Origin: Winogradskyella sp. PC-19
GTDB lineage: Bacteria; Bacteroidota; Bacteroidia; Flavobacteriales; Flavobacteriaceae
NCBI RefSeq assembly: GCF_002163855.1
Contig: NZ_CP019332.1
Coordinates: 2,273,145-2,337,144, forward strand
DNA: 64,000 nt
Direction of reading: 5' to 3'
The notes below the pieces were generated by a model that ran no database searches, was not told the DNA's origin, and saw nothing but the letters and a program-made list of their open reading frames with translations. Numbering within the stretch: position 1 is the stretch's first letter; the number at the start of each line of letters is the position of its first letter. Of the stretch, positions 1 to 64,000 are shown piece after piece. The position numbers and the translations under genes were made by a program.

Positions 1-84
1 ATTTCTTCTGAAGATTTGATTAATAGTAAGTATGTTATTCTTAACAAAGGAAAACGTAATACTTATATCATTAAAGTTATTTAA
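1..84 (+). CDS. C-terminal end of an unidentified protein (partial)
   Basis: An open frame enters from the left edge and ends at a TAA at 82-84, giving 27 residues that finish in TYIIKVI. A strong hairpin begins 13 bases after the stop, which fits a real gene end. The basic, beta-strand-like tail resembles the end of an exported protein or sorting domain, but too little is present to name a family. Confidence 0.5.
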   Translation: MSSEDLINSKYVILNKGKRNTYIIKVI

Positions 85-96
85 TTAACAATAAAA

Positions 97-124
97 AAAT
101 GCCCAGAATAGATTCTGGGCATTT
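97..124. terminator. Bidirectional rho-independent terminator
   Basis: Perfect 13-bp stem, AAATGCCCAGAAT against ATTCTGGGCATTT, with a 2-base centre and A/T runs on both sides. It lies between the convergent ends of the partial plus-strand gene and the minus-strand YHS gene and can serve both. Confidence 0.85.
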
Positions 125-178
125 CAACCAATCAATCAACTTTCAACTATTTATTAATTTTTCTTTTTCATAGAAATA

Positions 179-619
179 TTAATTTTTAATAGCTTCCCAA
201 TTTTGGTCGGCTTTTTTCTGTAAACCTTTCACATTATTTTTTTCCCATTTTTTTAAGGTATTTATTCCCCAAGAATTGTAAAATAAATAGAGTTTTCCAT
301 CTCGTATTTCAAAGGTTTCTGCGTCAACACTTACCTTTTTAGAGTCAATAGCCACAGCATATGCGCAATAACCTCCATATTGCGGAATGTATTTTTCTGG
401 TGAGTTTAAAAAAATGTCTAAGTTTTTCTGAGAAACAAACTTATATTTTACATTATCGTGAGTTGCTATAAAACTTTTTTTGCCTTCAATAGCATTGTTC
501 TTAAAATATTCTACCACGTCATAACCTTCGGCAACATAACCTTTTTTTAGATTGTAATCTATAGATTGTGCATTGCTAATAGTAACAATAAAGACAAGAA
601 ATATTGTACTAATTTTCAT
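179..619 (-). CDS. Exported YHS domain-containing protein
   Basis: 146 residues. Residues 1-18 form a signal peptide (hydrophobic run ending SNA-QS). A single YHS domain follows, recognisable from the segment around GYDVVEYF, the phrase KYKFVSQKNLDIFLNSPEKYIPQYGGYCAYAVA (split here: KYKFVSQKNLDIF, then PEKYIPQYGG) and the terminal NSWGINTLKKW. Family knowledge: stand-alone secreted YHS proteins are small and often proposed to bind metal; the single Cys in GGYCAYA is a possible ligand. It is monocistronic, with a terminator 55 bases beyond its stop and LuxE-like gene upstream on the same strand 44 bases away. The role is unknown; the domain call is solid. Confidence 0.8.
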   Translation of the reverse strand: MKISTIFLVFIVTISNAQSIDYNLKKGYVAEGYDVVEYFKNNAIEGKKSFIATHDNVKYKFVSQKNLDIFLNSPEKYIPQYGGYCAYAVAIDSKKVSVDAETFEIRDGKLYLFYNSWGINTLKKWEKNNVKGLQKKADQNWEAIKN

Positions 620-663
620 AATATATAATTTAAGTTTTTTATGTCGAAATAAAATAGACTTAC

Positions 664-1644
664 TTACAAAACCATAAGATTACAACCACGAATATCAGAG
701 TTATCAAACCGACCAATAATCTCAAAAGTATCATCTTCTAAAACTTTTCCTAAATCTTGAGTAGCAATAAATGAGCACGAATTGATATTAGCTAAATCAA
801 CAATATTTATACCTCCGGACTTTTGATATGTATTTACAGTAAGTGCGTCTTCTGTGTCACGAGTAAGGATTTTCATCCAAGGTGGACATTTAAAAATGCC
901 ATGACCTTTTGAGTATGCCTGACTCAAAAGTTCAGTCATGCCATATTCGCTATGTATTTGGTCTACACTAAATCCTCTTTTTAATGTGTTATGCAATTCA
1001 GTTCTAATCATTTCTTTTCGTCGACCTTTCATGCCACCAGTCTCCATGATAATAGTGTGTTGTAGATTAAAATCATATTTTTCAACTAAGTCAAGTAACG
1101 CAAAAGAAACACCGATTAAAATTGTTTTTTTTCCTTTTGATTCAAGCGATTTTAAAGTATCAGCGAGTTCATCTATGTTATTGAGGTAAAAACCACTTTC
1201 AGGATGTTTTGATGATTTTATAATATCATCCGCCATATAAATTAATGACGAACCATCGCGTTCTAAATAAGAAGGTAGTAATGCTAAAATGACATAATCT
1301 TCAATTTTACCATAAAAATATTGAAACCCTTGTCGAAAACTTTCTTCGTATATTTTTAAATCTGTAACATGATGCTGACTTGTTATACTTCCAGTTGTAC
1401 CAGAACTTGTGAACGTTTGTTGAATAGATTTTTTTGAACTTAAAACCTCATGAGTTTTAAAAAACTGTATAGGTAAAAACGGAATGTCTTCAATCGCTGT
1501 GATATCTGCTGGATGTTTATATAATAAATCACAAAACGAGCGATAGACCAGATTATTTTCAAATTGAAATTTAAAGACCTTTAAGGCTAATTCTTTAAAT
1601 TCTTCATCTGATGAGATATTGAAAATTTTATCCGTTTCTATCAT
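664..1644 (-). CDS. LuxE-like acyl-protein synthetase / acyl-adenylate family protein
   Basis: 326 residues. The adenylate-forming signature TFTSSGTTGSITSQHH lies near residues 79-94, and the C-terminal half has EYGMTELLSQAYS, the second conserved motif of the LuxE/PaaK branch. LuxE itself transfers fatty acyl groups through an acyl-adenylate in bacterial luminescence, but no luxCDAB genes are present and this branch is widespread in non-luminous Bacteroidota, so the substrate is probably a carboxylic acid of another pathway. A promoter TTG-N20-TAATTTTG on the minus strand (last base at 1649) ends only 4 bases before the ATG, implying a leaderless or nearly leaderless mRNA. The CDS is full length by the family's usual size. 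Confidence 0.75.
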   Translation of the reverse strand: MIETDKIFNISSDEEFKELALKVFKFQFENNLVYRSFCDLLYKHPADITAIEDIPFLPIQFFKTHEVLSSKKSIQQTFTSSGTTGSITSQHHVTDLKIYEESFRQGFQYFYGKIEDYVILALLPSYLERDGSSLIYMADDIIKSSKHPESGFYLNNIDELADTLKSLESKGKKTILIGVSFALLDLVEKYDFNLQHTIIMETGGMKGRRKEMIRTELHNTLKRGFSVDQIHSEYGMTELLSQAYSKGHGIFKCPPWMKILTRDTEDALTVNTYQKSGGINIVDLANINSCSFIATQDLGKVLEDDTFEIIGRFDNSDIRGCNLMVL

Positions 1645-1648
1645 GATA

Positions 1649-1679
1649 CAAAATTAAGCAAAACAAAAAGCGCTACCAA
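1649..1679 (-). promoter_or_regulatory. Promoter of the LuxE-like gene
   Basis: Read on the minus strand: TTG (1677-1679), 20 bases, then TAATTTTG (1649-1656), an exact match to the Bacteroidota consensus TTG-N17-23-TAnnTTTG. It overlaps the terminator stem of the upstream gene and places the transcript start within a few bases of the ATG. Confidence 0.6.
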
Positions 1680-1694
1680 TCGGTAGCGCTTTTT
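1665..1694 (-). terminator. Rho-independent terminator of the T9SS lamin-tail gene
   Basis: Perfect stem AAAAAGCGCTACC / GGTAGCGCTTTTT with a 4-base loop, 24 bases past the stop codon of the minus-strand gene ending at 1718, followed by T residues in that direction. Confidence 0.85.
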
Positions 1695-1717
1695 TAGAAT
1701 ATTAAATTTTATATAGA

Positions 1718-3622
1718 TTATCTAATCACTAATTTTTTAGTGCTAGTCGCTCCGTCTTGTGTTAATCTTAATAAATAGATACCACTTTTTAAGTTAGAAA
1801 CATTCAATTTGTTATTCGAAATTGTTTCGTTCTTAACTTGCTTACCTAAAATATCAAATACAGAAACTGCAATTGGAGTTGCATTTACAGAAGAAATAGT
1901 TACTTCTCCAGTATTTGTAGGGTTAGGGAAGATTGAAAACTTATCTGTATTAAAATCATTAGTTGATAAGGCAAATGCATTAGCTCCACCTGGAGTTCCT
2001 AAATCACCAGCACCATAAGTATTACCAGCAGGTACAAGACCCCAATTAGCACCATTGTCGTTATCTAGATTGTTAAATCTTGCTAATAACGTATTAGATA
2101 GTTCCATTGCATTACCAGAAGTTGCAGGTGGGAAAGTTCCATCAAAAACAACTTGGTCAATAACCGTACTTGAGCATTCTATAATGATACCATCAGGATT
2201 GCCATTACCTAAAGATACATCTCCTTCATAAGAATATACACCACTAATACCACCGTTGACTGCACTGTCTCCATTAATAGCGAATACAAAGTAACCACCA
2301 GCAGGAACAATTGCAGAAGTTGAAATGGTATGAGTTTCAGTGGCAGTTACGTCATCTTTTATTACCCATCCTATCATATCTATATCACTTGAAGTGTTGT
2401 TATAAACTTCAAAATACTCACCAAATTCATCACCAACTGCAGAAGGGTTTCTCATAACTTCAGAAATAAAAACATCACCTGGATTTGCGCATGTTACAGA
2501 AACGCAAGTTGGACTACTAATATTTTCAAATAAATTACAGCTACTGTTAGCTGAATCACCTGATATGTTAAATGTAAAATCAACATCTTCATCTACCATA
2601 GTTATTAACATAAAGCCACTAGCATCAGTAGTAGGATTTCCATTACTAACATCTAGTGTGCCTACACCGCCAGTATCAACTGTGTAATTAGAAGTTCCAC
2701 CACCTGTAAAATCTATTCTAGTTGTGTAAGTGTCTACTCCAGAAGTTACTGCATCACATGTTATGATTGGTTCCTCTAAAACTAAATCACATGGGAACTC
2801 AACGTTAAAAGATATCATATCAGAATCAAGAAGCATATTACCTGCATCTCTTAATTCAACAGTAACATTGTAACTTGTTCCATCTGTTGTAGCAATTTGA
2901 AAAGGAGTTGCTGTAGGAGCAACACTACTAGGAGAACCCATATTTACAATTACATTTACAAATTCATTACCCGCTAAATTATTCGTTGACCACTCAAGGT
3001 TTACTGGATTAGTTCCAGAAGGTAAATTAGCACCATCTGATGGCGATGTAATAGAAATTGTTGCTGTTGCTGTACCAAATGTTTGCCCTGTATTTACCGA
3101 TCCATTGGTTTCAGCCACATTACTTGCCCAAGTAAAATTTTCATAAGTAGTTCCAGATCCAGTAAGCTGTAATGACTCTCCAACTGCTGTGCCGCCTCCT
3201 TCAGAAACTCCTATATCTGTTGAGGTAAGTCCGTCTGCAGGACCTCCAACGGCTGTTATAACACCTTCGTAACTTAGAAACTGAATTACATTTCCCATAT
3301 CATCAACTAAAGCGATTGCATCAGGTGAACCGTTTTGTAATGCGTTAGAAGCAAAAATAAAGCCTAATGTCCCATATCCATTATCTTGATTAGGTATAGT
3401 TCCTGATAAACTTTCAGTACCATAAGACCCGCTATTACTTCCGTTGTATTTTTCTATTGACCAACCAGTCAAGTCAGTTCCAGCAGGACCAGCTATTTCT
3501 AAGCCTTCATTAACGTCAGAACCACCATTGTCATAATGAAGCTCATTAACAAAAACTGTAGTCTGCCCAAAAGAAGCAGCAGACATTAAAATTGTAAAAA
3601 GTAAAAAGTAAAGTTTTTTCAT
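1718..3622 (-). CDS. Secreted lamin-tail domain protein with T9SS type A sorting domain
   Basis: 634 residues. Signal peptide at 1-19 (ends SFGQ). The first half opens with FVNELHYDNGGSDVNEGLEI, and a second similar block VFISEVMRNPSAVGDEFGEY begins near residue 385: both are the start of lamin-tail (LTD) beta-sandwich domains. Between them are Ser/Thr/Gly-rich Ig-like repeats. The last 75 residues are a T9SS type A sorting domain (FSIFPNPTNTGEVTI ... NLKSGIYLLRL ... KKLVIR). LTD proteins in this group are cell-surface or released and are often tied to nucleases or adhesion; no catalytic domain is visible here. Monocistronic, with its own promoter and terminator. Confidence 0.85.
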   Translation of the reverse strand: MKKLYFLLFTILMSAASFGQTTVFVNELHYDNGGSDVNEGLEIAGPAGTDLTGWSIEKYNGSNSGSYGTESLSGTIPNQDNGYGTLGFIFASNALQNGSPDAIALVDDMGNVIQFLSYEGVITAVGGPADGLTSTDIGVSEGGGTAVGESLQLTGSGTTYENFTWASNVAETNGSVNTGQTFGTATATISITSPSDGANLPSGTNPVNLEWSTNNLAGNEFVNVIVNMGSPSSVAPTATPFQIATTDGTSYNVTVELRDAGNMLLDSDMISFNVEFPCDLVLEEPIITCDAVTSGVDTYTTRIDFTGGGTSNYTVDTGGVGTLDVSNGNPTTDASGFMLITMVDEDVDFTFNISGDSANSSCNLFENISSPTCVSVTCANPGDVFISEVMRNPSAVGDEFGEYFEVYNNTSSDIDMIGWVIKDDVTATETHTISTSAIVPAGGYFVFAINGDSAVNGGISGVYSYEGDVSLGNGNPDGIIIECSSTVIDQVVFDGTFPPATSGNAMELSNTLLARFNNLDNDNGANWGLVPAGNTYGAGDLGTPGGANAFALSTNDFNTDKFSIFPNPTNTGEVTISSVNATPIAVSVFDILGKQVKNETISNNKLNVSNLKSGIYLLRLTQDGATSTKKLVIR

Positions 3623-3650
3623 AATTAATTAATTGTAGTTATAAGTGTTT

Positions 3651-3658
3651 CAAATATA
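3651..3658 (-). promoter_or_regulatory. Promoter -7 element of the T9SS lamin-tail gene
   Basis: Minus-strand TATATTTG, exact TAnnTTTG match, 29 bases upstream of the ATG. No clear TTG -33 element is at the expected distance. Confidence 0.5.
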
Positions 3659-3734
3659 AGAAGAATATTGGCTTTAAGTAAATGATATTAAGCAATTAAG
3701 GTGTGATTTTACATTTATTTAAAATTAACTTTTC

Positions 3735-3768
3735 TTTATCGGATAAAAATGCATTTTTATCCGATAAA
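3735..3768. promoter_or_regulatory. 34-bp perfect palindrome between divergent genes
   Basis: Arms TTTATCGGATAAAAATG (3735-3751) and its exact complement (3752-3768) abut with no spacer. It sits in the 233-bp gap between the divergent T9SS gene and the response regulator gene, so it cannot be a terminator for either. An operator for a dimeric or tetrameric regulator, or a cruciform, is the simplest reading. This is inference; the symmetry itself is directly visible. Confidence 0.6.
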
Positions 3769-3855
3769 TGTTAGGTAATTGTTACTATTCTATAATCTAT
3801 TAATTTATTTAGGAGTTATAATTATATTTACCATAAGATATAATTCTACTTTGTT

Positions 3856-4542
3856 TTGAAAAAAAGAGATATTAAAATTTTATTGGTTGACGACGAAGCC
3901 GATATTTTAGAAATAGTCGGGTACAATCTAACATCAGAAGGTTACCAGATAATCACTGCTACTAATGGTGTTGAGGCAATCGAAAAAGCTAAAAAGCATA
4001 AGCCGCAGTTGATTATACTAGATGTGATGATGCCAGAAATGGATGGTATTGAAGCATGCGAAAAACTTAGAGGGATACCTGACTTAAGTAACGCCATCAT
4101 TACTTTCTTAACAGCTAGAGGCGAGGATTACTCACAAGTAGCAGGTTTTGATGCAGGAGCAGATGATTATATCACTAAGCCTATTAAACCAAAAGTATTG
4201 GTTAGTAAAGTCAAAGCATTACTAAGACGTTTGAAAGAGTCCGATAATCCATCGGATGCAATTATAAAAGTGGGTAACTTAGTCATCAATAGAGAAGAAT
4301 ACAAAATCACAAACAGAGGAGAAGAGATTATTTTACCTCGAAAAGAGTTTGAATTATTATCTTTATTGGCAACCAAACCAGGTAAAGTGTTTAAGCGCGA
4401 AGAAATCCTTGATAAAGTATGGGGAAATGAGGTTGTTGTCGGTGGAAGAACCATTGATGTACATATCAGAAAACTTCGCGAGAAAATCGGAGATAAATCT
4501 TTTAAAACCGTAAAAGGTGTTGGTTACAAGTTTGTTGACTAA
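3856..4542 (+). CDS. OmpR/PhoB-family response regulator
   Basis: 228 residues, TTG start. Receiver domain at 4-120 with acidic pair D12-D13, phospho-acceptor D56 in IILDVMMPEMDG, T87 and K108 in DDYITKPIKP. Winged-helix DNA-binding domain at about 132-228 (EFELLSLLATKPGKVFKREE ... TIDVHIRKLREKIG ... VKGVGYKFVD). The stop codon abuts the ATG of the histidine kinase, so the pair is cotranscribed and translationally coupled. Family knowledge: this is the RprY/PhoB-type pair conserved in Bacteroidota; the stimulus cannot be read from sequence. A near-consensus -7 element (TATATTTA, about 3825-3832) lies upstream. The start is the only one compatible with an intact receiver beta-1 strand. Confidence 0.9.
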   Translation: MKKRDIKILLVDDEADILEIVGYNLTSEGYQIITATNGVEAIEKAKKHKPQLIILDVMMPEMDGIEACEKLRGIPDLSNAIITFLTARGEDYSQVAGFDAGADDYITKPIKPKVLVSKVKALLRRLKESDNPSDAIIKVGNLVINREEYKITNRGEEIILPRKEFELLSLLATKPGKVFKREEILDKVWGNEVVVGGRTIDVHIRKLREKIGDKSFKTVKGVGYKFVD

Positions 4543-5583
4543 ATGCAAAAGGCCTTAAAAAAATCTTACAAGTTTGCACTAAAAACTGCTGCCTTAATCA
4601 CGGTATCTGCAACGGTTTTTATGGCGCTATTTTTATACTTTTTCCATACCTTAGACAAAGAGTTTTTAGTCTTTCCATTTGCTTGCTATGCAATTTGCTT
4701 TATCGTAATCCAGTATAGAGTCGAGCATTTTATTTACCGACGTGTCAAGAAAATTTATGATGATTTGACTTTGTTAGAATCTACAGATTTAAGACAGCAG
4801 CCTATAACTACAGATATGTCTACGCTTACAAAAGAGATTGATAGATATGCCAGAGATAAAAAAATAGAAATAGAAACACTTAAAGTTAGAGAAGAATATC
4901 GAAAAGAGTTTTTAGGAAATGTATCTCACGAGTTAAAGACACCACTATTTACAGTTCAAGGCTATATCGAAACACTTTTGGATGGTGCTATGGATGACGA
5001 AAAAATCCGAAAAAAATACTTGAGTCGTGCCAGTAAAGGTGTTGAGCGATTAACATATATACTAAAAGATTTAGATATGATAACCAAACTCGAAGTTGGT
5101 GATTTAAGTCTAGATTTCGAAGAGTTTGATATTGTAGAATTGGTGCAAAATGTATTTGATTTGTACGAGATGAAAGCTTTAAAAAAGAATATTACACTCA
5201 CATTTGATACAGATTATCCTAATCCTATTTATGTTAATGCAGATAAAGACCGTATTCAGCAAATCCTTAGTAATTTAGTAGTAAACTCTATTAAGTATGG
5301 TTTAGAAAGAGGTACAACCGAAATAAGTATCGAAAATCTTATAAAAAATAAAGTCATTGTTAGAGTTACTGATAATGGTGAGGGCATTTCTAAAGAACAC
5401 ATTGCCCGACTTTTTGAACGTTTTTATCGCGTTGATAAAAGTGGTTCTCGTAAAGAAGGCGGGTCAGGTTTAGGTCTGTCAATAGTAAAACACATTATTG
5501 AAGCACACAATGAAAGAATTTATGTCGAGAGTGAAATTGGTGTTGGTAGTGAGTTTTCTTTTACTTTAGAAAAGGTCAAATAA
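4543..5583 (+). CDS. PhoR/RprX-type sensor histidine kinase
   Basis: 346 residues. Two membrane helices (about 14-36 and 41-58) with almost no periplasmic loop, so it probably senses within or near the membrane. No HAMP domain is clear. The HisKA domain has the phospho-acceptor H129 in GNVSHELKTPLF. The ATPase domain shows the N box (RIQQILSNLVVNSIKYG), G1 box (VTDNGEGI), F box (LFERFYRVDKS) and G2 box (GGSGLGLSIVKHIIEAH). It follows its cognate regulator with zero spacing. Its last 18 bases overlap the 3' end of the convergent glycosyltransferase gene, and no terminator separates the two. Confidence 0.92.
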   Translation: MQKALKKSYKFALKTAALITVSATVFMALFLYFFHTLDKEFLVFPFACYAICFIVIQYRVEHFIYRRVKKIYDDLTLLESTDLRQQPITTDMSTLTKEIDRYARDKKIEIETLKVREEYRKEFLGNVSHELKTPLFTVQGYIETLLDGAMDDEKIRKKYLSRASKGVERLTYILKDLDMITKLEVGDLSLDFEEFDIVELVQNVFDLYEMKALKKNITLTFDTDYPNPIYVNADKDRIQQILSNLVVNSIKYGLERGTTEISIENLIKNKVIVRVTDNGEGISKEHIARLFERFYRVDKSGSRKEGGSGLGLSIVKHIIEAHNERIYVESEIGVGSEFSFTLEKVK

Positions 5584-6657
5584 TTTCTTAAAATTCGTTT
5601 GAGAATTTATTTGACTAAACCCAGAGTAAGCGGTATTCCATTTTAAGTCTGTATACGAAAGAGTTTCTTGTCTGACAGAAGGAACAATGTGGTTTTTAGT
5701 TAGTTGTTCTGATAAATAAATCTGTTCAAATTGCCCAGGTGTAGGTACGAAAATAGCTTTCTTCTGCATTTTTGCTAAATCCATTATTGATGTGTAGCCA
5801 GAACGAGAAACAATCAGTTTACTAGAGTTAATAGTAGCTTCAAGTTCCTTGCTAGTCATGTAATTATAAATCGAAAGATTTTCGACTTGTGTTATTTGCT
5901 GCTTTTTATCAATAATACCTCTTACAAATACGACGTTTTCCTCTTTATCTCTAAGTTCAAGAAGCAGTTTTTTTTCAAGTTGGGTACGTTGAGGTTCTGG
6001 GCCAGATAAGATGACCAAAATATCAATATTTTTCTTATTTTTTTTCTTGTTAAATCGGCTAATCGGCCCAATATATTTTACATTGTTAAGCATACGTTTA
6101 GTATGGCCTAAATCACCACTAAGATTTGGTTTTTCCTCAAAATCTGGCACCCAACATTCGTCAAATCTTTTAACTATATCTTGATGCCATTTACTACTCA
6201 GCCAAGTCGTTTTACCACTAAGAACATTTAATTGATGTGTTATGTAAACTGATGGAATTTTATGATGTCTAATTCCAAAACGGTTATCAGAAATTATACC
6301 ATCAATATTTTCAGTCTCGACCAATTGCTTAACATATTTTTTTTCACTTCTAATAGTTTTAAGAATATGCGGTGAGGCTTTTAAAAATTTTGACCTCAAA
6401 CGATTGCTCTTTTCAGAATAAGAAATATTATAAGAAGGTAATTCGAAAGATTTTAAGTTTGGAAATTCTTTTTTCAGCAATTCTAAAGCATTTCCATCTG
6501 AAGCCAAAACAGGTTCAAAATCATGTTTTATTAGCTCATCAATTATAGGAATACATCGGGTTGCGTGACCTAATCCCCAATGTATCGGTGCTACTAAAAT
6601 GCGTTTCTTTGGTTGAATTGATTTCAGAGTCTCAATATTTTTCAGATTTCCCACCAA
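5566..6657 (-). CDS. Glycosyltransferase of the MurG/UDP-GlcNAc transferase-like fold
   Basis: About 363 residues. The N-terminal Rossmann half begins RILVAPIHWGLGHATRCIPI, typical of GT-B glycosyltransferases that bind a nucleotide sugar in the C-terminal half, where SKLIVSRSGYTSIMDLA and KAIFVPTPGQFEQIYLS are the conserved nucleotide-sugar-binding segments. The acceptor is unknown; members are annotated as MJ1255-like or UDP-GlcNAc:LPS-related. The start is uncertain: the first in-frame codon is TTG at 6657, the next GTG at 6654, and a minus-strand TAnnTTTG-like element (TACCTTTG, 6659-6666) is so close that the mRNA would be leaderless. It overlaps the kinase gene by 18 bases at its 3' end. 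Confidence 0.75.
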   Translation of the reverse strand: MVGNLKNIETLKSIQPKKRILVAPIHWGLGHATRCIPIIDELIKHDFEPVLASDGNALELLKKEFPNLKSFELPSYNISYSEKSNRLRSKFLKASPHILKTIRSEKKYVKQLVETENIDGIISDNRFGIRHHKIPSVYITHQLNVLSGKTTWLSSKWHQDIVKRFDECWVPDFEEKPNLSGDLGHTKRMLNNVKYIGPISRFNKKKNKKNIDILVILSGPEPQRTQLEKKLLLELRDKEENVVFVRGIIDKKQQITQVENLSIYNYMTSKELEATINSSKLIVSRSGYTSIMDLAKMQKKAIFVPTPGQFEQIYLSEQLTKNHIVPSVRQETLSYTDLKWNTAYSGFSQINSQTNFKKLFDLF

Positions 6658-6683
6658 ACAAAGGTAAACCTAAAATCTTTGTT

Positions 6684-6691
6684 TAATTTTG
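6684..6691 (+). promoter_or_regulatory. Promoter -7 element of trmB
   Basis: TAATTTTG, exact TAnnTTTG match, ending 18 bases before the GTG start. It sits in the 52-bp divergent gap with the glycosyltransferase gene. No -33 TTG is evident. Confidence 0.5.
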
Positions 6692-6709
6692 CTAAAAGAT
6701 TAAATAACT

Positions 6710-7384
6710 GTGGGAAGTAAAAATAAATTAAAACGCTTTAAAGAAAACGAAACGTTCGAAAACGTATTTCAACCTTTAAGAGAAGAGCTTACAGAAGGTG
6801 ATTTTAAACCAAAAGGTAATTGGAATGCAGCTGTTTTTAAGAACGATAATCCAATAGTATTAGAGTTAGGTTGTGGTAAAGGTGAATACACTGTTGGCCT
6901 AGCTAAGCGTTATCCTAATAAAAATTTTATAGGTATCGATATCAAAGGTGCGCGTTTTTGGCGAGGTGCAAAAACAGCAATAGAAGAAAATATACCTAAT
7001 GCTAAATTTATAAGAACTCAAATTGAACTTATTGATTATGTGTTTGCCGAAAACGAAGTTGATGAAATCTGGATTACTTTTCCTGACCCACAAATTAAAT
7101 ACCAACGAACTAAACACAGAATGACTAACCTTCAGTTTTTGGAGCGTTATAAAAAGGTGCTTAAGCCAGCAGGTATAATGCACCTAAAAACAGATAGCGA
7201 ATTTATGCATGGTTATACACTAGGTTTACTTCACGGTGCAGGACATGAAGTGCAATATGCAAATCATAATGTATACAAGCAAGAAGGTAGTCCAGCCGAA
7301 GTTACAGAGATACAAACGTATTATGAAAGTCAATATTTAGAGCAAGACAAACCAATTACGTATATTAGATTTCTAATCAACTAG
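6710..7384 (+). CDS. trmB: tRNA (guanine(46)-N7)-methyltransferase
   Basis: 224 residues, GTG start. It makes m7G46 in the tRNA variable loop using SAM. SAM-binding motif I is VLELGCGKGEYTVGLA near residue 50, followed by NFIGIDIKGARFWRGAKTA. The TrmB-specific motif ITFPDPQIKYQRTKHRMT lies near residue 125 and the C-terminal YESQYLEQDKPITYIRF is the conserved family end. First gene of a run with the LysE transporter (3-base gap) and the alkyltransferase-like protein (0-base gap). Length is normal for the family. Confidence 0.95.
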   Translation: MGSKNKLKRFKENETFENVFQPLREELTEGDFKPKGNWNAAVFKNDNPIVLELGCGKGEYTVGLAKRYPNKNFIGIDIKGARFWRGAKTAIEENIPNAKFIRTQIELIDYVFAENEVDEIWITFPDPQIKYQRTKHRMTNLQFLERYKKVLKPAGIMHLKTDSEFMHGYTLGLLHGAGHEVQYANHNVYKQEGSPAEVTEIQTYYESQYLEQDKPITYIRFLIN

Positions 7385-7387
7385 CTT

Positions 7388-8026
7388 TTGAGTATTACTA
7401 TCGTCTTTTTTCTTGGACTTTTTGTGGCGCTTATCGGAGTAATTCCGCCAGGACTTTTAAACATGACAGCTGCAAAAATAAGTCTAAAAGAAGGTGCAGG
7501 TAGAGGCGTAATGTTTTCTACAGGCGTATGTTTAGTTGTGTTTGTTCAAACATATATTGCGGCAATTTTTTCGAGATATTTAAGTAATAGACCAGATGTA
7601 GTAGAGATATTGCAACGTGTGGCCTTTGTGATTTTTGTACTTATAACCGTATATTTTTTAATTTCTGCATCCAAGCAAAAAGATGAAGCTAATCAAATAG
7701 TAGAAGCTGAAATTAAGAGTAAAAAAACGCGTTTCTATTACGGGATGTTTCTTTCTGCACTTAATGTATTCCCAATTCCATATCAAGCATATATGACTAT
7801 TACATTAGCATCTTTTGGTATTATGGATTTCGAAAGATTAAGTATTATAACTTATGTTACAGGAGCTTCAATGGGTACATTTGTAATGCTTTATGTCTAT
7901 ATTTTCTTCTTTGATAAGATAAAAGATAAAGCATTTACTTCGCAAAAGAACATGAACTATATCATAGGTGGTGTTACAGGTTTGGTTGCATTAGTAACAT
8001 TTATTAATATTCTTAGAGAAACATAG
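7388..8026 (+). CDS. LysE family amino-acid exporter
   Basis: 212 residues, TTG start three bases after the trmB stop. About six hydrophobic helices. The N-terminal FLGLFVALIGVIPPGLLNMTAAKISLKEGAGRG (here quoted only as GVIPPGLLNMT and KEGAGRG) is the LysE/RhtB signature, with the substrate-translocation PPG motif in helix 1. The family exports lysine, threonine, homoserine and similar metabolites; the substrate here cannot be fixed. The position inside the trmB operon is a genome arrangement rather than a functional clue. Confidence 0.8.
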   Translation: MSITIVFFLGLFVALIGVIPPGLLNMTAAKISLKEGAGRGVMFSTGVCLVVFVQTYIAAIFSRYLSNRPDVVEILQRVAFVIFVLITVYFLISASKQKDEANQIVEAEIKSKKTRFYYGMFLSALNVFPIPYQAYMTITLASFGIMDFERLSIITYVTGASMGTFVMLYVYIFFFDKIKDKAFTSQKNMNYIIGGVTGLVALVTFINILRET

Positions 8027-8356
8027 ATGAAACCAGAAACACTTGGCTTTTTTGAGCGTGTTTACGAGGTTGCTCGACAAATTCCTTATGGAAGAGTAAC
8101 AAGTTATGGTGCCATAGCAAAATATTTAGGCGCAGCCAGAAGTGCGAGGATTGTAGGTTATGCAATGAATGATTCTCAAGGAAAAGATGTCCCAGCACAT
8201 CGTGTGGTAAACCGAAAAGGTTTACTTGCAGGTAAACATCATTTTGAAGGTACCAACCTTATGCAACAGCTATTAGAAAATGAAGGCATTAAGGTTATAG
8301 ATAATCAAATTCAGAATTTAGAAAGTATTTATTGGGAACCCTCAAAAGAACTTTAG
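8027..8356 (+). CDS. Alkyltransferase-like (ATL) DNA-binding protein, MGMT family
   Basis: 109 residues, the size of stand-alone alkyltransferase-like proteins. The fold is that of the DNA-binding domain of O6-alkylguanine-DNA alkyltransferase: IPYGRVTSYGAIAKYLG, SARIVGYAMND, PAHRVVNRKGLLAG. The decisive feature is PAHRV at 56-60 where a methyltransferase has PCHRV: the alkyl-accepting Cys is Ala57. Family knowledge: such proteins bind O6-alkylguanine without repairing it and hand the lesion to nucleotide excision repair; known examples have Trp or Ala at this position. It starts immediately after the LysE stop, so it is translated from the same mRNA. Confidence 0.88.
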   Translation: MKPETLGFFERVYEVARQIPYGRVTSYGAIAKYLGAARSARIVGYAMNDSQGKDVPAHRVVNRKGLLAGKHHFEGTNLMQQLLENEGIKVIDNQIQNLESIYWEPSKEL

Positions 8357-8432
8357 ATTAGAGTTATTAATTCCGTCTATTTAACTATAATTTTCTTTAA
8401 GCCTAGCACTTCATTCTTCAAGCTTTAATACT

Positions 8433-8440
8433 TATCTTTG
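8433..8440 (+). promoter_or_regulatory. Promoter -7 element of the mrp-nifU operon
   Basis: TATCTTTG, exact TAnnTTTG, 25 bases before the GTG start of mrp in the 109-bp gap after the ATL gene. No TTG at the -33 distance. Confidence 0.55.
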
Positions 8441-8465
8441 CATTTAGAATTAATCTAGATAAAAA

Positions 8466-9611
8466 GTGAAGCTTAACAAACAAGATATATTTAATGCACT
8501 GAAGACTATCACAGTTCCTGGCGAAGGTCAAAATATGGTTGATAGTGGTGCCGTAACAAATGTTATGACTTTTGCGGATGAAGTCATTGTAGATTTGACA
8601 ATAAAAAATCCAAGTCTTCAAGCGCGTAAAAAAGCAGAAGTTGAAATTCTTCAGACCATCCACCGCGAAGTTTACGAAAAAGCAAAAATAAAAGTCAACA
8701 TAAAGGTAGAAGCTCCAAAAGCAGCTGCAAAACAAACTGACGAAATTAAAGGAAAACCAATTCCGGGAATTTCTAACATAGTTGCAGTAGCCTCTGGAAA
8801 AGGAGGCGTTGGTAAATCTACAGTAACTTCAAATCTAGCAGTGACTTTAGCTAAAATGGGATTTAAAGTTGGTGTTTTAGACGCAGATATTTATGGGCCA
8901 TCTATCCCAATAATGTTCGATGTCGCTTCGGAAAGGCCATTGTCTGTTAATGTCGATGGAAAGTCAAAAATGAAGCCTGTAGAAAATTATGGTGTTAAAG
9001 TCTTATCAATAGGTTTCTTTACTAAAGCAGACCAAGCTGTAATTTGGCGAGGACCAATGGCAAGTAAAGCATTAAATCAAATGATATTTGATGCTGCTTG
9101 GGGTGAGTTAGATTTTCTACTTATAGATTTACCTCCAGGAACAGGAGATATTCATTTAAGTATCATGCAAGCGCTGCCAATAACAGGAGCTGTTGTCGTT
9201 AGTACACCACAAAATGTTGCCTTAGCAGATGCCAAAAAAGGAGTTGCTATGTTTCAGCAAGACAGTATTAACGTTCCTGTTTTAGGAATTATTGAAAACA
9301 TGGCATATTTTACTCCAGCTGAATTGCCAGAAAATAAATATTATATATTTGGAAAAGAAGGCGCAATGCATTTAGCAGAAGATTTAGATGTACCTTTCTT
9401 AGGGGAAGTGCCTTTAGTACAAAGTATTAGAGAAGCTGGAGATGTTGGCCGTCCTGCAGCTTTACAAACAGCTACTCCTATTGAAGAGGCTTTCGAAGAA
9501 TTAACAAAAAGCATTGTTGAACAAGTTGTGTATAGAAATGAAGCTTTACCAGAAACTGAAGCAATAAAAATCACAACAATGGCAGGTTGTTCTGCTGTAA
9601 AAAAGAAATAG
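8466..9611 (+). CDS. mrp: Mrp/NBP35-type iron-sulfur cluster carrier ATPase
   Basis: 381 residues, GTG start. N-terminal MIP18/DUF59 domain (about 1-85) followed by a P-loop ATPase with the deviant Walker A VASGKGGVGKSTVTSNLA at 108-124 and switch motif FLLIDLPPGTGDIHLS. It is the ApbC/Mrp scaffold or carrier that holds a 4Fe-4S cluster between two subunits. The segment where many relatives carry a CPxC pair reads MAYFTPAELPENKYYIFG with no Cys, which is common in Bacteroidota members; Cys occurs only near the C-terminus (MAGCSAVKKK). Directly abuts the NifU-like gene, supporting a role in Fe-S maturation. Confidence 0.92.
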   Translation: MKLNKQDIFNALKTITVPGEGQNMVDSGAVTNVMTFADEVIVDLTIKNPSLQARKKAEVEILQTIHREVYEKAKIKVNIKVEAPKAAAKQTDEIKGKPIPGISNIVAVASGKGGVGKSTVTSNLAVTLAKMGFKVGVLDADIYGPSIPIMFDVASERPLSVNVDGKSKMKPVENYGVKVLSIGFFTKADQAVIWRGPMASKALNQMIFDAAWGELDFLLIDLPPGTGDIHLSIMQALPITGAVVVSTPQNVALADAKKGVAMFQQDSINVPVLGIIENMAYFTPAELPENKYYIFGKEGAMHLAEDLDVPFLGEVPLVQSIREAGDVGRPAALQTATPIEEAFEELTKSIVEQVVYRNEALPETEAIKITTMAGCSAVKKK

Positions 9612-9851
9612 ATGAGCACAGAAGAACTAAGATTAAATGTAGAGAAAGCATTGGACGAAATACGTCCTTTTCTTCAAAGTGATGGCGGCGATATTTCTTT
9701 ACTATCAATCGAAGATGATAAATTAGTAAAAGTGCAGCTTCAAGGTGCCTGTATATCTTGTAGTGTCAACCAAATGACCTTAAAATCTGGAGTTGAAATG
9801 ACTATTAAAAAGTATGCACCTCAAATAGAAAAAGTAATAAATGTGGAATAG
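9612..9851 (+). CDS. NifU-like C-terminal domain Fe-S scaffold protein
   Basis: 79 residues, a single NifU C-terminal domain. The CxxC pair C47/C50 lies in QGACISCSVNQMTLKSGVE, close to the classic GACxxC-S-x-T-L-x-xGIE motif, and it opens with the family's EIRPFLQSDGGDI. Such small Nfu proteins carry a 4Fe-4S cluster between two subunits and deliver it to clients. Start ATG abuts the mrp stop, so the two are translated together; both products act in the same pathway. Confidence 0.92.
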   Translation: MSTEELRLNVEKALDEIRPFLQSDGGDISLLSIEDDKLVKVQLQGACISCSVNQMTLKSGVEMTIKKYAPQIEKVINVE

Positions 9852-9875
9852 ATAATGTGATAAAAGTCACATTAT
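9852..9875. promoter_or_regulatory. CRP/FNR-type dyad upstream of the ferredoxin reductase operon
   Basis: Perfect 9-bp arms ATAATGTGA and TCACATTAT around a 6-bp spacer, containing TGTGA-N6-TCACA, the exact CRP half-site geometry. Its centre (9863.5) is about 40 bp upstream of the start predicted from the -7 element at 9893-9900, the place of a class II activator. No T-tract follows, so it is not a terminator of the nifU gene. Regulator identity is inferred. Confidence 0.65.
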
Positions 9876-9892
9876 AGAAAGAAGCATAGCAT

Positions 9893-9900
9893 TAGTTTTG
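9893..9900 (+). promoter_or_regulatory. Promoter -7 element of the ferredoxin reductase operon
   Basis: TAGTTTTG, exact TAnnTTTG, 20 bases before the ATG. The -33 region has no TTG; the CRP-like dyad occupies that place, as expected of an activator-dependent promoter. Confidence 0.6.
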
Positions 9901-9919
9901 TTTTCAATATTATAATTCA

Positions 9920-10975
9920 ATGATTACTACAGATATAATTATTATAGGTGCTGGCCCAACTGGGCTTTTTGCCGTTTTTGAAGCAGGTTTATTAAAGTTG
10001 AAATGTCATCTTATAGATGCATTGCCTCAACCCGGTGGTCAGTGTTCTGAGATATATCCAAAAAAACCCATTTACGATATTCCAGCCTATCCAGAAATTT
10101 TAGCGGGTGATTTGACCGATAAGCTGATGGAACAATGTAAGCAATTCGAGCCTGGCTTTACACTAGGCGAACGTGCCGAAACTATTGACAAACAAGAAGA
10201 TGGTTCTTTTATTGTAACTACAAACAAAGGTACACAGCACAAAGCACCAATTGTTGCTATCGCTAGTGGTTTAGGGAGTTTTGAGCCTCGCAAACCATTA
10301 TTAGATAATATATCAGATTTCGAAGATAAAGGTGTAGAGTATATTATCAAAGAGCCAGAATTGTATCGCGATAAAAATGTTGTTATTGCTGGTGGTGGAG
10401 ATTCGGCCTTAGATTGGAGTATTTTTCTAGCTGATGTTGCGAAAAGTGTCACTCTCGTTCACAGACGTAATGAATTTCGTGGGCATCTAGATTCTGTTGA
10501 AAAAGTACAAGAATTAAAAAATCAAGGAAAAATTAACCTAATTACACCAGCCGAAATCACTAAAATTATTGGTGGTGAAAAAGTTGAAGCTCTAGAAATT
10601 ACCAAAAAAGGAGAAGAACCAATCCTATTAGAAACCGACCATTTCATTCCACTTTTTGGCTTATCTCCAAAACTGGGACCAATTGCTAATTGGGGATTAG
10701 AGATAGAAAAAAATGCAATTAAAGTAAACAACGCTTTAGATTATCAAACAAATATCCCTGGTATTTTTGCTATTGGTGATGGTAATATATATCCAGGAAA
10801 ATTAAAATTAATTCTTTGCGGTTTTCATGAAGCTACGTTAATGTGTCAAGCAGCGTATCAGATTATTAATCCTGGCAAACGTTTTGTGTTAAAATACACA
10901 ACAGTATCTGGCGTAGATGGATTTGACGGTACGCGTAAAGAGGCTCCAAAAGCTGTTGTAAAAACAATTGATTAG
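9920..10975 (+). CDS. Thioredoxin-reductase-type ferredoxin/flavodoxin-NADP reductase
   Basis: 351 residues. FAD-binding IIGAGPTGLFAVFEAGL at 7-23, NADP-binding VVIAGGGDSALDWSI near residue 154, and the C-terminal FAD motif GIFAIGDGNIYPGKLKLI. It lacks the CxxC redox pair of thioredoxin reductase, as expected for the TrxR-like ferredoxin-NADP reductase class of Firmicutes, green sulfur bacteria and Bacteroidota. The TAG stop overlaps the GTG start of a 2Fe-2S ferredoxin gene by one base, so reductase and probable redox partner are made together. The CRP-like dyad upstream suggests control by redox, oxygen or carbon state. Confidence 0.9.
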   Translation: MITTDIIIIGAGPTGLFAVFEAGLLKLKCHLIDALPQPGGQCSEIYPKKPIYDIPAYPEILAGDLTDKLMEQCKQFEPGFTLGERAETIDKQEDGSFIVTTNKGTQHKAPIVAIASGLGSFEPRKPLLDNISDFEDKGVEYIIKEPELYRDKNVVIAGGGDSALDWSIFLADVAKSVTLVHRRNEFRGHLDSVEKVQELKNQGKINLITPAEITKIIGGEKVEALEITKKGEEPILLETDHFIPLFGLSPKLGPIANWGLEIEKNAIKVNNALDYQTNIPGIFAIGDGNIYPGKLKLILCGFHEATLMCQAAYQIINPGKRFVLKYTTVSGVDGFDGTRKEAPKAVVKTID

Positions 10976-11310
10976 TGGATAGCAAAGACATAAACATAAC
11001 AATAATAGATCGCGACGGTGTAACTCATAATATTGAAGCGCCTACCGACATGGCTATGAATCTTATGGAAGTCGTTCGTAGTTACGAGCTTGCTCCAGAA
11101 GGAACGATAGGTGTTTGTGGCGGTATGGCAATGTGTGCTTCATGTCAATGTTATGTAAAATCTAGTCATGATTTGCCAGAAATGCAAGATGACGAAGAAG
11201 CCATGCTTTCAGAAGCTTTTTACGTAGAGGATAATTCGCGTTTAGGTTGTCAAATTCACATCACTCCAGAACTTGAGGGTTTGGAGATTGAGTTAGCTCC
11301 CGAGAGTTAG
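10975..11310 (+). CDS. 2Fe-2S ferredoxin, adrenodoxin/ISC type
   Basis: 111 residues, GTG start overlapping the reductase stop by one base. The cluster ligands fit C48-x5-C54-x2-C57 and C92 (GVCGGMAMCASCQC, then RLGCQI), the vertebrate-adrenodoxin/ISC-ferredoxin pattern. An extra Cys, C59, lies close to the cluster. The highly acidic helix DLPEMQDDEEAML is the usual docking surface for the reductase. Very likely the electron partner of the upstream enzyme, feeding Fe-S assembly, a P450 or another oxygenase that is not in this window. Confidence 0.92.
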   Translation: MDSKDINITIIDRDGVTHNIEAPTDMAMNLMEVVRSYELAPEGTIGVCGGMAMCASCQCYVKSSHDLPEMQDDEEAMLSEAFYVEDNSRLGCQIHITPELEGLEIELAPES

Positions 11311-11311
11311 T

Positions 11312-12211
11312 CTACTCTGTTTTATACTGAGTTAATTTGGTCGGACCTTCCAAAAGAAATCTGTCTATTTTAAGTGTTCCGTCTTCAGTTGTAATTATTT
11401 GCCATTTGACGAGTGATATTGCGCCATTTTCAATTTCTAATCCAGTAATACTTCTAGGATGTACACAACTACCATCATTAAAAAAAGCTATATCGCCAGG
11501 TTCAGGAAAACGTGGTCTATGCGTATGTCCAGCGATGGTAATTAGATTTTTGTTTTCGGTAATCCATTTTTTTGTTCGACGCTCTACTTTAATTAATTCC
11601 TTATAATTCTTTGCAGGACTTGTTGGGTCAGCAATGCCCATTACATTTAGTGGCTTCCATAACACTCTAACCATAAAACGACTCCATTTCCAGAAAATGT
11701 AGTTCCACCAATCGGCTTGATGTCCATGACACATAAATAATTCTTGTCCAGTTTCAGAATGTTTTAAAACGATGCCTTCATGGTATATGATACCACAAAA
11801 TAAATCTTTGTTTTCACCAGTTTTTGGGTCAAAATAAGTATTTAGATGCTTCTTAACGAAATTTTCATTACGATATACCATATCATGATTACCCCAAATC
11901 ATATGTAATCTGCCTTCATCATGAAATTGTTTCATGAGCATGTAGACATTTTTATGAGCGTTTAGTATAGACTCAAACGAAAGATTTTCCCAAAGCTCGT
12001 CACCATCGCCTAATTCAGCATAATTAAAACCTTTATTGTAATAATGCTTTAAGGCATGAAAGTAAATATTTCGATTATTTGCAAAATCATCCGCAAAACT
12101 ATTATCTCCACGATGACAATCACTAAATAATATGTATTTAGAATCATCATTAAATGAAAGTCGTATTGCTTCCTTATAGGCTTTATTTAATCTTTTTTTT
12201 GCTGAAAACAT
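11312..12211 (-). CDS. Calcineurin-like metallophosphoesterase
   Basis: 299 residues. The dimetal-site motifs are in order: SDCHRGDN (D-x-H), ELGDGDELWE (GD), IWGNHDMVY (GNHD), MCHGHQADWW (GH) and IAGHTHRPRF (GHTH). The layout resembles the LpxH branch, which hydrolyses UDP-2,3-diacylglucosamine in lipid A synthesis, but the protein is longer than classic LpxH and could act on another phosphodiester, so only the class is called. Convergent with the ferredoxin gene with a one-base gap and no terminator between them. A terminator lies directly upstream for the preceding minus-strand gene. Confidence 0.82.
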   Translation of the reverse strand: MFSAKKRLNKAYKEAIRLSFNDDSKYILFSDCHRGDNSFADDFANNRNIYFHALKHYYNKGFNYAELGDGDELWENLSFESILNAHKNVYMLMKQFHDEGRLHMIWGNHDMVYRNENFVKKHLNTYFDPKTGENKDLFCGIIYHEGIVLKHSETGQELFMCHGHQADWWNYIFWKWSRFMVRVLWKPLNVMGIADPTSPAKNYKELIKVERRTKKWITENKNLITIAGHTHRPRFPEPGDIAFFNDGSCVHPRSITGLEIENGAISLVKWQIITTEDGTLKIDRFLLEGPTKLTQYKTE

Positions 12212-12228
12212 TAGGTTTAAATGTAAAT

Positions 12229-12258
12229 AAAAAAAGCTTCCATATTGGAAGCTTTTTT
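12229..12258 (-). terminator. Rho-independent terminator
   Basis: Stem AAAAAGCTTCCA / TGGAAGCTTTTT with a 3-base loop and T runs on both strands, touching the stop codon of the minus-strand frameshifted gene and ending its transcript before the metallophosphoesterase gene. Confidence 0.8.
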
Positions 12259-12933
12259 TATTTTTTTTGAATCAGTTCACCTCCGTGAAATGGACAATAT
12301 TTCCATTTTCCATTATGGAGCTTATTCGTTTGAGGGCATTTTTTTTCTTCTAATAAACTTCCTAATGGCAAATTATTTGTTGAGACAAAATCTCCTAATT
12401 CAAACTCTAATTCACCCTTCTTGTAAACGTCTATAGGCTCATTTGGTTTAAATAGGTAAAACTGCATATTATCTCCCATTTCTCCTAGCATACCAGCTAT
12501 CATAGGTTTCATAAGAGTTATGAAATTTTTAGTATCAGGGTCAATTTCATTATTTTTCAATAGCTTCAACAATTTGTTATTGTACTTTACTCTAAGTTGA
12601 GACTTTATAGTGTCTTCATCGTCATAGGTTATGCCTCCAAAGATGCCGATTTTACCCTTTAGAGCAATTACAATCACATATTCCTCATTCCTCTATTATT
12701 TTTATAATCTCTTGGGACTGAGCATCAGTAGTAGTTGGGTCTTGTGAGAAAACAACTTCCCAATACTCAGTTGGTACCCACCATACAAATTCTATATAAT
12801 CCATATTGTCGCTACTGAATTGGGTCTCAGAAATTAGCTTGTCTATGCTAACTTTTTCGAAATCTTTTTCTTGGCTGTTTACAGAAAAAAGAAATGTAAT
12901 TGTTGCGAATATTGATATAAATAGTTTTTTCAT
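12258..12933 (-). pseudogene. Frameshifted gene for a small secreted protein (7-bp tandem duplication)
   Basis: Two frames that belong together. The 5' part (12933-12685, 82 residues) starts with a signal peptide MKKLFISIFATITFLFSVNS and ends at a premature TGA; the 3' part (12677-12258, 139 residues) is open in another frame and has no good start. At the junction the coding strand reads GAGGAAT twice in tandem; removing one copy gives continuous IIKIIEEYVIVIAL and a single 222-residue protein. The 3' part has CPQTNKLHNGKWKYCPFHGG, possibly a metal site. Family unknown to me. It lies 5 bases downstream of the glutaryl-CoA dehydrogenase gene. A sequencing error or population variant is possible. 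Confidence 0.8.
12680..12693. repeat. 7-bp tandem duplication causing the frameshift
   Basis: ATTCCTC at 12680-12686 is followed immediately by ATTCCTC at 12687-12693 (GAGGAAT on the coding strand). The insert of 7 bases shifts the frame; deletion of one copy restores a 222-residue reading frame. Confidence 0.85.
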
Positions 12934-12938
12934 AAATT

Positions 12939-14117
12939 TTATTTAAAAGCATTAAGACCAGTTACATCAAGCCCTGTTATTAGTAAATGAATGTCATGAG
13001 TTCCCTCGTAAGTAACAACACTTTCGAGATTCATCATATGGCGCATAATAGAATATTCGCCACTTATACCCATACCACCTAACATTTGTCTGGCATCTCT
13101 AGCAATAGTTAATGCCATATCAACATTGTTACGCTTAGCCATTGAAATTTGTGCTGAGGTGGCAGTACCGTTTTCGCGCATTACTCCTAATCGCCAAGCC
13201 AATAATTGTGCTTTTGTTATTTCGGTAATCATCTCAGCAAGTTTTTTCTGTTGTAATTGAAATTGTCCAATAGGTTTACCGAATTGAATACGTTCTTTAC
13301 TATATCTCAAAGCCGTGTCGTAACAGTCCATTGCAGCACCAATTGCACCCCAAGCTATACCAAAACGTGCAGAGTCTAAACAACCAAGAGGTGCGCCTAA
13401 TCCAGATTTATTTGGTAATAAGTTTTCTTTTGGCACTTTAACATTATCAAAGATAAGTTCACCAGTTGCAGATGCTCTTAGTGACCATTTGTTATGTGTT
13501 TCTGGTGTTGAAAAACCTTCCATACCACGTTCTACGATTAGACCGTGAATTCGTCCTTCTTCATTTTTTGCCCAAACTACAGCAACATTACAAAAAGGAG
13601 AATTTGATATCCACATTTTTGCACCGTTTAAAAGAAAATGATCTCCCATATCTTTAAAGTTTGTGACCATGCCGCCAGGATTACTTCCATGGTCTGGCTC
13701 TGTTAATCCAAAAGAACCTATCCATTCACCACTGGCTAATTTTGGTAAATATTTTTGACGTTGTTCTTCATTTCCGTATTTCCAAATAGGATACATCACT
13801 AATGAACTCTGAACAGAAGCTGTACTTCTTACTCCAGAATCGCCACGCTCAATTTCTTGCATGATTAAGCCATAAGAAATTTGGTCTAATCCTGCACCAC
13901 CATATTCTTCAGGGATATATGGTCCAAAAGCACCAATTTCTGCTAAACCACCAATAATAGATTTTGGGAACTCTGCTTTTTGAGCAGCTTCTTCAATTAT
14001 AGGTGATACGTCACGTTTTACCCAATCACGAGCAGCATCACGTACTAATTTATGTTCTTCGGTAAGTAATTCGTCAAGATTATAATAATCAGGAGATTCG
14101 AATAAATCTGGCTTCAT
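12939..14117 (-). CDS. gcdH: Acyl-CoA dehydrogenase, probably glutaryl-CoA dehydrogenase
   Basis: 392 residues, the usual size. It shows the acyl-CoA dehydrogenase motifs FGLTEPDHGSNPGGM and MWISNSPF, the FAD-contacting RDARQMLGGMGISGEY, and the catalytic Glu in VVTYEGTHDIHLLITGLDVTG, where the YEGTHDIH-x-L-x-x-G ending matches the glutaryl-CoA branch, which oxidises and decarboxylates glutaryl-CoA to crotonyl-CoA in lysine and tryptophan breakdown. The specificity is inferred from this motif only. A good promoter with a 12-bp palindrome in its spacer lies upstream. The frameshifted gene follows after 5 bases. Confidence 0.85.
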   Translation of the reverse strand: MKPDLFESPDYYNLDELLTEEHKLVRDAARDWVKRDVSPIIEEAAQKAEFPKSIIGGLAEIGAFGPYIPEEYGGAGLDQISYGLIMQEIERGDSGVRSTASVQSSLVMYPIWKYGNEEQRQKYLPKLASGEWIGSFGLTEPDHGSNPGGMVTNFKDMGDHFLLNGAKMWISNSPFCNVAVVWAKNEEGRIHGLIVERGMEGFSTPETHNKWSLRASATGELIFDNVKVPKENLLPNKSGLGAPLGCLDSARFGIAWGAIGAAMDCYDTALRYSKERIQFGKPIGQFQLQQKKLAEMITEITKAQLLAWRLGVMRENGTATSAQISMAKRNNVDMALTIARDARQMLGGMGISGEYSIMRHMMNLESVVTYEGTHDIHLLITGLDVTGLNAFK

Positions 14118-14139
14118 GTTTTCAATTTTAGTTGAATAA

Positions 14140-14170
14140 CAAAAATAACGAAAACGTTTTCATTGCCCAA
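14140..14170 (-). promoter_or_regulatory. Promoter of gcdH with palindromic operator
   Basis: Minus strand: TTG (14168-14170), 20 bases, TATTTTTG (14140-14147), matching consensus at both elements. The spacer holds GAAAACGTTTTC (14150-14161), a perfect 12-bp palindrome with a LacI/CcpA-like CG centre, placed where a bound repressor would block RNA polymerase. Confidence 0.65.
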
Positions 14171-14178
14171 TTTGAAAA

Positions 14179-14895
14179 CTACATTTTAAGATAAAAATCT
14201 TTAGTAAGATTTATATAATCTTCGGTGTAATTATGTCTGTCGTTTTCAATAATCAATTCCGAAGTTTTTAATTCTTCATCATTAAAAGAAAACTCGATTA
14301 AACTTCGCTTTACTTCAGCTTCAGGATTTCCTTTGACATGCAGTATTCGTTTTGGAGATAAACCCACTTTTGATGCTAGTTCAACTAATTTCTCTTCTTC
14401 TTTGTTCGGAATGACGACTGAAAAAACACCACCTTCTGCTAAAAATTGAGAGACAGAAAAAATTAAATGCTCAAAAGGCATTGCATCTTGAAATCGAGCC
14501 AAATCTCTAGAGATCTTCTCGGTTTTATAATCTTCAGAATAAAAAGGAGGATTACAAATAATGATATCGTATTGCTCTTCAATTTCTTCAGTGTATTCTA
14601 AAAGTGAGGCGTGGTAGCAAAATAATCTATCACTCCAGGGTGAATTTTCAAAATTATCGGCACATTGCTCATAAGCATTATCGTCAATTTCAATGGCTTC
14701 TATAACTTGTGCGTTGCTTCTTTGTGCTAACATTAAGGATAAAATTCCTGTTCCGGCACCAATATCTAATATTGAAAATGGTTGATTTCTGATAGATGTC
14801 CATGCGCCAAGTAGAACACCGTCAGTTCCAATTTTCATGGCGGAGCGGTCTTGATTAATCGAAAATTCTTTGAATTTGAAAGGTTTTATACCCAT
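14179..14895 (-). CDS. trmN6: tRNA1(Val) (adenine(37)-N6)-methyltransferase-like protein
   Basis: 238 residues. SAM motif I ILDIGAGTGILSLMLAQRS near residue 42 and catalytic DIIICNPPFYSED near residue 109 (NPPF marks N6-adenine or N5-glutamine methyltransferases). The N-terminal FKFKEFSINQDRSAMKIGTDGVLLGAW is the YfiC/TrmN6 signature (quoted in part as SAMKIGTDGVLLGAW). It modifies A37 of tRNA-Val in the best-known case. Its ATG overlaps the rimM TAA by one base, so the two are translated together, both acting on RNA maturation. Confidence 0.88.
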   Translation of the reverse strand: MGIKPFKFKEFSINQDRSAMKIGTDGVLLGAWTSIRNQPFSILDIGAGTGILSLMLAQRSNAQVIEAIEIDDNAYEQCADNFENSPWSDRLFCYHASLLEYTEEIEEQYDIIICNPPFYSEDYKTEKISRDLARFQDAMPFEHLIFSVSQFLAEGGVFSVVIPNKEEEKLVELASKVGLSPKRILHVKGNPEAEVKRSLIEFSFNDEELKTSELIIENDRHNYTEDYINLTKDFYLKM

Positions 14896-15425
14896 TAATC
14901 TTCAAGATATAAATCGATTAAACCTTCAGGAGTTTTTACAAACACTGTTTTGTTTTCTCTGTCGACTTTGATAATAAACTCATCATTCATTGGGATTAAT
15001 ATTTCAACACCGTTTCTGTCGATTTCAAATAAGGCTTGCGCAGTACTATCGTTAATACCTTTTATTGTTCCTACATCTCCAAATCTATCATCCTTAATTG
15101 TGAAACCAATAACTTCATGAAAGTAAAATTTATTTCCTTCTAGTTTTGGAAGAAAATCTAATGGTAAATATAAATCGCATTTTAGAAGCGCATCTGCATC
15201 AGCTTCGTTATCTACATCTTCAAAATCTAAACGTAATAAATCAGATTTATGGAGTTGAGATGATTCAACGAAAAAAGGAACTAAATTTCCTTTTAAATCA
15301 ATAAATATAGCTTCGAGATTATCATATAAGTCAGGTTCGTCAGTATCTAACTTTGCTAAAAGTTCTCCTTTAAAACTATACTTTTTTACAATTTTACCTA
15401 AATAAAAACAGTCTTCTTTTTTCAT
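14895..15425 (-). CDS. rimM: Ribosome maturation factor RimM
   Basis: About 176 residues from the ATG at 15425. N-terminal RimM beta-barrel (FYLGKIVKKYSFKGELLAKLDTD) and C-terminal PRC-barrel domain (KFYFHEVIGFTIKDDRFGDVGTIKGI ... EILIPMNDEFIIKVD, each longer run split here) that bind S19 during 30S head assembly. An ATG six codons further upstream (15443) falls inside a repeat that is common between genes, so the inner start MKKEDCFYLG is preferred. It is downstream of rpsP as in most bacteria, but a hairpin terminator separates them. Confidence 0.92.
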   Translation of the reverse strand: MKKEDCFYLGKIVKKYSFKGELLAKLDTDEPDLYDNLEAIFIDLKGNLVPFFVESSQLHKSDLLRLDFEDVDNEADADALLKCDLYLPLDFLPKLEGNKFYFHEVIGFTIKDDRFGDVGTIKGINDSTAQALFEIDRNGVEILIPMNDEFIIKVDRENKTVFVKTPEGLIDLYLED

Positions 15426-15437
15426 GACAAATTTATT

Positions 15438-15465
15438 TGTCATCCTGAACTTGATTCAGGATTTT
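15438..15465. repeat. Short interspersed repeat with inverted arms (CTGAACTTGATTCAG type)
   Basis: TGTCATCCTGAACTTGAT then TCAGGAT: arms ATCCTGAA (15442-15449) and TTCAGGAT (15455-15462) around CTTGA. Together with the related elements at 31817 and 34964 it belongs to the class of small TGTCAT-CTGA-CTTG extragenic repeats frequent in Flavobacteriia genomes. It overlaps the apparent far-upstream start of rimM. Confidence 0.6.
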
Positions 15466-15552
15466 GTTATAGTTTAAATTATGAAGATACCGCCATTCAG
15501 CGGCATTTGTTCATTCATGTATTTTAAAAAGTTAAAATACTATTTCACAAAA

Positions 15553-15578
15553 AAACCCAGACTTTAAAGTCTGGGTTT
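15553..15578 (-). terminator. Terminator downstream of rpsP
   Basis: Perfect 26-bp palindrome AAACCCAGACTTT / AAAGTCTGGGTTT, 22 bases beyond the rpsP stop, with flanking A and T runs. Confidence 0.8.
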
Positions 15579-15599
15579 AAAAGTATAAAAATTAATTTT

Positions 15600-16103
15600 T
15601 TATTCTTCTTCGTTAGATGCTGTAGTTTCTTCGGCAACTTCTTCTTCAACAACTTCAGGAGTTGCTGCAGCTATACGTGCTTCATTTACTGCTTTTTCAG
15701 CGTCTAATGCTTTTGCTCTTGCATCTGCATCTGCTTTTGATAAGCCATCTGTTTTTGCTTGAACTTTAGCGTTTTTCTCTTCTAACCAAGCTTTAAATTT
15801 TTCTTCAGCTTGCTCTTCAGTTAAAGCGCCTTTTGCAACACCACCAGCTAAATGCTTTTTAAGCATTGCACCTTTGTAAGATAAAATTGCTCTCGCAGTA
15901 TCTGTAGGTTGTGCTCCGTTTTGCATCCATTGCACTGCACCATCTACGTCTAATTCGATAGTTGCAGGGTTGTTGTTTGGATTGTAAATTCCTAATTTTT
16001 CTAGGTATTTACCATCTCTTTTTGCGCGAGCATCTGCCGCTACAATCCAATAAAAAGGTTTTCCTTTTTTACCGTGTCTTTGTAATCTAATTTTTACAGG
16101 CAT
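15600..16103 (-). CDS. rpsP: 30S ribosomal protein S16
   Basis: 167 residues. The core S16 domain at 1-80 (PVKIRLQRHGKKGKPFYWIV, then KYLEKLGIYNPN) is followed by a long Ala/Glu/Lys-rich tail (about 85-167) ending EVVEEEVAEETTASNEEE. S16 in E. coli is 82 residues; the acidic extension is a known feature of Bacteroidota S16 and its role is unclear. Own promoter upstream, own terminator downstream. Confidence 0.95.
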   Translation of the reverse strand: MPVKIRLQRHGKKGKPFYWIVAADARAKRDGKYLEKLGIYNPNNNPATIELDVDGAVQWMQNGAQPTDTARAILSYKGAMLKKHLAGGVAKGALTEEQAEEKFKAWLEEKNAKVQAKTDGLSKADADARAKALDAEKAVNEARIAAATPEVVEEEVAEETTASNEEE

Positions 16104-16118
16104 AATAATTAATTATTT

Positions 16119-16133
16119 GAGGTTCTCGACCTC
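16119..16133 (-). promoter_or_regulatory. Small hairpin in the rpsP 5' leader
   Basis: GAGGT / ACCTC with a 5-base loop, about 15-30 bases before the rpsP ATG, inside the leader predicted from the upstream promoter. It could take part in S16 autoregulation, but the stem is only 5 bp. Confidence 0.3.
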
Positions 16134-16150
16134 TGTTATTAATGAGGGCG

Positions 16151-16179
16151 CAAAGATAGTATATTTTTTTAATTTTCAA
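16151..16179 (-). promoter_or_regulatory. rpsP promoter
   Basis: Minus strand: TTG (16177-16179), 18 bases, TATCTTTG (16151-16158), exact consensus at both elements; predicted leader about 45 nt. Confidence 0.75.
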
Positions 16180-16217
16180 CACTTTATATTCTTTAAACAT
16201 TTCTCGAAAAAAAAATA

Positions 16218-16225
16218 TACTTTTG
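16218..16225 (+). promoter_or_regulatory. Promoter -7 element of the TSP3 lipoprotein gene
   Basis: TACTTTTG, exact TAnnTTTG, 46 bases before the ATG; no TTG at the -33 distance. Confidence 0.45.
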
Positions 16226-16271
16226 AAGACAATCAAACGTTGTAGACTTACTTATTTCAAAGTAAACAAAT

Positions 16272-17339
16272 ATGAACAAAAATATCCTACTTATTTTTTT
16301 TATAACACTCTTTTTTGGATGTGTTGATGATGTAGAGTTTAATAACCCTGCTATACAGGCAAATTTTGAAGGACAATCCTGGATTGGAGTTGCTCGAACT
16401 GCAGCAATAAAAGATGGGGGATTAATAATAAGAGCTACGCGTGGTACAGAGGTATTATTATTGTTTACAACTAGGACAGATGTAGGCACTTATCCCTTAG
16501 GAGCAAACAATCAAAGTGAAGCAAGGTATATTTCTGCTGATGGTACAGTATATTCTACACTTAATTCGCCTGACCCTTCAATTCAGGTTTTTCCATCTGA
16601 TGGACTTATTAAGACTTCTAATATAGACTCTGTAATGAATACAGCAACCGGAACTTTTAGATTTAATGCTTTTACAGCAGATGGACTAAACTCTGTTAAC
16701 TTTATAGATGGTGTGTTTTTTCAAATTACTTTAAGACAGGATATTGCTGAAGAAACAGGAGGATCAACTTGTGCGCTAGCAACGGACTCAGTTTCAGCCT
16801 TGAATGCTCAAGTCACTGCAGAAACTCCAAGTGCCATGTTATGCGAACAATACTTAACAGCCTTGGAAATACAATTGTTGTCTTGTGATGATTCCTCTGG
16901 AGATATACAACAGACTATAAACAATTTGGATTGTAATGATGATGATGCAGATGGTATACCAAATTCTTTTGAGGATATTAATATGGATGGTAATCTAGAT
17001 AATGACGATACTGATATGGATGGTATACCTAATTACCAAGACGCTGACGATGATGGTGATAGTATTGATACAATCAATGAAACTGGCGATACAGATGGAG
17101 ATGCTATTCCAAATTATTTAGACAATGACGACGATGGAGATAGCATTTTAACCATTTTTGAAGACCCAATTGCCTTGCAGAATACAGATGGCGATGGTTT
17201 TTTAGACTATTTAGACGCAGACGATGATAATGATGGAGCACTAACTATCGATGAAAATCCTGACCCAAATGGAGATGGAAATCCAGATGACGCACAAGAC
17301 ACTGATATGGATGGTATTCCGGATTATCTACAAATCTAA
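16272..17339 (+). CDS. Surface lipoprotein: DUF6252-like domain plus thrombospondin type 3 calcium repeats
   Basis: 355 residues. Lipoprotein signal with lipid-accepting Cys in FITLFFGCVDDVEF; the acidic residues after Cys fit the Bacteroidota surface-export signal. Residues 25-160 match the DUF6252 pattern (NPAIQANFEGQSWIG ... GTFRFNAFTADGLNSVNF). A Cys-containing spacer (160-220) precedes six or so Asp-rich thrombospondin type 3 repeats of the form DTDMDGIPNYQDADDDGD, which bind calcium and form a rod. No sorting domain follows. Probably a surface-anchored calcium-stabilised protein of unknown ligand. Followed by a terminator. Confidence 0.82.
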   Translation: MNKNILLIFFITLFFGCVDDVEFNNPAIQANFEGQSWIGVARTAAIKDGGLIIRATRGTEVLLLFTTRTDVGTYPLGANNQSEARYISADGTVYSTLNSPDPSIQVFPSDGLIKTSNIDSVMNTATGTFRFNAFTADGLNSVNFIDGVFFQITLRQDIAEETGGSTCALATDSVSALNAQVTAETPSAMLCEQYLTALEIQLLSCDDSSGDIQQTINNLDCNDDDADGIPNSFEDINMDGNLDNDDTDMDGIPNYQDADDDGDSIDTINETGDTDGDAIPNYLDNDDDGDSILTIFEDPIALQNTDGDGFLDYLDADDDNDGALTIDENPDPNGDGNPDDAQDTDMDGIPDYLQI

Positions 17340-17357
17340 TAACAATTTATATTTCGT

Positions 17358-17388
17358 AAAAAGCCACATTAAATGTGGCTTTTTTTTG
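17358..17388 (+). terminator. Rho-independent terminator
   Basis: Stem AAAAGCCACATT / AATGTGGCTTTT with a one-to-three base loop and eight T, 19 bases after the lipoprotein gene. Confidence 0.85.
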
Positions 17389-17507
17389 TTTACAAGTGTT
17401 TATAACTTTACTTCAAAAAAGTATAAATTCTATGTAAGTTTATAAACTAGCTTTTTTTAAACAAGGGTCTTGTCAATCTTCTGATTGTCAGACATGAAAA
17501 CGGATTT

Positions 17508-20500
17508 ATGTATTTAATTTTCGATACCGAAACAACAGGTCTGCCAAAACGTTGGGACGCCCCAATAACAGATACAGATAACTGGCCAAGAGCAATACAG
17601 ATTGCTTGGCAATTGCACGATGCTATGGGTAACTGTATCGAGCATCAAGATTATTTGATAAAACCGGACGGATTTAATATTCCCTACGATGCCGAAAAGA
17701 TTCATGGTATTTCAACAAAGTTAGCGCAAGAGCAGGGTATTGCTCTAGCAGAAGTTTTGGAAAAATTCAACATTGCAATGTCCAAAACAAAATTCATTGT
17801 TGGACAAAATGTAAAGTTTGACTTAAATGTAATGGGTGCAGAGTTCGTTCGTGGTAATGTCTCAAATCAGCTTCAGGAACTACCAGTTTTAGATACATGT
17901 ACAGAGCATACAGCTAGTTTGTGTCAAATTCCTGGTGGACGTTATGGAAAATTTAAATTACCTACTCTAACAGAATTACACCAATTTTTATTTGATACAC
18001 CTTTTGGAGAAGCCCATAATGCAACAGCAGATGTCGAGGCAACTACACGTTGTTTTTTAGAACTATTAAGAAGAAAAGAATACACAATAGAACAATTAGG
18101 AGTTCAGCCTGATTATTTTGAGGAATTTTCTCAAGCTAACCCTCTAAAAATTGAAGGGATAAAGCTTAATCATACTAATCTTAAGCGTGAAAGTGAAAAG
18201 ATTAATCAGCGACTTCAGAAAGAACAAACAGAGTCTGTCCCTACTTCAACTAATAAAGAAGCAGCTTCAAAACTTGCAGGTGCTCAGTTTGTGCATTTAC
18301 ATAACCATTCTCAATTTTCAATATTACAATCTACTATCAGTGTCAAAGATTTAGTTGCAGCCGCAGCTAAAGAAAATATGCCTGCAGTTGCATTGACTGA
18401 CCATGGTAATATGATGGGAGCATTTCACTTTGTGAGTGCTGTTTCTAATCATAATAAGGCTATAATAGCTAAACATGCCGAGGCAGAAGAAAGTGGAGAA
18501 GAGAAACAAGGTCAGATTATAAAACCAATTATAGGATGCGAGTTTTTTGTTTGTGAAAATCACTTAGATAAATCCCGAAAGGATAATGGTTATCAAATTG
18601 TACTGCTGGCAAAAAATAAAAACGGTTATCACAATTTAGCTAAATTATCTTCAACGGCATTTACAGACGGTTTCTATTACGTTCCAAGAATTGATAAAAA
18701 ACTAATAGAACAATACAAAGAGGATTTAATTTGCCTAACAGGAAATCTGTATGGAGAAGTTCCAAGTAAGGTTTTAAATATTGGTGAAAATCAAGCAGAA
18801 GAAGCTTTGCTGTGGTGGAAGAATACTTTTCAGGATGATTTGTATTTAGAGCTGATGCGTCATAATCAAGAAGATGAAAACAGAGTTAATCCCGTATTAA
18901 TTCAGTTTGCGCAAAAGCACGATGTAAAATTGATAGCATCAAATAATACATATTACGTTGAACAAGAAAATGCTAACGCACATGATATTTTACTCTGCGT
19001 AAAAGATGGCGAAAAACAAGCAACACCAATAGGACGAGGCCGCGGTTACCGTTACGGATTGCCGAATCAAGAATATTATTTTAAGTCTTCAGAAGAAATG
19101 AAGGCTCTTTTTAGGGATATTCCTGAAGCTATTGTGAACATAGAAGATGTTGTCGATAAAATCGAAGCTTATGAATTGGCGCGAGATGTTTTATTGCCAG
19201 CGTTTGATATCCCCGACGAATTTAAATTTAAAGAAGACGAAGCTGATGGTGGAAAGCGCGGTGAAAACGCTTTCCTGAAACATCTTACATACAAAGGTGC
19301 CGAAAAACGCTATGGTGAAATTACACCAGAAATCAAAGAACGACTAGATTTTGAGCTTTCCGTAATTGAAAACACAGGCTATCCAGGGTATTTCCTAATT
19401 GTTGAGGATTTTATACGAGAAGCACGAAACATGGATGTATCTGTAGGTCCAGGTCGTGGTTCCGCAGCAGGTTCAGTCGTTGCTTATTGCCTTTGGATTA
19501 CCAATATAGACCCCATTAAGTACGACTTACTTTTTGAGCGTTTCTTAAATCCAGATCGTGTAAGTATGCCAGATATCGATATTGATTTTGATGATGAAGG
19601 TCGTGGTCGTGTGATGCAATATGTGATTGATAAGTATGGGGCTAATCAAGTAGCTCAAATAATCACTTATGGGACTATGGCTGCAAAATCTTCTATTAGA
19701 GATACAGCACGTGTTTTGGATTTACCATTAAATGAAGCTGACCATATAGCCAAGCTTATACCTAATATGTCAAAGCTTGGCAAAATTTTTGGGAAAAGCG
19801 AAAAAGAACTTGCAGGAAAATTTAGAGCCGAGGACTTAGAAAAAGTCAATGAGTTACTAAATATATCTGATGGAGAGGATTTGCAAGCAGAGACAGTAAA
19901 TCAAGCCCGAGTCCTCGAAGGTTCTGTAAGAAATACAGGTATTCACGCTTGTGGAGTTATTATTACACCAGGAGACATTACTAATTATGTGCCAGTTTCT
20001 GTAGCAAAAGATTCTGATTTATATGTGACGCAATTTGACAACTCAGTTGTTGAGAGTGCAGGACTGTTGAAAATGGATTTTTTGGGTTTAAAGACGTTAA
20101 CCCTTATAAAGGATACCGTAAAAATTGTAAAGGCCAAACATAATGTTACACTTGACCCTGAGAATTTTCCACTCGATGATGAGAAGACTTATGAACTTTT
20201 TCAGCGCGGAGAAACTGTAGGGATTTTTCAGTATGAATCTCCTGGTATGCAAAAGCATATGAAGCATCTTAAGCCTACTGTTTTTGATGATTTAATAGCT
20301 ATGAATGCACTCTATCGTCCTGGTCCTATGGAATATATTCCAAGTTTTATTAGACGAAAACATGGCGAAGAAGAAATTATATACGATTTACCAGAAACCG
20401 AAGAGTATTTAAAAGAAACTTACGGTATTACAGTATATCAGGAGCAAGTAATGTTACTTTCACAAAAGCTAGCAGATTTTACCAAAGGTGAGGCCGATGT

Positions 20501-21893
20501 ACTTAGAAAGGCTATGGGTAAAAAGCAAAAAGCAGTACTTGATAAAATGAAACCTAAGTTTATTTCTCAAGCAGCTGCTAAAGGTATGGATGAGAAAAAA
20601 CTTGAGAAGATCTGGAAGGATTGGGAAGCTTTTGCAAGTTATGCCTTTAACAAGTCTCACTCTACATGCTATGCTTGGATTGCATACCAAACTGCATACT
20701 TAAAAGCGCATTATCCTGCGGAGTATATGGCGGCGGTATTGTCAAATAATATGAATGATATTAAGTCTGTAACCTTCTTTATGGAAGAGTGTAAACGTAT
20801 GCGTTTACCAGTTTTAGGGCCAAGTGTAAATGAAAGTTTTTATAAGTTTTCTGTAAATAAAGATAATGCCGTGCGTTTTGGTATGGGAGCCATTAAGGGT
20901 GTTGGTCATGGCGCTGTAAAAACCATTGTCGAAAACCGAAAAGAAGAAGGTCATTATAAGTCGATTTTCGATTTAGCAAAACGTATAGATTTACGTGCAG
21001 CCAATAAAAAAGCATTCGAAGGTTTAGCTAATGCAGGAGGTTTTGATTGTTTTGAAGATACACATCGAGCACAATATTTTGCTCATGATGGTGATGGTAT
21101 TACATTTTTAGAAAAAGCTGTAAAATACGGTGCTAAACATCAGGAAAACGAAAATTCAGCACAAGTTAGTTTGTTTGGTGAAGCTAGCGGTGTCGAGATT
21201 GCCGAACCTCAGGTTCCGCCATCTGAAGATTGGGGAACAATGGAGAAACTTTCTCGAGAAAAAGAAGTTGTTGGAATATATATATCAGGTCATCCATTAG
21301 ATGATTTTAAAATTGAAATGAAGACTTTTTGTAACGGGGTTATTGCAGATTTTAATGATTTGGAAGCCGCTATTAATCAAAATATCAAGTTTGGAGGTGT
21401 TGTAACAGATGTTCAACATAGAGTTAGTAAACAGGGTAAAGGTTGGGCCATATTCACTATAGAGGATTATACTGATAGTTTTGATTTCAGAATTTTTGGA
21501 GAAGATTATTTGAAATTTCGACATTTTTTAGTGCAAAATTCCTTTGTACACGTTCAAGCGTTTGTTAAAGAAGGTTGGGTTAATCGAGATACAGGAAAAA
21601 AAGGTGATCCACGTATTCAATTTAATAACTTTCAACTATTGCATGATGTAATGGATACGTATGCAAAAAAACTATCAGTACAACTAAATGTTGCTGAATT
21701 AAAATCAGATACTATTTCTGATTTACAGCAAATGTTCAGAATGCATGAAGGTACTAATTCTTTAAATTTTGTAGTCTACGATAACGAAGACAAAATAAAA
21801 TTGAATATGCCTAGTCGTAAGCAAAAGGTAAAAATATCTCAGGAGTTATTAAATACATTGAGTGAACATCATATAAAGTATAAGTTGAATTAA
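17508..21893 (+). CDS. dnaE: DNA polymerase III alpha subunit with N-terminal proofreading exonuclease domain
   Basis: 1461 residues, versus about 1160 in E. coli. Residues 1-185 form a DnaQ-like DEDDh exonuclease: ExoI LIFDTETTGLP, ExoII VGQNVKFDLN, ExoIII HNATADVEAT. A PHP domain begins at about 260 (HLHNHSQFSIL, LTDHGNMMGAFHF). The polymerase core has RVSMPDIDIDFDDEGRGRV with the catalytic aspartates near 690. Helix-hairpin-helix and OB-fold (FGGVVTDVQHRVSKQGKGWA) modules follow. QVSLFGE near residue 1219 is a beta-clamp-binding motif. Editing is therefore on the same chain as synthesis. No consensus promoter was seen in the 168-bp gap upstream. Confidence 0.95.
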   Translation: MYLIFDTETTGLPKRWDAPITDTDNWPRAIQIAWQLHDAMGNCIEHQDYLIKPDGFNIPYDAEKIHGISTKLAQEQGIALAEVLEKFNIAMSKTKFIVGQNVKFDLNVMGAEFVRGNVSNQLQELPVLDTCTEHTASLCQIPGGRYGKFKLPTLTELHQFLFDTPFGEAHNATADVEATTRCFLELLRRKEYTIEQLGVQPDYFEEFSQANPLKIEGIKLNHTNLKRESEKINQRLQKEQTESVPTSTNKEAASKLAGAQFVHLHNHSQFSILQSTISVKDLVAAAAKENMPAVALTDHGNMMGAFHFVSAVSNHNKAIIAKHAEAEESGEEKQGQIIKPIIGCEFFVCENHLDKSRKDNGYQIVLLAKNKNGYHNLAKLSSTAFTDGFYYVPRIDKKLIEQYKEDLICLTGNLYGEVPSKVLNIGENQAEEALLWWKNTFQDDLYLELMRHNQEDENRVNPVLIQFAQKHDVKLIASNNTYYVEQENANAHDILLCVKDGEKQATPIGRGRGYRYGLPNQEYYFKSSEEMKALFRDIPEAIVNIEDVVDKIEAYELARDVLLPAFDIPDEFKFKEDEADGGKRGENAFLKHLTYKGAEKRYGEITPEIKERLDFELSVIENTGYPGYFLIVEDFIREARNMDVSVGPGRGSAAGSVVAYCLWITNIDPIKYDLLFERFLNPDRVSMPDIDIDFDDEGRGRVMQYVIDKYGANQVAQIITYGTMAAKSSIRDTARVLDLPLNEADHIAKLIPNMSKLGKIFGKSEKELAGKFRAEDLEKVNELLNISDGEDLQAETVNQARVLEGSVRNTGIHACGVIITPGDITNYVPVSVAKDSDLYVTQFDNSVVESAGLLKMDFLGLKTLTLIKDTVKIVKAKHNVTLDPENFPLDDEKTYELFQRGETVGIFQYESPGMQKHMKHLKPTVFDDLIAMNALYRPGPMEYIPSFIRRKHGEEEIIYDLPETEEYLKETYGITVYQEQVMLLSQKLADFTKGEADVLRKAMGKKQKAVLDKMKPKFISQAAAKGMDEKKLEKIWKDWEAFASYAFNKSHSTCYAWIAYQTAYLKAHYPAEYMAAVLSNNMNDIKSVTFFMEECKRMRLPVLGPSVNESFYKFSVNKDNAVRFGMGAIKGVGHGAVKTIVENRKEEGHYKSIFDLAKRIDLRAANKKAFEGLANAGGFDCFEDTHRAQYFAHDGDGITFLEKAVKYGAKHQENENSAQVSLFGEASGVEIAEPQVPPSEDWGTMEKLSREKEVVGIYISGHPLDDFKIEMKTFCNGVIADFNDLEAAINQNIKFGGVVTDVQHRVSKQGKGWAIFTIEDYTDSFDFRIFGEDYLKFRHFLVQNSFVHVQAFVKEGWVNRDTGKKGDPRIQFNNFQLLHDVMDTYAKKLSVQLNVAELKSDTISDLQQMFRMHEGTNSLNFVVYDNEDKIKLNMPSRKQKVKISQELLNTLSEHHIKYKLN

Positions 21894-22026
21894 AGTTTAA
21901 AAAATCTCATAATTCAAACCAATATAACCATAGTCAAATCAAATACATGCAGTGTAAGGTTTGGTGTAATTTTTGACTAATATTGCATATTAACACGTAT
22001 TAAAATACAATTAAAACATAAATATT

Positions 22027-22344
22027 ATGGCATTAGAAATAACAGATGCAACATTTGAAGAGCAAGTATTAAATAGCGATAAGCCAGTAATGGTAGATTT
22101 CTGGGCAGCTTGGTGTGGTCCTTGTCGCATGGTTGGTCCAATTATCGATGAGATTAGTACTGAGTATGACGGCAAAGCTGTTGTAGGTAAAGTAGATGTA
22201 GACGCGAACCAAGAGTTTGCAGCTAAGTATGGTGTAAGAAACATACCAACGGTACTAGTGTTTCAAAATGGAGAAGTAGTAGGTCGTCAAGTAGGTGTTG
22301 CACCAAAAAACGCTTATGCAGAAGCTTTAGACGCACTTTTATAA
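22027..22344 (+). CDS. trxA: Thioredoxin
   Basis: 105 residues, single thioredoxin fold, active site WCGPCRMVGP near residues 31-40, conserved cis-Pro in VRNIPTVLVFQNGE. Cytoplasmic: no signal peptide. It reduces protein disulfides with electrons from thioredoxin reductase (not in this window). Followed by a clear terminator and then a DUF58 gene. Confidence 0.96.
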   Translation: MALEITDATFEEQVLNSDKPVMVDFWAAWCGPCRMVGPIIDEISTEYDGKAVVGKVDVDANQEFAAKYGVRNIPTVLVFQNGEVVGRQVGVAPKNAYAEALDALL

Positions 22345-22367
22345 CAAAGACATCTAAAAGAAATGAT

Positions 22368-22398
22368 AAAAGGTTTGCCAAATAGGTGAACCTTTTTT
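22368..22398 (+). terminator. Terminator of trxA
   Basis: 12-bp stem (AAAAGGTTTGCC / GGTGAACCTTTT, with two G-T pairs), loop AAATA, then T run; 24 bases past the trxA stop. Confidence 0.75.
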
Positions 22399-22412
22399 AG
22401 TTTCGGTAATTC

Positions 22413-23342
22413 ATGGATTTACAAAAAGAACTTAATAAAGCAGGTGGCTTTAAGAATTTAGAATTATTAGCAAAACAAGTTGTTGAAGGTTTTATTTCGG
22501 GGATGCATAAAAGTCCCTTTCATGGTTTTTCGGCAGAATTTGCAGAACATAAAATTTACAATCAAGGAGAGAGTACAAAACATATAGATTGGAAACTTTA
22601 TGCAAAAACAGATAGACTATATACCAAGCGTTATGATGAAGAAACAAATCTTAGATGTCATATTATTTTAGATAATAGTGCCTCTATGCATTATCCAGAC
22701 TCTGCAGGGACTTCAATTAATAATTTAAACAAAATAGCATTCTCTTCTTTAGCTTCTGCTTCTTTAATGTATATTCTAAAAAAGCAAAGAGATGCTGTAG
22801 GTTTAAGTATTTATAGTGATAAATATGATTTCTATTCTCCTGAGAAAGGAAGTGAGCGACATCATCAAATGTTATTATCAAAGTTAAGCGATGCTGTTAT
22901 TCATAAAACAGTTTCTAAGACTACTGAAACGTATAAATATTTACACCAAATAGCTGAAAAGATTCATAGACGCTCATTGATATTTGTATTTACAGATATG
23001 TTTCAAACTTCTCAGGACGACGAAAAAATATTTGAAGCACTAAGACATCTAAAGCATAATAAGCACGAGGTCGTGATGTTTCACGTATTTGATAAATCAA
23101 AAGAACTCACTTTTGATTTTGATAATAGACCAAAACGTTTTGTAGATGTTGAAACAGGAGAAACAATAGACCTATATCCAGATACTATAAAGGAAAACTA
23201 TGAAAAAGCTGTATCTGAATATTTTAAAAATTTAAAATTACGATGTGGACAATATAGGGTCAAGTATGTGGAAGCTGATGTAAATACTGGTTTTAATCAA
23301 ATATTGACCACATACATGATAGAGCGTCAAAAATTTGTATAA
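22413..23342 (+). CDS. DUF58 domain protein (vWA-like)
   Basis: 309 residues. The DUF58 signature is GESTKHIDWKLYAKTDRLY near residue 50, followed by a von Willebrand A-like half starting HIILDNSASMHYP, whose D-x-S-x-S begins a MIDAS metal site. No membrane segments. DUF58 proteins usually pair with a MoxR AAA+ ATPase and batI genes in Bacteroidota, but none lies next to it here; it starts 15 bases after the trxA terminator and may be read from a short promoter there. Role in oxidative stress or envelope assembly is inferred from relatives only. Confidence 0.85.
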   Translation: MDLQKELNKAGGFKNLELLAKQVVEGFISGMHKSPFHGFSAEFAEHKIYNQGESTKHIDWKLYAKTDRLYTKRYDEETNLRCHIILDNSASMHYPDSAGTSINNLNKIAFSSLASASLMYILKKQRDAVGLSIYSDKYDFYSPEKGSERHHQMLLSKLSDAVIHKTVSKTTETYKYLHQIAEKIHRRSLIFVFTDMFQTSQDDEKIFEALRHLKHNKHEVVMFHVFDKSKELTFDFDNRPKRFVDVETGETIDLYPDTIKENYEKAVSEYFKNLKLRCGQYRVKYVEADVNTGFNQILTTYMIERQKFV

Positions 23343-23370
23343 ATAAACTGATATTTTTTTCTTTTTTTAT

Positions 23371-23400
23371 TTGCGGAATTAAAAATGCAGTGTATATTTG
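23371..23400 (+). promoter_or_regulatory. Promoter of tRNA-Asp
   Basis: TTG (23371-23373), 19 bases, TATATTTG (23393-23400): exact consensus at both elements, 18 bases before the mature tRNA 5' end. Confidence 0.8.
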
Positions 23401-23418
23401 CCCTCGCAATTACGCAAC

Positions 23419-23492
23419 GGTCTGGTAGTTCAGCTGGTTAGAATATCTGCCTGTCACGCAGGGGGTCGCGGGTTCGAGTCCCGTCCAGACCG
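23419..23492 (+). tRNA. tRNA-Asp (anticodon GTC)
   Basis: 74 nt. Acceptor GGTCTGG pairs with CCAGACC, discriminator G. D arm GTTCAGCTGGTTAGAAT, anticodon stem TCTGC/GCAGG with loop CTGTCAC (anticodon GTC), T arm GCGGGTTCGAGTCCCGT. The CCA end is not encoded. A strong promoter precedes it and a hairpin terminator follows 10 bases later, so it is a single-gene transcript. Confidence 0.97.
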
Positions 23493-23502
23493 CAAATTGC
23501 AT

Positions 23503-23530
23503 AAAAGCTCTAAGAAATTAGAGCTTTTTT
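23503..23530 (+). terminator. Terminator of tRNA-Asp
   Basis: Perfect stem AAAAGCTCTAA / TTAGAGCTTTT, GAAA tetraloop, then T run. Confidence 0.85.
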
Positions 23531-23551
23531 ATGCAAAAGATGTTGTGTTGT

Positions 23552-23660
23552 TCTAGGAGAAATCCTAGAGTAGTTGTAAAATCCCTAAGCGATTAGGATT
23601 TTACCAATGAGAAGCTTTCCTTTTTTTACTAAGTAAAAATAGGGATGCTTTTTTGTTTTT
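23552..23660 (+). ncRNA. Candidate structured RNA: two tetraloop hairpins plus terminator
   Basis: Hairpin 1 TCTAGGA-GAAA-TCCTAGA (23552-23569); hairpin 2 GTAAAATCC, one bulged C, TAA, GCGA loop, TTA, GGATTTTAC (23576-23604), 12 pairs; then a long interrupted stem (23612-23650) around TTTTTAC-TAA-GTAAAAA ending in a T-rich tract to 23660. Both hairpins have GNRA loops. No ORF and no consensus promoter of its own is visible, so it may be read through from the tRNA promoter. Confidence 0.35.
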
Positions 23661-23972
23661 ATAATGCTTCATAGAACTCATAAAACAGATAAATAAGACT
23701 ATTTTGACACAAATAATGTATTTAAACGGTAAAAAAATACATTTAATCGATAATTTGTCGTTAGATAATTCTATTTTAGGTAAATTGCGTGTTCTTAAGT
23801 ATTGCCCTAAATCACTTACTCAAGAAATTTTAATCCATTGAAACCCTAACAGTTCTGTTAGGTTAAATCCTTTTTAGTACGATTGTTTGAAAATTTACTC
23901 AAACACTTTGTGTCTTATTTGTTTTTAAGACATTATTTAAACAGACTAATTATTTAACTAAAAAGAATACTT
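23661..23972. other. 312-bp gap upstream of the 55-aa peptide gene
   Basis: AT-rich with no credible ORF. It holds hairpin CCTAACA-GTTC-TGTTAGG (23845-23862 including flanks), then two dyads with identical 8-bp spacers, GTTTGA-N8-TCAAAC (23885-23904) and GTCTTA-N8-TAAGAC (23912-23931), about 27 bp centre to centre, 42-88 bp before the peptide start. They could be operators or leader hairpins. No exact TAnnTTTG element is present. Confidence 0.5.
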
Positions 23973-24140
23973 ATGAAAGCTTTAAAAATCTCCCTATTAT
24001 TAGTAGTCGTTGTTGTACTTACTGTTTCTGTAATTTCAAAAGATGCAGTTGTACAAGACGATATAAATACTTACAAGGAATACACTCCTAACAAACTAGT
24101 TCTAGATAAGAAAAAGAGAAAAGTTTCTACGGTATCTTAA
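23973..24140 (+). CDS. 55-residue exported or membrane peptide, function unknown
   Basis: ATG at 23973 to TAA at 24138-24140. The sequence starts MKALKISLLLVVVVVLTVSV, a clear hydrophobic signal or membrane segment, followed by a charged part (SKDAVVQDDINTYKEYTPNK) and a basic end KKKRKVSTVS. A-rich bases precede the ATG, as is usual in this group. A hairpin terminator follows at 24207. It lies just upstream of a TPR histidine kinase/regulator pair on the same strand, so it might be their target or signal, but that is inference. I do not recognise a family. Confidence 0.6.
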   Translation: MKALKISLLLVVVVVLTVSVISKDAVVQDDINTYKEYTPNKLVLDKKKRKVSTVS

Positions 24141-24206
24141 TACTTATTTAAGTTTTTATATTTGATTGATTTTATTTCTGTTTTATAAAAACTAACTAAA
24201 AAATAC

Positions 24207-24240
24207 AAGTCCTTAACTAAAAAAGTTAAAGGACTTTCTG
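24207..24240 (+). terminator. Terminator between the small peptide and the kinase gene
   Basis: AAGTCC-TTAACT / AGTTAA-A-GGACTT with one bulged A and a 5-base loop, followed by TTCTGTTTT; 66 bases past the peptide stop. Confidence 0.65.
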
Positions 24241-24261
24241 TTTTATTTATAGGTAAGTGTA

Positions 24262-24290
24262 TTGTTTTTATATATTTTTGAGAAAATCAC
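24262..24290 (+). promoter_or_regulatory. Promoter of the TPR histidine kinase operon
   Basis: TTG (24262-24264), 18 bases, TATTTTTG (24283-24290), exact consensus at both elements. The TTG that could be mistaken for a start codon is thus the -33 element, and the transcript should begin at about 24294, only a few bases before the TTG start at 24298. Confidence 0.7.
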
Positions 24291-24297
24291 TTATGAT

Positions 24298-26325
24298 TTG
24301 ATAAAACATCGATTATTATCATTATTTATTTTACTATTCCTAAGTAATCCTCTTCTTAGTCAAGAAAAGAAATTACTTGATTCTGTGAATAAATATTATT
24401 TGTATTCTCAAGATGTAAATAAAAATTGGGAATCTCGATTAAAATCAGCTTTGAAGTCTAAAGATTTTTCTGATGAATTAGGAGTTGACTCTATTAAAAT
24501 TCGTGTACAAAGATCTCTGTCTGTTACTCTATATTATAACGAATTATACGATGAATATATTAAGCTTAATCAAAAGAATTTTAAATTAGCTCAAAAACTC
24601 AAAGATACCTCTGCAATACAAGCTGCCTCTAAAAATCTTGGGTTATATTATCTTTTTTTAGAACAGATAGATAGTTCTTACTATTATTTTTCTAAAGAGT
24701 TAGACTATTTTAAAAGTAATGATATTTCCTTAAAAAAAGCAGAAACTCTTTCTGCTCTAGCTGACATTCAACAAGAAGAAAAATTATACAGTGGAGCAGA
24801 AGAAGATGCGATTGCTGCAATAAAAATTTTAAATCGGCTTCCGCAAAATGAAGACACTTTATATTTGAATTGGAGTGTATATAATCTTCTAGCGATTATT
24901 TCTAAAAACACTCTGAATAAGAATAAAGCTTTAGAATATTATGATAAATCTATTTCTTTTTCGAAAGAAATGAAGGAAGGATTTTCATATGAGATTTTTT
25001 CTATTAACAATAAGGGTAATGCCTTCAGGGAATTCGGTGAATACTCTAAAGCTCTTGAATTATTTTTTGATTTAGTTGAGCAAAAAGAAAAGTACAACGA
25101 GGAGGAACCAGACTTCTATCCAACACTATTATTAAATATTGCTAAAACAAAATTTGAATCTACTGATTATAACTTTGGAGAAGTAGAAAACTATCTCAAA
25201 GAGTCATATCTTTTGTTTGAAGAAATAGACTATCAATATGGAGTTATGGCAGCTTCTTTAGAATTGTCTAGACTACATTTAAAACATGAAAATCAAGAAT
25301 TAGCCAAAGAGTTCGGTAAAACAGCTTTAAAGATTTCAAATGAAGTCTCTAACAACGAATATAAAATGGATGCTTTATTAACTCTCTCCTATTTATATAA
25401 AGGAGAAGAAGGAAAAAATCTATTGAGACAACATATAAATTTATCTGATAGTCTCGAAATTGCTGGGCGTTTAGTGAAAAATAAATTTGCAAGAGTAAAA
25501 TTTGATACAGATCAAATCGAAGCAGAAAATGAGCAAATTTCTAGAGATAATTTTTACTTATTACTATTATCTGCAGGGCTCTTACTTACCGGAATATTAG
25601 TTTATGTAGTTATCTCTCAACGAGCAAAGAATAAAGAATTGAAACTTGTACAAGAACAACAAAAAGCTAACGAAGAGATTTACAACCTAATGCTAGGTCA
25701 GCAAGATAAGGTTGAGGAAGCTAGAGCTCAAGAAAAGATTAGAGTGTCAAAAGATTTACACGATGGTGTTTTAGGTCGTCTTTTCGGAGTAAGGCTTAGT
25801 TTAGATAGCCTAAACTTCTCTGACGGAAAAGAAGCGATGATGAATCGCTCTAACTATATTGGTCAACTAAAAAATATTGAGGACGACATTAGAAAGATAT
25901 CTCATGAAATGAACGCCGATTTTGTTTCTGGTTCTGGATTTATGGATATCGTTACTGAGCTTATTGAAAATCAAACAAAAGCTTATGGATTTACATATGA
26001 CTTTAATTATACAGATGATTTTAGCTGGGAGTTTGTTCCAAATAAAACCAAGATTAATATATACAGAATTTTACAGGAGTCAATGCAAAATATCTATAAA
26101 CATGCCGAAGCCAAGGATGTTAAAATTGATATTTTAAGAGAAAAAGATGAGATTAATATCTACATTGTAGATGACGGCAAAGGCTTTGATACTTCTAAAT
26201 CAAAAAAAGGTATTGGTTTAAAAAATATGAATTCCAGAGTTGAAGACGTTAATGGCAAAATCTTATTTTCCTCAGAATTAGAAAAAGGCACCACAGTACA
26301 AGTAAAAATCCCCTATATAACTTAA
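24298..26325 (+). CDS. TPR-containing sensor histidine kinase (HisKA_3 / NarX-like)
   Basis: About 675 residues from the TTG at 24298, chosen because it begins a signal peptide (MIKHRLLSLFILLFLSNPLL) and because 24262 is the promoter. A periplasmic region of about seven tetratricopeptide-like helical repeats (to about residue 415), one membrane helix (LLLLSAGLLLTGILVYVVIS), a coiled coil, then a HisKA_3 domain with phospho-His in RVSKDLHDGVLGRLFG (residue 488 with this start) and a HATPase domain (ILQESMQNIYKHAEAKDV, YIVDDGKGFD, GIGLKNMNSRVE). Paired with the response regulator 19 bases downstream. Such TPR kinases are abundant in Bacteroidota; ligand unknown. Confidence 0.88.
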   Translation: MIKHRLLSLFILLFLSNPLLSQEKKLLDSVNKYYLYSQDVNKNWESRLKSALKSKDFSDELGVDSIKIRVQRSLSVTLYYNELYDEYIKLNQKNFKLAQKLKDTSAIQAASKNLGLYYLFLEQIDSSYYYFSKELDYFKSNDISLKKAETLSALADIQQEEKLYSGAEEDAIAAIKILNRLPQNEDTLYLNWSVYNLLAIISKNTLNKNKALEYYDKSISFSKEMKEGFSYEIFSINNKGNAFREFGEYSKALELFFDLVEQKEKYNEEEPDFYPTLLLNIAKTKFESTDYNFGEVENYLKESYLLFEEIDYQYGVMAASLELSRLHLKHENQELAKEFGKTALKISNEVSNNEYKMDALLTLSYLYKGEEGKNLLRQHINLSDSLEIAGRLVKNKFARVKFDTDQIEAENEQISRDNFYLLLLSAGLLLTGILVYVVISQRAKNKELKLVQEQQKANEEIYNLMLGQQDKVEEARAQEKIRVSKDLHDGVLGRLFGVRLSLDSLNFSDGKEAMMNRSNYIGQLKNIEDDIRKISHEMNADFVSGSGFMDIVTELIENQTKAYGFTYDFNYTDDFSWEFVPNKTKINIYRILQESMQNIYKHAEAKDVKIDILREKDEINIYIVDDGKGFDTSKSKKGIGLKNMNSRVEDVNGKILFSSELEKGTTVQVKIPYIT

Positions 26326-26344
26326 TTAACCTGCTAACCAAAAG

Positions 26345-27013
26345 ATGCAAGAATTTAAAATCTTAATGGTAGACGATCATCCTATTATCATAGAAGGATA
26401 TATGAACGTCTTGATGGCTACAAAAGCCGAAAACCAAACCCTTAAAATAGACACTGCCAATAACTGTGATATGGCAGAAATAATGATTAATCGCGCTGCG
26501 AATAACATACATTACGATATTTGCTTTTTTGATATCAGTCTACCACCATCAAAAGATGGTAAATACACTTCAGGAGAAGATTTAGCTATGCTGGCAAAGA
26601 AAATGATGCCAACAACCAAAGTTATTATTTTGACGATGTTTAATGAGTCTTTCAGGATTCATAATATAATTCGCGAAATAAACCCAGATGGGTTTTTAAT
26701 TAAAAGTGATTTAACGTCCATGGAATTGGCAGATGCTTTTCAGCATATAATTAAATCACCACCATATTATAGTAGTACAGTACATAATTACGTAAAGCAA
26801 ACGTTGACAAGCGAAATTTATGTAGATGATATTAATAGAAAAATCCTTTATTTATTATCTCAAGGTATAAAAACCAAAAGTCTTCTCGACCACATTTCCT
26901 TATCTATGAGTGCTATTGAAAAACGCAAAAAGCAACTAAAGCTATTATTCTCTGTCGAGGACGGAAAAGACGAAACTTTATTAGAAATGGCGAAAGAAAA
27001 AGGTTTTATTTAA
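26345..27013 (+). CDS. NarL/LuxR-type response regulator
   Basis: 222 residues. Receiver domain at 1-135 with acidic DDHP at 9-12, phospho-acceptor Asp in CFFDISLPPSKDG near residue 62, and Lys in GFLIKSDLTSMEL. The C-terminal 65 residues form a LuxR-like helix-turn-helix (NRKILYLLSQGIKTKSLLDH, then SMSAIEKRKKQLK), somewhat divergent from the classic motif. Cognate regulator of the kinase just upstream. The phased TACGG-N5-CCGTA dyads begin 60 bases after its stop and are a natural candidate target. Confidence 0.88.
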   Translation: MQEFKILMVDDHPIIIEGYMNVLMATKAENQTLKIDTANNCDMAEIMINRAANNIHYDICFFDISLPPSKDGKYTSGEDLAMLAKKMMPTTKVIILTMFNESFRIHNIIREINPDGFLIKSDLTSMELADAFQHIIKSPPYYSSTVHNYVKQTLTSEIYVDDINRKILYLLSQGIKTKSLLDHISLSMSAIEKRKKQLKLLFSVEDGKDETLLEMAKEKGFI

Positions 27014-27075
27014 AAAAAATAAGCACTTTTTAGAGCTTAAAAAAAACGCTTGAAGGGATTGCCAATGATAGAAAC

Positions 27076-27112
27076 TACGGTTTTTCCGCATCAAGTCTAC
27101 GGTTTTTCCGTA
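27076..27112 (+). promoter_or_regulatory. Two phased dyads TACGG-N5-CCG(TA)
   Basis: CTACGGTTTTTCCG occurs at 27075-27088 and again at 27097-27110, exactly 22 bp apart (two helical turns); the second copy is a full dyad TACGGTTTTTCCGTA (27098-27112). Their centres are about -63 and -41 from the start predicted by the -7 element at 27135, which has no -33 element. This is the layout of an activator-dependent promoter. Confidence 0.65.
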
Positions 27113-27134
27113 ACAAAAAGTCAAAAGTCTTACT

Positions 27135-27142
27135 TAAATTTG
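27135..27142 (+). promoter_or_regulatory. Promoter -7 element of the candidate small RNA
   Basis: TAAATTTG, exact TAnnTTTG, with no TTG 17-23 bases upstream and two dyads in that place. Confidence 0.55.
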
Positions 27143-27145
27143 TAC

Positions 27146-27247
27146 TAATCAACAAGAATTAATTAATCCCTCATTTAAGCAATTGTTGAATTAATAGCTT
27201 TAAAACCTGATAGAAAATCGACCGATGATTACTCTATCAGGTTTTTT
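27146..27247 (+). ncRNA. Candidate small RNA, about 100 nt
   Basis: From the predicted start at about 27146 to the T-tract at 27247. No ORF of useful length is present. The 3' end is a strong hairpin (27202-27245, 13-bp stem AAAACCTGATAGA / TCTATCAGGTTTT) with a T run. It is bounded upstream by the regulator gene and downstream by a convergent DUF456 gene, so promoter plus terminator have no protein gene to serve in between. The 5' boundary is inferred. Confidence 0.45.
27202..27247. terminator. Bidirectional terminator
   Basis: Stem AAAACCTGATAGA / TCTATCAGGTTTT (13 bp) with an 18-base loop and T tracts on both strands; serves the plus-strand transcript and the minus-strand DUF456 gene that ends at 27254. 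Confidence 0.85.
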
Positions 27248-27253
27248 AATACG

Positions 27254-27751
27254 CTATATCCAACTTCCAGAATGGCTTGCGACTTTTGAGATAAATAGCC
27301 CAAGGTAAACTACAGCTATAATAAACTTTAAAAATGTAGATGTTATAAAACCTATAAAAGAGCCAAAAGCAGCTTTAGTTGCTCTATTAACATTATTTTT
27401 ATGCATAAGTTCACCTATTACCGCTCCAAGAAAAGGGCCAATAATTATTCCAAAGGGAATAGCAGATAAAAGACCGACTACTAATCCTAACGATGTCCCA
27501 ATCATTCCAGATTTACTGCCTCCAAAACGTTTGGTACCAACAACAGGTATGATGTAATCGAGGATGAATATAAGTAAGGCTATAATAAAAGTTACAATTA
27601 GAAAAGTTGAGCTAATCACAATTCCATCAGAGTAACTCAATACAAAAAGGCCAAACCAACTGGTTAATGGACCAGGTAAAACGGGTAAAAAACTACCAGC
27701 TAAACCTAGAAGCATTAATAATAAGGCGCTTATGATAATTACTAATTCCAT
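27254..27751 (-). CDS. DUF456 family membrane protein
   Basis: 165 residues with about four hydrophobic spans, rich in glycine: LLGLAGSFLPVLPGPLTSWFG near the N-terminus and KRFGGSKSGMIGTSLGLVVG then FGIIIGPFLGAVIGELM in the middle are the DUF456 pattern (runs given in parts). Inner-membrane protein of unknown role. Divergent from the BlaI/M56 module across a 221-bp gap containing three BlaI-type dyads, so it might share their control. Confidence 0.85.
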   Translation of the reverse strand: MELVIIISALLLMLLGLAGSFLPVLPGPLTSWFGLFVLSYSDGIVISSTFLIVTFIIALLIFILDYIIPVVGTKRFGGSKSGMIGTSLGLVVGLLSAIPFGIIIGPFLGAVIGELMHKNNVNRATKAAFGSFIGFITSTFLKFIIAVVYLGLFISKVASHSGSWI

Positions 27752-27812
27752 ATAAGTTTTTAAAAATTCTATAATATAAGACGTTTTATAGTGTTAAAAG
27801 TTACAATTATGT

Positions 27813-27880
27813 AACTAAAAAATTAGTTTAAACTAAAATATTAGTTATATTAGCATTATTATTCAACTAAATAATTAGTT
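27813..27880. promoter_or_regulatory. Three AACTAA-N4-TTAGTT operators, probable BlaI sites
   Basis: Dyads at 27813-27828, 27831-27846 and 27865-27880, each AACTAA, four A/T bases, TTAGTT. The first two are 18 bp apart, the third 34 bp further. A near-consensus -7 element (TATATTAG, 27846-27853) falls between the second and third. They lie 93-160 bp upstream of the blaI-like gene, and BlaI/CopY repressors typically bind short dyads in their own promoter. Confidence 0.7.
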
Positions 27881-27972
27881 AAAATGAAATAACCATGATT
27901 AGTTTTTCAATCATTAGTAAGACTATAAAACGGTTATTACATGTGACCTTTTAAAGAAATAAACAGAAACAC

Positions 27973-28332
27973 ATGAAACAACTCACAAAGGCAGAAGAAG
28001 AAATAATGCAAACATTATGGCAGTTGAAAAAGGCAAATGTCAAGGCAATAATAGATGTTTTACCTTATCCAAAACCTGCATATAATACCGTGTCCACAAT
28101 TGTTAGAATATTAGAATCAAAAGGGTTTGTAGATTATGAAAAGCAAGGGAAAGGTCACGTATACTTCCCTATCGTGGATAAAGAGTTGTATAGTAATCAA
28201 TCCTTAAACAAATTAGTTGATAATTATTTCCAAGGGTCTTTTAAAAGTATGGTCTCGTTTTTTGTAAAGAAGAATGATGTTAATGTGCAGGATATTGAAG
28301 CTTTACTAAAAGAAATAAATAAAACGGAATAG
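27973..28332 (+). CDS. BlaI/MecI/CopY family transcriptional repressor
   Basis: 119 residues. Winged helix-turn-helix: LTKAEEEIMQTLWQLKKANV and YNTVSTIVRILESKGFVDYE with beta-wing KGHVYFPIVDKE, then a helical dimerisation tail. In the classical system proteolysis triggered by the M56 sensor inactivates the repressor. The M56 gene starts one base after this stop. No beta-lactamase is nearby, and in Bacteroidota such pairs are usually not linked to antibiotic resistance. Likely autoregulated through the three dyads upstream. Confidence 0.92.
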   Translation: MKQLTKAEEEIMQTLWQLKKANVKAIIDVLPYPKPAYNTVSTIVRILESKGFVDYEKQGKGHVYFPIVDKELYSNQSLNKLVDNYFQGSFKSMVSFFVKKNDVNVQDIEALLKEINKTE

Positions 28333-28333
28333 T

Positions 28334-30670
28334 ATGTTGTATTATATTTTACAAATTATAGCATTTCAGGTTGTTTTTCTATTGGTTTATGATGTGTTTT
28401 TAAAACGAGAAACGTTTTTTAATTACAACAGAATTTACCTTATAGGTACTGCAATCTTGTCCTTTTTTATTCCATTTATAAAACTAGACACCATAAAGGC
28501 AGTAGCTCCTAAAGACTTTGTGATTGTTTTACCAGAAGTTATTATTGGTAACCCTATTAATGTAGTATCAGATTTAGATAAACAAGTTGCTCTACAATCT
28601 GGAATTGTATTGAATGAACCTAGTATGCCTATTTGGCAAATTATTTTAGGTATAGGTATGGTTTTAGCATCCTTATTTTTTCTTTTTAAACTGCTAAAGC
28701 TATATTGGTTAAAATCCAATAATCCTAAACGATGGGACGGCAATATTCTAATCGTTAAGCTGCTAAAAAGTAGTGCTGCATTTTCATTTTTTAATACGGT
28801 GTTTTTAGGCGAAAAAATATCAGAAAAAGAGCAACCAACAATCTTAAAGCATGAGTTGGTGCATGTAAAGCAGTGGCACAGTCTGGATTTATTGGTGTTC
28901 GAAGCAATGCGAGTTTTACTTTGGTTCAATCCTTTAGTTTATATGTATCAAAGCCGTATCAAAGCACTACACGAGTTCATTGCCGATGAAACTGCTGTAA
29001 AACAAAATGGAAAAATATCTTATTATAATCAATTACTCAATCAAGTATTTGAAACCAATAATTTTTCATTTACCAACACATTTTTCAAAAAATCATTAAT
29101 CAAAAAACGAATAGCCATGTTACAAAAATCGAAATCAAAAAAAGTAGCATTAATTAAATATGCATTATTAATTCCAATGTTATTTGCAATGCTAATTTAT
29201 ACTTCTGCTGAGGTAAAAGCCCAAGAACCAGAAGTTGAAGAGATTACTGAAGTTATTGAAATACAAGAAATTGATGAAAAAGCATTGATAGAAAAGTATT
29301 ATAAGCAGATGAAAGCTTATCAAAAAGCAAATGAGTTTTCTAAGATTATGGATATGACAGATTTTGATATTTTAAAATTTAGAATGTCCTTGGATGAATT
29401 TGCCAGATTGAAAGCTTTCACAAAAATCACATTTATTGACAGAATAGAGCCTAAATTAGAAAATGGAAAAGCTACTGATAGTGAAAAAGAAATTTACAAA
29501 AAATTTACTTCTAACAATGAAAGTTATCTAGAGTATATTAAAAGAACAAATACTGACGAATATGGTCATAAATGGGAAAGTAGAACCAAAGGAAGTACTT
29601 TAAAATTATATGTAAAAGATTTAAAAAATAAATCTAAGTCAGAAGAAGCAAGATTAAAAAAGAAAATAGATTTGATATTAAATGATTCTTATTGGGATTC
29701 AATATTTATTTCTGACGGAAAGCAATCGTCTAGAATAGAAATGAGTGATGTATCAGGTAATACAAAAACTGTAACTGAAGTTGAAGAAGTTCAAGTCAAA
29801 AATGTAAATGAAACTATCGAAGTCCCATACGCTGTTATAGAAAACGTTCCAACTTATCCAGAATGTAAAGGTTTAGCGACAAATGAAGAGCGAAAAAAAT
29901 GCACATCAAACGCAGTTGCAAAATTTGTAAACAAAAACTTTAATACAGACTTAGCTATTTCTCTTGGCTTATCCGGTCGTCAACGCATCTCAGTATTTTT
30001 CAAAATAGATAAGCAAGGTAATATTACATCTGTTGGAGCAAGGGCGCCACATCCAGCGTTGGAGGATGAAGCAGAACGTGTTATTAGATTACTACCGCAA
30101 TTTATTCCAGGAACACAAAAAGGAAAACCGGTTATTGTACCTTACAGTTTACCTATCATTTTTCAAGTTCAAGGTAAAGCAAATGATAGTACTGCAACAC
30201 CTATCTATAATAAGTTTAAAAATACTTTGAAAGATAGTCTACAAAATACAGAAGTAAGAGAAATCGAAATTCAAGAAATAACTAGAGATAATGAAGTTCC
30301 ATACGCTGTCATAGAAAATGCGCCAACTTTTCCAGAATGTAAAGATTTACCAATTGATGAAGAGCGTAAAAAATGTACGTCACAAAAAGTGGCAATGTTT
30401 GTCAATAAAAACTTTAATACAAATCTAGCAACATCCTTAGGCTTAGTTGGTCGCCAGCGTATTTCAGTATTTTTTAAAATAGACAAACAAGGTAATATAG
30501 CAACTGTAGGAGCTAGAGCACCACACCCAGCTTTAGAAGAAGAGGCCAAACGTGTCATAAGACTTTTACCTCAATTTATACCAGGAACACAAAAAGGAGA
30601 ACCAGTTGTTGTACCTTATTCATTACCAATATTATTTCAAGTAGCACCTGATAAAAAAGAAAAAAACTAA
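28334..30670 (+). CDS. M56 (BlaR1-like) membrane metallopeptidase with two TonB-C-like domains
   Basis: 778 residues. Four membrane helices in the first 290 residues (about 2-20, 34-52, 97-120, 275-292) and the zinc-peptidase motif H173-E-L-V-H177 in KHELVHVKQWHSLD. After the last helix is a periplasmic part: an acidic helical stretch (about 300-490) and two homologous 116-residue TonB C-terminal-like domains (497-612 and 655-770), each with YPEC/FPEC, EERKKCTS and ISVFFKIDKQGNI. Two conserved Cys in each suggest a disulfide. Unlike BlaR1 there is no penicillin-binding domain, so these domains are the likely sensor. Coupled to blaI (1-base gap) and the TPR gene (0-base gap). Confidence 0.9.
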   Translation: MLYYILQIIAFQVVFLLVYDVFLKRETFFNYNRIYLIGTAILSFFIPFIKLDTIKAVAPKDFVIVLPEVIIGNPINVVSDLDKQVALQSGIVLNEPSMPIWQIILGIGMVLASLFFLFKLLKLYWLKSNNPKRWDGNILIVKLLKSSAAFSFFNTVFLGEKISEKEQPTILKHELVHVKQWHSLDLLVFEAMRVLLWFNPLVYMYQSRIKALHEFIADETAVKQNGKISYYNQLLNQVFETNNFSFTNTFFKKSLIKKRIAMLQKSKSKKVALIKYALLIPMLFAMLIYTSAEVKAQEPEVEEITEVIEIQEIDEKALIEKYYKQMKAYQKANEFSKIMDMTDFDILKFRMSLDEFARLKAFTKITFIDRIEPKLENGKATDSEKEIYKKFTSNNESYLEYIKRTNTDEYGHKWESRTKGSTLKLYVKDLKNKSKSEEARLKKKIDLILNDSYWDSIFISDGKQSSRIEMSDVSGNTKTVTEVEEVQVKNVNETIEVPYAVIENVPTYPECKGLATNEERKKCTSNAVAKFVNKNFNTDLAISLGLSGRQRISVFFKIDKQGNITSVGARAPHPALEDEAERVIRLLPQFIPGTQKGKPVIVPYSLPIIFQVQGKANDSTATPIYNKFKNTLKDSLQNTEVREIEIQEITRDNEVPYAVIENAPTFPECKDLPIDEERKKCTSQKVAMFVNKNFNTNLATSLGLVGRQRISVFFKIDKQGNIATVGARAPHPALEEEAKRVIRLLPQFIPGTQKGEPVVVPYSLPILFQVAPDKKEKN
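29822..30169 (+). repeat. First copy of an internal 348-bp coding duplication
   Basis: Codes for residues 497-612 of the M56 protein. By hand alignment 97 of 116 residues equal those of the second copy (30296-30643), with no gaps, while many codons differ at the third base, so this is an old duplication kept by selection. Confidence 0.85.
30296..30643 (+). repeat. Second copy of the internal coding duplication
   Basis: Codes for residues 655-770 of the M56 protein; offset 474 bp from the first copy. See that entry for the comparison. Confidence 0.85.
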
Positions 30671-31804
30671 ATGCTCAAAAAACTAACAATCCTAATTTTT
30701 TGTATACAATTTAATGCCGAAGCTCAGACTTCGGCATTGGCTATTGGCGACAGTTTATTCGCTAATGGAAAGTATACAAAAGCCATAGAACAATATCAAA
30801 ATCATCCAAATCAAAATGAAGTTTTCGACAAAATTGCAAAAGCTTATTTAGCTATTGGAAATTTTGGTAAAGCTTTAGAGAATTATAAAAAAAGTTCAGA
30901 TGCAAATCCTGATAACGCATTAATTAAGTTTGAATACGCCAAGTTGTTGTCGCGCTCAAAAAAATATAATGAAGCTTCAGATTTGTTTGAAGAGCTTATC
31001 TATATTGATTACCGAAATCCAAATTATCACTACCAAAAAGGTGTTGTTTTAGAAAAATTAAAAGATTCTACAGCATTAAACCGTTTTCTGTCGACTTATG
31101 ATTTAGACAAAACACATCAAAAAGCTATTTTCAAAATAGCAAAACACCATTTGATAAAGCGCAACCATCAAATATCGCATCGATATATTGACAAAGGTTT
31201 AGAGAGTTATCCTGAAAATGTTGAGTTAATAAGCTTAAAGGCACAAAACTATTACCACCAAGATTACCAAAATGAGGCTAAGTTGTGGTTTAAAAAATTA
31301 TTGGAAATTGGAGAAGAGTCTGAATTTATTCATGAAAAATTGAGTATTCTTTATGCCAAAAACTCTGATTATGAAGATGCTATTTTTCATCGAAAAAAAG
31401 TATTGAATTATAACCCGTATGACGCAACTTCAATATACCTTATTGGTACATACTACGAAAGGTTAAAAGATTTTGAAAAAGCTGAAGAATACATAAGCAA
31501 GTCGTTAAAACTTCAGGATGTATCACTAAATGCCGAATATGTTCAATTGGGTAGAGTTTTAAACAGGCAAAAAAAACACAAAGCTGCTATCAGCGCCTTT
31601 CAAAAAGCAATAAAAGAAGACCCTTCTGATACATTTACAAGATTTAGTATAATACTTACCAAGGAGCAATTCTATGCAGACAAAGAAGCCGTAATAAAGC
31701 TTTATGAGGACTTTATTACTAAATATAAAGACGATAAAATGGCAAAATTTGCCGAAATGCATCTTAAAGAGTTAAAACAAAAAAACTTTTTAAATAAAGA
31801 TTAG
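30671..31804 (+). CDS. Exported tetratricopeptide repeat protein
   Basis: 377 residues. Signal peptide MLKKLTILIFCIQFNAEAQ, then about nine TPR units from residue 25 to 365 (for example FGKALENYKKSSDANPDNAL and YEDAIFHRKKVLNYNPYDAT). A periplasmic protein-binding scaffold. Its ATG abuts the M56 stop, so it is part of the BlaI/M56 operon and probably binds the M56 periplasmic domains or their partner. No enzymatic domain. Confidence 0.85.
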   Translation: MLKKLTILIFCIQFNAEAQTSALAIGDSLFANGKYTKAIEQYQNHPNQNEVFDKIAKAYLAIGNFGKALENYKKSSDANPDNALIKFEYAKLLSRSKKYNEASDLFEELIYIDYRNPNYHYQKGVVLEKLKDSTALNRFLSTYDLDKTHQKAIFKIAKHHLIKRNHQISHRYIDKGLESYPENVELISLKAQNYYHQDYQNEAKLWFKKLLEIGEESEFIHEKLSILYAKNSDYEDAIFHRKKVLNYNPYDATSIYLIGTYYERLKDFEKAEEYISKSLKLQDVSLNAEYVQLGRVLNRQKKHKAAISAFQKAIKEDPSDTFTRFSIILTKEQFYADKEAVIKLYEDFITKYKDDKMAKFAEMHLKELKQKNFLNKD

Positions 31805-31816
31805 CGTTTATTAGAA

Positions 31817-31841
31817 TGTCATACTGAGCTTGTCGAAGTAC
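31817..31841. repeat. Short interspersed repeat (CTGAGCTTGTCGAAG type)
   Basis: TGTCATACTGAGCTTGTCGA then AGTAC. It follows the TPR gene by 12 bases and precedes the lipoprotein gene. A degenerate copy lies inside the glycosyltransferase gene at 34964. Confidence 0.65.
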
Positions 31842-31922
31842 CTCTTATGGTGTAACTTCTTTCAAATTACATTTTAGCATCTTTTGATGAAAAATTGTAC
31901 TTTTCCGTTTCAGATAATATTA

Positions 31923-32396
31923 ATGAAACGTTTTGTTGTTTTTATTGCGATACTCTTAGTGTCTTGTGACTATTTCGAAAAGAAAAAAATCAAAGCAAAA
32001 GATATCGTTTCTCAAGAATTAGAGACTATAGATTGGAATGCTGTAGACGAATATCCAAGCTTTTCGGTATGCGATTCTGTTTCTGAAAAAGTTGAAAGAA
32101 AACAGTGTTTTGAAACGACAATTTTAAATCATGTCAACAATTATCTTTCAAAGCAAAGTATCGTCATTTCTGAAGATGTAGAAGATACTATATCAATAAA
32201 GTTCAGCATTGATAAGCTCGGTGAAATTTCAATATTAGATATCAAATCAAAGCCCGAAACAATCCAAGTTATTCCTATAATAGATAGCCTTTTGTATGGT
32301 AGTATTAATACTTTACCCAAAATATTTCCAGCGGTAAAAAGAGGCCAACAAGTTAATACAGAGTTTGTGTTGCCCGTTGTGGTTTCGATAAAGTAG
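31923..32396 (+). CDS. Lipoprotein with a TonB-C-like domain, related to the M56 repeats
   Basis: 157 residues from ATG 31923, chosen because it begins a lipoprotein signal (KRFVVFIAILLVSCDYFEKK, lipobox LLVSC); an ATG 13 codons upstream would bury it. The rest aligns in order with the two C-terminal domains of the M56 protein: PSFSVCDSVSEKVERKQCFE matches YPEC-x-EERKKCTS, ISIKFSIDKLGEIS matches ISVFFKIDKQGNI, and it ends EFVLPVVVSI like PYSLPIIFQV. The two Cys are kept. So a third, anchored copy is encoded in the same locus. It may share the signal or compete with the sensor domains. Confidence 0.75.
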   Translation: MKRFVVFIAILLVSCDYFEKKKIKAKDIVSQELETIDWNAVDEYPSFSVCDSVSEKVERKQCFETTILNHVNNYLSKQSIVISEDVEDTISIKFSIDKLGEISILDIKSKPETIQVIPIIDSLLYGSINTLPKIFPAVKRGQQVNTEFVLPVVVSIK

Positions 32397-32450
32397 TGTT
32401 TGTCATTTTTACAGAGCGAAGAATGAGCGGCGAGAAATCTCAATTTTAAA

Positions 32451-33191
32451 TCATTTCCATCGAATTGCAAACTTTTGGAGCAATCGTAAAGCTTCAACGT
32501 ACAACCAAATCAAAGTAGCTAATAATCCCCAAGTTGCTAACCATTCTTTTTGTTTTGGTGCTCTGTTTTTATAACGCTCTATGTAGTCAAAATCTAAAAG
32601 TAATGCGAAAGAAGCTACTATTGCAGCCAATATATTAAAACCAATAGCCAGCCACGACGTACCCCAAATAAAAGTTTTGATGCCAAAAAAACTGAGAATC
32701 CAAGATATTAGATATACTACCATAATGCTTATAGTAGCTGTGATAATAATACTTCTAACCTTTTTGGTAACCACAATAATGCGAGTTTGATAAAGCAATA
32801 ACATTACAAAAAAAGTAACAATAGTAACGCCTATGGCTTGGTACGGTAACTCCGGAAAGTGCTTGTGAGCATATGCAGAAAATCCTCCAAGAAAAAAACC
32901 TTTAGCGATTATGTAAAGCGGTACTAAAAAGCCAGCCCATTGTGTGCGAAAAGAAATAATAATACTAATAATAGCTGCAGCAAGCATACCACCAAGTGTA
33001 AACCAGCCAGTGTCCATACCTTCAACACTCAATTTCCAGATGTAAGATGTGATTGCGGCTATAACCAAAATCCCAAAAAAGGACTTGACAAAGACGCCCC
33101 AAACCGTCATTTTTTTATTCGAATCTCGACCATCATCCCAAAAGTAGTCGTTAAAAATAGGGTTTGAAGTACTCGAATTTCTTATGCTCAT
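32451..33191 (-). CDS. Bax inhibitor-1 / YccA-like membrane protein
   Basis: 246 residues with seven hydrophobic segments (for example GILVIAAITSYIWKLSV, TIVTFFVMLLLYQT, ILAAIVASFALLLDFDYIE). The last contains the conserved acidic pair of the family (LDFDYIE) proposed to act in a pH-dependent calcium leak. The N-terminal NPIFNDYFWDDGRDSNKKMT is the cytosolic start typical of the Bacteroidota branch. It sits 3 bases downstream of the 291-residue protein and is probably cotranscribed. Confidence 0.88.
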   Translation of the reverse strand: MSIRNSSTSNPIFNDYFWDDGRDSNKKMTVWGVFVKSFFGILVIAAITSYIWKLSVEGMDTGWFTLGGMLAAAIISIIISFRTQWAGFLVPLYIIAKGFFLGGFSAYAHKHFPELPYQAIGVTIVTFFVMLLLYQTRIIVVTKKVRSIIITATISIMVVYLISWILSFFGIKTFIWGTSWLAIGFNILAAIVASFALLLDFDYIERYKNRAPKQKEWLATWGLLATLIWLYVEALRLLQKFAIRWK

Positions 33192-33194
33192 ATA

Positions 33195-34070
33195 TTATAA
33201 ATTGAATTTATAGCCAACCATAAAATCAGCAGGAAAATTGTCGCTGTTTTCTAATCCAAACGCAAAGAATCTGTCATACAATATGGATATATATCCGTTA
33301 TCTGAAACTTTAATATCTGTGCCAATACCAAAAATAAAAGGAACATCAAATTCTGTTTCGTTTTGTCTAATATCTACACTATTATTTGCTGGATTTGGAT
33401 CTATAATATCAACTGAAAAACTATTAAACGTAGCAAATCGTGTTTGTGCATAAATATTAAAACTGTTTTTTCGTATGAACCTAAAACGATAACCTAATGA
33501 AAATTCTAAACTTTTATAATCGCCATCAGAACCAAATGTGTTTCTGACTTGTAATAAGCCCGAATGCATTGGGTTATCTGTGTCTCCGAACAATTCTAAT
33601 TCTGCCGCTAGTTGCGGATAAGAACTATTATCATTTAAATTCTCTACCAACGGATGATTGGTGACACCACCAAATAGGGTAAGCCTAAAATTAACTTTTA
33701 AGTTTCTATCTTGAATATTATAATTAATATCAGCACTTTTATTGTACTTATCTATAAAACGTTTTAGACTACCTGTCGTAAGTTTTACAGCGTCAGCACT
33801 ATTGTCAGAGGTTAAGTTTTTTAAAACGACGATATATTCTTTGTTATAAGTTCGGCCTTCACCTTTAGTACTTTTAAGTTCTGTTATTGTTCCGTCACTA
33901 GTCCTAACGAAGTAGCGGTATTGACCATCAGTAACAGTCCAAAGTAAATCTAATTTACCATCGACTTCTGTTTTTAATTCTAATTTTTCGCCTTTTACAG
34001 TATAGATTTTTTGTGCAAATCCAATACTTGCAAAGGCTAGAAACACATAAATTATAATTATTTTTTTCAT
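33195..34070 (-). CDS. Predicted outer-membrane beta-barrel protein, unknown function
   Basis: 291 residues. Signal peptide ending SIGFAQ, then a charged N-terminal part (25-120) and a C-terminal half of alternating hydrophobic/aromatic strands (LEFSLGYRFRFIRKNSFNIYAQ, split; YISILYDRFFAFGLE; FMVGYKFNL) ending in Leu with a preceding aromatic Phe, as in outer-membrane barrels. No recognised family. Followed after 3 bases by the Bax inhibitor gene. Confidence 0.6.
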   Translation of the reverse strand: MKKIIIIYVFLAFASIGFAQKIYTVKGEKLELKTEVDGKLDLLWTVTDGQYRYFVRTSDGTITELKSTKGEGRTYNKEYIVVLKNLTSDNSADAVKLTTGSLKRFIDKYNKSADINYNIQDRNLKVNFRLTLFGGVTNHPLVENLNDNSSYPQLAAELELFGDTDNPMHSGLLQVRNTFGSDGDYKSLEFSLGYRFRFIRKNSFNIYAQTRFATFNSFSVDIIDPNPANNSVDIRQNETEFDVPFIFGIGTDIKVSDNGYISILYDRFFAFGLENSDNFPADFMVGYKFNL

Positions 34071-34111
34071 GGTTATAAAGTTTAAAGTTTGGGGTCTTTT
34101 GCTAAAACTAG

Positions 34112-34119
34112 CAAAAATA
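34112..34119 (-). promoter_or_regulatory. Promoter -7 element of the outer-membrane protein gene
   Basis: Minus-strand TATTTTTG, exact TAnnTTTG, 41 bases before the ATG. It overlaps an inverted repeat TTTTGCTA-AAAC-TAGCAAAA (34097-34116) that could be an operator; that hairpin has no T run on the minus strand and is weak as a terminator. Confidence 0.45.
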
Positions 34120-34130
34120 TCTGTAAATCT

Positions 34131-35267
34131 TTACTTTTTAAATGTTCGACCTTTCCATTTATAAGTTGAAAATGGTAAGATTGCCAAAATATAAGTAGTT
34201 ACAATAGGATGAATAAAACTAGCAAAAACATAAGATAACAAAACAGGTTCTTGTTTGTAAAAACGAGCACTTTTGAAGATGAGCAATAAATCAATACTAA
34301 ATTTTATAAGAAATATTAACACTACAGTCTTTCCAGAAAGTACCTCGAAAACATAAAGCGGAATTAGACTCACTAAAACCAAATTTGTTAACAAAACTAT
34401 TAATCCTATAAACTTCGGAAACCATGATTTGTATTGACTCGTTTTTGAAGACCATCGTAAACGTTGTTGTAAATACTCTAAAAACCCTCTAGTAACCTTT
34501 GTGGTTACAATTGCATTTTTAGATTTTAAAAAATGTACTTCAGAATTATCTTTTTTAAAGAATTTTTGAAGTAAAAAAACATCATCTCCACTGGCAATAG
34601 TAGCATTATCGTCAAAGCCATTGACTTGCTCAAAAGCTTTTTTTGAATACACAAAATTTGCACCATTACACATAAATGGTTTATTAACACCAAAACTACC
34701 AATTGTCACACCTTGTAAGCTCAAAGCATCTAAGATTTGAAATCTTGTAAAAAAGGAAGATAATCCAGTAAATTTAACTGGTCCTGCAATAGCTATTGCT
34801 TTATTTGTTTGTATGAATTCATCAAAACTATCTAACCAATATTTAGGTAAAACACAATCAGCATCAGTAGTAACTATCCAATCGGTTTTTGCAGTTTTTA
34901 CTGCAGAAGTAACGGCATCTTTTTTTGGGGAGTTAGTAGTTCTTTTATTGTCAATTATTTTGATGTCACATTGAGCTTGTCGTAGTGTACTAGTAAACTT
35001 ATTTATTATTTCTAAGGAATTATCATCAGAATTATCATTTACCAAAATGATTTCAAAATGTGAATTTGGGTAATTTAAACCTTGAATAGATTTTAGTAAA
35101 ACAGGAAGATTTTTAGCTTCATTTCTAAAAGGAATAATCACCGAAAACTTGGTCTTAGGTTTTAAGTCTTGGAGTTTAAAATCTTCAACTTTATTAAAGC
35201 CACTATTGAACCATGCTATTATAACAAGATAGGTAAAAACAATAATAAAACAAATAGAGAACAGCAT
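34131..35267 (-). CDS. Membrane glycosyltransferase family 2
   Basis: 378 residues. N-terminal membrane helix (1-19), GT-A domain with FSVIIPFRNEAKNLPVLLKS at 41-60, DxD-type motif TTDADCVLP near 136, NGANFVYSKKAF, and acceptor motif QQRLRWSSKT (QxxRW) near 270, then three C-terminal helices. QxxRW marks processive or polyisoprenoid-linked transferases. Residues near 98 read STLRQAQCDIKII, which is the translated form of an interspersed repeat inserted in frame. The stop overlaps no gene; its ATG overlaps the flippase-like gene's stop by one base, and the two are coupled. Confidence 0.85.
   Translation of the reverse strand: MLFSICFIIVFTYLVIIAWFNSGFNKVEDFKLQDLKPKTKFSVIIPFRNEAKNLPVLLKSIQGLNYPNSHFEIILVNDNSDDNSLEIINKFTSTLRQAQCDIKIIDNKRTTNSPKKDAVTSAVKTAKTDWIVTTDADCVLPKYWLDSFDEFIQTNKAIAIAGPVKFTGLSSFFTRFQILDALSLQGVTIGSFGVNKPFMCNGANFVYSKKAFEQVNGFDDNATIASGDDVFLLQKFFKKDNSEVHFLKSKNAIVTTKVTRGFLEYLQQRLRWSSKTSQYKSWFPKFIGLIVLLTNLVLVSLIPLYVFEVLSGKTVVLIFLIKFSIDLLLIFKSARFYKQEPVLLSYVFASFIHPIVTTYILAILPFSTYKWKGRTFKK
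34964..34986. repeat. Degenerate interspersed repeat inside a coding region
   Basis: TGTCACATTGAGCTTGTCGT then AGT, close to the element at 31817. On the coding strand it reads LRQAQCD in frame, between the first GT-A strands, so the gene tolerates it. Confidence 0.6.
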
Positions 35268-36235
35268 TAATCTTCAGTTTTAAGAAGTTTAAAATTAAGA
35301 ACAAAATAGCTTCCAAAGATACTAGGTAAAATAAAATTCAGTAACCACATCAATGTAGATATACTAAGTATAGTTAACTCATCAACACCTGCATAGCTAA
35401 ATAAATAGACGGCAGCACTAGTTTTAATTAATACGTCAAATACAGCTAGTGATGGGACGATTGATGCTAATAAGTACATGCTACTTATAATAATCATAGC
35501 GGTTTTATAAGCGATATCGACACTGAAAATTTGTAGTAAAAAATAAAATTGAAATGAAAATATGGCATACCTAATTAGTGATAAACCAAGGTTATAGGTA
35601 TGAATTTTTTGAGGTAAATTTTTAATAAAATCAATAACACGTTCTATAGAGAATCCTTTGATTTTAAATCGTGATTGCTGCAAACCAAAAACTGTAAATA
35701 CACCCAGTATTCCTATAATTATAACAAAACGAGATACTTTTTTTATATTCAATTCCATATCATAAATCGAATAGAACATCATAAAACCTATTAGCCCTAG
35801 TATTGTAGTAACTGCCATTTGACTTGTATTACCCATAAGGTTTAATAGGACAATTCGCTTTCTGTATTGTTTTGCAAAGTAGATAGCTTTAGCGCCATAA
35901 TCTCCAATCCGGTTTGGAGTAATTAATGAGGCTGTTAATCCACCAAGACTTTGCTCTAAAGCTTCAAAAAATGTAATTTTTTTAATTGTACTAACTAATA
36001 TTTTCCATTTCAAGATTTCAAAAAACCAATTAAAAAACGTCAAAATCAATAGAAAAAGGACGTTTTTTGCAGAAAAAGCATCTGTTTTGGTCAAAAACGA
36101 GACGAATTTTGAAAAATCAAGATTTTCGTTTTGTAACAATCTGTTATAGATGTAATACGATGCGCCAACTATTATACTTAGTTTAATTATCGCAATAAAG
36201 AATTGCTTAGATTTGTATGAAAGCTGTCCGTACAC
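35267..36235 (-). CDS. Flippase-like LPG-synthase transmembrane family protein (UPF0104)
   Basis: 322 residues, about eight membrane helices. Conserved family points are EALEQSLGGLTASLITPNRIG (split) with the SxxxTPxRxGE-like loop near 100, and IVPSLAVFDVLIKTSAAVYLF near 260. Members act as lipid-linked-sugar or lipid flippases, or form the membrane half of lysyl-phosphatidylglycerol synthase; no tRNA-dependent transferase domain is present. Cotranscribed with the GT2 gene, suggesting a shared glycolipid or polysaccharide pathway. Confidence 0.8.
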   Translation of the reverse strand: MYGQLSYKSKQFFIAIIKLSIIVGASYYIYNRLLQNENLDFSKFVSFLTKTDAFSAKNVLFLLILTFFNWFFEILKWKILVSTIKKITFFEALEQSLGGLTASLITPNRIGDYGAKAIYFAKQYRKRIVLLNLMGNTSQMAVTTILGLIGFMMFYSIYDMELNIKKVSRFVIIIGILGVFTVFGLQQSRFKIKGFSIERVIDFIKNLPQKIHTYNLGLSLIRYAIFSFQFYFLLQIFSVDIAYKTAMIIISSMYLLASIVPSLAVFDVLIKTSAAVYLFSYAGVDELTILSISTLMWLLNFILPSIFGSYFVLNFKLLKTED

Positions 36236-36263
36236 ATTACAAATTAAACCAATTTATAAGACT

Positions 36264-36893
36264 ATGCGATCACAATTTTTAAAATACATCTTAGTGTTTC
36301 TTATTTTGGGAAATGTTAATGCACAACGTAAAGAAATAAGTACTTGGAGCGCTCAGGTTTCCTTGGGTGTGAATTCGCCGTCAAAATCAGGATTTATAGA
36401 TTCAGCTCCTGCACAAAGTCTAAATTTACCGACAGTAAATTTAGGAGTGCAACGTATGTTTAGTAGAACTTTAGGTGCTAAATTAGACTATGGATTTAAC
36501 CGTTTTAAAAGTGAAAGTGACACTCAAGAATTTAAGGTCAATTACTCAAGGATAAATGCTCAGTTGGTTTATAATCCGTCGGAGTCATTAAATTTTTTGC
36601 CCCAACCAATGCAATTGGTGGCACATGCTGGACCAGGATTCTCTTTTGCAAAACCATTAGGAACTTTAGATGATAATAAACAATCTTACCTTAATTTTAA
36701 TTTAGGTGTTGAAGTGCATTATCGCATCAATAAAAAAGTAACAATATATTCAGACCTATCTTATGTCTATGGTTTTTCAAAATTAGAAGACTATAATCCC
36801 GAGATATTAGGTTTGGGTGCGTTTAATGGAAATGTTTTTAATCTATCCTTTGGAGTTTCAATAGCCTTAAGCGGTTGTTATTATTGTGAATAA
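36264..36893 (+). CDS. Exported beta-barrel protein, OmpA N-terminal-like
   Basis: 209 residues from ATG 36264, where the signal peptide MRSQFLKYILVFLILGNVNA begins; a start 17 codons earlier overlaps the divergent gene and hides the signal. The mature part has eight or so amphipathic beta strands (LGAKLDYGFNRFKSES, YLNFNLGVEVHYRIN, IYSDLSYVYGFSKL) like the N-terminal barrel of OmpA-family proteins, but with no peptidoglycan-binding OmpA domain. It ends GCYYCE, an odd CxxC tail. Three bases before ruvC. Confidence 0.65.
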   Translation: MRSQFLKYILVFLILGNVNAQRKEISTWSAQVSLGVNSPSKSGFIDSAPAQSLNLPTVNLGVQRMFSRTLGAKLDYGFNRFKSESDTQEFKVNYSRINAQLVYNPSESLNFLPQPMQLVAHAGPGFSFAKPLGTLDDNKQSYLNFNLGVEVHYRINKKVTIYSDLSYVYGFSKLEDYNPEILGLGAFNGNVFNLSFGVSIALSGCYYCE

Positions 36894-36896
36894 TTT

Positions 36897-37451
36897 ATGG
36901 CAAACGAAAAAATAATTTTAGGTATTGACCCAGGAACTACCATTATGGGATTTGGACTCATAAAAGTGGTTGGAAAAAAAATGGAGTTTTTACAGTTGAA
37001 TGAACTTCAACTCAAAAAATATGACGACCATTACTTAAAACTAAAACTTATTTTTGAAAGAACAGTAGAACTTATCGATACACATCACCCAGATGAGATT
37101 GCCATAGAAGCGCCGTTTTTTGGTAAAAATGTGCAAAGTATGCTTAAGCTTGGTCGCGCTCAAGGCGTAGCCATGGCTGCAGGTCTATCTCGCGAAGTAC
37201 CAATTACAGAATATGCACCAAAAAAAATAAAAATGGCGATTACTGGAAACGGTAATGCAAGTAAAGAGCAAGTTGCAAAAATGTTACAAGGTATGTTGGG
37301 TTTAAAAACAATCCCTAAAAATCTAGATTCTATGGATGGCTTGGCAGCAGCAGTTTGTCATTTTTACAATCAAGGCCGAGTTGAAGTTGGAAAAAGTTAT
37401 TCTGGTTGGGCAAGTTTTGTGAAACAGAATGAAGGTCGAGTTAAGAAGTGA
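36897..37451 (+). CDS. ruvC: Crossover junction endodeoxyribonuclease RuvC
   Basis: 184 residues. Holliday-junction resolvase of the RNase H fold: ILGIDPGTTIMGFG (first catalytic Asp, D10 region), EIAIEAPFFGKN (second acidic residue), and the C-terminal DSMDGLAAAVCHFYNQ carrying the last catalytic acidic residues. Cytoplasmic, works with RuvAB (not in the window). The 3' end is close to the small membrane protein gene. Confidence 0.95.
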   Translation: MANEKIILGIDPGTTIMGFGLIKVVGKKMEFLQLNELQLKKYDDHYLKLKLIFERTVELIDTHHPDEIAIEAPFFGKNVQSMLKLGRAQGVAMAAGLSREVPITEYAPKKIKMAITGNGNASKEQVAKMLQGMLGLKTIPKNLDSMDGLAAAVCHFYNQGRVEVGKSYSGWASFVKQNEGRVKK

Positions 37452-37455
37452 TTTC

Positions 37456-37884
37456 ATGTCAAGAAAGTTTCAAATAATTCTCTATTTAGTTTTAATACTA
37501 GGTGTCTTAGTTCTTTTTAAAGTAACTGATGAAAAAAGACAAATTTCTAGAAATGGTGAGACTGTAGAAATATTGGTGATGAAATTTCCAGATTGTGAGT
37601 ACAGAGGTAAATATGATACTAAACCTAATATTAGATTCAGTTTAGAAGGTGAAACCTTCAACAGGAGCATTAAAAGTAAATACTGTAAAATTCTACATAG
37701 AGATTATTTTAGTAAAAATATTAGAGGAATAAAAGTTTTGACCAATAAAGAGAGAAATCTTTTTGTCTTTCCGTATGAAGAGTTTACAACCGAATTGATA
37801 TGTTTTATTTTAGTTGAATTAATTTTTATTTCTTGTTTATTGAAGATAATATTTAGAAAAGAAAAAGGCGAAGAAGAAAACTAA
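37456..37884 (+). CDS. Small membrane protein of unknown function
   Basis: 142 residues from ATG 37456 (MSRKFQIILYLVLILGVLVL). An ATG 9 codons upstream overlaps ruvC and gives an N-terminus of odd composition, so the inner start is preferred. One helix at 5-22, a beta-rich middle (PDCEYRGKYDTKPNIRFSL), and a second helix near 112-132, followed by a charged tail (KEKGEEEN). Two Cys in the middle (PDCEY, KYCKI) might pair. No family recognised. Its stop abuts the hemW start. Confidence 0.6.
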   Translation: MSRKFQIILYLVLILGVLVLFKVTDEKRQISRNGETVEILVMKFPDCEYRGKYDTKPNIRFSLEGETFNRSIKSKYCKILHRDYFSKNIRGIKVLTNKERNLFVFPYEEFTTELICFILVELIFISCLLKIIFRKEKGEEEN

Positions 37885-39018
37885 ATGTCTGGCATCTACA
37901 TCCACATACCATTCTGCAAACAGGCCTGTCATTATTGTGACTTTCATTTTTCGACATCTCTAAAAAAGCGAGACGATATGGTTGAAGCTTTGGCTAAAGA
38001 AATAGAACTTCGCAAAAAAGAATTTAAAGAAATAATAGTAGAAACTATCTATTTTGGAGGCGGAACACCTTCAGTTCTAAACAATAAAGAATTAGAGTTT
38101 TTAATAGATACAGTTTATAAAAACTATAAGGTTTCAGAACAACCAGAGATTACTATCGAAGCCAATCCTGATGATTTGTCTAAAGACAGAATTGAGGAAT
38201 TATCAAAAAGTGCTGTAAATCGTTTGAGTATAGGCATACAATCTTTTTTTGAAGACGATTTAAAACTCATGAATCGTGCACACAATGCAGAAGAAGCAAA
38301 AGAATGTTTAGAAGAAGCTACAAAACACTTCGATAATATTTCAGTGGATTTAATCTACGGTATCCAAAATTCAACTAATGATAAATGGCTGCAAAATATC
38401 GAAACTGCATTGAGTTTCGGGATACCACATATTTCGAGTTATGCACTGACGGTCGAGCCAAAAACTGCGCTAGCATCTTTTATAGAAAAAGGAATAATTG
38501 ACGATGTAGATGATGAGTTAGCGCACGAGCAATTTCATATTCTAAAAGATAAATTAGAAAAAGAAGGTTTTGTACATTACGAATTGTCTAACTTCGGAAA
38601 AAAAGGTTTCTTTAGCAGAAATAATACAGCTTATTGGCAAGGCAAATCATATATTGGTATTGGACCTTCGGCACATTCATTTAATGGAAAACAACGTGGC
38701 TGGAATGTTCGGAATAATTCAAAATACATAAAATCAATTTCAGAAAACGTACTGCCAATCGAGATTGAAGACCTCACTACAACCGACCGATATAACGAAT
38801 ATATTATGACAGGTTTGCGTACCATCTATGGTGTTTCATTACATAAGGTCGAAACCGATTTCGGTGAAGATTATAAAACCTATCTTTTAAAAACTTCAGA
38901 AGCTTTAATACATCAAGATTTATTGTATATTAAAGACGCGCGCATACACGTTACTAAAAAAGGACAATTTTTAAGTGATGGTATTGCCTCTGAACTGTTT
39001 AAAATTAATCTCACTTGA
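37885..39018 (+). CDS. hemW: Heme chaperone HemW (radical SAM)
   Basis: 377 residues. The radical SAM cluster motif is IPFCKQACHYCDFHF (CxxxCxxC) at 8-22, followed by YFGGGTPSVL and the HemN-like VNRLSIGIQSFFEDDLKLMNR (split). The protein lacks the extra N-terminal Cys of coproporphyrinogen dehydrogenase HemN, which agrees with HemW, which binds heme and hands it to client proteins. The TGA stop overlaps the TTG start of the cyclase gene. Confidence 0.9.
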   Translation: MSGIYIHIPFCKQACHYCDFHFSTSLKKRDDMVEALAKEIELRKKEFKEIIVETIYFGGGTPSVLNNKELEFLIDTVYKNYKVSEQPEITIEANPDDLSKDRIEELSKSAVNRLSIGIQSFFEDDLKLMNRAHNAEEAKECLEEATKHFDNISVDLIYGIQNSTNDKWLQNIETALSFGIPHISSYALTVEPKTALASFIEKGIIDDVDDELAHEQFHILKDKLEKEGFVHYELSNFGKKGFFSRNNTAYWQGKSYIGIGPSAHSFNGKQRGWNVRNNSKYIKSISENVLPIEIEDLTTTDRYNEYIMTGLRTIYGVSLHKVETDFGEDYKTYLLKTSEALIHQDLLYIKDARIHVTKKGQFLSDGIASELFKINLT

Positions 39019-39767
39019 TTACAACAATACAACTTAAGACTAGAAAAATTAGAATAGATTTATCACAGCCTTTAGATATTTCTATTCCCATACGTAATGG
39101 AGAAAAAAATGTTAATGCTTGGTATATTGGACCACCAAAAATAGAACCAGAACAATTTGATGAAGATATTGTAAGTGTCTCCGAAGGTGCTTCTGTAAAC
39201 TTCAATACAATTACATTTAATCCGCATTCGCATGGCACTCATACCGAAACTGTTGGACATATAGTAGAAGAGAATTACTCTATAAACAAAACTCTAAAGC
39301 AGTTTTTCTTTTTAGCAGAAGTGATTACGGTTGCTCCAGAAAAATTGACGGATGATTTGGTAATTTCTGCAAAACAACTGCGTTTTGCAATTGGCAATAA
39401 ATCTCGCGAAGCTATTGTTGTCAGAACAATTCCTAACTTAAAGGATAAAAAAACGATGCAATATTCTAATACCAATTGGCCATACTTAACCCAAGATGCT
39501 ATTGAATATTTAGTCAAAAAAGGAGTAAAGCACTTACTCTTTGATCAACCAAGTGTAGATAGAGAAAAAGATGGTGGCGAGTTACGTGCGCATCATACAT
39601 TTTGGAATACTAAAGGAAGTATCAGAAAAGAGGCAACAATTACAGAGTTTATTTACGTACCAAACAAAGTAGACGATGGTATGTACATGCTCAATCTTCA
39701 AATTGCACCTTTCGAGAATGATGCTACTCCAAGTAAGCCTATTTTATATAAAGTTTTAGATAATTAA
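39015..39767 (+). CDS. Cyclase family protein (kynurenine-formamidase-like fold)
   Basis: 250 residues, TTG start overlapping the hemW stop by four bases. The metal-binding motif of the cyclase/kynurenine formamidase family is FNPHSHGTHTETVGHI (HxGTHxD-type; here HGTHTE) near residue 75, with HLLFDQPSVDREKDGGELRAH (split) late in the protein and HHTFW. The aspartate usual in HxGTHxD is Glu. Likely a metal-dependent hydrolase of a small amide or ester; substrate unknown. Confidence 0.78.
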   Translation: MITTIQLKTRKIRIDLSQPLDISIPIRNGEKNVNAWYIGPPKIEPEQFDEDIVSVSEGASVNFNTITFNPHSHGTHTETVGHIVEENYSINKTLKQFFFLAEVITVAPEKLTDDLVISAKQLRFAIGNKSREAIVVRTIPNLKDKKTMQYSNTNWPYLTQDAIEYLVKKGVKHLLFDQPSVDREKDGGELRAHHTFWNTKGSIRKEATITEFIYVPNKVDDGMYMLNLQIAPFENDATPSKPILYKVLDN

Positions 39768-39774
39768 AAATGAT

Positions 39775-40389
39775 ATGGAAACATTCTTCATAATAATTAT
39801 TAGCATTTTAGTCACTTTGGGCATAGTAACCATAGTAAGGCAATGGCTAAGTAAAAAGAAAACAAATGAGCAGTCTATTATATTATTAGACAAGATAAAA
39901 CGTGTTTGTAAATTCATAACGGTCGAAGGTGATTTTGCTGAGATTTACCACTATGAAGACGTCAAGGAAAAATTTCTAAAACTCATTACAAGTAAAAAGA
40001 AAGCACTCGTGGTTATAAATGCCAAAGCACATGTTGGTTTTGATTTAAGTAAGCTAAAAATGGATGCCAATGCCACCACAAAAAAAGTTGTATTGACTCA
40101 TTTTCCACAACCCGAAGTACTGTCTATTGAAACTAATATCAATTATTACGATAAGCAAGACGGTATGTTTAATAAATTTGAAGCTTCAGATTTGACGGAA
40201 CTGCACACTAATGCAAAAGCACATATACAAGAAAAAATTCCTGAAAGTGGTTTGTTTAATGTTGCTCGAGGCGAAGCATTAGAAGCTATTCAACTTATAG
40301 AGAGTATTGTGCAAACTATAGGCTGGAAATTGGATTATTCAGCCCTAAAAATAGAAGAACAGGATAAAAAGTTATTAGATGAAAAATAG
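39775..40389 (+). CDS. DUF4230 family membrane-anchored protein
   Basis: 204 residues. N-terminal helix (2-20), then the DUF4230 domain (KRVCKFITVEGDFAEIYHY, ALVVINAKAHVGFDLSKLK, VLTHFPQPEVLSIETN). Faces the periplasm or cytoplasm from a single anchor; function unknown. Its last 11 bases overlap the start of the alpha/beta hydrolase gene. Confidence 0.85.
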   Translation: METFFIIIISILVTLGIVTIVRQWLSKKKTNEQSIILLDKIKRVCKFITVEGDFAEIYHYEDVKEKFLKLITSKKKALVVINAKAHVGFDLSKLKMDANATTKKVVLTHFPQPEVLSIETNINYYDKQDGMFNKFEASDLTELHTNAKAHIQEKIPESGLFNVARGEALEAIQLIESIVQTIGWKLDYSALKIEEQDKKLLDEK

Positions 40390-41323
40390 ACTAAAGCAAA
40401 AATATATCTACTACGGTATTTTAGTTGTATTGGTCTTTTTTATTCAAAGTATTTACTATTCTGACATTCCATTAGAAAAACTAAAAGAAACTTATGCTAA
40501 TGAGTTTTCTCAGTTTATAGAAATTGATGGTATGCAGGTGCATTTCAGAGACGAAGGAAAAGGGTTTCCTATAGTATTAGTCCACGGCACAGCGGCTTCA
40601 CTTCATACTTGGGATAAATGGGCTCAATCACTTAGAAATAATTATAGAGTAATACGTTTAGATTTACCTGCATTTGGTCTTACTGGACCAAATTCTTCAG
40701 GCGACTATTCGATTGACACATATACCAAATTTCTTGATGACTTTTTGATTAAACTTAATATTCAAAAATTTCATTTAGCTGGCAATTCCTTGGGTGGTAA
40801 TATTGCATGGAATTATGCCGCTGAGTATCCTGAAAAAGTTGATAAACTGATTCTAGTAGATGCAAGTGGTTTACCCACAAATAAGCCACAACCTTGGATT
40901 TTTAAAATGGCTAAAACTCCAGTTTTAAATACATTGTTTCTTGGGCTAACACCAAAAACTATCATTAGAAAAAATTTAGAACAGGTTTATGAAGATGATA
41001 CAAAAATAGATGATAATCTAGTTACAAGATACCATGATATGGCATTGAGAGAAGGAAACAGGCAAGCATTTATAGATAGAGCTAAAACAGATTTTAAACT
41101 CGGTGATTTTAAACAAACCGATATATTAAAAGGCATAAAGACTGAGACATTAATAATTTGGGGTGAAAATGATTTATGGATTCCTTTAGATAATGGTAAA
41201 CGCATGAATAGTTTAATTAAAAATTCTAAATTAAATATTATTAAAAACTCTGGACATGTTCCAATGGAAGAGAACCCAGAAGAAAGTCTTAAACTATTAA
41301 AGGACTTTTTAAATGAATATTGA
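40379..41323 (+). CDS. Membrane-anchored alpha/beta hydrolase
   Basis: 314 residues. Hydrophobic anchor (8-25), then an alpha/beta hydrolase domain: oxyanion region VLVHGTAASLHTW, nucleophile elbow LAGNSLGGNIAW with Ser near residue 143, acid IIWGENDLWIPL, and His in KNSGHVPMEENPE. Close to lipases/esterases and epoxide-hydrolase-like enzymes; substrate unknown. It overlaps DUF4230 upstream and the MmcQ/YjbR gene downstream (11 bases), so all three are translated from one mRNA. Confidence 0.85.
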   Translation: MKNRLKQKYIYYGILVVLVFFIQSIYYSDIPLEKLKETYANEFSQFIEIDGMQVHFRDEGKGFPIVLVHGTAASLHTWDKWAQSLRNNYRVIRLDLPAFGLTGPNSSGDYSIDTYTKFLDDFLIKLNIQKFHLAGNSLGGNIAWNYAAEYPEKVDKLILVDASGLPTNKPQPWIFKMAKTPVLNTLFLGLTPKTIIRKNLEQVYEDDTKIDDNLVTRYHDMALREGNRQAFIDRAKTDFKLGDFKQTDILKGIKTETLIIWGENDLWIPLDNGKRMNSLIKNSKLNIIKNSGHVPMEENPEESLKLLKDFLNEY

Positions 41324-41675
41324 AGACTATAGAAATTATTGCATGAATAAAAAAGAAGTGACCGAGCATTTTCCTTTTGATAATGACACTTTGGTTTTTA
41401 AAGTTTGCAATAAAATGTTTGCACTAGCATCACTAAAAAAGTGGGAAGAAGGCAATGCGTTTATAAACCTTAAATGCAATCCTGATTACGCTCAAGAACT
41501 CAGGGCAGAATATGATAGTGTAAAACCGGGTTATCATATGCACAAACAACAATGGAATAGCGTTTATATTCATACTGGTGAACTTTCTCCAAAACTTATA
41601 GCTTCTTTAATAGACCATTCTTACGAAATGGTCATTAAAGGCTTACCTAAAAAATTGCGAGACCAATTAGAGTAG
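41313..41675 (+). CDS. MmcQ/YjbR family protein
   Basis: 120 residues of the CyaY-like YjbR fold: VTEHFPFDNDTLVFKVCNKM, KCNPDYAQELRAEY, PGYHMHKQQWNSVY and SYEMVIKGLPKK are the family landmarks. Family knowledge: DNA-binding fold of unclear physiological role. The 3' end overlaps the convergent AraC-type gene by 9 bases. Confidence 0.9.
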   Translation: MNIEDYRNYCMNKKEVTEHFPFDNDTLVFKVCNKMFALASLKKWEEGNAFINLKCNPDYAQELRAEYDSVKPGYHMHKQQWNSVYIHTGELSPKLIASLIDHSYEMVIKGLPKKLRDQLE

Positions 41676-42509
41676 CTTTCTAAATGCTGAAGGTGTTGTC
41701 TGTTTAATAGCCTTAAATTGTCTGTTAAAGTTTGCGATATTATGATATCCAGAATTAAAAGCGATTTCAGAAATGGACATATCCACATCTTCATTTAGTA
41801 GTTTGCAGGCATGCGCAATGCGCAACTCATTTAAAAAAGAAAAATATGTTTTGTTGGTACGTTTTTTAAAATATTTACAAAAGGCGCTTTTTGTCATATT
41901 GGCTATATCTGCAATAGAGTCAAGAGAGATTTCTTTCTTAAAGTTGGTCATGGTATAATCATAAATAACTTGTAGTTTTTTACCATCTGCTAGATTATAA
42001 TTTTTGTCATATACAAATGAAGATAAGGACTCGTATTGTTTGCGAGAAACAATTTTCATGATATTTAGTAACGTTATAAAACGCTCTAGTTTGTTAGCTG
42101 AACTTAAGCTTTGAAATAAGGATTCAATTTTCGTGGTGTGACGACTAATTTTAAAACCTTGTGCAGCACGTTTAAAAAAAGGACGTAATGTATTCAGTTC
42201 ATTTAATTCAAAGAAACGAGTTCCAAATGCGGGTTTTGTAAAAAATAACGTCAGCATAGATGATATTTTAATCTTACTATTATCGCTTTTAAAAACATGT
42301 GGTAAATGACTACCAATGACTAAGACATCTCCTTTTTTATAACTATTTACAGTATTACCAACAATCAAAGTGCCTTCACCTTCAATAATAATACTTAGCT
42401 GAATTTCTTCATGCTGATGCAATTGATTATAAAAACTCTCACCAATATCTTCCTGATAAATAAGTACATCATCTTTTGGCTTCGGAATTTTAAACGGAAG
42501 TACTTTCAT
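41667..42509 (-). CDS. AraC family transcriptional regulator, likely controls the hydroxyproline operon
   Basis: 280 residues. N-terminal cupin (EEIQLSIIIEGEGTLIVGNT, then KGDVLVIGSHLPHVFKS) that binds the effector, and a C-terminal AraC domain with two helix-turn-helix motifs (LDSIADIANMTKSAFCKYFK, and SISEIAFNSGYHNIANFNRQ). It is divergent from the hydroxyproline catabolic operon across 126 bp, the usual layout for a local activator. Effector inferred to be hydroxyproline or an intermediate. Confidence 0.88.
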   Translation of the reverse strand: MKVLPFKIPKPKDDVLIYQEDIGESFYNQLHQHEEIQLSIIIEGEGTLIVGNTVNSYKKGDVLVIGSHLPHVFKSDNSKIKISSMLTLFFTKPAFGTRFFELNELNTLRPFFKRAAQGFKISRHTTKIESLFQSLSSANKLERFITLLNIMKIVSRKQYESLSSFVYDKNYNLADGKKLQVIYDYTMTNFKKEISLDSIADIANMTKSAFCKYFKKRTNKTYFSFLNELRIAHACKLLNEDVDMSISEIAFNSGYHNIANFNRQFKAIKQTTPSAFRKLL

Positions 42510-42635
42510 AATACTAAATTAATCTAAAATTGAATATATATTATAATTATGGATAATATAGTATTGAAGTAAGACAAAATAGAATTATACTCTCAATTCA
42601 GATAGCTGTAAGTTTATACAATTAAAATTTACAAA
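42510..42635. promoter_or_regulatory. Divergent control region of the hydroxyproline operon
   Basis: 126 bp, very AT-rich. A near-consensus -7 element (TAAGTTTA, 42609-42616) lies 20 bases before the first operon gene. Imperfect symmetry around TATTATAATTATGGATAATA (about 42540-42559) is a possible AraC-type site, but no clean repeat is present. Confidence 0.4.
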
Positions 42636-43595
42636 ATGAGTTTAAAATGGGAAGGTGTTATGCCAGCGGTATTTACATGGCTGAAAGAATCAGAATCTGG
42701 TAGTCTTGAAATTGATTTTGATACAACACAAAAACAGGCCGTAAGTATTTTACAAGCTCAAGGAAAAGGTGGAAGTAGAATGAGCGGACTTGTTGGTTCT
42801 GGTACTTTGGGTGAGAATAGCTACCTAAATACTAAACAGCGTCTTTCTTTGCTTAAATCTCTTTCTGAGGTTGCTAAAGAATACAATGTTCCTTTAATCA
42901 GCGGAGCTTCTGCAGAAACTAAGGAAGAACTTGCCAAAATCGTTGAAGGACTTGCAAAAGTCGGAGTAGATACAGTCATGGTTATGCCTCCAAAAACCAA
43001 GGCGATTCCTTCTGAAAAGGAAATGTATGATTACTATGCGCTTTCTGAAGCAACTGCAAAAGATGTAGGCGTAACAATTATGCCGTACAACAATCCTGAT
43101 GCAGCCGGTTATCATGCGCTCTCTAATGACCTACTTATGAGACTTTCTGTTCTTCCTAAAGTAGTTGCTCTTAAAATATCGACTATTGATGTTTCAATTA
43201 TTGAAACACTGATGTTAGAGAATAAAAATTTAAAAATTTTGGCAGGCGTAGACACAGTTACTGTACACGCAGGACTTGCTGGAGCATGTGGCGGAATTAC
43301 AGGTGTAGGTTGTATTTTTCCAAAAGCTAGTGTTACTATGCAAGAGTATGTTTTAAAAGGAGAATGGGCTGAAGCAAATAAAATTTCTCAGGCTTTAAAT
43401 TCCTTATCTTATCTGGATGCTCAGCCGCTGCTTATGGAATACCTTAAGCTTGCTATGGGAATACATCATAATGATGTTTCTGGAGGTCTGCGTACCTTTG
43501 GTAAGAAATTAACTAAACAGCAAATTGACGATGTCCGTGCTAGATATTTCCTGGCAAAAGAAAGACTTGAAGTAATGGACTTAATAAGCGAGTAA
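42636..43595 (+). CDS. DHDPS/NAL family: probable pyrroline-4-hydroxy-2-carboxylate deaminase
   Basis: 319 residues, TIM-barrel of the dihydrodipicolinate synthase family. It shows the catalytic Tyr in IMPYNNPDAAGYH (residue 151 region), the Schiff-base Lys in KVVALKISTID (near 180), and the loop GVDTVTVHAGLAGACGGITG (quoted short: HAGLAGACGGI). In this operon with an epimerase, a D-amino-acid oxidase-like dehydrogenase and an aldehyde dehydrogenase it is best assigned to deaminating delta1-pyrroline-4-hydroxy-2-carboxylate to alpha-ketoglutarate semialdehyde, not to lysine synthesis. First gene of the operon; 29 bases before the aldehyde dehydrogenase. Confidence 0.85.
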   Translation: MSLKWEGVMPAVFTWLKESESGSLEIDFDTTQKQAVSILQAQGKGGSRMSGLVGSGTLGENSYLNTKQRLSLLKSLSEVAKEYNVPLISGASAETKEELAKIVEGLAKVGVDTVMVMPPKTKAIPSEKEMYDYYALSEATAKDVGVTIMPYNNPDAAGYHALSNDLLMRLSVLPKVVALKISTIDVSIIETLMLENKNLKILAGVDTVTVHAGLAGACGGITGVGCIFPKASVTMQEYVLKGEWAEANKISQALNSLSYLDAQPLLMEYLKLAMGIHHNDVSGGLRTFGKKLTKQQIDDVRARYFLAKERLEVMDLISE

Positions 43596-43624
43596 GTAAA
43601 AAAACATTTAAAGAACAAGTAACT

Positions 43625-45211
43625 ATGATTACAGGAAAAAACTATATAGGAAATCAACAATCTGCAAAAGGTACCAAAACGTATAAAACATTTAATCCAC
43701 TATTAAATGCCGAAAACGAAACAGAATTTACAGAAGCTACAACAGAAGAAATCAATGAAGCGTTGCAATTAGCAACAGATGCTTTTGCTGAATATAAGTT
43801 TACTTCTGGAGCAAAAAAGGCAGAATTTTTAAATACAATTGCAGATGAAATTTTAGCCTTAGATGATAAACTCATAAGCACATATTGTTCCGAAACTGGA
43901 TTAGCAGAAGGAAGAGCTAAAGGAGAACGCGGAAGAACTGTAGGGCAATTACGAAGCTTTGCGGATTTAGTAAAAGAAGGTTCTTGGGTAGAAGCAACAA
44001 TAGATACTGCACAACCAGATAGACAACCAATGCCAAAATCTGATATTCGTAAGTTATTTGTGCCACTTGGACCAGTTGTTGTTTTTGGTGCAAGTAATTT
44101 TCCATTAGCCTATTCAACTGCTGGTGGTGATACAGCTGCGGCTTTAGCTTCAGGATGTCCTGTGATTGTAAAATCACATCCAATGCACGCTGGAACTGGA
44201 GAGTTAGTAGCAAGTGCAATTGTGGCAGCTGCTGAAAAAACAGGAATGCCAAATGGTGTATTTTCAAATATAAACAGTAGCGGTATTGATGTTGGTGCCC
44301 AGCTTGTAAAACATCCACAAGTCAAAGCGGTTGGTTTTACTGGAAGTATTAAAGGTGGTCGGGCATTGTATGATATGGCTGCAGAACGTAAAGAACCAAT
44401 CCCAGTTTTTGCTGAAATGGGAAGCATCAACCCAGTTTTAATATTACCAGAAGCATTAAAACAACGAGGTGAAGATTTAGCCAAAACATATGCAGGTTCA
44501 ATCACATTAGGAACAGGACAATTTTGTACAAATCCAGGTTTAATTTTAGGTTTAAAGAGTGATGAGTTATCTCAATTTGTCATCAATTTATCTGATGAAA
44601 TTGTAAAAATTGAACCATCATGCATGTTGCATCCAAAGATTCATAATGCATATCAGAAAAACAAGGAAAATACCATATCTCAAAATCAAACAGAAGTTGT
44701 AGCTAATTATTCTGGTGATGTAAAAACCAACCATGCAAGTCAAGCGATATTGACTGTTGATGGTGACACGTTTTTAAATAATACCACTTTACATCAAGAA
44801 GTTTTCGGACCATTTTCTGTCGTAGTACAATGTAAAGACACCAAACAATTAGAAACTATAATCATGCATCTAGAAGGACAATTAACCGGAACTGTAATTT
44901 CAGAATCTGGAGAAGTGGATAATTATTCAGGAGTAATTTCGGCATTACAAAACAGAGTTGGTCGCTTAATTTTTAATGGTGTACCAACAGGCGTTGAAGT
45001 TTGTCCATCTATGGTGCATGGTGGTCCATACCCATCGTCGACTGATAGTCGTTTTACAGCTGTAGGTATTCATTCAATAAAGCGTTGGGTAAGACCATTC
45101 AGTTATCAAGATTGGCCCAATAATCTGTTGCCAGATGAATTAAAAGATGAAAATCCTTTAGGTATTTCGAGATTAGTAAATAATCAACATACTAAAGCAA
45201 CAACAGTATAA
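43625..45211 (+). CDS. Alpha-ketoglutarate semialdehyde dehydrogenase
   Basis: 528 residues, aldehyde dehydrogenase family. The catalytic Glu is in VFAEMGSINPVLILPE and the catalytic Cys in TLGTGQFCTNPGLIL (near residue 300). NADP(+)-binding VGFTGSIKGGRALYDMA. The sequence pattern fits the branch that oxidises 2,5-dioxopentanoate to alpha-ketoglutarate. The stop abuts the epimerase start. Length and motifs are complete. Confidence 0.88.
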   Translation: MITGKNYIGNQQSAKGTKTYKTFNPLLNAENETEFTEATTEEINEALQLATDAFAEYKFTSGAKKAEFLNTIADEILALDDKLISTYCSETGLAEGRAKGERGRTVGQLRSFADLVKEGSWVEATIDTAQPDRQPMPKSDIRKLFVPLGPVVVFGASNFPLAYSTAGGDTAAALASGCPVIVKSHPMHAGTGELVASAIVAAAEKTGMPNGVFSNINSSGIDVGAQLVKHPQVKAVGFTGSIKGGRALYDMAAERKEPIPVFAEMGSINPVLILPEALKQRGEDLAKTYAGSITLGTGQFCTNPGLILGLKSDELSQFVINLSDEIVKIEPSCMLHPKIHNAYQKNKENTISQNQTEVVANYSGDVKTNHASQAILTVDGDTFLNNTTLHQEVFGPFSVVVQCKDTKQLETIIMHLEGQLTGTVISESGEVDNYSGVISALQNRVGRLIFNGVPTGVEVCPSMVHGGPYPSSTDSRFTAVGIHSIKRWVRPFSYQDWPNNLLPDELKDENPLGISRLVNNQHTKATTV

Positions 45212-46222
45212 ATGGCAAAGAACACTTTTGTTTGTATTGATGCGCATACCTGCGGAAATCCAGTAAGAGTCGTCAAAAGTGGTGGCCCAAAACTTGTGGG
45301 AAGTACCATGAGCGAAAAGCGCCAGCACTTTTTAAAGCAATACGATTGGATACGCAAAGGTTTAATGTTTGAGCCTCGTGGTCATGATATGATGAGTGGC
45401 TCTATCTTATATCCACCACACAACCCAGAAAATGATTTTGCCATATTATTTATTGAAACTTCAGGATGTTTGCCTATGTGTGGTCATGGGACAATTGGTA
45501 CTATTACCATTGCAATAGAAGAAGGTTTAGTAAGACCAAAAGTACCAGGTAAAATAAAGATGGAAGCACCCGCAGGTTTGGTAGAAATCGACTATCAAAT
45601 GAAAGGTAAAAAAGTTGAATGGGTAAAACTCACTAATGTAAAAAGTTATTTAGCGACAGAAAACCTAACTATTAATTCTCCAGATTTAGGAGAACTCGTT
45701 TTTGATGTTGCTTATGGTGGGAATTTTTACGCCATAGTTGACCCACAGAAAAACTTTTCTGGAATTCAGGATTTTACAGCGAGTCAAATTATTGGGTATT
45801 CACAAAAATTGAGAGCATTAATCAACGAGAAATATCCAAATCAGTTTATTCATCCAGAGAATGAAACTATAAAAGACGTCACGCACATGTTATGGACTGG
45901 AACGCCACTTGATGAAAATTCTAACGGAAGAAATGCTGTGTTTTATGGTGATAAGGCGATTGACAGAAGTCCTTGTGGTACAGGGACTTCGGCACGATTG
46001 GCGCAATTATTTGCCAAAGGAAAACTAAAGGTAAATGAACCTTTTATTCACGAAAGTTTTATTGGTAGTAAATTTATTGGTCGTGTAGAAGAAGAAACAC
46101 GTTTAGACGAAAACTTGGCGATTATTCCAAGTATTCAAGGTTGGGCAAAAATTTATGGGCAAAATACCATTACGATTGATGATGAAGATGACCCATATGC
46201 ACACGGATTTCAAGTGATTTAA
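45212..46222 (+). CDS. 4-hydroxyproline 2-epimerase (proline racemase family)
   Basis: 336 residues. Two catalytic cysteines act as acid and base: Cys in CLPMCGHGTIG (near residue 90) and Cys in DRSPCGTGTSARLAQL (near 255). The presence of both Cys points to epimerase or racemase rather than the dehydratase branch, in which the first Cys is replaced (by Thr or Ser). It converts trans-4-hydroxy-L-proline to cis-4-hydroxy-D-proline, the first step of the pathway. Abuts the aldehyde dehydrogenase gene and is 3 bases before the FAD enzyme. Confidence 0.88.
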   Translation: MAKNTFVCIDAHTCGNPVRVVKSGGPKLVGSTMSEKRQHFLKQYDWIRKGLMFEPRGHDMMSGSILYPPHNPENDFAILFIETSGCLPMCGHGTIGTITIAIEEGLVRPKVPGKIKMEAPAGLVEIDYQMKGKKVEWVKLTNVKSYLATENLTINSPDLGELVFDVAYGGNFYAIVDPQKNFSGIQDFTASQIIGYSQKLRALINEKYPNQFIHPENETIKDVTHMLWTGTPLDENSNGRNAVFYGDKAIDRSPCGTGTSARLAQLFAKGKLKVNEPFIHESFIGSKFIGRVEEETRLDENLAIIPSIQGWAKIYGQNTITIDDEDDPYAHGFQVI

Positions 46223-46225
46223 AAA

Positions 46226-47473
46226 ATGAGTAAAAGTGTAATCATAATTGGCGGCGGCATCATTGGTTTATCAACCGCGTATTACCTTCAAAAAGAAGGA
46301 TGCGATGTCACAGTTGTAGATAAGTTTAATTTTTCTGCTGGCGCATCGTATGTCAACGCAGGTTACATTACACCAAGTCATTTTATTCCATTATCACAAC
46401 CAGGAATTATTACAAAAGGACTAAAATGGATGTTTAATCCAGAAAGTCCCTTTTATGTCAAACCAAGATTGGATACAGATTTCTTAAAATGGGCTTGGGC
46501 ATTTAAAAAATCTTCTACAAAAGTTAAAGTCGAAAAAGCCATTCCAATTCTTAAAGATATTAACGTATTAAGTCGCGACTTATATGCTGAAATGAAAGCG
46601 TCTGGCGATTTTGATTTTCATTACGAAAAGAAAGGTTTATTGATGTTTTATAAATCTGATGAAGTTGGCGAAGAAGAATGGAACGTTGGTCAACGTGGAA
46701 TCAAAGAAGGTCTAAACGTTGAAAACCTATCAACTTCAGAAGTAAAAAAATTAGAACCAAATATAGATTTAGACATTAAAGGTGCTATTTATTTCCATTC
46801 GGATGCACACATGACACCTAATGCTTTCATGAAAGATATGTATGCATATCTTAAAACAAAAGGTGTCAAATTTTGTTCAAATGAAGCTGTTGTTGATGTA
46901 GAACTATCAAATAATTCAGTTTTAAAAATCATTACAGATAAACAAGAATTGAAAGCTGACGAAATAGTTTTGGCAGCAGGAAGTTGGAGTCAACAACTAT
47001 CAAAGAAATTAGGAATTGATATTTATGTTCAAGCAGGAAAAGGTTATTCTATTAATGTAGAGCGACCAACAGATATCACTATTCCGTCGATATTATGTGA
47101 AGCAAAAGTTGCGGTGACGCCAATGGATGGTTTTACAAGATTCGCTGGTACTATGGAAATTGCTGGGATTAATCATGGTATAAATCCTGTTAGAGTCAAT
47201 GCCATTGCAAAAGCAGCGAAAAACTATTATCCCAATTTAGAGATTCTTAAATCAGAAACCGACCATGCAAAATGTGGATTAAGACCATGTTCTCCAGATG
47301 GAATGCCTTATATCGGAAAATCTTCAAAATGTAAGAATCTTACAATAGCGACTGGTCACGCTATGATGGGTTGGAGTTTGGGTCCAGCAACAGGTAAACT
47401 AGTTTCTGAAATTATTAAAGACCAAAAACCATTTATGAATATAGACGCTTTTCATCCTGACAGAAAGTTCTAA
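46226..47473 (+). CDS. FAD-dependent D-hydroxyproline dehydrogenase (DadA-like)
   Basis: 415 residues, DAO fold. N-terminal FAD motif VIIIGGGIIGLSTAYYLQKE and the C-terminal CGLRPCSPDGMPYIGKSSK with HAMMGWSLGPATG. It oxidises cis-4-hydroxy-D-proline to delta1-pyrroline-4-hydroxy-2-carboxylate, passing electrons to the quinone pool or another acceptor. A single-chain enzyme, unlike the multi-subunit types in pseudomonads. Last gene of the operon. Confidence 0.88.
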   Translation: MSKSVIIIGGGIIGLSTAYYLQKEGCDVTVVDKFNFSAGASYVNAGYITPSHFIPLSQPGIITKGLKWMFNPESPFYVKPRLDTDFLKWAWAFKKSSTKVKVEKAIPILKDINVLSRDLYAEMKASGDFDFHYEKKGLLMFYKSDEVGEEEWNVGQRGIKEGLNVENLSTSEVKKLEPNIDLDIKGAIYFHSDAHMTPNAFMKDMYAYLKTKGVKFCSNEAVVDVELSNNSVLKIITDKQELKADEIVLAAGSWSQQLSKKLGIDIYVQAGKGYSINVERPTDITIPSILCEAKVAVTPMDGFTRFAGTMEIAGINHGINPVRVNAIAKAAKNYYPNLEILKSETDHAKCGLRPCSPDGMPYIGKSSKCKNLTIATGHAMMGWSLGPATGKLVSEIIKDQKPFMNIDAFHPDRKF

Positions 47474-47501
47474 GAAACAAGTCGTCTTAAGAGATTAAAA
47501 T

Positions 47502-47509
47502 TATCTTTG
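47502..47509 (+). promoter_or_regulatory. Promoter -7 element of the phnA-like gene
   Basis: TATCTTTG, exact TAnnTTTG, 17 bases before the ATG in the 53-bp gap after the hydroxyproline operon. Confidence 0.5.
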
Positions 47510-47526
47510 AGGCTTTAACACCTATT

Positions 47527-48090
47527 ATGACTTCACAAAAAGACCTTAAAGAACGCAGTAATAATCAATGCGAATTATGTAGTGCAACAGAGAATTTGTC
47601 TGTTTACGATGTACCTAATGCAAGAGATACGGGAATTTACGCCTGTCAAAATTGTATTGACCAAATGGAAGATTCAGAAAAAATTGAACCAAACCATTGG
47701 CGTTGTCTTAACGATAGTATGTGGAGTGAGCATGATGGTGTAAAAATAATGGCTTGGCGCATGCTTAATCGTGTCAGTCAACCTTGGGCAGAAGATATGT
47801 TGGGTATGATGTATATGGAAGATGATGTGTTAGTAACGGCAAAAGCTTCTGGTGATGGTGAAGTCGATGAAAATCAAATTATTCATCGTGATGTTAACGG
47901 CGTAGTTTTAGACAATGGTGATTCGGTGGTATTAATTAAAGACCTTAAAGTCAAAGGCTCAAGTATGGTTGCAAAACAAGGTACGGCTGTTAGAAACATT
48001 AGATTAGATAGAGATAACTCTGATTATATTGAAGGTAAAGTAGGGCCAACTTTGACCGTAATTATTACTAAATATGTGAAGAAGTTGTAA
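47527..48090 (+). CDS. PhnA domain zinc-ribbon protein
   Basis: 187 residues. N-terminal zinc ribbon (NQCELCSATENL and YACQNCIDQME, a CxxC...CxxC site), then a linker rich in acidic residues and a C-terminal PhnA (KOW-like) domain: DNGDSVVLIKDLKVKGSSMV and GTAVRNIRLDRDN. PhnA was named for phosphonate use but its role there is not supported. The stop overlaps the DUF1272 start by one base. No phosphonate genes are near. Confidence 0.9.
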   Translation: MTSQKDLKERSNNQCELCSATENLSVYDVPNARDTGIYACQNCIDQMEDSEKIEPNHWRCLNDSMWSEHDGVKIMAWRMLNRVSQPWAEDMLGMMYMEDDVLVTAKASGDGEVDENQIIHRDVNGVVLDNGDSVVLIKDLKVKGSSMVAKQGTAVRNIRLDRDNSDYIEGKVGPTLTVIITKYVKKL

Positions 48091-48344
48091 TGCTACAAAT
48101 AAGACCAACATGCGAAAACTGTAACAAAGCATTACCATTTGATGCCGAAGATGCTATGATATGTACGTTTGAGTGTACATTTTGTTCAGATTGTGTAACC
48201 AAACTAAAAGCCGTTTGTCCTAATTGTGGTGGTGGTTTTGAAAAACGACCAATACGTCCTGAAAATTTACTTGAAAAATACCCAGTATCAACAGAAGTAG
48301 TTTATAAACCAGTAGATTTTGAAGCACATTTTAAGAAGCTATAA
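48090..48344 (+). CDS. DUF1272 zinc-binding protein
   Basis: 84 residues. Four CxxC-type pairs: TCENCNKALP, CTFECTFCSDC and CPNCGGGFEKRP. Likely a small zinc-ribbon protein of unknown role. It overlaps the PhnA gene by one base and is coupled to it; both are Cys-rich zinc proteins. Confidence 0.85.
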   Translation: MLQIRPTCENCNKALPFDAEDAMICTFECTFCSDCVTKLKAVCPNCGGGFEKRPIRPENLLEKYPVSTEVVYKPVDFEAHFKKL

Positions 48345-48346
48345 AT

Positions 48347-48817
48347 CTAACACGACATATCCGCAACAATCTTCCACTGGCCATTAATCATTTTAAAGAT
48401 GATAATGAAAACACCATCAGCATCTCCAGCTTCGCGTTTTAAATGATATTCACCCATAACCCAAAAGTTATTATTTTCAATTCGTGAAATATCATTAATA
48501 ACAAAATTTAAAGTTCCAGTTTCTGCTTTTGTTGGATAGCCGCGTTTATAGTTGTCTAATGTGTTTTGCCAACCTTTGGTTAAGCCACTGCTGCCGTAAA
48601 ATTTAAGCGAATCGCTTTTCCAGTAGCCTTGCATAAAACCTTCGAGGTCGCCATTATTCCAAGCGATTTCTTGGTTATTCATGACTTTTAGGATAGCTGC
48701 TTTGGCTGTATTGTAATTTGTTGATTCTACAACAGTAACATCTCCTACATCGGCTCTAACGCTAATGCATGTGTATGATATTAAAGCTAAACTGAAGGCA
48801 AGAATAAATTTTTTCAT
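48347..48817 (-). CDS. Exported NTF2-like (SnoaL/DUF4440) protein
   Basis: 156 residues. Signal peptide at 1-22 (FILAFSLALISYTCISVRA, with a Cys). The NTF2-like domain is IAWNNGDLEGFMQGYWKSDS, WQNTLDNYKRGYP, and VFIIIFKMINGQWKIVADMS. The fold is a ligand-binding cone used by enzymes and binders; the catalytic residues of any known isomerase are not evident. Convergent with DUF1272 (2-base gap). Confidence 0.78.
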   Translation of the reverse strand: MKKFILAFSLALISYTCISVRADVGDVTVVESTNYNTAKAAILKVMNNQEIAWNNGDLEGFMQGYWKSDSLKFYGSSGLTKGWQNTLDNYKRGYPTKAETGTLNFVINDISRIENNNFWVMGEYHLKREAGDADGVFIIIFKMINGQWKIVADMSC

Positions 48818-48861
48818 TTTTAGATAGAATTATATTTCAACCTAAAAGTAATAACTAAATA

Positions 48862-49962
48862 TTAAAGCGCACCTTTCTGATTCTTAAAAAAAGCATCAGC
48901 TTGTAATTGCATTAATTCACGTGCTTTTTTGTGCTTATAATTGATAACTTCTTCTTCGTCAGCTATGTCGTTGTAAACTTTATTGTTAACTTCATTATCC
49001 GTTTTTAATAATAGTTTACGTTCGTTTACTTTTTGTGTTACCCACGTTTTAATAGTGGTTTCTTGGTCTTGTAATCGAAAATCAAATTCACCTTTAGGAG
49101 ATAGTAGTTTGGCAAATATTGGAGATGTTTCAATAGCTAAGAATAATAAGAAAATAAAAAATGAAGGCAACCACGGTAAAGTTCCTAAAGCATTAACACG
49201 TGCCATCAAACCGTCAAAATTATCAATGACAGGTTGCGAAGTTTCTACATCACTTTTTTGAGTGTCTTGAAGCGATTTTATTTCAGTTTCTATACTTGCA
49301 ATTTTTACTTTATTATCTGTTTTTAACTGTTGTAAATCGGCTAAAGCCGCGTCGTGTTTTTCTCGTTTTTCTTTGTATACAGGACCTTTTCCTAAAAGCT
49401 GAGTCCCAGCTGTGCCTTCCGCTTCAGAAATGTAAGTGTCGTATAGTGTGTTGACCTCAGTCTCTTTAGTGTCTATTTCTGTTTGAAGTGCAACTATATC
49501 GTTTTGCAATTCAGTAATTCTTGGAGTAAACTGCTCTGCAATTTGGTTTTGATTTGCTAGAGTTAAATCGTTTTTTTGTTCTAATAATACTTGATTGATT
49601 TCTTTTTCGAAAATCTTTAATTCTAAAGGTTTTGATATGACTACAGCAATAATTATTGCTAGTAATAGTCTAGGCGTGGCTTGAAGAATTTCATCTATTA
49701 TACTGTCTCTTTTCTTAATAGTAGAGACTATATAGCGATCTAGATTGAAGATAAGTAATCCCCAAATAAGACCAAAAAAGATAGCAGAATATAGTGTGTC
49801 AAAAACAGTATATAAAGCATAACTAGCAGCTATAGTAGCCATTACTGCAGTGAAAAATACTGTAGCACCTATGCCAGCATACTTGTTTTGTTCTCCGATG
49901 GAACATTCTTTAAGAATATCTGTGTCTGCACCAGAACAGATGATGAAAAATTGTTTTAGCAT
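48862..49962 (-). CDS. DUF4407 membrane protein with periplasmic or cytoplasmic coiled coil
   Basis: 366 residues. Helices at about 30-48, 58-76 and 93-112 (the second has WGLLIFNLDRYIVSTI, the DUF4407 mark), a long coiled-coil segment from about 130 to 245 (QNDIVALQTEIDTKETEVNT and following), then a fourth helix (LPSFFIFLLFLAIETSPIFA) and a charged C-terminal tail of about 90 residues. Function unknown; in the family it is a plausible sensor or scaffold. Own transcript. Confidence 0.85.
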   Translation of the reverse strand: MLKQFFIICSGADTDILKECSIGEQNKYAGIGATVFFTAVMATIAASYALYTVFDTLYSAIFFGLIWGLLIFNLDRYIVSTIKKRDSIIDEILQATPRLLLAIIIAVVISKPLELKIFEKEINQVLLEQKNDLTLANQNQIAEQFTPRITELQNDIVALQTEIDTKETEVNTLYDTYISEAEGTAGTQLLGKGPVYKEKREKHDAALADLQQLKTDNKVKIASIETEIKSLQDTQKSDVETSQPVIDNFDGLMARVNALGTLPWLPSFFIFLLFLAIETSPIFAKLLSPKGEFDFRLQDQETTIKTWVTQKVNERKLLLKTDNEVNNKVYNDIADEEEVINYKHKKARELMQLQADAFFKNQKGAL

Positions 49963-50037
49963 GATGATTGTTTTTTGATTGTGATGATTGTTGGTCTATT
50001 AGAACGCTAAATGTTTGGTTTTGTTACAGTTTTAATC

Positions 50038-50068
50038 AAAAAAAAGCCTCTTAATAGAGACTTTTTTT
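50038..50068 (-). terminator. Terminator of the second M56 gene
   Basis: AAAAAGCCTCT / AGAGACTTTTT with one mismatch and a TAAT loop, 19 bases beyond the M56 stop. Confidence 0.65.
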
Positions 50069-50086
50069 GATGTAAATATTAAAGAT

Positions 50087-53000
50087 TTATTTATTCTTTT
50101 TCATTATTGGCGGTGGTGGTGGCGGTAAAGTTTCTTTTTCTTCTTTAGTTAATTCCTTAAACTTTTTATAGTAGGTCTTTCCGCCTAGTGTAATCTTTAC
50201 ATAAGGTCTAATAGGTGCAATAGGTCTTTCTACTAATTTTTTATTCTCTTTTGAAAGTCTAAAATACATGCCGCCTAAGTCAGAAAATAAGGCGTCCATT
50301 TCTTTCTGTTGAGATTTACTTTTATTAATATAATGTGGCTTCTGATTTCTTAAAACCTCATAATGCTTATATTTTTTTAGATAAGATTCTATATTAACGA
50401 ACGAATCAGTACTTACGTCATTATAAGAATCAGGGTTTGGACCACTTTTTACATCTATACTAGTTCCTTTTATTCCTATCAAACTTGTTCTAATATTAAC
50501 TACTGGCGGTGTTATTGTTGATGCCATTGTAGCTTGAGGGTTCTTTTTAAGAATCCTCTTAGCTTTTTTAAAATCAATTTCTTTATTGTCTAAATAAAAC
50601 TTAGCTCCAATACTACTTATAGCTCTGATATATTCAATTCTATTATTCTTAGTAAGTTTTGGGATTGTATTCTCAACATTATTAGATATTAATACTATAA
50701 AACCGCTATGAGGACTATTATATGGATACAATCGCATTCTTGAATCTTTTTCAATTAAAGAGGTAGCTTCATTTAGAGACAAATGTGTATTGTAATGAGG
50801 AATTTTATTTGGTTTTGCATCTATTTGAGTAAAAATTACATCAGGACCATCTATTTTTTTTAGATAGTTGATCATTGCTTGTTGATTGGTATTTGGGCCA
50901 CCTTTGCTTTTAGACTTTTTTGGAGCTGGCGGCGGTGGCGGTGGAGGTATTCCTTCAGTTTGTTTCTTCTGCGCCTCGGTAAATGCTTCGTACATGTCTC
51001 TGTAATATTCATAGATTTCAACCGTCATATATTTAGGGTCGGGATTATCTCCTTTGATAAAATTAATCCAATCGTTGTAGGCTTTTACGTGGTGTTTCCC
51101 AAGCTTTCCTTTAGCCTCTTTTGGAACTGGCGGTGGCGGTGGTGGCGGAACATCAAAATCAGTTTTTATGGTTTTTGGGGACTTTGGTGCGGGCGGTGGC
51201 GGTAAAATATTACCTTTATTATCAGTAATATAGCCATCCTTATTATAGTAAGTTTTTTTTCCTTTGTAAATGATATAATAATGAGATTCTCCGTTTTCTA
51301 AAACTTCATAACCAGATTTAGCGCCTTTACGGGTATTTTTTATAATGTATTCTAAGGTTTTCTTTTTACCTTTTTTGTACTGTTTTACTTTTGTTGGCGG
51401 TGGTGGTAGCGGTGGAATATTTGGAAATGCTTCTGCATTTATTTTCTGCTTAGAGGACAATCTATTATAGATTGATTTGTATTGATTTATATCTTTTAAT
51501 TTTATGATGGGATAATCAAATTTATCTTTGTTTTGTTCCGCTTTCTTAATCTTTTGATTTAATGCACTTGCCCAAGCATTATATTCTTCAACTTCTTTTT
51601 TTGTTGGTGTTTTTTGTTGTTTTGCAGATTGTGGCGTTACTGAAACTCTAGTCTGACCTTCTTTTATTTCCATACCAGGAAATAGCATTTCTTCAGCGTT
51701 TTCTTTTTGTTGCTTGGTCATCCTTTTGTAAATATTAAGAGACTTTACTAGGTTTTCTTCTTCAATTGGAGGGTACCAAGTTGCATCTTTTGATAGCTTT
51801 TTACTTTTACTATTTACCTTTTTTGCCCAAGTATTATATTCTGCAATCTCTTTTGCTGTTGGTGGTTTATGTTGCCTAGAAGTTGTATTTCTGTTGCTTA
51901 AGAAAGGCTTATTCCCTTTACTTTTAATCACCTCTTGATTTTTGGTAACCAAACGGTGAAAACCATAATCTAAAAGAGAATTGTAAATAAACCAAACTTC
52001 GTCATTTGATTCTTTATCTGTAAAACTCACATGGATATTAATAATCCTATTTCGTATTTCTGATGATATATCTTGATGTAATTTATTAACTGTAGAAACG
52101 AAAGAAGCTTTGTTAGTCTTAACTCCATCTACTTCATAATTTTCATTACCTAATACTTTTATACTAATACTTCTAGCTGAGTGCGAAACCTTTACCGCAG
52201 GAACTGGAGGAGTAGTTTTTATATTATTTATTTTCAACTCCTCAGGAGAAAATGTTTTATAAATAGCATCAGCTTTCGATTTTAGAATTATTAATTCTGA
52301 GTTGTCGATTTGATCTCCTTTTAAATAATTTGAAATAGCATTAGAATATTTATCAGTAGCTTTTTTATATCGTTTTAATTGCGAGTCTTTATAAGTAGAT
52401 TTAAATCCAGCTTCGGTGTAAAGATGATATTGATTTGGTTGAGGAAATTTTTTACTGCGAGCATTTTTAAAAACTCTAGAGCCAGAAACGTGGACAAAAT
52501 CCTCGACTTTATAATTGTTTAATTCTGAATTTGAAACATGTTTATTGTCAATCCAGACAGCATACTCTTTGGTATTTTTAAAGGCTTCAAATTGAGTACT
52601 TGTAGGTTTCCTAGGCTTTATTTTAGATAGATTTGGCATAGGTATTATTCTATCCGGATATTTCTCAACAGACTCACGTTGACTGTCAGACATTAACTTG
52701 TCATAAATAACAATTGCTCTTTCGTAAGCATCGCCATATATGGTATTAGTCTCTTTAAATTTTTTGATGAAGTCCTTGTATTCATTCATTAATATTTGAG
52801 AGGCTTCCGTTTTCTTATTAAGAACTGAATTCTCATTTGACACTTGTGCAGAAAGTCTATCTTGATAACCTTCTTCAATTTCAATAACCTCTCTAGCGCT
52901 AAAGCTATAAGCTAAGACGCCTAAAATAGTTAAGGTTAGTAGGCTCAATAGCCAAATCTTTGATTTTGATGTTTGTGTTTTCATAACTGTAAATCGTTTT

Positions 53001-53749
53001 TTGATGGATGAATAATTGATGGCGTTAGCCAAGATGAAATCTTCGTCATTTGATGAGTATGACAATAATGTATTTTGATAGTTTACGGGTTCGAATCCGT
53101 TTTTGATAACAGCTTGATCGGCTAAAAATTCGTGATTAAGTTTAATTCGTGTTTTATACAACCAGATAAAAGGTTGAAACCAGAATACTATCTGAAGAAG
53201 CTCTATAAAAAGTACATCTAAACTGTGTTTTTGTTTCGCGTGGGTTTCTTCATGTAGTATTACTTCTTTTGGAAGTGCATTATTTTCGAACTTTGATTTA
53301 TTTAAAAATATGTAATTAAAAAAAGTGTGCGGGTTGATTAGTTGTCTGAGTAAAACAAAAGTTATCGAGGCTGCCTTTTGCTTTTCATTAGTGTTAATAG
53401 TTTTAAAAATTTGAGTTAAGTTTTTGAAAAATCTAAATGCAAAAACTGAAACGCCAATACTATAAATAGCCCAAAGTATACGTTCTAAATTCCAAAAAGG
53501 AGCTTCAATTATTTTTAATGGTTCTAATGCAACAAAAGGAATAGCTTCATTAATAAATAAGTTACCATCTAGAGGTTGAACGTAAACATATTCTGGAATG
53601 CTTATTAGTGGAATGCATATTGCAGCCACTAGAGATGTCAATAAATAAAAGCGTTTAAAACGATGAATACTTTCGCGTTCTAAAAATACCATATAAAGTA
53701 TCCAGAAAATCGCCAAAATAGCTGTTGATTTTAATAAGTAAAATTCCAT
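50087..53749 (-). CDS. Large M56 (BlaR1-like) metallopeptidase with proline-rich repeated sensor
   Basis: 1220 residues from the ATG at 53749 (MEFYLLKSTAILAIFWILYM, split), chosen because it begins the first helix; an upstream start would overlap blaI. Helices at about 7-25, 37-52, 95-110 and 285-305; zinc site H166-EETH-170 in LHEETHAKQKHSLD. The following 900 residues are periplasmic: at least three ~65-residue units of the form YN-x-W ... IY-x-x-M-x-x-x-QK ... AE-x-x-P-x-PPPP, separated by proline runs of 4-7 residues, and two ExbD/TonB-like parts. Much longer than typical BlaR1 (about 600). Coupled to its BlaI 7 bases upstream. Confidence 0.88.
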   Translation of the reverse strand: MEFYLLKSTAILAIFWILYMVFLERESIHRFKRFYLLTSLVAAICIPLISIPEYVYVQPLDGNLFINEAIPFVALEPLKIIEAPFWNLERILWAIYSIGVSVFAFRFFKNLTQIFKTINTNEKQKAASITFVLLRQLINPHTFFNYIFLNKSKFENNALPKEVILHEETHAKQKHSLDVLFIELLQIVFWFQPFIWLYKTRIKLNHEFLADQAVIKNGFEPVNYQNTLLSYSSNDEDFILANAINYSSIKKRFTVMKTQTSKSKIWLLSLLTLTILGVLAYSFSAREVIEIEEGYQDRLSAQVSNENSVLNKKTEASQILMNEYKDFIKKFKETNTIYGDAYERAIVIYDKLMSDSQRESVEKYPDRIIPMPNLSKIKPRKPTSTQFEAFKNTKEYAVWIDNKHVSNSELNNYKVEDFVHVSGSRVFKNARSKKFPQPNQYHLYTEAGFKSTYKDSQLKRYKKATDKYSNAISNYLKGDQIDNSELIILKSKADAIYKTFSPEELKINNIKTTPPVPAVKVSHSARSISIKVLGNENYEVDGVKTNKASFVSTVNKLHQDISSEIRNRIINIHVSFTDKESNDEVWFIYNSLLDYGFHRLVTKNQEVIKSKGNKPFLSNRNTTSRQHKPPTAKEIAEYNTWAKKVNSKSKKLSKDATWYPPIEEENLVKSLNIYKRMTKQQKENAEEMLFPGMEIKEGQTRVSVTPQSAKQQKTPTKKEVEEYNAWASALNQKIKKAEQNKDKFDYPIIKLKDINQYKSIYNRLSSKQKINAEAFPNIPPLPPPPTKVKQYKKGKKKTLEYIIKNTRKGAKSGYEVLENGESHYYIIYKGKKTYYNKDGYITDNKGNILPPPPAPKSPKTIKTDFDVPPPPPPPVPKEAKGKLGKHHVKAYNDWINFIKGDNPDPKYMTVEIYEYYRDMYEAFTEAQKKQTEGIPPPPPPPAPKKSKSKGGPNTNQQAMINYLKKIDGPDVIFTQIDAKPNKIPHYNTHLSLNEATSLIEKDSRMRLYPYNSPHSGFIVLISNNVENTIPKLTKNNRIEYIRAISSIGAKFYLDNKEIDFKKAKRILKKNPQATMASTITPPVVNIRTSLIGIKGTSIDVKSGPNPDSYNDVSTDSFVNIESYLKKYKHYEVLRNQKPHYINKSKSQQKEMDALFSDLGGMYFRLSKENKKLVERPIAPIRPYVKITLGGKTYYKKFKELTKEEKETLPPPPPPIMKKNK

Positions 53750-53756
53750 AGCGTAA

Positions 53757-54122
53757 TTATTTTTTCTTGATTTCTGAATCAATTATTTTTTTCAGAGCTT
53801 CTAATTCCTTCTTCGTTAAATCTGTTTTTGTGGTAAAAAACGAAGCAAACTGTGAGGCACTATCATTAAAAAAGTTTTTGATCAGTCCATTAACATGCTT
53901 AGAAAAATAGTCTTCTTTTTTTACTAGCGGATAATACTCTCTAGATTTTCCGAATGTTTTATAGGCAACAAAACCCTTATCTATCATGCGCTTTAATAAT
54001 GTTGCGATTGTTGTAGTCGCAGGTTTAGGTTCTGGATACACGTCCAACAAATCTTTCATAAAAGCTTTTTCTAGCTTCCATAAATGTTGCATGAGTTGTT
54101 CTTCAGTTTTTGAGAGTTGCAT
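53757..54122 (-). CDS. BlaI/MecI/CopY family transcriptional repressor (second copy)
   Basis: 121 residues. Winged helix: LSKTEEQLMQHLWKLEKAFM and TTTIATLLKRMIDKGFVAYK, wing GKSREYYPLVKKED, then a helical tail. Paralogue of the BlaI at 27973 (same layout, clearly diverged). Followed by its M56 partner. The promoter carries a TACA-N2-TGTA dyad over the -7 element, so autorepression is strongly suggested. Confidence 0.92.
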   Translation of the reverse strand: MQLSKTEEQLMQHLWKLEKAFMKDLLDVYPEPKPATTTIATLLKRMIDKGFVAYKTFGKSREYYPLVKKEDYFSKHVNGLIKNFFNDSASQFASFFTTKTDLTKKELEALKKIIDSEIKKK

Positions 54123-54142
54123 GTTCTACGTTTTTAGAATTA

Positions 54143-54178
54143 ACTCTACAAATGTAGAGTATAAATTCTTATTTTCAA
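54143..54178 (-). promoter_or_regulatory. Promoter of the second BlaI gene with cop-box operator
   Basis: Minus strand: TTG (54176-54178), 19 bases, TACATTTG (54149-54156), exact consensus. The -7 element is embedded in the perfect dyad ACTCTACA-AA-TGTAGAGT (54143-54160), whose core TACA-N2-TGTA is the CopY/BlaI operator consensus. A bound repressor would cover the promoter. Confidence 0.85.
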
Positions 54179-54245
54179 AATTTAATTTAATTTCAAAAAA
54201 ACTTAATTATTATCTTTAGCATTAATAACCCCAAATTAAATTAAA

Positions 54246-55448
54246 ATGAAAAAGGTTTACACATCGTTTTTCTCACTAGTATTTACGTGTTTTTTTGCTA
54301 ATGCACAATTTGTAGAAGATGTTATTAATGCTATTCGCTTAGACAGTCTAGAAAGAAAAATCTCTGACTTATCAGGAGAAACTTCGTCATCAATTAATGG
54401 TGCTAATACTACAATAACAACTAGAGTTTCTTCTAATAATGATTTGGCTGCAGAATATATTAAAGATCATTTTGAAGCACTGGGTAACATATCTATTAAT
54501 GATCAGGCCTACAATGGAGGTTCTTTTGGTACAGGAAGAAATATTATAGCAACACAAACCGGTACTACAAATCCAAATGATGTTTATCTCATTTGCGCAC
54601 ATTATGATTCTGTAGCTGCTTTTTGTGCTGATGATAATGCTACTGGGACTTCTGCTGTACTAGAAATTGCGCGCATTTTATCGACATACGAAACTGAAAA
54701 TACCATAGTCTATGCATTGTGGGACCAAGAAGAAAATGGGTTAAGAGGTTCTAATTTTTATGCAGAAGAAGCTTCTAATGTTGCTAATGGTGGTGCCAAT
54801 AGAGTTAATATTGTTGGTGTTGTAAACATGGATATGATGGGTTATGACGGAGATCCAGTAGGCTCTGCAGGTGACAATCAGTTTGATATTGATTTGAATT
54901 TTTCAACTTCATCGACTGCTATTAAAGACGATTTACTAGCTCTTGTAACTACTTATAATTTTGATTTAAATCCTATTGTTGTTCAACCAGGCACACCAGC
55001 TAGTGATCACAAACCTTTTTGGGATGAAGGCTATGGTGCTGTGTTAGTTGGCGAGTCTTGGGAAACTGTTGACCAGACACCTTTTTACCATACAAGTAGT
55101 GATAAATTAGCGACTCTAGATTTGCCTTACTATCATGAAATGGTAAAGCTCGTAGCTTCTTATACGGCAACTAAGGCGAATATTATAAAGGTACTTTCTT
55201 CTGAGGAATTATTAAATAGAAAATTTAGTATTTATCCAAATCCAGTAGATTCAATTTTAAATATCGAAACCGCTATTTCAGAAACGTTAAGCTTAGAATT
55301 TTATGATATTAATGGAAAAGTGATTAAAAGACAATCAATAAATAAGGATAACAGTCAGGTCAATATTTCTGAGTTTACCAAAGGTATTTACTTCGTAAAT
55401 ATAATTTCTAGTTTAGGAGAAACTACTTTTAAATTTGTAAAAGAGTAG
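54246..55448 (+). CDS. Secreted M28 aminopeptidase with T9SS sorting domain
   Basis: 400 residues. Signal peptide at 1-20. The M28 zinc ligands and catalytic residues are in ICAHYDSVAAFCADDNATG (His, Asp), LWDQEENGLRGSNFYAEEA (Glu-Glu), VVNMDMMGYDGDP (Asp) and FYHTSSDK (His). A T9SS type A domain closes the protein (FSIYPNPVDSILNIE ... FTKGIYFVNI). A peptidase that removes N-terminal residues outside the cell. A near-consensus -7 element (TATCTTTA) lies about 30 bases before the ATG. Monocistronic. Confidence 0.92.
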   Translation: MKKVYTSFFSLVFTCFFANAQFVEDVINAIRLDSLERKISDLSGETSSSINGANTTITTRVSSNNDLAAEYIKDHFEALGNISINDQAYNGGSFGTGRNIIATQTGTTNPNDVYLICAHYDSVAAFCADDNATGTSAVLEIARILSTYETENTIVYALWDQEENGLRGSNFYAEEASNVANGGANRVNIVGVVNMDMMGYDGDPVGSAGDNQFDIDLNFSTSSTAIKDDLLALVTTYNFDLNPIVVQPGTPASDHKPFWDEGYGAVLVGESWETVDQTPFYHTSSDKLATLDLPYYHEMVKLVASYTATKANIIKVLSSEELLNRKFSIYPNPVDSILNIETAISETLSLEFYDINGKVIKRQSINKDNSQVNISEFTKGIYFVNIISSLGETTFKFVKE

Positions 55449-55454
55449 GGAAGT

Positions 55455-56705
55455 TTATTTGTTATACGGACGCTCATTTATCCAACGGAAACCTCTTGAC
55501 TTAAGAGGATATTTGTTTAAATCTTTTTTTATTAGAGTAATTACAAGACTATCATTTTCTAAAGTGCCAAATAGTTTCAGATATTTAGAATTTTCTAATG
55601 TATACTGAAAGTTTAAACTATCCTTAATTCCATATTGACTATAAACCGATATCCTATTGTCTAAGGTATCGGTTATAAAAGTATGATTTACTAATTTGTC
55701 TGTCATTGTTTTTACTATAGCCTTATCCTTACGCTCAATTAATAGATAACGCCAACGATGTGAGTCTGTAACCAAAGGCGGAACGGTATCATTATTTCTA
55801 ACAAAAGTTTTAGTCTCCCAAATACCATAGAGTTCGGGTCTATGATTTACATCACTAATATTTAAGTTTCCTAAATAACTTAGGATACATCCTACTACTA
55901 ATATTATAGGAAGAAGTATTAGTTTTAAGTTTCTAGTAGTTTTATGAAAGCTCTTTGTATTAATAGGATAATAGAAATCATAGGATTCAGCAGGTTTGTT
56001 TTTTATAAAAACTGCCGTGAATCTTTTAATATCGGTCATAAAAATAACACCTGCTATGACTATTAAATGAATTGAGAATAATTTTACTGGTATGTCAAAC
56101 ATCAAATTCATCATAGCAACTTGGGTCATTACACCAATTACGATAAAAGCGCCAAGTGTTGCAGTTCTTCTCCATATTAGTAATACACCTCCAAGAATTT
56201 CCATAATTCCAGCAAACATTCCAAAACCTTTAGAAAAACCCATATAAGTCCATGCCAAACCCATTGGAGAGTATTCACCTAAAGGCTGAAGTAATTTAAC
56301 AAAAGAGGGTTCTTGAAATTGAATTTGAAAAATTTTCACAAAGCCATACAGGAACATTGTAGCTATGAGAAAAACTCTCAGTGTCACTAAAAACCAGTAG
56401 AGAAATATATTGTATTCTTTTCTTTTTTTCTGAAGTATGGTCCAAATTGCGGTTACAACTATAGCTAAAACAAAGTTTACAAAAAGAGTGATATAGGCAT
56501 AAGTATTATCACCGCTACCATAGCCGCTAACTTCAAAGTTATAAGTTAGGTCAAAAATAAATTTCCCTATCCATTTAAATAGTGATTCAAATAAACCACT
56601 AGTAAACATCAATAAGATATATAGCAAAAAATATGAACATACAAGCCTAAAGACAACTTTGCTTTTAGTAGACCATTCAGCTTTGTATGTTTGTGAGAGT
56701 AGCAT
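55455..56705 (-). CDS. DoxX-like membrane protein with C-terminal lipocalin-like extension
   Basis: 416 residues with eight or so helices. A DoxX-like section is FGMFAGIMEILGGVLLIWRR and FIVIGVMTQVAMMNLMFDIP in the middle. The C-terminal 120 residues (from HRPELYGIWETKTFVRNNDT) are soluble and beta-rich, probably periplasmic. Function unknown. Its ATG abuts the M20 peptidase stop, so it is the downstream gene of that transcript. Confidence 0.7.
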   Translation of the reverse strand: MLLSQTYKAEWSTKSKVVFRLVCSYFLLYILLMFTSGLFESLFKWIGKFIFDLTYNFEVSGYGSGDNTYAYITLFVNFVLAIVVTAIWTILQKKRKEYNIFLYWFLVTLRVFLIATMFLYGFVKIFQIQFQEPSFVKLLQPLGEYSPMGLAWTYMGFSKGFGMFAGIMEILGGVLLIWRRTATLGAFIVIGVMTQVAMMNLMFDIPVKLFSIHLIVIAGVIFMTDIKRFTAVFIKNKPAESYDFYYPINTKSFHKTTRNLKLILLPIILVVGCILSYLGNLNISDVNHRPELYGIWETKTFVRNNDTVPPLVTDSHRWRYLLIERKDKAIVKTMTDKLVNHTFITDTLDNRISVYSQYGIKDSLNFQYTLENSKYLKLFGTLENDSLVITLIKKDLNKYPLKSRGFRWINERPYNK

Positions 56706-58094
56706 CTATTTTTTTAGTTCTGTAAAGTACTTATAAAAGTAAGGAATAGTCTCGATACCTTTTAAATAATTCCAAATACCAAAATGCTCATTTGGAGAGT
56801 GAATAGCGTCACTATCTAAACCAAACCCCATAAGAATAGTTTTACTTTTCAATTCTTGTTCAAATAAAGATACGATAGGAATACTGCCGCCGCTACGTTG
56901 AGGTATTGGTGTTTTTCCAAACGTTTTTTCATAAGCTTTTGATGCAGCTTTATAGCCAATACTATCTATTGGAGTTACATAACCTTGTCCACCATGATGC
57001 GGAGTAACTTTTACTTTCGCTCCATTTGGCGCAATACTCTCAAAATGAGATTTAAATAACTCTGTAATTTCTTCCCAATCTTGATTTGGTACTAAGCGCA
57101 TGGATATTTTTGCATAAGCTTTACTTGCAATAACTGTTTTTGCACCTTCGCCAGTGTAACCGCCCCAAATACCGTTAACATCTAATGTAGGTCTAATGGA
57201 GTTACGCTCGTTTGTTGAGTATCCTTTTTCACCGTAAACAGCATCTATATCTAATGCTTTTTTATAATCTTCTAAAGAGAATGGTGCTTTTGCCATTTCG
57301 GCACGTTCAGCATCTGATAGATTTTCTACTTTATCATAAAAACCAGGAATGGTAATGTGATTATTCTCATCATGGAGTGAAGCAATCATTTTAGTCAAAA
57401 TATTAATTGGATTTGCTACTGCACCACCATATAAACCAGAATGTAAATCACGATTTGGTCCAGTTACTTCGACCTCTACATAACTTAAACCACGTAATCC
57501 TGTAGTTATTGAAGGAACATCTTTGGCTATCATCCCAGTATCGGAAATAAGTATAACGTCGTTTTTAAGTTTTTCACGATTTGCTTTTACATAATGTGCT
57601 AGATTAACGCTACCGACTTCTTCTTCGCCTTCAATCATAAACTTAACGTTGCATGGCAATTCGTTTTGAGATGTCATAAATTCCATAGCTTTAACATGCA
57701 TGTACATTTGCCCTTTATCATCACAAGCACCACGAGCAAAGATTGCACCTTCAGGATGTAATTCTGTATTTTTTATAACGGGCTCAAAAGGAGGTGAATC
57801 CCATAAATCTAGTGGGTCTGGTGGTTGTACATCGTAGTGACCATAAACCAAAACTGTCGGCAAGTTAGGGTCAATGATTTTTTCGCCATAAACGATAGGA
57901 TAACCATCGGTTTCACAAACTTCAACCTGTTCACAGCCTGCTTTTTCTAAACTTAATTTTATAACATTAGCTGTTTTTAGGACATCATTTTTATAGGCTG
58001 AATCAGCACTGATTGACGGAATTTTTAGTAAATCTACAAGTTCGCTAAGAAATCTCTCTTTGTGGTCAGATATATAGGATTGAATACTAGCCAT
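56706..58094 (-). CDS. M20 family dipeptidase
   Basis: 462 residues. Di-zinc site: VYGHYDVQPPDPLDLWDSPP (His, Asp), RGACDDKGQMYMHVKAME (bridging Asp), MIEGEEEVGSVNL (Glu-Glu), ILISDTGMIAKDVPS (Asp), and a C-terminal His in SDAIHSPNEHFG. A dimerisation lid is inserted in the middle. Cytosolic, likely hydrolyses dipeptides such as carnosine or Xaa-Gly type substrates. The -7 element TATTTTTG (minus, 58117-58124) is upstream. Confidence 0.92.
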   Translation of the reverse strand: MASIQSYISDHKERFLSELVDLLKIPSISADSAYKNDVLKTANVIKLSLEKAGCEQVEVCETDGYPIVYGEKIIDPNLPTVLVYGHYDVQPPDPLDLWDSPPFEPVIKNTELHPEGAIFARGACDDKGQMYMHVKAMEFMTSQNELPCNVKFMIEGEEEVGSVNLAHYVKANREKLKNDVILISDTGMIAKDVPSITTGLRGLSYVEVEVTGPNRDLHSGLYGGAVANPINILTKMIASLHDENNHITIPGFYDKVENLSDAERAEMAKAPFSLEDYKKALDIDAVYGEKGYSTNERNSIRPTLDVNGIWGGYTGEGAKTVIASKAYAKISMRLVPNQDWEEITELFKSHFESIAPNGAKVKVTPHHGGQGYVTPIDSIGYKAASKAYEKTFGKTPIPQRSGGSIPIVSLFEQELKSKTILMGFGLDSDAIHSPNEHFGIWNYLKGIETIPYFYKYFTELKK

Positions 58095-58116
58095 ATTTTA
58101 TGGTTTTGATTAGTAA

Positions 58117-58124
58117 CAAAAATA
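58117..58124 (-). promoter_or_regulatory. Promoter -7 element of the M20 peptidase operon
   Basis: Minus-strand TATTTTTG, exact TAnnTTTG, 22 bases before the ATG; no TTG at -33. Confidence 0.45.
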
Positions 58125-58161
58125 AGAAATCAGGAATGATTATTAATTGATTTAAATGAGT

Positions 58162-58190
58162 TTGATTATTGAAAACATTGTTTATATTTG
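58162..58190 (+). promoter_or_regulatory. Promoter of tRNA-Leu
   Basis: TTG (58162-58164), 18 bases, TATATTTG (58183-58190), exact consensus, 28 bases before the mature tRNA. Confidence 0.8.
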
Positions 58191-58218
58191 CAACCCAATT
58201 TGAATAAATTGGATTATT

Positions 58219-58300
58219 GCGGGAGTGGTGGAATTGGTAGACACGCTAGACTTAGGATCTAGTGCCGCGAGGTGTGAGAGTTCGAGTCTCTTCTCCCGCA
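58219..58300 (+). tRNA. tRNA-Leu (anticodon TAG)
   Basis: 82 nt, class II with a long variable arm (TGCCGCGAGGTGTG region). Acceptor GCGGGAG pairs with CTCCCGC, discriminator A. Anticodon stem CTAGA/TCTAG, loop CTTAGGA with anticodon TAG. T arm GAGAGTTCGAGTCTCTT. CCA not encoded. Confidence 0.96.
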
Positions 58301-58304
58301 CAAA

Positions 58305-58338
58305 ATAAAAAAGCTTCTCTAATTGAGAAGCTTTTTTA
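58305..58338 (+). terminator. Terminator of tRNA-Leu
   Basis: AAAAAAGCTTCTC / GAGAAGCTTTTTT with a TAATT loop and T run. Confidence 0.85.
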
Positions 58339-58361
58339 TTTTAATAAATATTAAACTAATC

Positions 58362-58463
58362 TTAAATCTTAATTAGTTTAGAAGTAAAAGTCTGATTACG
58401 GTTATTTTTGATATTAACCATATAAATACCAGATTTTAAATCACTAATATCAAAACCAAAAAT
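58362..58463 (-). pseudogene. Remnant of a T9SS type A sorting domain
   Basis: 33 residues on the minus strand bounded upstream by an in-frame TAA: GFDISDLKSGIYMVNIKN then NRNQTFTSKLIKI, the last two strands of a T9SS C-terminal domain with its SGIY-x-V-x-I core. The rest of any host gene is absent: the adjacent sequence is unrelated. It is the tail of a gene lost by deletion or rearrangement next to the tRNA. Confidence 0.8.
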
Positions 58464-58612
58464 TTAACTTGCCGAAGGTGGAGGTTTTGCTGCAAGATTA
58501 ACTAAGGAGTAATTTTCCTGTTTTTTTGGTAACAAATTCTATGTAAGATAGTCTAACAAAAAACGACTATTTTAAATATTCGTAACTTTGCAACTAGAAA
58601 AAAAAGTTAGAT
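58464..58612. other. Gap between the T9SS remnant and the GAF gene
   Basis: Contains a GC-richer 29-bp patch with arms CTTGC (58468-58472) and GCAAG (58492-58496). On the minus strand a short open frame of 24 codons ends LAAKPPPSAS. No gene is called; the patch may be a rearrangement scar. The GAF gene promoter element lies at the right end. Confidence 0.4.
58583..58590 (+). promoter_or_regulatory. Promoter -7 element of the GAF gene
   Basis: TAACTTTG, exact TAnnTTTG, 22 bases before the TTG start; no TTG at -33. Confidence 0.5.
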
Positions 58613-60991
58613 TTGGACATTAACGATAACATAGAGTCACCACTTATTCTTAAGGTCAGTTTTAATAAATATTTGAATCAGTTTCAAAGACTTATTAATG
58701 CTGACAATGATTTTATTGCTGCAAATGCAAGGCGTATACTAAAAATTGCTGATGATAATCCAGTATTAAGAGATGGTTTTAGCGACACGTCTTTATTTAA
58801 AACTTATGAGACTGAAATAGAGAGTTTACTTCAAGACGCATTTAGTCCATTACTAACAAATAATGAGATTAAAACAGCTTCTGTACCATTTCATGATCTT
58901 ATATTTAATTCATCTGAGCGTTTCAAATCTATTTTAAAAACAGCAGGAGAAGGGTTTGAATTACAAATAAAAAATATGCCTGTAGATCAGAGGTATATAA
59001 TAGCCTGTACAATTATTCTTAACTTCTGTTACGGATATAATCTTAATTTTAAAAGACCATTTTTTTACGAAATACCTGACGCTAATGGTATTATGCGTTA
59101 TTATAAAATTCTATATAATGCAGATTTTACAGAAATAGTACCTAAAAAGAATGTTCCTAAAATAACGGATGAAGATTATCACCAATTATTAGATAATTTT
59201 GAAAACATAGACCTTTGGAAAGAGAAATTTCCACCAAACAGTTATGAGTTCAAAGGTTTTGTAATATCTAATATTTTTGATGTTACTGATGATCAATCTA
59301 TATCAAATATTAAGTCCACTTTAATAGGAGAAGATAAAAGAAAAGATGAGAGCTTCATGGAAAATTTTCATGAGATTTTTCGCTCTCTACTTGGTTTAAA
59401 GGACATTAAAGTGGGGTTTTCTATTTATAACGAAGACGAAGATACGTTTGAGCGTGTTTATGGAACAGGTATGAATAGCTTTTTACTTAACGAATTAGAA
59501 ACTGCGGAATGTTCTGACTCATTGTGTAGCTGGTCTTATAATAGATTACTTAAAGAAAAGAAATACTTTTCAGTTTCTGATGTAGAGTTAATGTATAAGC
59601 GTTCTGAAGATCAAGCGCCACATGTAAGAGTACTTCATGAACAAGGTATACAAAGTGCCATATTTGCCCCAATAGCAAATGATCAAGGTTTAATGGGTAT
59701 TTTAGAAATTGTATCAGAAGAACCTAAGGTACTTAATAGCATTAACGCTAATAAACTTGTGGATGTGATGCCGTTTATTGTTTCAGCCGTTGAGCGTAGT
59801 AAGAATGAAGAGGAAAATTTAATTGAAGCCATAATTCAGCAAGAATGTACCTCTATTCACTCGAGTGTGCATTGGCGTTTTGAAAAAGAAGCTCGTAATT
59901 TTATAAAAGACCAACTCAATGGTCTAGAACCAAACTTCAATAAAATAGCGTTTGATAATGTATATCCACTTTATGGACAAATTGATATCAAAGGCTCATC
60001 AGAAGCAAGGAATTCTGCAACCCAGAAAGATTTAACACTGCAATTAAAGAAAATTGAAAAAATAATAAAAGAAGCTTCTAAATCAGATAGTCTGCCTATA
60101 TATGAACAGTATCGTTACCAGCTAAAACGATTTTTAGAAGATTTGAAAAATAATTTTCAGGTAGATAGCGAGCAGCGTATTTCAGCCTATATAAAAGAAG
60201 ACATTGAGCCAGTTTTAAAGCATCTTCACACAGATGAAAATTTAAAAGCTCAAATAGATGATTATTTTAAGGCCATTGATTTACAAACCAATGCTATATA
60301 TTATCACCGTAAAGATTATGATGATACCATTTCTATAATTAATAGAGAAATGGCTTCGGTTTTAGATACCAAGCAATTAGAAGCTCAAGATATGTATCCT
60401 CATTATTACGAGCGATATAAGACTGATGGTGTTGAGCATAACATGTATATTGGTGAGTCAATTACTAAGGAAAATAGTTTCAATCCAATTTATCTTTACA
60501 ATCTTAGATTGTGGCAATTGCAGATAATGTGTGAAATGGAAAATACCTATTATCAGATGCAAACGCAATCAAAATTTCCAGTTCACTTAGACGTTGCATC
60601 AATGATTTTAGTATTTAGTCAACCACTGTCTATAAGCTTTAGAATGGATGAAAAGCAGTTTGATGTAGATGGTACATATAATGCTAGATACGAAATTGTA
60701 AAAAAGCGAGTTGATAAAGCGTTTATAAAAGGCACAAACGAACGTATTACTCAAAAAGGGAAAATTACAATAGTATATTCTCAAAAAGAAGACGAGAGAG
60801 AATATTTGAGATACGTTAGATTTTTACAATCAAAACATTATTTAGATACAGATGTCGAAATTTTAGAGCTTCAGGATTTGCAAGCAGTAACGGGTCTAAA
60901 AGCAATTAGGGTAAGTGTATTATACCATAAAGAAGATAATGACAAAGCGTATTATACTTATGATGATTTAATGAAAGAAATAAGTGCCTAA
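58613..60991 (+). CDS. Large GAF-domain protein of unknown function
   Basis: 792 residues, TTG start. A helical N-terminal region (1-245) is followed by a GAF-like domain at about 245-405 (FHEIFRSLLGLKDIKVGFSI, IQSAIFAPIANDQGLMGILE, split at 20), then a long helical part with the charged RFLEDLKNNFQVDSEQRISA region and a C-terminal beta/alpha part (MILVFSQPLSISFRMDEKQF). No kinase, cyclase or HTH output is visible. No membrane segment. It overlaps the convergent HD-PycTM gene by 4 bases. Possibly a cytosolic sensor; ligand unknown. Confidence 0.7.
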   Translation: MDINDNIESPLILKVSFNKYLNQFQRLINADNDFIAANARRILKIADDNPVLRDGFSDTSLFKTYETEIESLLQDAFSPLLTNNEIKTASVPFHDLIFNSSERFKSILKTAGEGFELQIKNMPVDQRYIIACTIILNFCYGYNLNFKRPFFYEIPDANGIMRYYKILYNADFTEIVPKKNVPKITDEDYHQLLDNFENIDLWKEKFPPNSYEFKGFVISNIFDVTDDQSISNIKSTLIGEDKRKDESFMENFHEIFRSLLGLKDIKVGFSIYNEDEDTFERVYGTGMNSFLLNELETAECSDSLCSWSYNRLLKEKKYFSVSDVELMYKRSEDQAPHVRVLHEQGIQSAIFAPIANDQGLMGILEIVSEEPKVLNSINANKLVDVMPFIVSAVERSKNEEENLIEAIIQQECTSIHSSVHWRFEKEARNFIKDQLNGLEPNFNKIAFDNVYPLYGQIDIKGSSEARNSATQKDLTLQLKKIEKIIKEASKSDSLPIYEQYRYQLKRFLEDLKNNFQVDSEQRISAYIKEDIEPVLKHLHTDENLKAQIDDYFKAIDLQTNAIYYHRKDYDDTISIINREMASVLDTKQLEAQDMYPHYYERYKTDGVEHNMYIGESITKENSFNPIYLYNLRLWQLQIMCEMENTYYQMQTQSKFPVHLDVASMILVFSQPLSISFRMDEKQFDVDGTYNARYEIVKKRVDKAFIKGTNERITQKGKITIVYSQKEDEREYLRYVRFLQSKHYLDTDVEILELQDLQAVTGLKAIRVSVLYHKEDNDKAYYTYDDLMKEISA

Positions 60992-62187
60992 GCTGGGTTT
61001 CCTGATACTGCAAAAGATATAGCAAAAGCTATTACACTTATGACTAAGCCTATTATAAATACAGTATAAGTTGTTCGCAGTAAGTTGTATTTTCTGTTTA
61101 ATACTAATCCTAAAAAGTATAAATCTTTAGTAAGAGAACCATAAAGATAGTCTTTGTCTTTCATCATTTCGGTCATAGCCCATTCAAACTCATCGAGTTT
61201 CATTTGATGAAAATTTCCAAAGAATAAAAGATTGACCTTTTTGTTAGCAACATCTTCTTTAGTAAACTTACCTTTGGTCACATTTGGCCTAGTAGCCATA
61301 ACAGAAAGTACAATAGACGCTACTGTAGACGTCATAAAAATAAGTGTCGGATAGATTAGATATGTATTTGAAGGATTATCTAATTTTGGTAATAAATTAG
61401 ACAAGGCAACAGATATAATAATTGCATTAACAGATAGTAAAATATTGGCTTTTGTATCCGCAATATCGCTGAGTGTTATATGATTTCTTAATGCAACCCG
61501 GAACATGGTCTCAATGCCACGGTCTGGTAAATCTAATTTCTCCTTTTTAAATTTTAATTCTGCCTTTTTCTGTTTTAGTTTTTCAGTAGATGCTTTGATT
61601 TTGTTTTGACTCTGTATAAGATTAGCTAGATTTTTACCTTTTCTACCTTCCCATTTACTTGCTGCTAAAGAAGAATAGAAAGTATGGTTGGTCAAAAAGT
61701 TAATATTCTCTTCAATCCACTCTGATTTAGGTATTTTTTTACCCAAAGTTAATTCCCACTCTTTGCGTAATAAGGATGCGTAATTATCATAATTTTTACT
61801 AGATATATGAGCACAGTCAGCATCTCTAATAATACCTTCGAGGTTAGTTTTAGGCTCATAAGCCATTTCTGTTGCAAGAATGATTTTAGAGATTGCTTTA
61901 ATATCTTCTTCAGAACCATTATTTTCTTTTAAAAAGGCTTTGGCTATTTTTGCGCTTTCTTTTTCGTGTCCTTTTATGGTTTTTGTAAATCCTGTGTCAT
62001 GAAACCAAGCTGCTAAAATAAGCTGGTGTTGTTCGGTTTCGGAGAGATTACTTTCTTTAGCTAAATCTTTAGCCTTATTAACAACACGTTGAGTATGTGC
62101 TAGATTATGATATACAAACTTGGAGTCTAGATTGTCATTTAAGAACTTTGTTACAAAATCTTCAGCCTTTTTTATAAGTGTTTCCAT
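60988..62187 (-). CDS. HD-domain phosphohydrolase fused to a PycTM (Pycsar effector-like) membrane domain
   Basis: 399 residues. Residues 20-170 form an HD domain: metal ligands in YHNLAHTQRV (His), AAWFHDTGF (His-Asp) and IIRDADCAHI (Asp). A coiled coil (KIKASTEKLKQKKAELKFKK) links to a C-terminal region starting GIETMFRVALRNHITLSDIA with three or four helices (LLSVNAIIISVALSNLL, LIFMTSTVASIVLSVMAT, VFIIGLVISVIAFAISF), the pattern of PycTM, the membrane effector of Pycsar anti-phage systems. No uridylate or cytidylate cyclase is adjacent. Domain call by pattern; function as a self-resetting nucleotide-gated effector is inference. Confidence 0.78.
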   Translation of the reverse strand: METLIKKAEDFVTKFLNDNLDSKFVYHNLAHTQRVVNKAKDLAKESNLSETEQHQLILAAWFHDTGFTKTIKGHEKESAKIAKAFLKENNGSEEDIKAISKIILATEMAYEPKTNLEGIIRDADCAHISSKNYDNYASLLRKEWELTLGKKIPKSEWIEENINFLTNHTFYSSLAASKWEGRKGKNLANLIQSQNKIKASTEKLKQKKAELKFKKEKLDLPDRGIETMFRVALRNHITLSDIADTKANILLSVNAIIISVALSNLLPKLDNPSNTYLIYPTLIFMTSTVASIVLSVMATRPNVTKGKFTKEDVANKKVNLLFFGNFHQMKLDEFEWAMTEMMKDKDYLYGSLTKDLYFLGLVLNRKYNLLRTTYTVFIIGLVISVIAFAISFAVSGNPA

Positions 62188-62368
62188 AGAAAAAAATAAT
62201 GACGAATTTAAGAATTATTTGTGAGCAATAAATGAGCCATTACTCTAACTTGTGATTATTAAACATTTTTTTGAAAGGAATTATACCTGTTATCGACTTA
62301 TTTTTTATACACTTTCAAGACCGTTCAACTAGCAAATTTTCAGTCCAACCATTCTCAAACCGATATCA

Positions 62369-62650
62369 ATGAAAGCAATTTGGAATAACAAGATAATAGC
62401 CGAAAGTAATGATACCATAGTCATTGAAGGTAATCATTATTTTCCTCACAATAGTATCAATAAAGCCTATTTTAAAACCAGTGATACGCATACAGTCTGC
62501 CCTTGGAAAGGTACAGCTTCGTATTATACCATAGATGTTGATGGAAAACAAAATCTCGATGCTGCTTGGTTTTATCCTGAGGTTTCAGAATTGGCAAAGC
62601 ACATAAAAAACAGAGTTGCGTTTTGGCGAGGTATAACCATTCAAGAATAG
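62369..62650 (+). CDS. DUF427 family protein
   Basis: 93 residues, a single DUF427 domain: [20 protein letters not shown] at the start, [19 protein letters not shown] (the CPWKG-x-A-x-YY mark) in the middle and [20 protein letters not shown] (the A-W-x-YP-x-P-like motif). Cytosolic, function unknown. Four bases before the hydrolase-OsmC fusion gene and probably cotranscribed. Confidence 0.92.
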
Positions 62651-62654
62651 TTAC

Positions 62655-63875
62655 ATGAAAAGTCAAAAACTAAAAATCGAAAATCGAAACGGAATTACGT
62701 TGCATGCTCATTTAGAGTTACCAGCAAATCAAAAACCAAATTACTACACCATTTTTGCACATTGTTTTACTTGTAGTAGTAGTTTGAGTGCAGTCCGAAA
62801 TGTAAGCAGAGCATTAACTCAAGACGGTTTTGCGGTGGTTCGTTTTGATTTTACAGGATTAGGTAGAAGCGAAGGTGAGTTTGCGGACAGTCATTTTTCA
62901 GCAAATGTAGACGACCTATTAGATGTACACGCTTATATGACTCAACATTTTGATGCACCTAGTTTATTAGTTGGTCATTCCTTAGGTGGTGCAGCAGTTT
63001 TAGTCGCAGCCTCAAAAATAAAAGCGATAAAAGCAGTTGCAACAATCGGAGCTCCTGCAGACGTAGAACATGTAAAACACTTGTTTTCTCATGGAATTGA
63101 TGAGGTGAAAGAAAAAGGAGAAGCTCAGGTAAATATTGGTGGACGTCCTTTTAAGATAAACACCAGTTTTGTTGAAGCTTTTGATAAGACAGACTTACCA
63201 AAGATTGTTAAAGATCTCAGAAAACCATTGTTGATTTTGCATTCTCCAATAGACACCATTGTAGGCATAAATAATGCTGAAAAATTATATATCAGTGCAC
63301 ATCATCCCAAGAGTTTTATAACGTTAGATGATGCAGACCATTTATTGTCTAAAGAACGAGATAGTTTGTATGTAGGAGAAGTTATCGGTACTTGGGTGAA
63401 ACGTTATTTTCCTCAAATAGAAAATACAATGTTAGATACAGAAGGTGAGCAGCTAGTTGGTCATCTAAATATAGTCGAAGATAATTTTACGACTTCCATA
63501 CAAACAAAGAATCATACAATGATTGCTGACGAACCTGCTAGTATTGGAGGTAGCGATTTTGGTCCTTCACCATACGAATACCTAAACGCAGCTTTAGCCG
63601 CATGTACAGTCATGACACTAAAAATGTACGCAGAGCGTAAGAAATGGGATTTACAAGAAGTCTTTGTGTATATTTCGCATTCTAGAGTTCATAGTGATGA
63701 CTTAAATGTAAGCGTAGATAAGCCAAAATATTTAGATCATATCAGCAAAAAACTAAAATTTGTTGGTAACTTAGACAATCAGCAAAAAGAAAGATTGAAA
63801 GAGATTGCATCGCGTTGCCCAGTTCATAAAACAATTGCTAGCGAAGTTATTTTTGACACAAAAATATTAGACTAA
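62655..63875 (+). CDS. Alpha/beta hydrolase-OsmC fusion protein
   Basis: 406 residues. N-terminal alpha/beta hydrolase (1-250): nucleophile [16 protein letters not shown] (Ser near 108), acid [16 protein letters not shown], His in [10 protein letters not shown]-terminal OsmC/Ohr domain (about 270-405): [20 protein letters not shown] and SRCPVHKTI supply the two redox cysteines used by Ohr-type thiol peroxidases against organic hydroperoxides. The fusion is a known architecture and suggests an esterase plus peroxidase acting on the same oxidised lipids. Six bases before the EgtB-like start. Confidence 0.9.
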
Positions 63876-63881
63876 TAAATT

Positions 63882-64000
63882 TTGGAAACACAAACTGCAA
63901 CAGAAACATTAAAAGACCGTTTTTTAAAGATTAGAGAAAAAACAGAAAGTATTTGTGCGTCTCTAGAAATTGATGACTTTTCTACTCAGCCAGTGGACTT
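63882..64000 (+). CDS. egtB: EgtB-like ergothioneine biosynthesis protein, N-terminal part (partial)
   Basis: 39 codons and part of the next from a TTG start, running off the right edge: LKDRFLKIREKTESICASLE then IDDFSTQPVD. The helix pair followed by the D-x-x-x-QP motif is the start of the DinB_2 domain of EgtB, which joins hercynine to a thiol donor in ergothioneine synthesis. The window ends before the HxxxHxH iron site, so the call rests on this motif and the stress-related neighbours. Confidence 0.65.
   Translation, partial: METQTATETLKDRFLKIREKTESICASLEIDDFSTQPVD

Follow-up and report, generated by a model that had tools for sequence, protein, structure and literature searches.

A conserved chromosomal HD–PycTM fusion in Bacteroidota, a candidate membrane-bound protein of cyclic-nucleotide signalling

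Introduction

What does a membrane module known from the Pycsar defence system do in Winogradskyella when it is joined to an HD domain and no cyclase is found nearby? The question is raised by one ORF in a stretch of 64,000 nucleotides, which was analysed as a whole and is called the window here. A preliminary description of this DNA had proposed an HD phosphohydrolase fused to a PycTM-like domain and had left three meanings: host-encoded signalling with an HD domain that clears the signal of PycTM, an orphan that answers a distant cyclase, or a housekeeping nucleotide sensor that later supplied the defence effector. A literature search of full texts, titles and abstract openings, covering part of the matching papers, found no description of an HD–PycTM fusion. 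The reading that we prefer, at a probability of about one half, is that HD–PycTM is a conserved chromosomal inner-membrane signalling protein of Bacteroidota in which the HD domain, a candidate phosphodiesterase, clears the ligand sensed by PycTM.

Results

The window protein is a two-domain fusion

We searched the complete 399-aa ORF (60988..62187, minus strand, ATG start) with Pfam profiles and recovered both domains. PF01966 (HD) matched residues 30–125 (E=4.4e-8) and PF18967 (PycTM) residues 270–380 (E=2e-37). The preliminary description had made its reading depend on a PycTM profile match in the C-terminal region, and this match scored 128.3 bits, with the cut-off at 27.2. The best PADLOC PycTM model covered residues 235–391 (E=3.8e-17). 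The HD domain (residues 1–190; 61618..62187, minus) carries YHNxxH at 26–31, HD at 63–64, HE at 74–75, T106 and D122/D124, and its H...HD...D metal ligands (H31/H63/D64/D122) are intact. It is followed by a charged helical linker (residues 191–221; 61525..61617, minus), modelled as a helix at 173–215, and by the PycTM module (residues 222–399; 60991..61524, minus), which contains the motif RVALRNHITLSDIADTKAN at residues 230–248 (61444..61500, minus).

AlphaFold2 modelled the full protein with a confident HD domain (pLDDT ~95 at residues 1–200; mean pLDDT 83.6, pTM 0.54), the helical linker and three long helices at 222–269, 272–299 and 345–395, with a loop bearing a GNF motif between the second and third. 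PycTM modelled alone gave low confidence (pLDDT 67) and uninformative PDB matches. Identification of its fold from the PDB was therefore dropped, and a ligand pocket was not seen in PycTM.

The HD domain model overlays phosphodiesterases, and its sequence is nearer to bacterial HD hydrolases

The modelled HD fold is class-I-PDE-like and overlays class I cyclic-nucleotide phosphodiesterases. The bacterial structure 2pq7 equalled these on Z (17.7), with fewer residues and a worse rmsd, and Foldseek with the HD model gave no match at E ≤0.001; YpgQ structures were among its matches. The PDEase_I profile scored 14.6 bits on the window HD domain, under its cut-off of 24.8, and 10 of 30 members matched at E ≤1. 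Profile searches retrieved 2pq7, 3b57, 3gw7 (YedJ), 3djb, 3dto and 2qgs at E-values from 1e-5 to 9e-9, most of them uncharacterised proteins, and by sequence the domain is closer to such bacterial HD hydrolases (2pq7, 3b57, YedJ) than to phosphodiesterases. Resemblance to the HD/PDE fold does not identify a substrate.

These matches speak for a somewhat unlikely alternative, in which the protein is a housekeeping phosphohydrolase of the YpgQ/YedJ kind acting on dNTPs, NTPs or NMPs, PycTM is a mere anchor and cyclic nucleotides play no role in the lineage of the window. Among solved structures, the closest in sequence belong to bacterial HD hydrolases (2pq7, 3b57, 3gw7, 3djb, 3dto), and YpgQ hydrolyses NTPs and dNTPs (PMC8177086). 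The absence of class III cyclases from many host genomes, described below, also favours it.

HD–PycTM is a conserved chromosomal gene

With full length defined by our own threshold of E <1e-100, 119 of 149 Flavobacteriaceae genomes carried HD–PycTM. Sixteen of the 20 listed genomes of the family without any match measured ≤2.7 Mb. Of 230 confirmed relatives, the best 80 were 59–87% identical to the window protein and came mostly from Winogradskyella, Tenacibaculum, Polaribacter and other Flavobacteriaceae; among these 80, that of Winogradskyella jejuensis was closest. The 80 close loci and 44 wider ones make up the 124 HD–PycTM loci used below (L021 and L207 represent a single gene that appears in each set). 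All four metal ligands, whose loss in homologues would have told against the HD assignment, were retained in 119 of 124 aligned rows (one gene twice); the other five had a degenerate HD domain that had lost metal ligands.

Mobile copies were few. Plasmid records gave four matches, including an almost full-length one from a Persicobacter replicon of 859 kb, and phage records gave one, to the HD domain alone. In one scan of IMG/VR, 82 stretches fitted two peptide patterns; none was confirmed as a relative, and virus-borne copies were rejected on this basis. The sporadic, mobile, defence-island distribution expected of Pycsar is thus not that of HD–PycTM, which is a conserved chromosomal gene and not a mobile defence gene.

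The neighbourhood of HD–PycTM is conserved

The preliminary description had noted a convergent GAF-type ORF overlapping the fusion gene by 4 bp. Its coordinates agree (58613..60991, plus strand, 792 aa); the GAF match itself is weak (E=0.024, under the Pfam cut-off). A homologue occurred in 78 of the 80 close loci, convergent and within 1 kb in 74, and in 21 of the 44 wider loci, likewise convergent and within 1 kb in 20. The GAF-type gene is thus a conserved convergent neighbour of HD–PycTM. ORFs were called mechanically and neighbours clustered by single linkage.

Pfam annotation in the window covered 12 proteins. The ORF at 50087–53782, considered as a metallophosphoesterase partner, was rejected since Pfam shows BlaR1/M56. 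PADLOC, run on 10 genes neighbouring HD–PycTM, gave one weak match, to a 36-residue stretch of an oxidoreductase, that we judged spurious, and a defence-island reading of the window was rejected accordingly. Two custom cyclase HMMs (E 0.1, all frames, stretches of ≥50 codons) found no class III cyclase in the window, in agreement with the preliminary description; in the same scan, HD and PycTM HMMs matched the HD–PycTM ORF only.

Core PycTM copies are mostly short-branched and low-scoring ones mostly long-branched

In a phylum-level sample, PF18967 was present in 76 of 198 genomes, and we distinguished three kinds of PycTM: HD fusions of ~390–455 aa (84–134 bits), short core copies of ~185–250 aa (84–120 bits) and low-scoring stand-alone copies (27–73 bits; L203, from which no ORF was recovered, is excluded). 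The last had a cyclase within 1 kb at 12 of 20 loci, with a clear PADLOC PycC beside several of them (L188, L190, L192, L196 and L206), and are largely ordinary Pycsar-like. Within HD–PycTM, the mean majority identity was 0.77 for PycTM vs 0.56 for the HD domain; of the three regions measured, PycTM was the most conserved and the linker the least.

A quick PycTM tree of 105 rows, including 13 of the 80 close loci, had mostly short branches for core copies and mostly long ones for the low class. Our trees were quick, with SH-aLRT support only. Because the PycTM tree is unrooted and the low-class copies are mostly long-branched, it does not show the direction of recruitment; the housekeeping, or core, nature of the gene put forward in the preliminary description is supported, and the gene may be the source of the defence effector.

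A fixed chromosomal anti-phage device, in which the HD domain would hold a PycTM pore shut until phage attack perturbs the nucleotide or inhibits the HD domain, appears very unlikely in the light of these data. Pycsar PycTM homologues are said to form a membrane-disrupting pore (PMC11224242), and decoy logic is known in Panoptes (PMC12657218). Such a device fits poorly with a gene present in most genomes of the family, with conserved neighbours, few mobile copies and slow evolution unlike that of the mostly long-branched low class, and the sole PADLOC match among ten neighbours was judged spurious.

Cyclases are scarce around HD–PycTM

That PycTM normally lies beside a cyclase, as had been supposed, holds for the low-scoring stand-alone class but not for HD–PycTM. 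Only two of 124 loci had a cyclase within 1 kb (0 of 80 close, 2 of 44 wider), and the fetched flanks of all 80 close loci (≤8 kb per side, some shorter at contig ends) contained none. In both exceptions, L168 and L175, the cyclase is convergent and has a hydrophobic N-terminal half.

At genome level, PF00211 (class III cyclase) had no match in 30 of the 119 Flavobacteriaceae genomes carrying HD–PycTM. The same was true of 28 of 45 genomes, taken from the 80 behind the best 80 of 230 relatives, and the PADLOC PycC models PDLC02367 and PDLC02370 matched in none of these 28. Winogradskyella-type genomes in this search carried PF00211 proteins of ~357 aa. Among 40 HD–PycTM genomes of the phylum-level sample, PF00211 had no match in 13; two of these encode PycC together with a PycTM that belongs to it, and 11 had no match to any of the three models. 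An orphan answering a distant cyclase is therefore possible in some genomes and, if the cyclase is class III, cannot be the general case, given the 30 of 119 genomes without PF00211.

The retention of HD–PycTM in genomes without class III cyclases would also suit a different cyclic ligand of such hosts, for instance c-di-AMP or 2',3'-cNMPs from RNA decay. The broad activity described for YpgQ-like HD proteins includes 2',3'-cyclic phosphodiesterase (PMC8431786). We consider this reading unlikely. The cyclases that are fused or adjacent to these domains are of class III, and characterised class III cyclases make 3',5'-cyclic mononucleotides.

In another lineage, PycTM is joined to a class III cyclase

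Two loci, L148 and L167, first resembled degenerate HD fusions and proved to be class III cyclase–PycTM fusions; they were left out of the HD counts. We searched 244 genomes of the class that holds them (E 1e-20) and obtained matches in 77. PycTM occurred in 72 genomes. It was fused to a class III cyclase in 10 of them and accompanied by a separate, closely similar cyclase (55–74% identical) in 25, where the two genes were adjacent in 15 genomes, on the same strand at 9–12 kb in five and farther apart or on another contig in five. The remaining 37 had no closely similar cyclase (in G505 and G515, a more remote cyclase match lies elsewhere), and five genomes had a cyclase match and no PycTM. 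The PycTM of this cyclase-linked lineage is of the slowly evolving type also found in HD–PycTM.

Both metal aspartates and the Asn/Arg pair are conserved in all 19 aligned PycTM-linked cyclases, which have Gln and Gly at the positions of Lys and Asp in the canonical adenylate type. We take these positions to be the base-selecting sites of class III cyclases. The cyclases of L168 and L175 have Gln at the selecting position, judged by eye. UTP- and CTP-selecting residues are reported for PycC in PMC11224242, and the linked cyclases differ from those as well.

Some stand-alone HD copies are paired with PycTM and with cyclases

The HD-domain profile A2 matched 70 of the 198 genomes of the phylum-level sample (E 1e-15). 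Forty-seven HD copies were not fused to PycTM, of which 44 were recovered as ORFs for the neighbour check (L266–L268 gave none; the denominator was kept at 47). Two of the 47 are single ORFs with a class III cyclase, confirmed by Pfam (L281, 528 aa; L292, 1865 aa). Five directly adjoin a cyclase gene (L273, L278, L284, L287 and L199), and four more have one within three genes (L164, L282, L285 and L286). We estimated 0.07 direct neighbours by chance vs the five observed, a rough figure obtained without a control HD family, with 3500 genes per genome assumed and cyclase counts as listed (zero for unlisted genomes). L244 has a weak cyclase match two genes away from HD (215 aa, E=1e-5), which was left out of the counts.

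HD copies also lie next to PycTM. In L164 and L235, a gene of 1245–1248 aa, a cyclase, PycTM and HD follow one another on one strand with gaps of <165 bp; these runs are putative operons. The long gene clusters with the L116 metallophosphoesterase, and its L164 copy has an Omp85 match only. HD of the L164 type was found in just three of the 244 genomes (E 1e-12), all with PycTM: two in these runs and one fused. At L161, HD overlaps PycTM by 14 bp, and genes identified by eye as sixA- and ppk-like come next; at L199, a Pycsar-like PycTM is encoded convergently to the cyclase and HD. PycTM, HD and class III cyclase are thus paired genomically in every pairwise combination.

Nine of the 11 cyclase-linked HD copies fall into one clade of 18 members (SH-aLRT 98), in which a YitT membrane protein is fused to HD in L273 and L286 and adjacent to it in six more. 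At least 16 further stand-alone HD loci were found in 14 Flavobacteriaceae genomes; a CRP-type cNMP-binding regulator adjoins HD in four, a cyclase lies one gene away in one, and 11 have neither.

The YitT fusions could be taken as a sign of trivial association, with PycTM a promiscuous anchor of two or three transmembrane segments and HD a promiscuous enzyme. This is the least probable of the readings, since both YitT fusions have a class III cyclase no more than three genes away and cyclase adjacency exceeds the rough chance estimate. The housekeeping phosphohydrolase, for its part, leaves unexplained the pairwise fusions and common gene runs of HD, PycTM and class III cyclases, the position of PycTM as the best conserved part and the location of HD beside CRP regulators.

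Discussion

For the preferred reading of HD–PycTM as a signalling protein, we infer catalysis, the ligand and its binding by PycTM, the membrane side and the direction of control between the domains as follows. The HD domain would be cytosolic and probably acts as a metal-dependent phosphodiesterase on a cyclic nucleotide, most likely a mononucleotide. The PycTM module, as the membrane part, would read or transmit the ligand of the HD domain, and an enzyme tethered to PycTM that destroys this ligand may set how long PycTM stays in its ligand-bound state. Most economically, the three would form a core signalling set: the cyclase would make the signal, PycTM read it at the membrane and HD break it, and each lineage would have its own pairwise fusions. 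The window protein would be the reader–breaker fusion. The pairings suggest that this make–sense–break set is an old signalling set. Clearance of the signal by a host-encoded HD domain, the first of the meanings proposed earlier, gains genomic support from the HD–PycTM, HD–cyclase and cyclase–PycTM fusions and the gene runs that include all three, from which we infer the clearing itself.

We counted several observations against this reading: the genomes without PF00211 (30 of 119 and 28 of 45), the two convergent cyclases near 124 loci, the closer sequence kinship of HD to bacterial hydrolases, the tie with 2pq7 on Z, the Foldseek null result, the five of 124 HD domains that have lost metal ligands and the low-confidence PycTM model, in which no ligand pocket was seen.

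A wider reading can be offered tentatively, as possible rather than probable. Bacteroidota and their relatives may share an undescribed core cyclic-nucleotide system, in which the signal comes from a class III cyclase whose base-selecting residues are non-canonical, PycTM serves in the membrane as receptor or ligand-gated pore and an HD phosphodiesterase clears the signal, the three being fused pairwise across lineages; the PycTM of Pycsar would be a mobile, fast-evolving offshoot. If so, PycTM, catalogued as a Pycsar effector, is largely a core signalling module in Bacteroidota, and annotation by PF18967 alone would therefore overcall Pycsar there. The pairwise fusions bear on the ligand of PycTM, as cyclase–PycTM would name the source of the signal and HD–PycTM its sink. 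They also point to the HD family as candidate cyclic-nucleotide phosphodiesterases.

Compared with known systems, HD–PycTM shares the H...HD...D site with the YpgQ/YedJ hydrolases, its nearest solved sequences, which unlike it have no membrane module; we know of no cyclase pairing for them. Relative to class I phosphodiesterases (PDE10A, PDE7 and PDE5), its HD domain is shorter and fused to a membrane module. CBASS 2TM effectors and Panoptes resemble its PycTM part in being nucleotide-controlled small membrane effectors, and several PADLOC 2TM effector models match that part (best E=1.2e-12). In Panoptes, OptE joins a two-pass element to a β-barrel nucleotide-binding domain (PMC12657218); Panoptes (OptS/OptE) and CBASS 2TM effectors, in contrast to HD–PycTM, have no HD domain and use another synthase. 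An effector of the PycTM or PycTIR type, by which Pycsar is recognized, is present in HD–PycTM, and the adjacent PycC is not. The core PycTM scores 84–134 bits vs 27–73 bits for Pycsar-like stand-alone copies. HD–PycTM thus differs from Pycsar (PycC and PycTM) in its fused HD domain, the lack of a cyclase beside it in the window and at the 80 close loci, its conserved chromosomal location and its slow evolution, and has in common with it the PF18967 membrane module and a link to cyclases somewhere in the tree.

Genes near HD-PycTM and its homologues

A large protein of about 1240 aa recurs around HD-PycTM. The copy in locus L116 (2511–6245) gave a metallophosphoesterase match and that in locus L164 (891–4628) an Omp85 match; we grouped both proteins and their homologues as one single-linkage cluster. 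A member of this cluster lay within the retrieved stretch in 61 of the 80 loci of closest relatives and in 32 of the 44 loci of the wider HD set; among the 27 loci with short PycTM copies, 12 had one. In some lineages (L161, L135, L136, L172 and others), genes named by eye as sixA-like and polyphosphate-kinase-like were found downstream of PycTM. The window itself also encodes a DUF4407 protein (48862–49962), a 1231-residue BlaR1/M56 peptidase protein (50087–53782) and an alpha/beta hydrolase-OsmC fusion (62655–63875).

Other contexts of the HD family

HD domains of the same family as that of the window protein also occur at the C-terminus of TPR-repeat proteins of 859–880 aa (L287, 5699–8341; L289, 3787–6366). 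Their N-terminal start looked TIR-like by eye, and Pfam TIR gave no match in either protein. In L287, a cyclase gene adjoins the TPR-HD gene. Stand-alone HD genes are adjoined or overlapped by a CRP-type cNMP-binding regulator in L241, L244, L245 and L246.

The family is further represented in HD-YitT-DUF2179 fusions (L273, 4853–6310; L286, 5686–7146), both with a class III cyclase at most three genes away. Their YitT part is a 5TM membrane domain; here YitT replaces PycTM, as a second membrane partner of HD.
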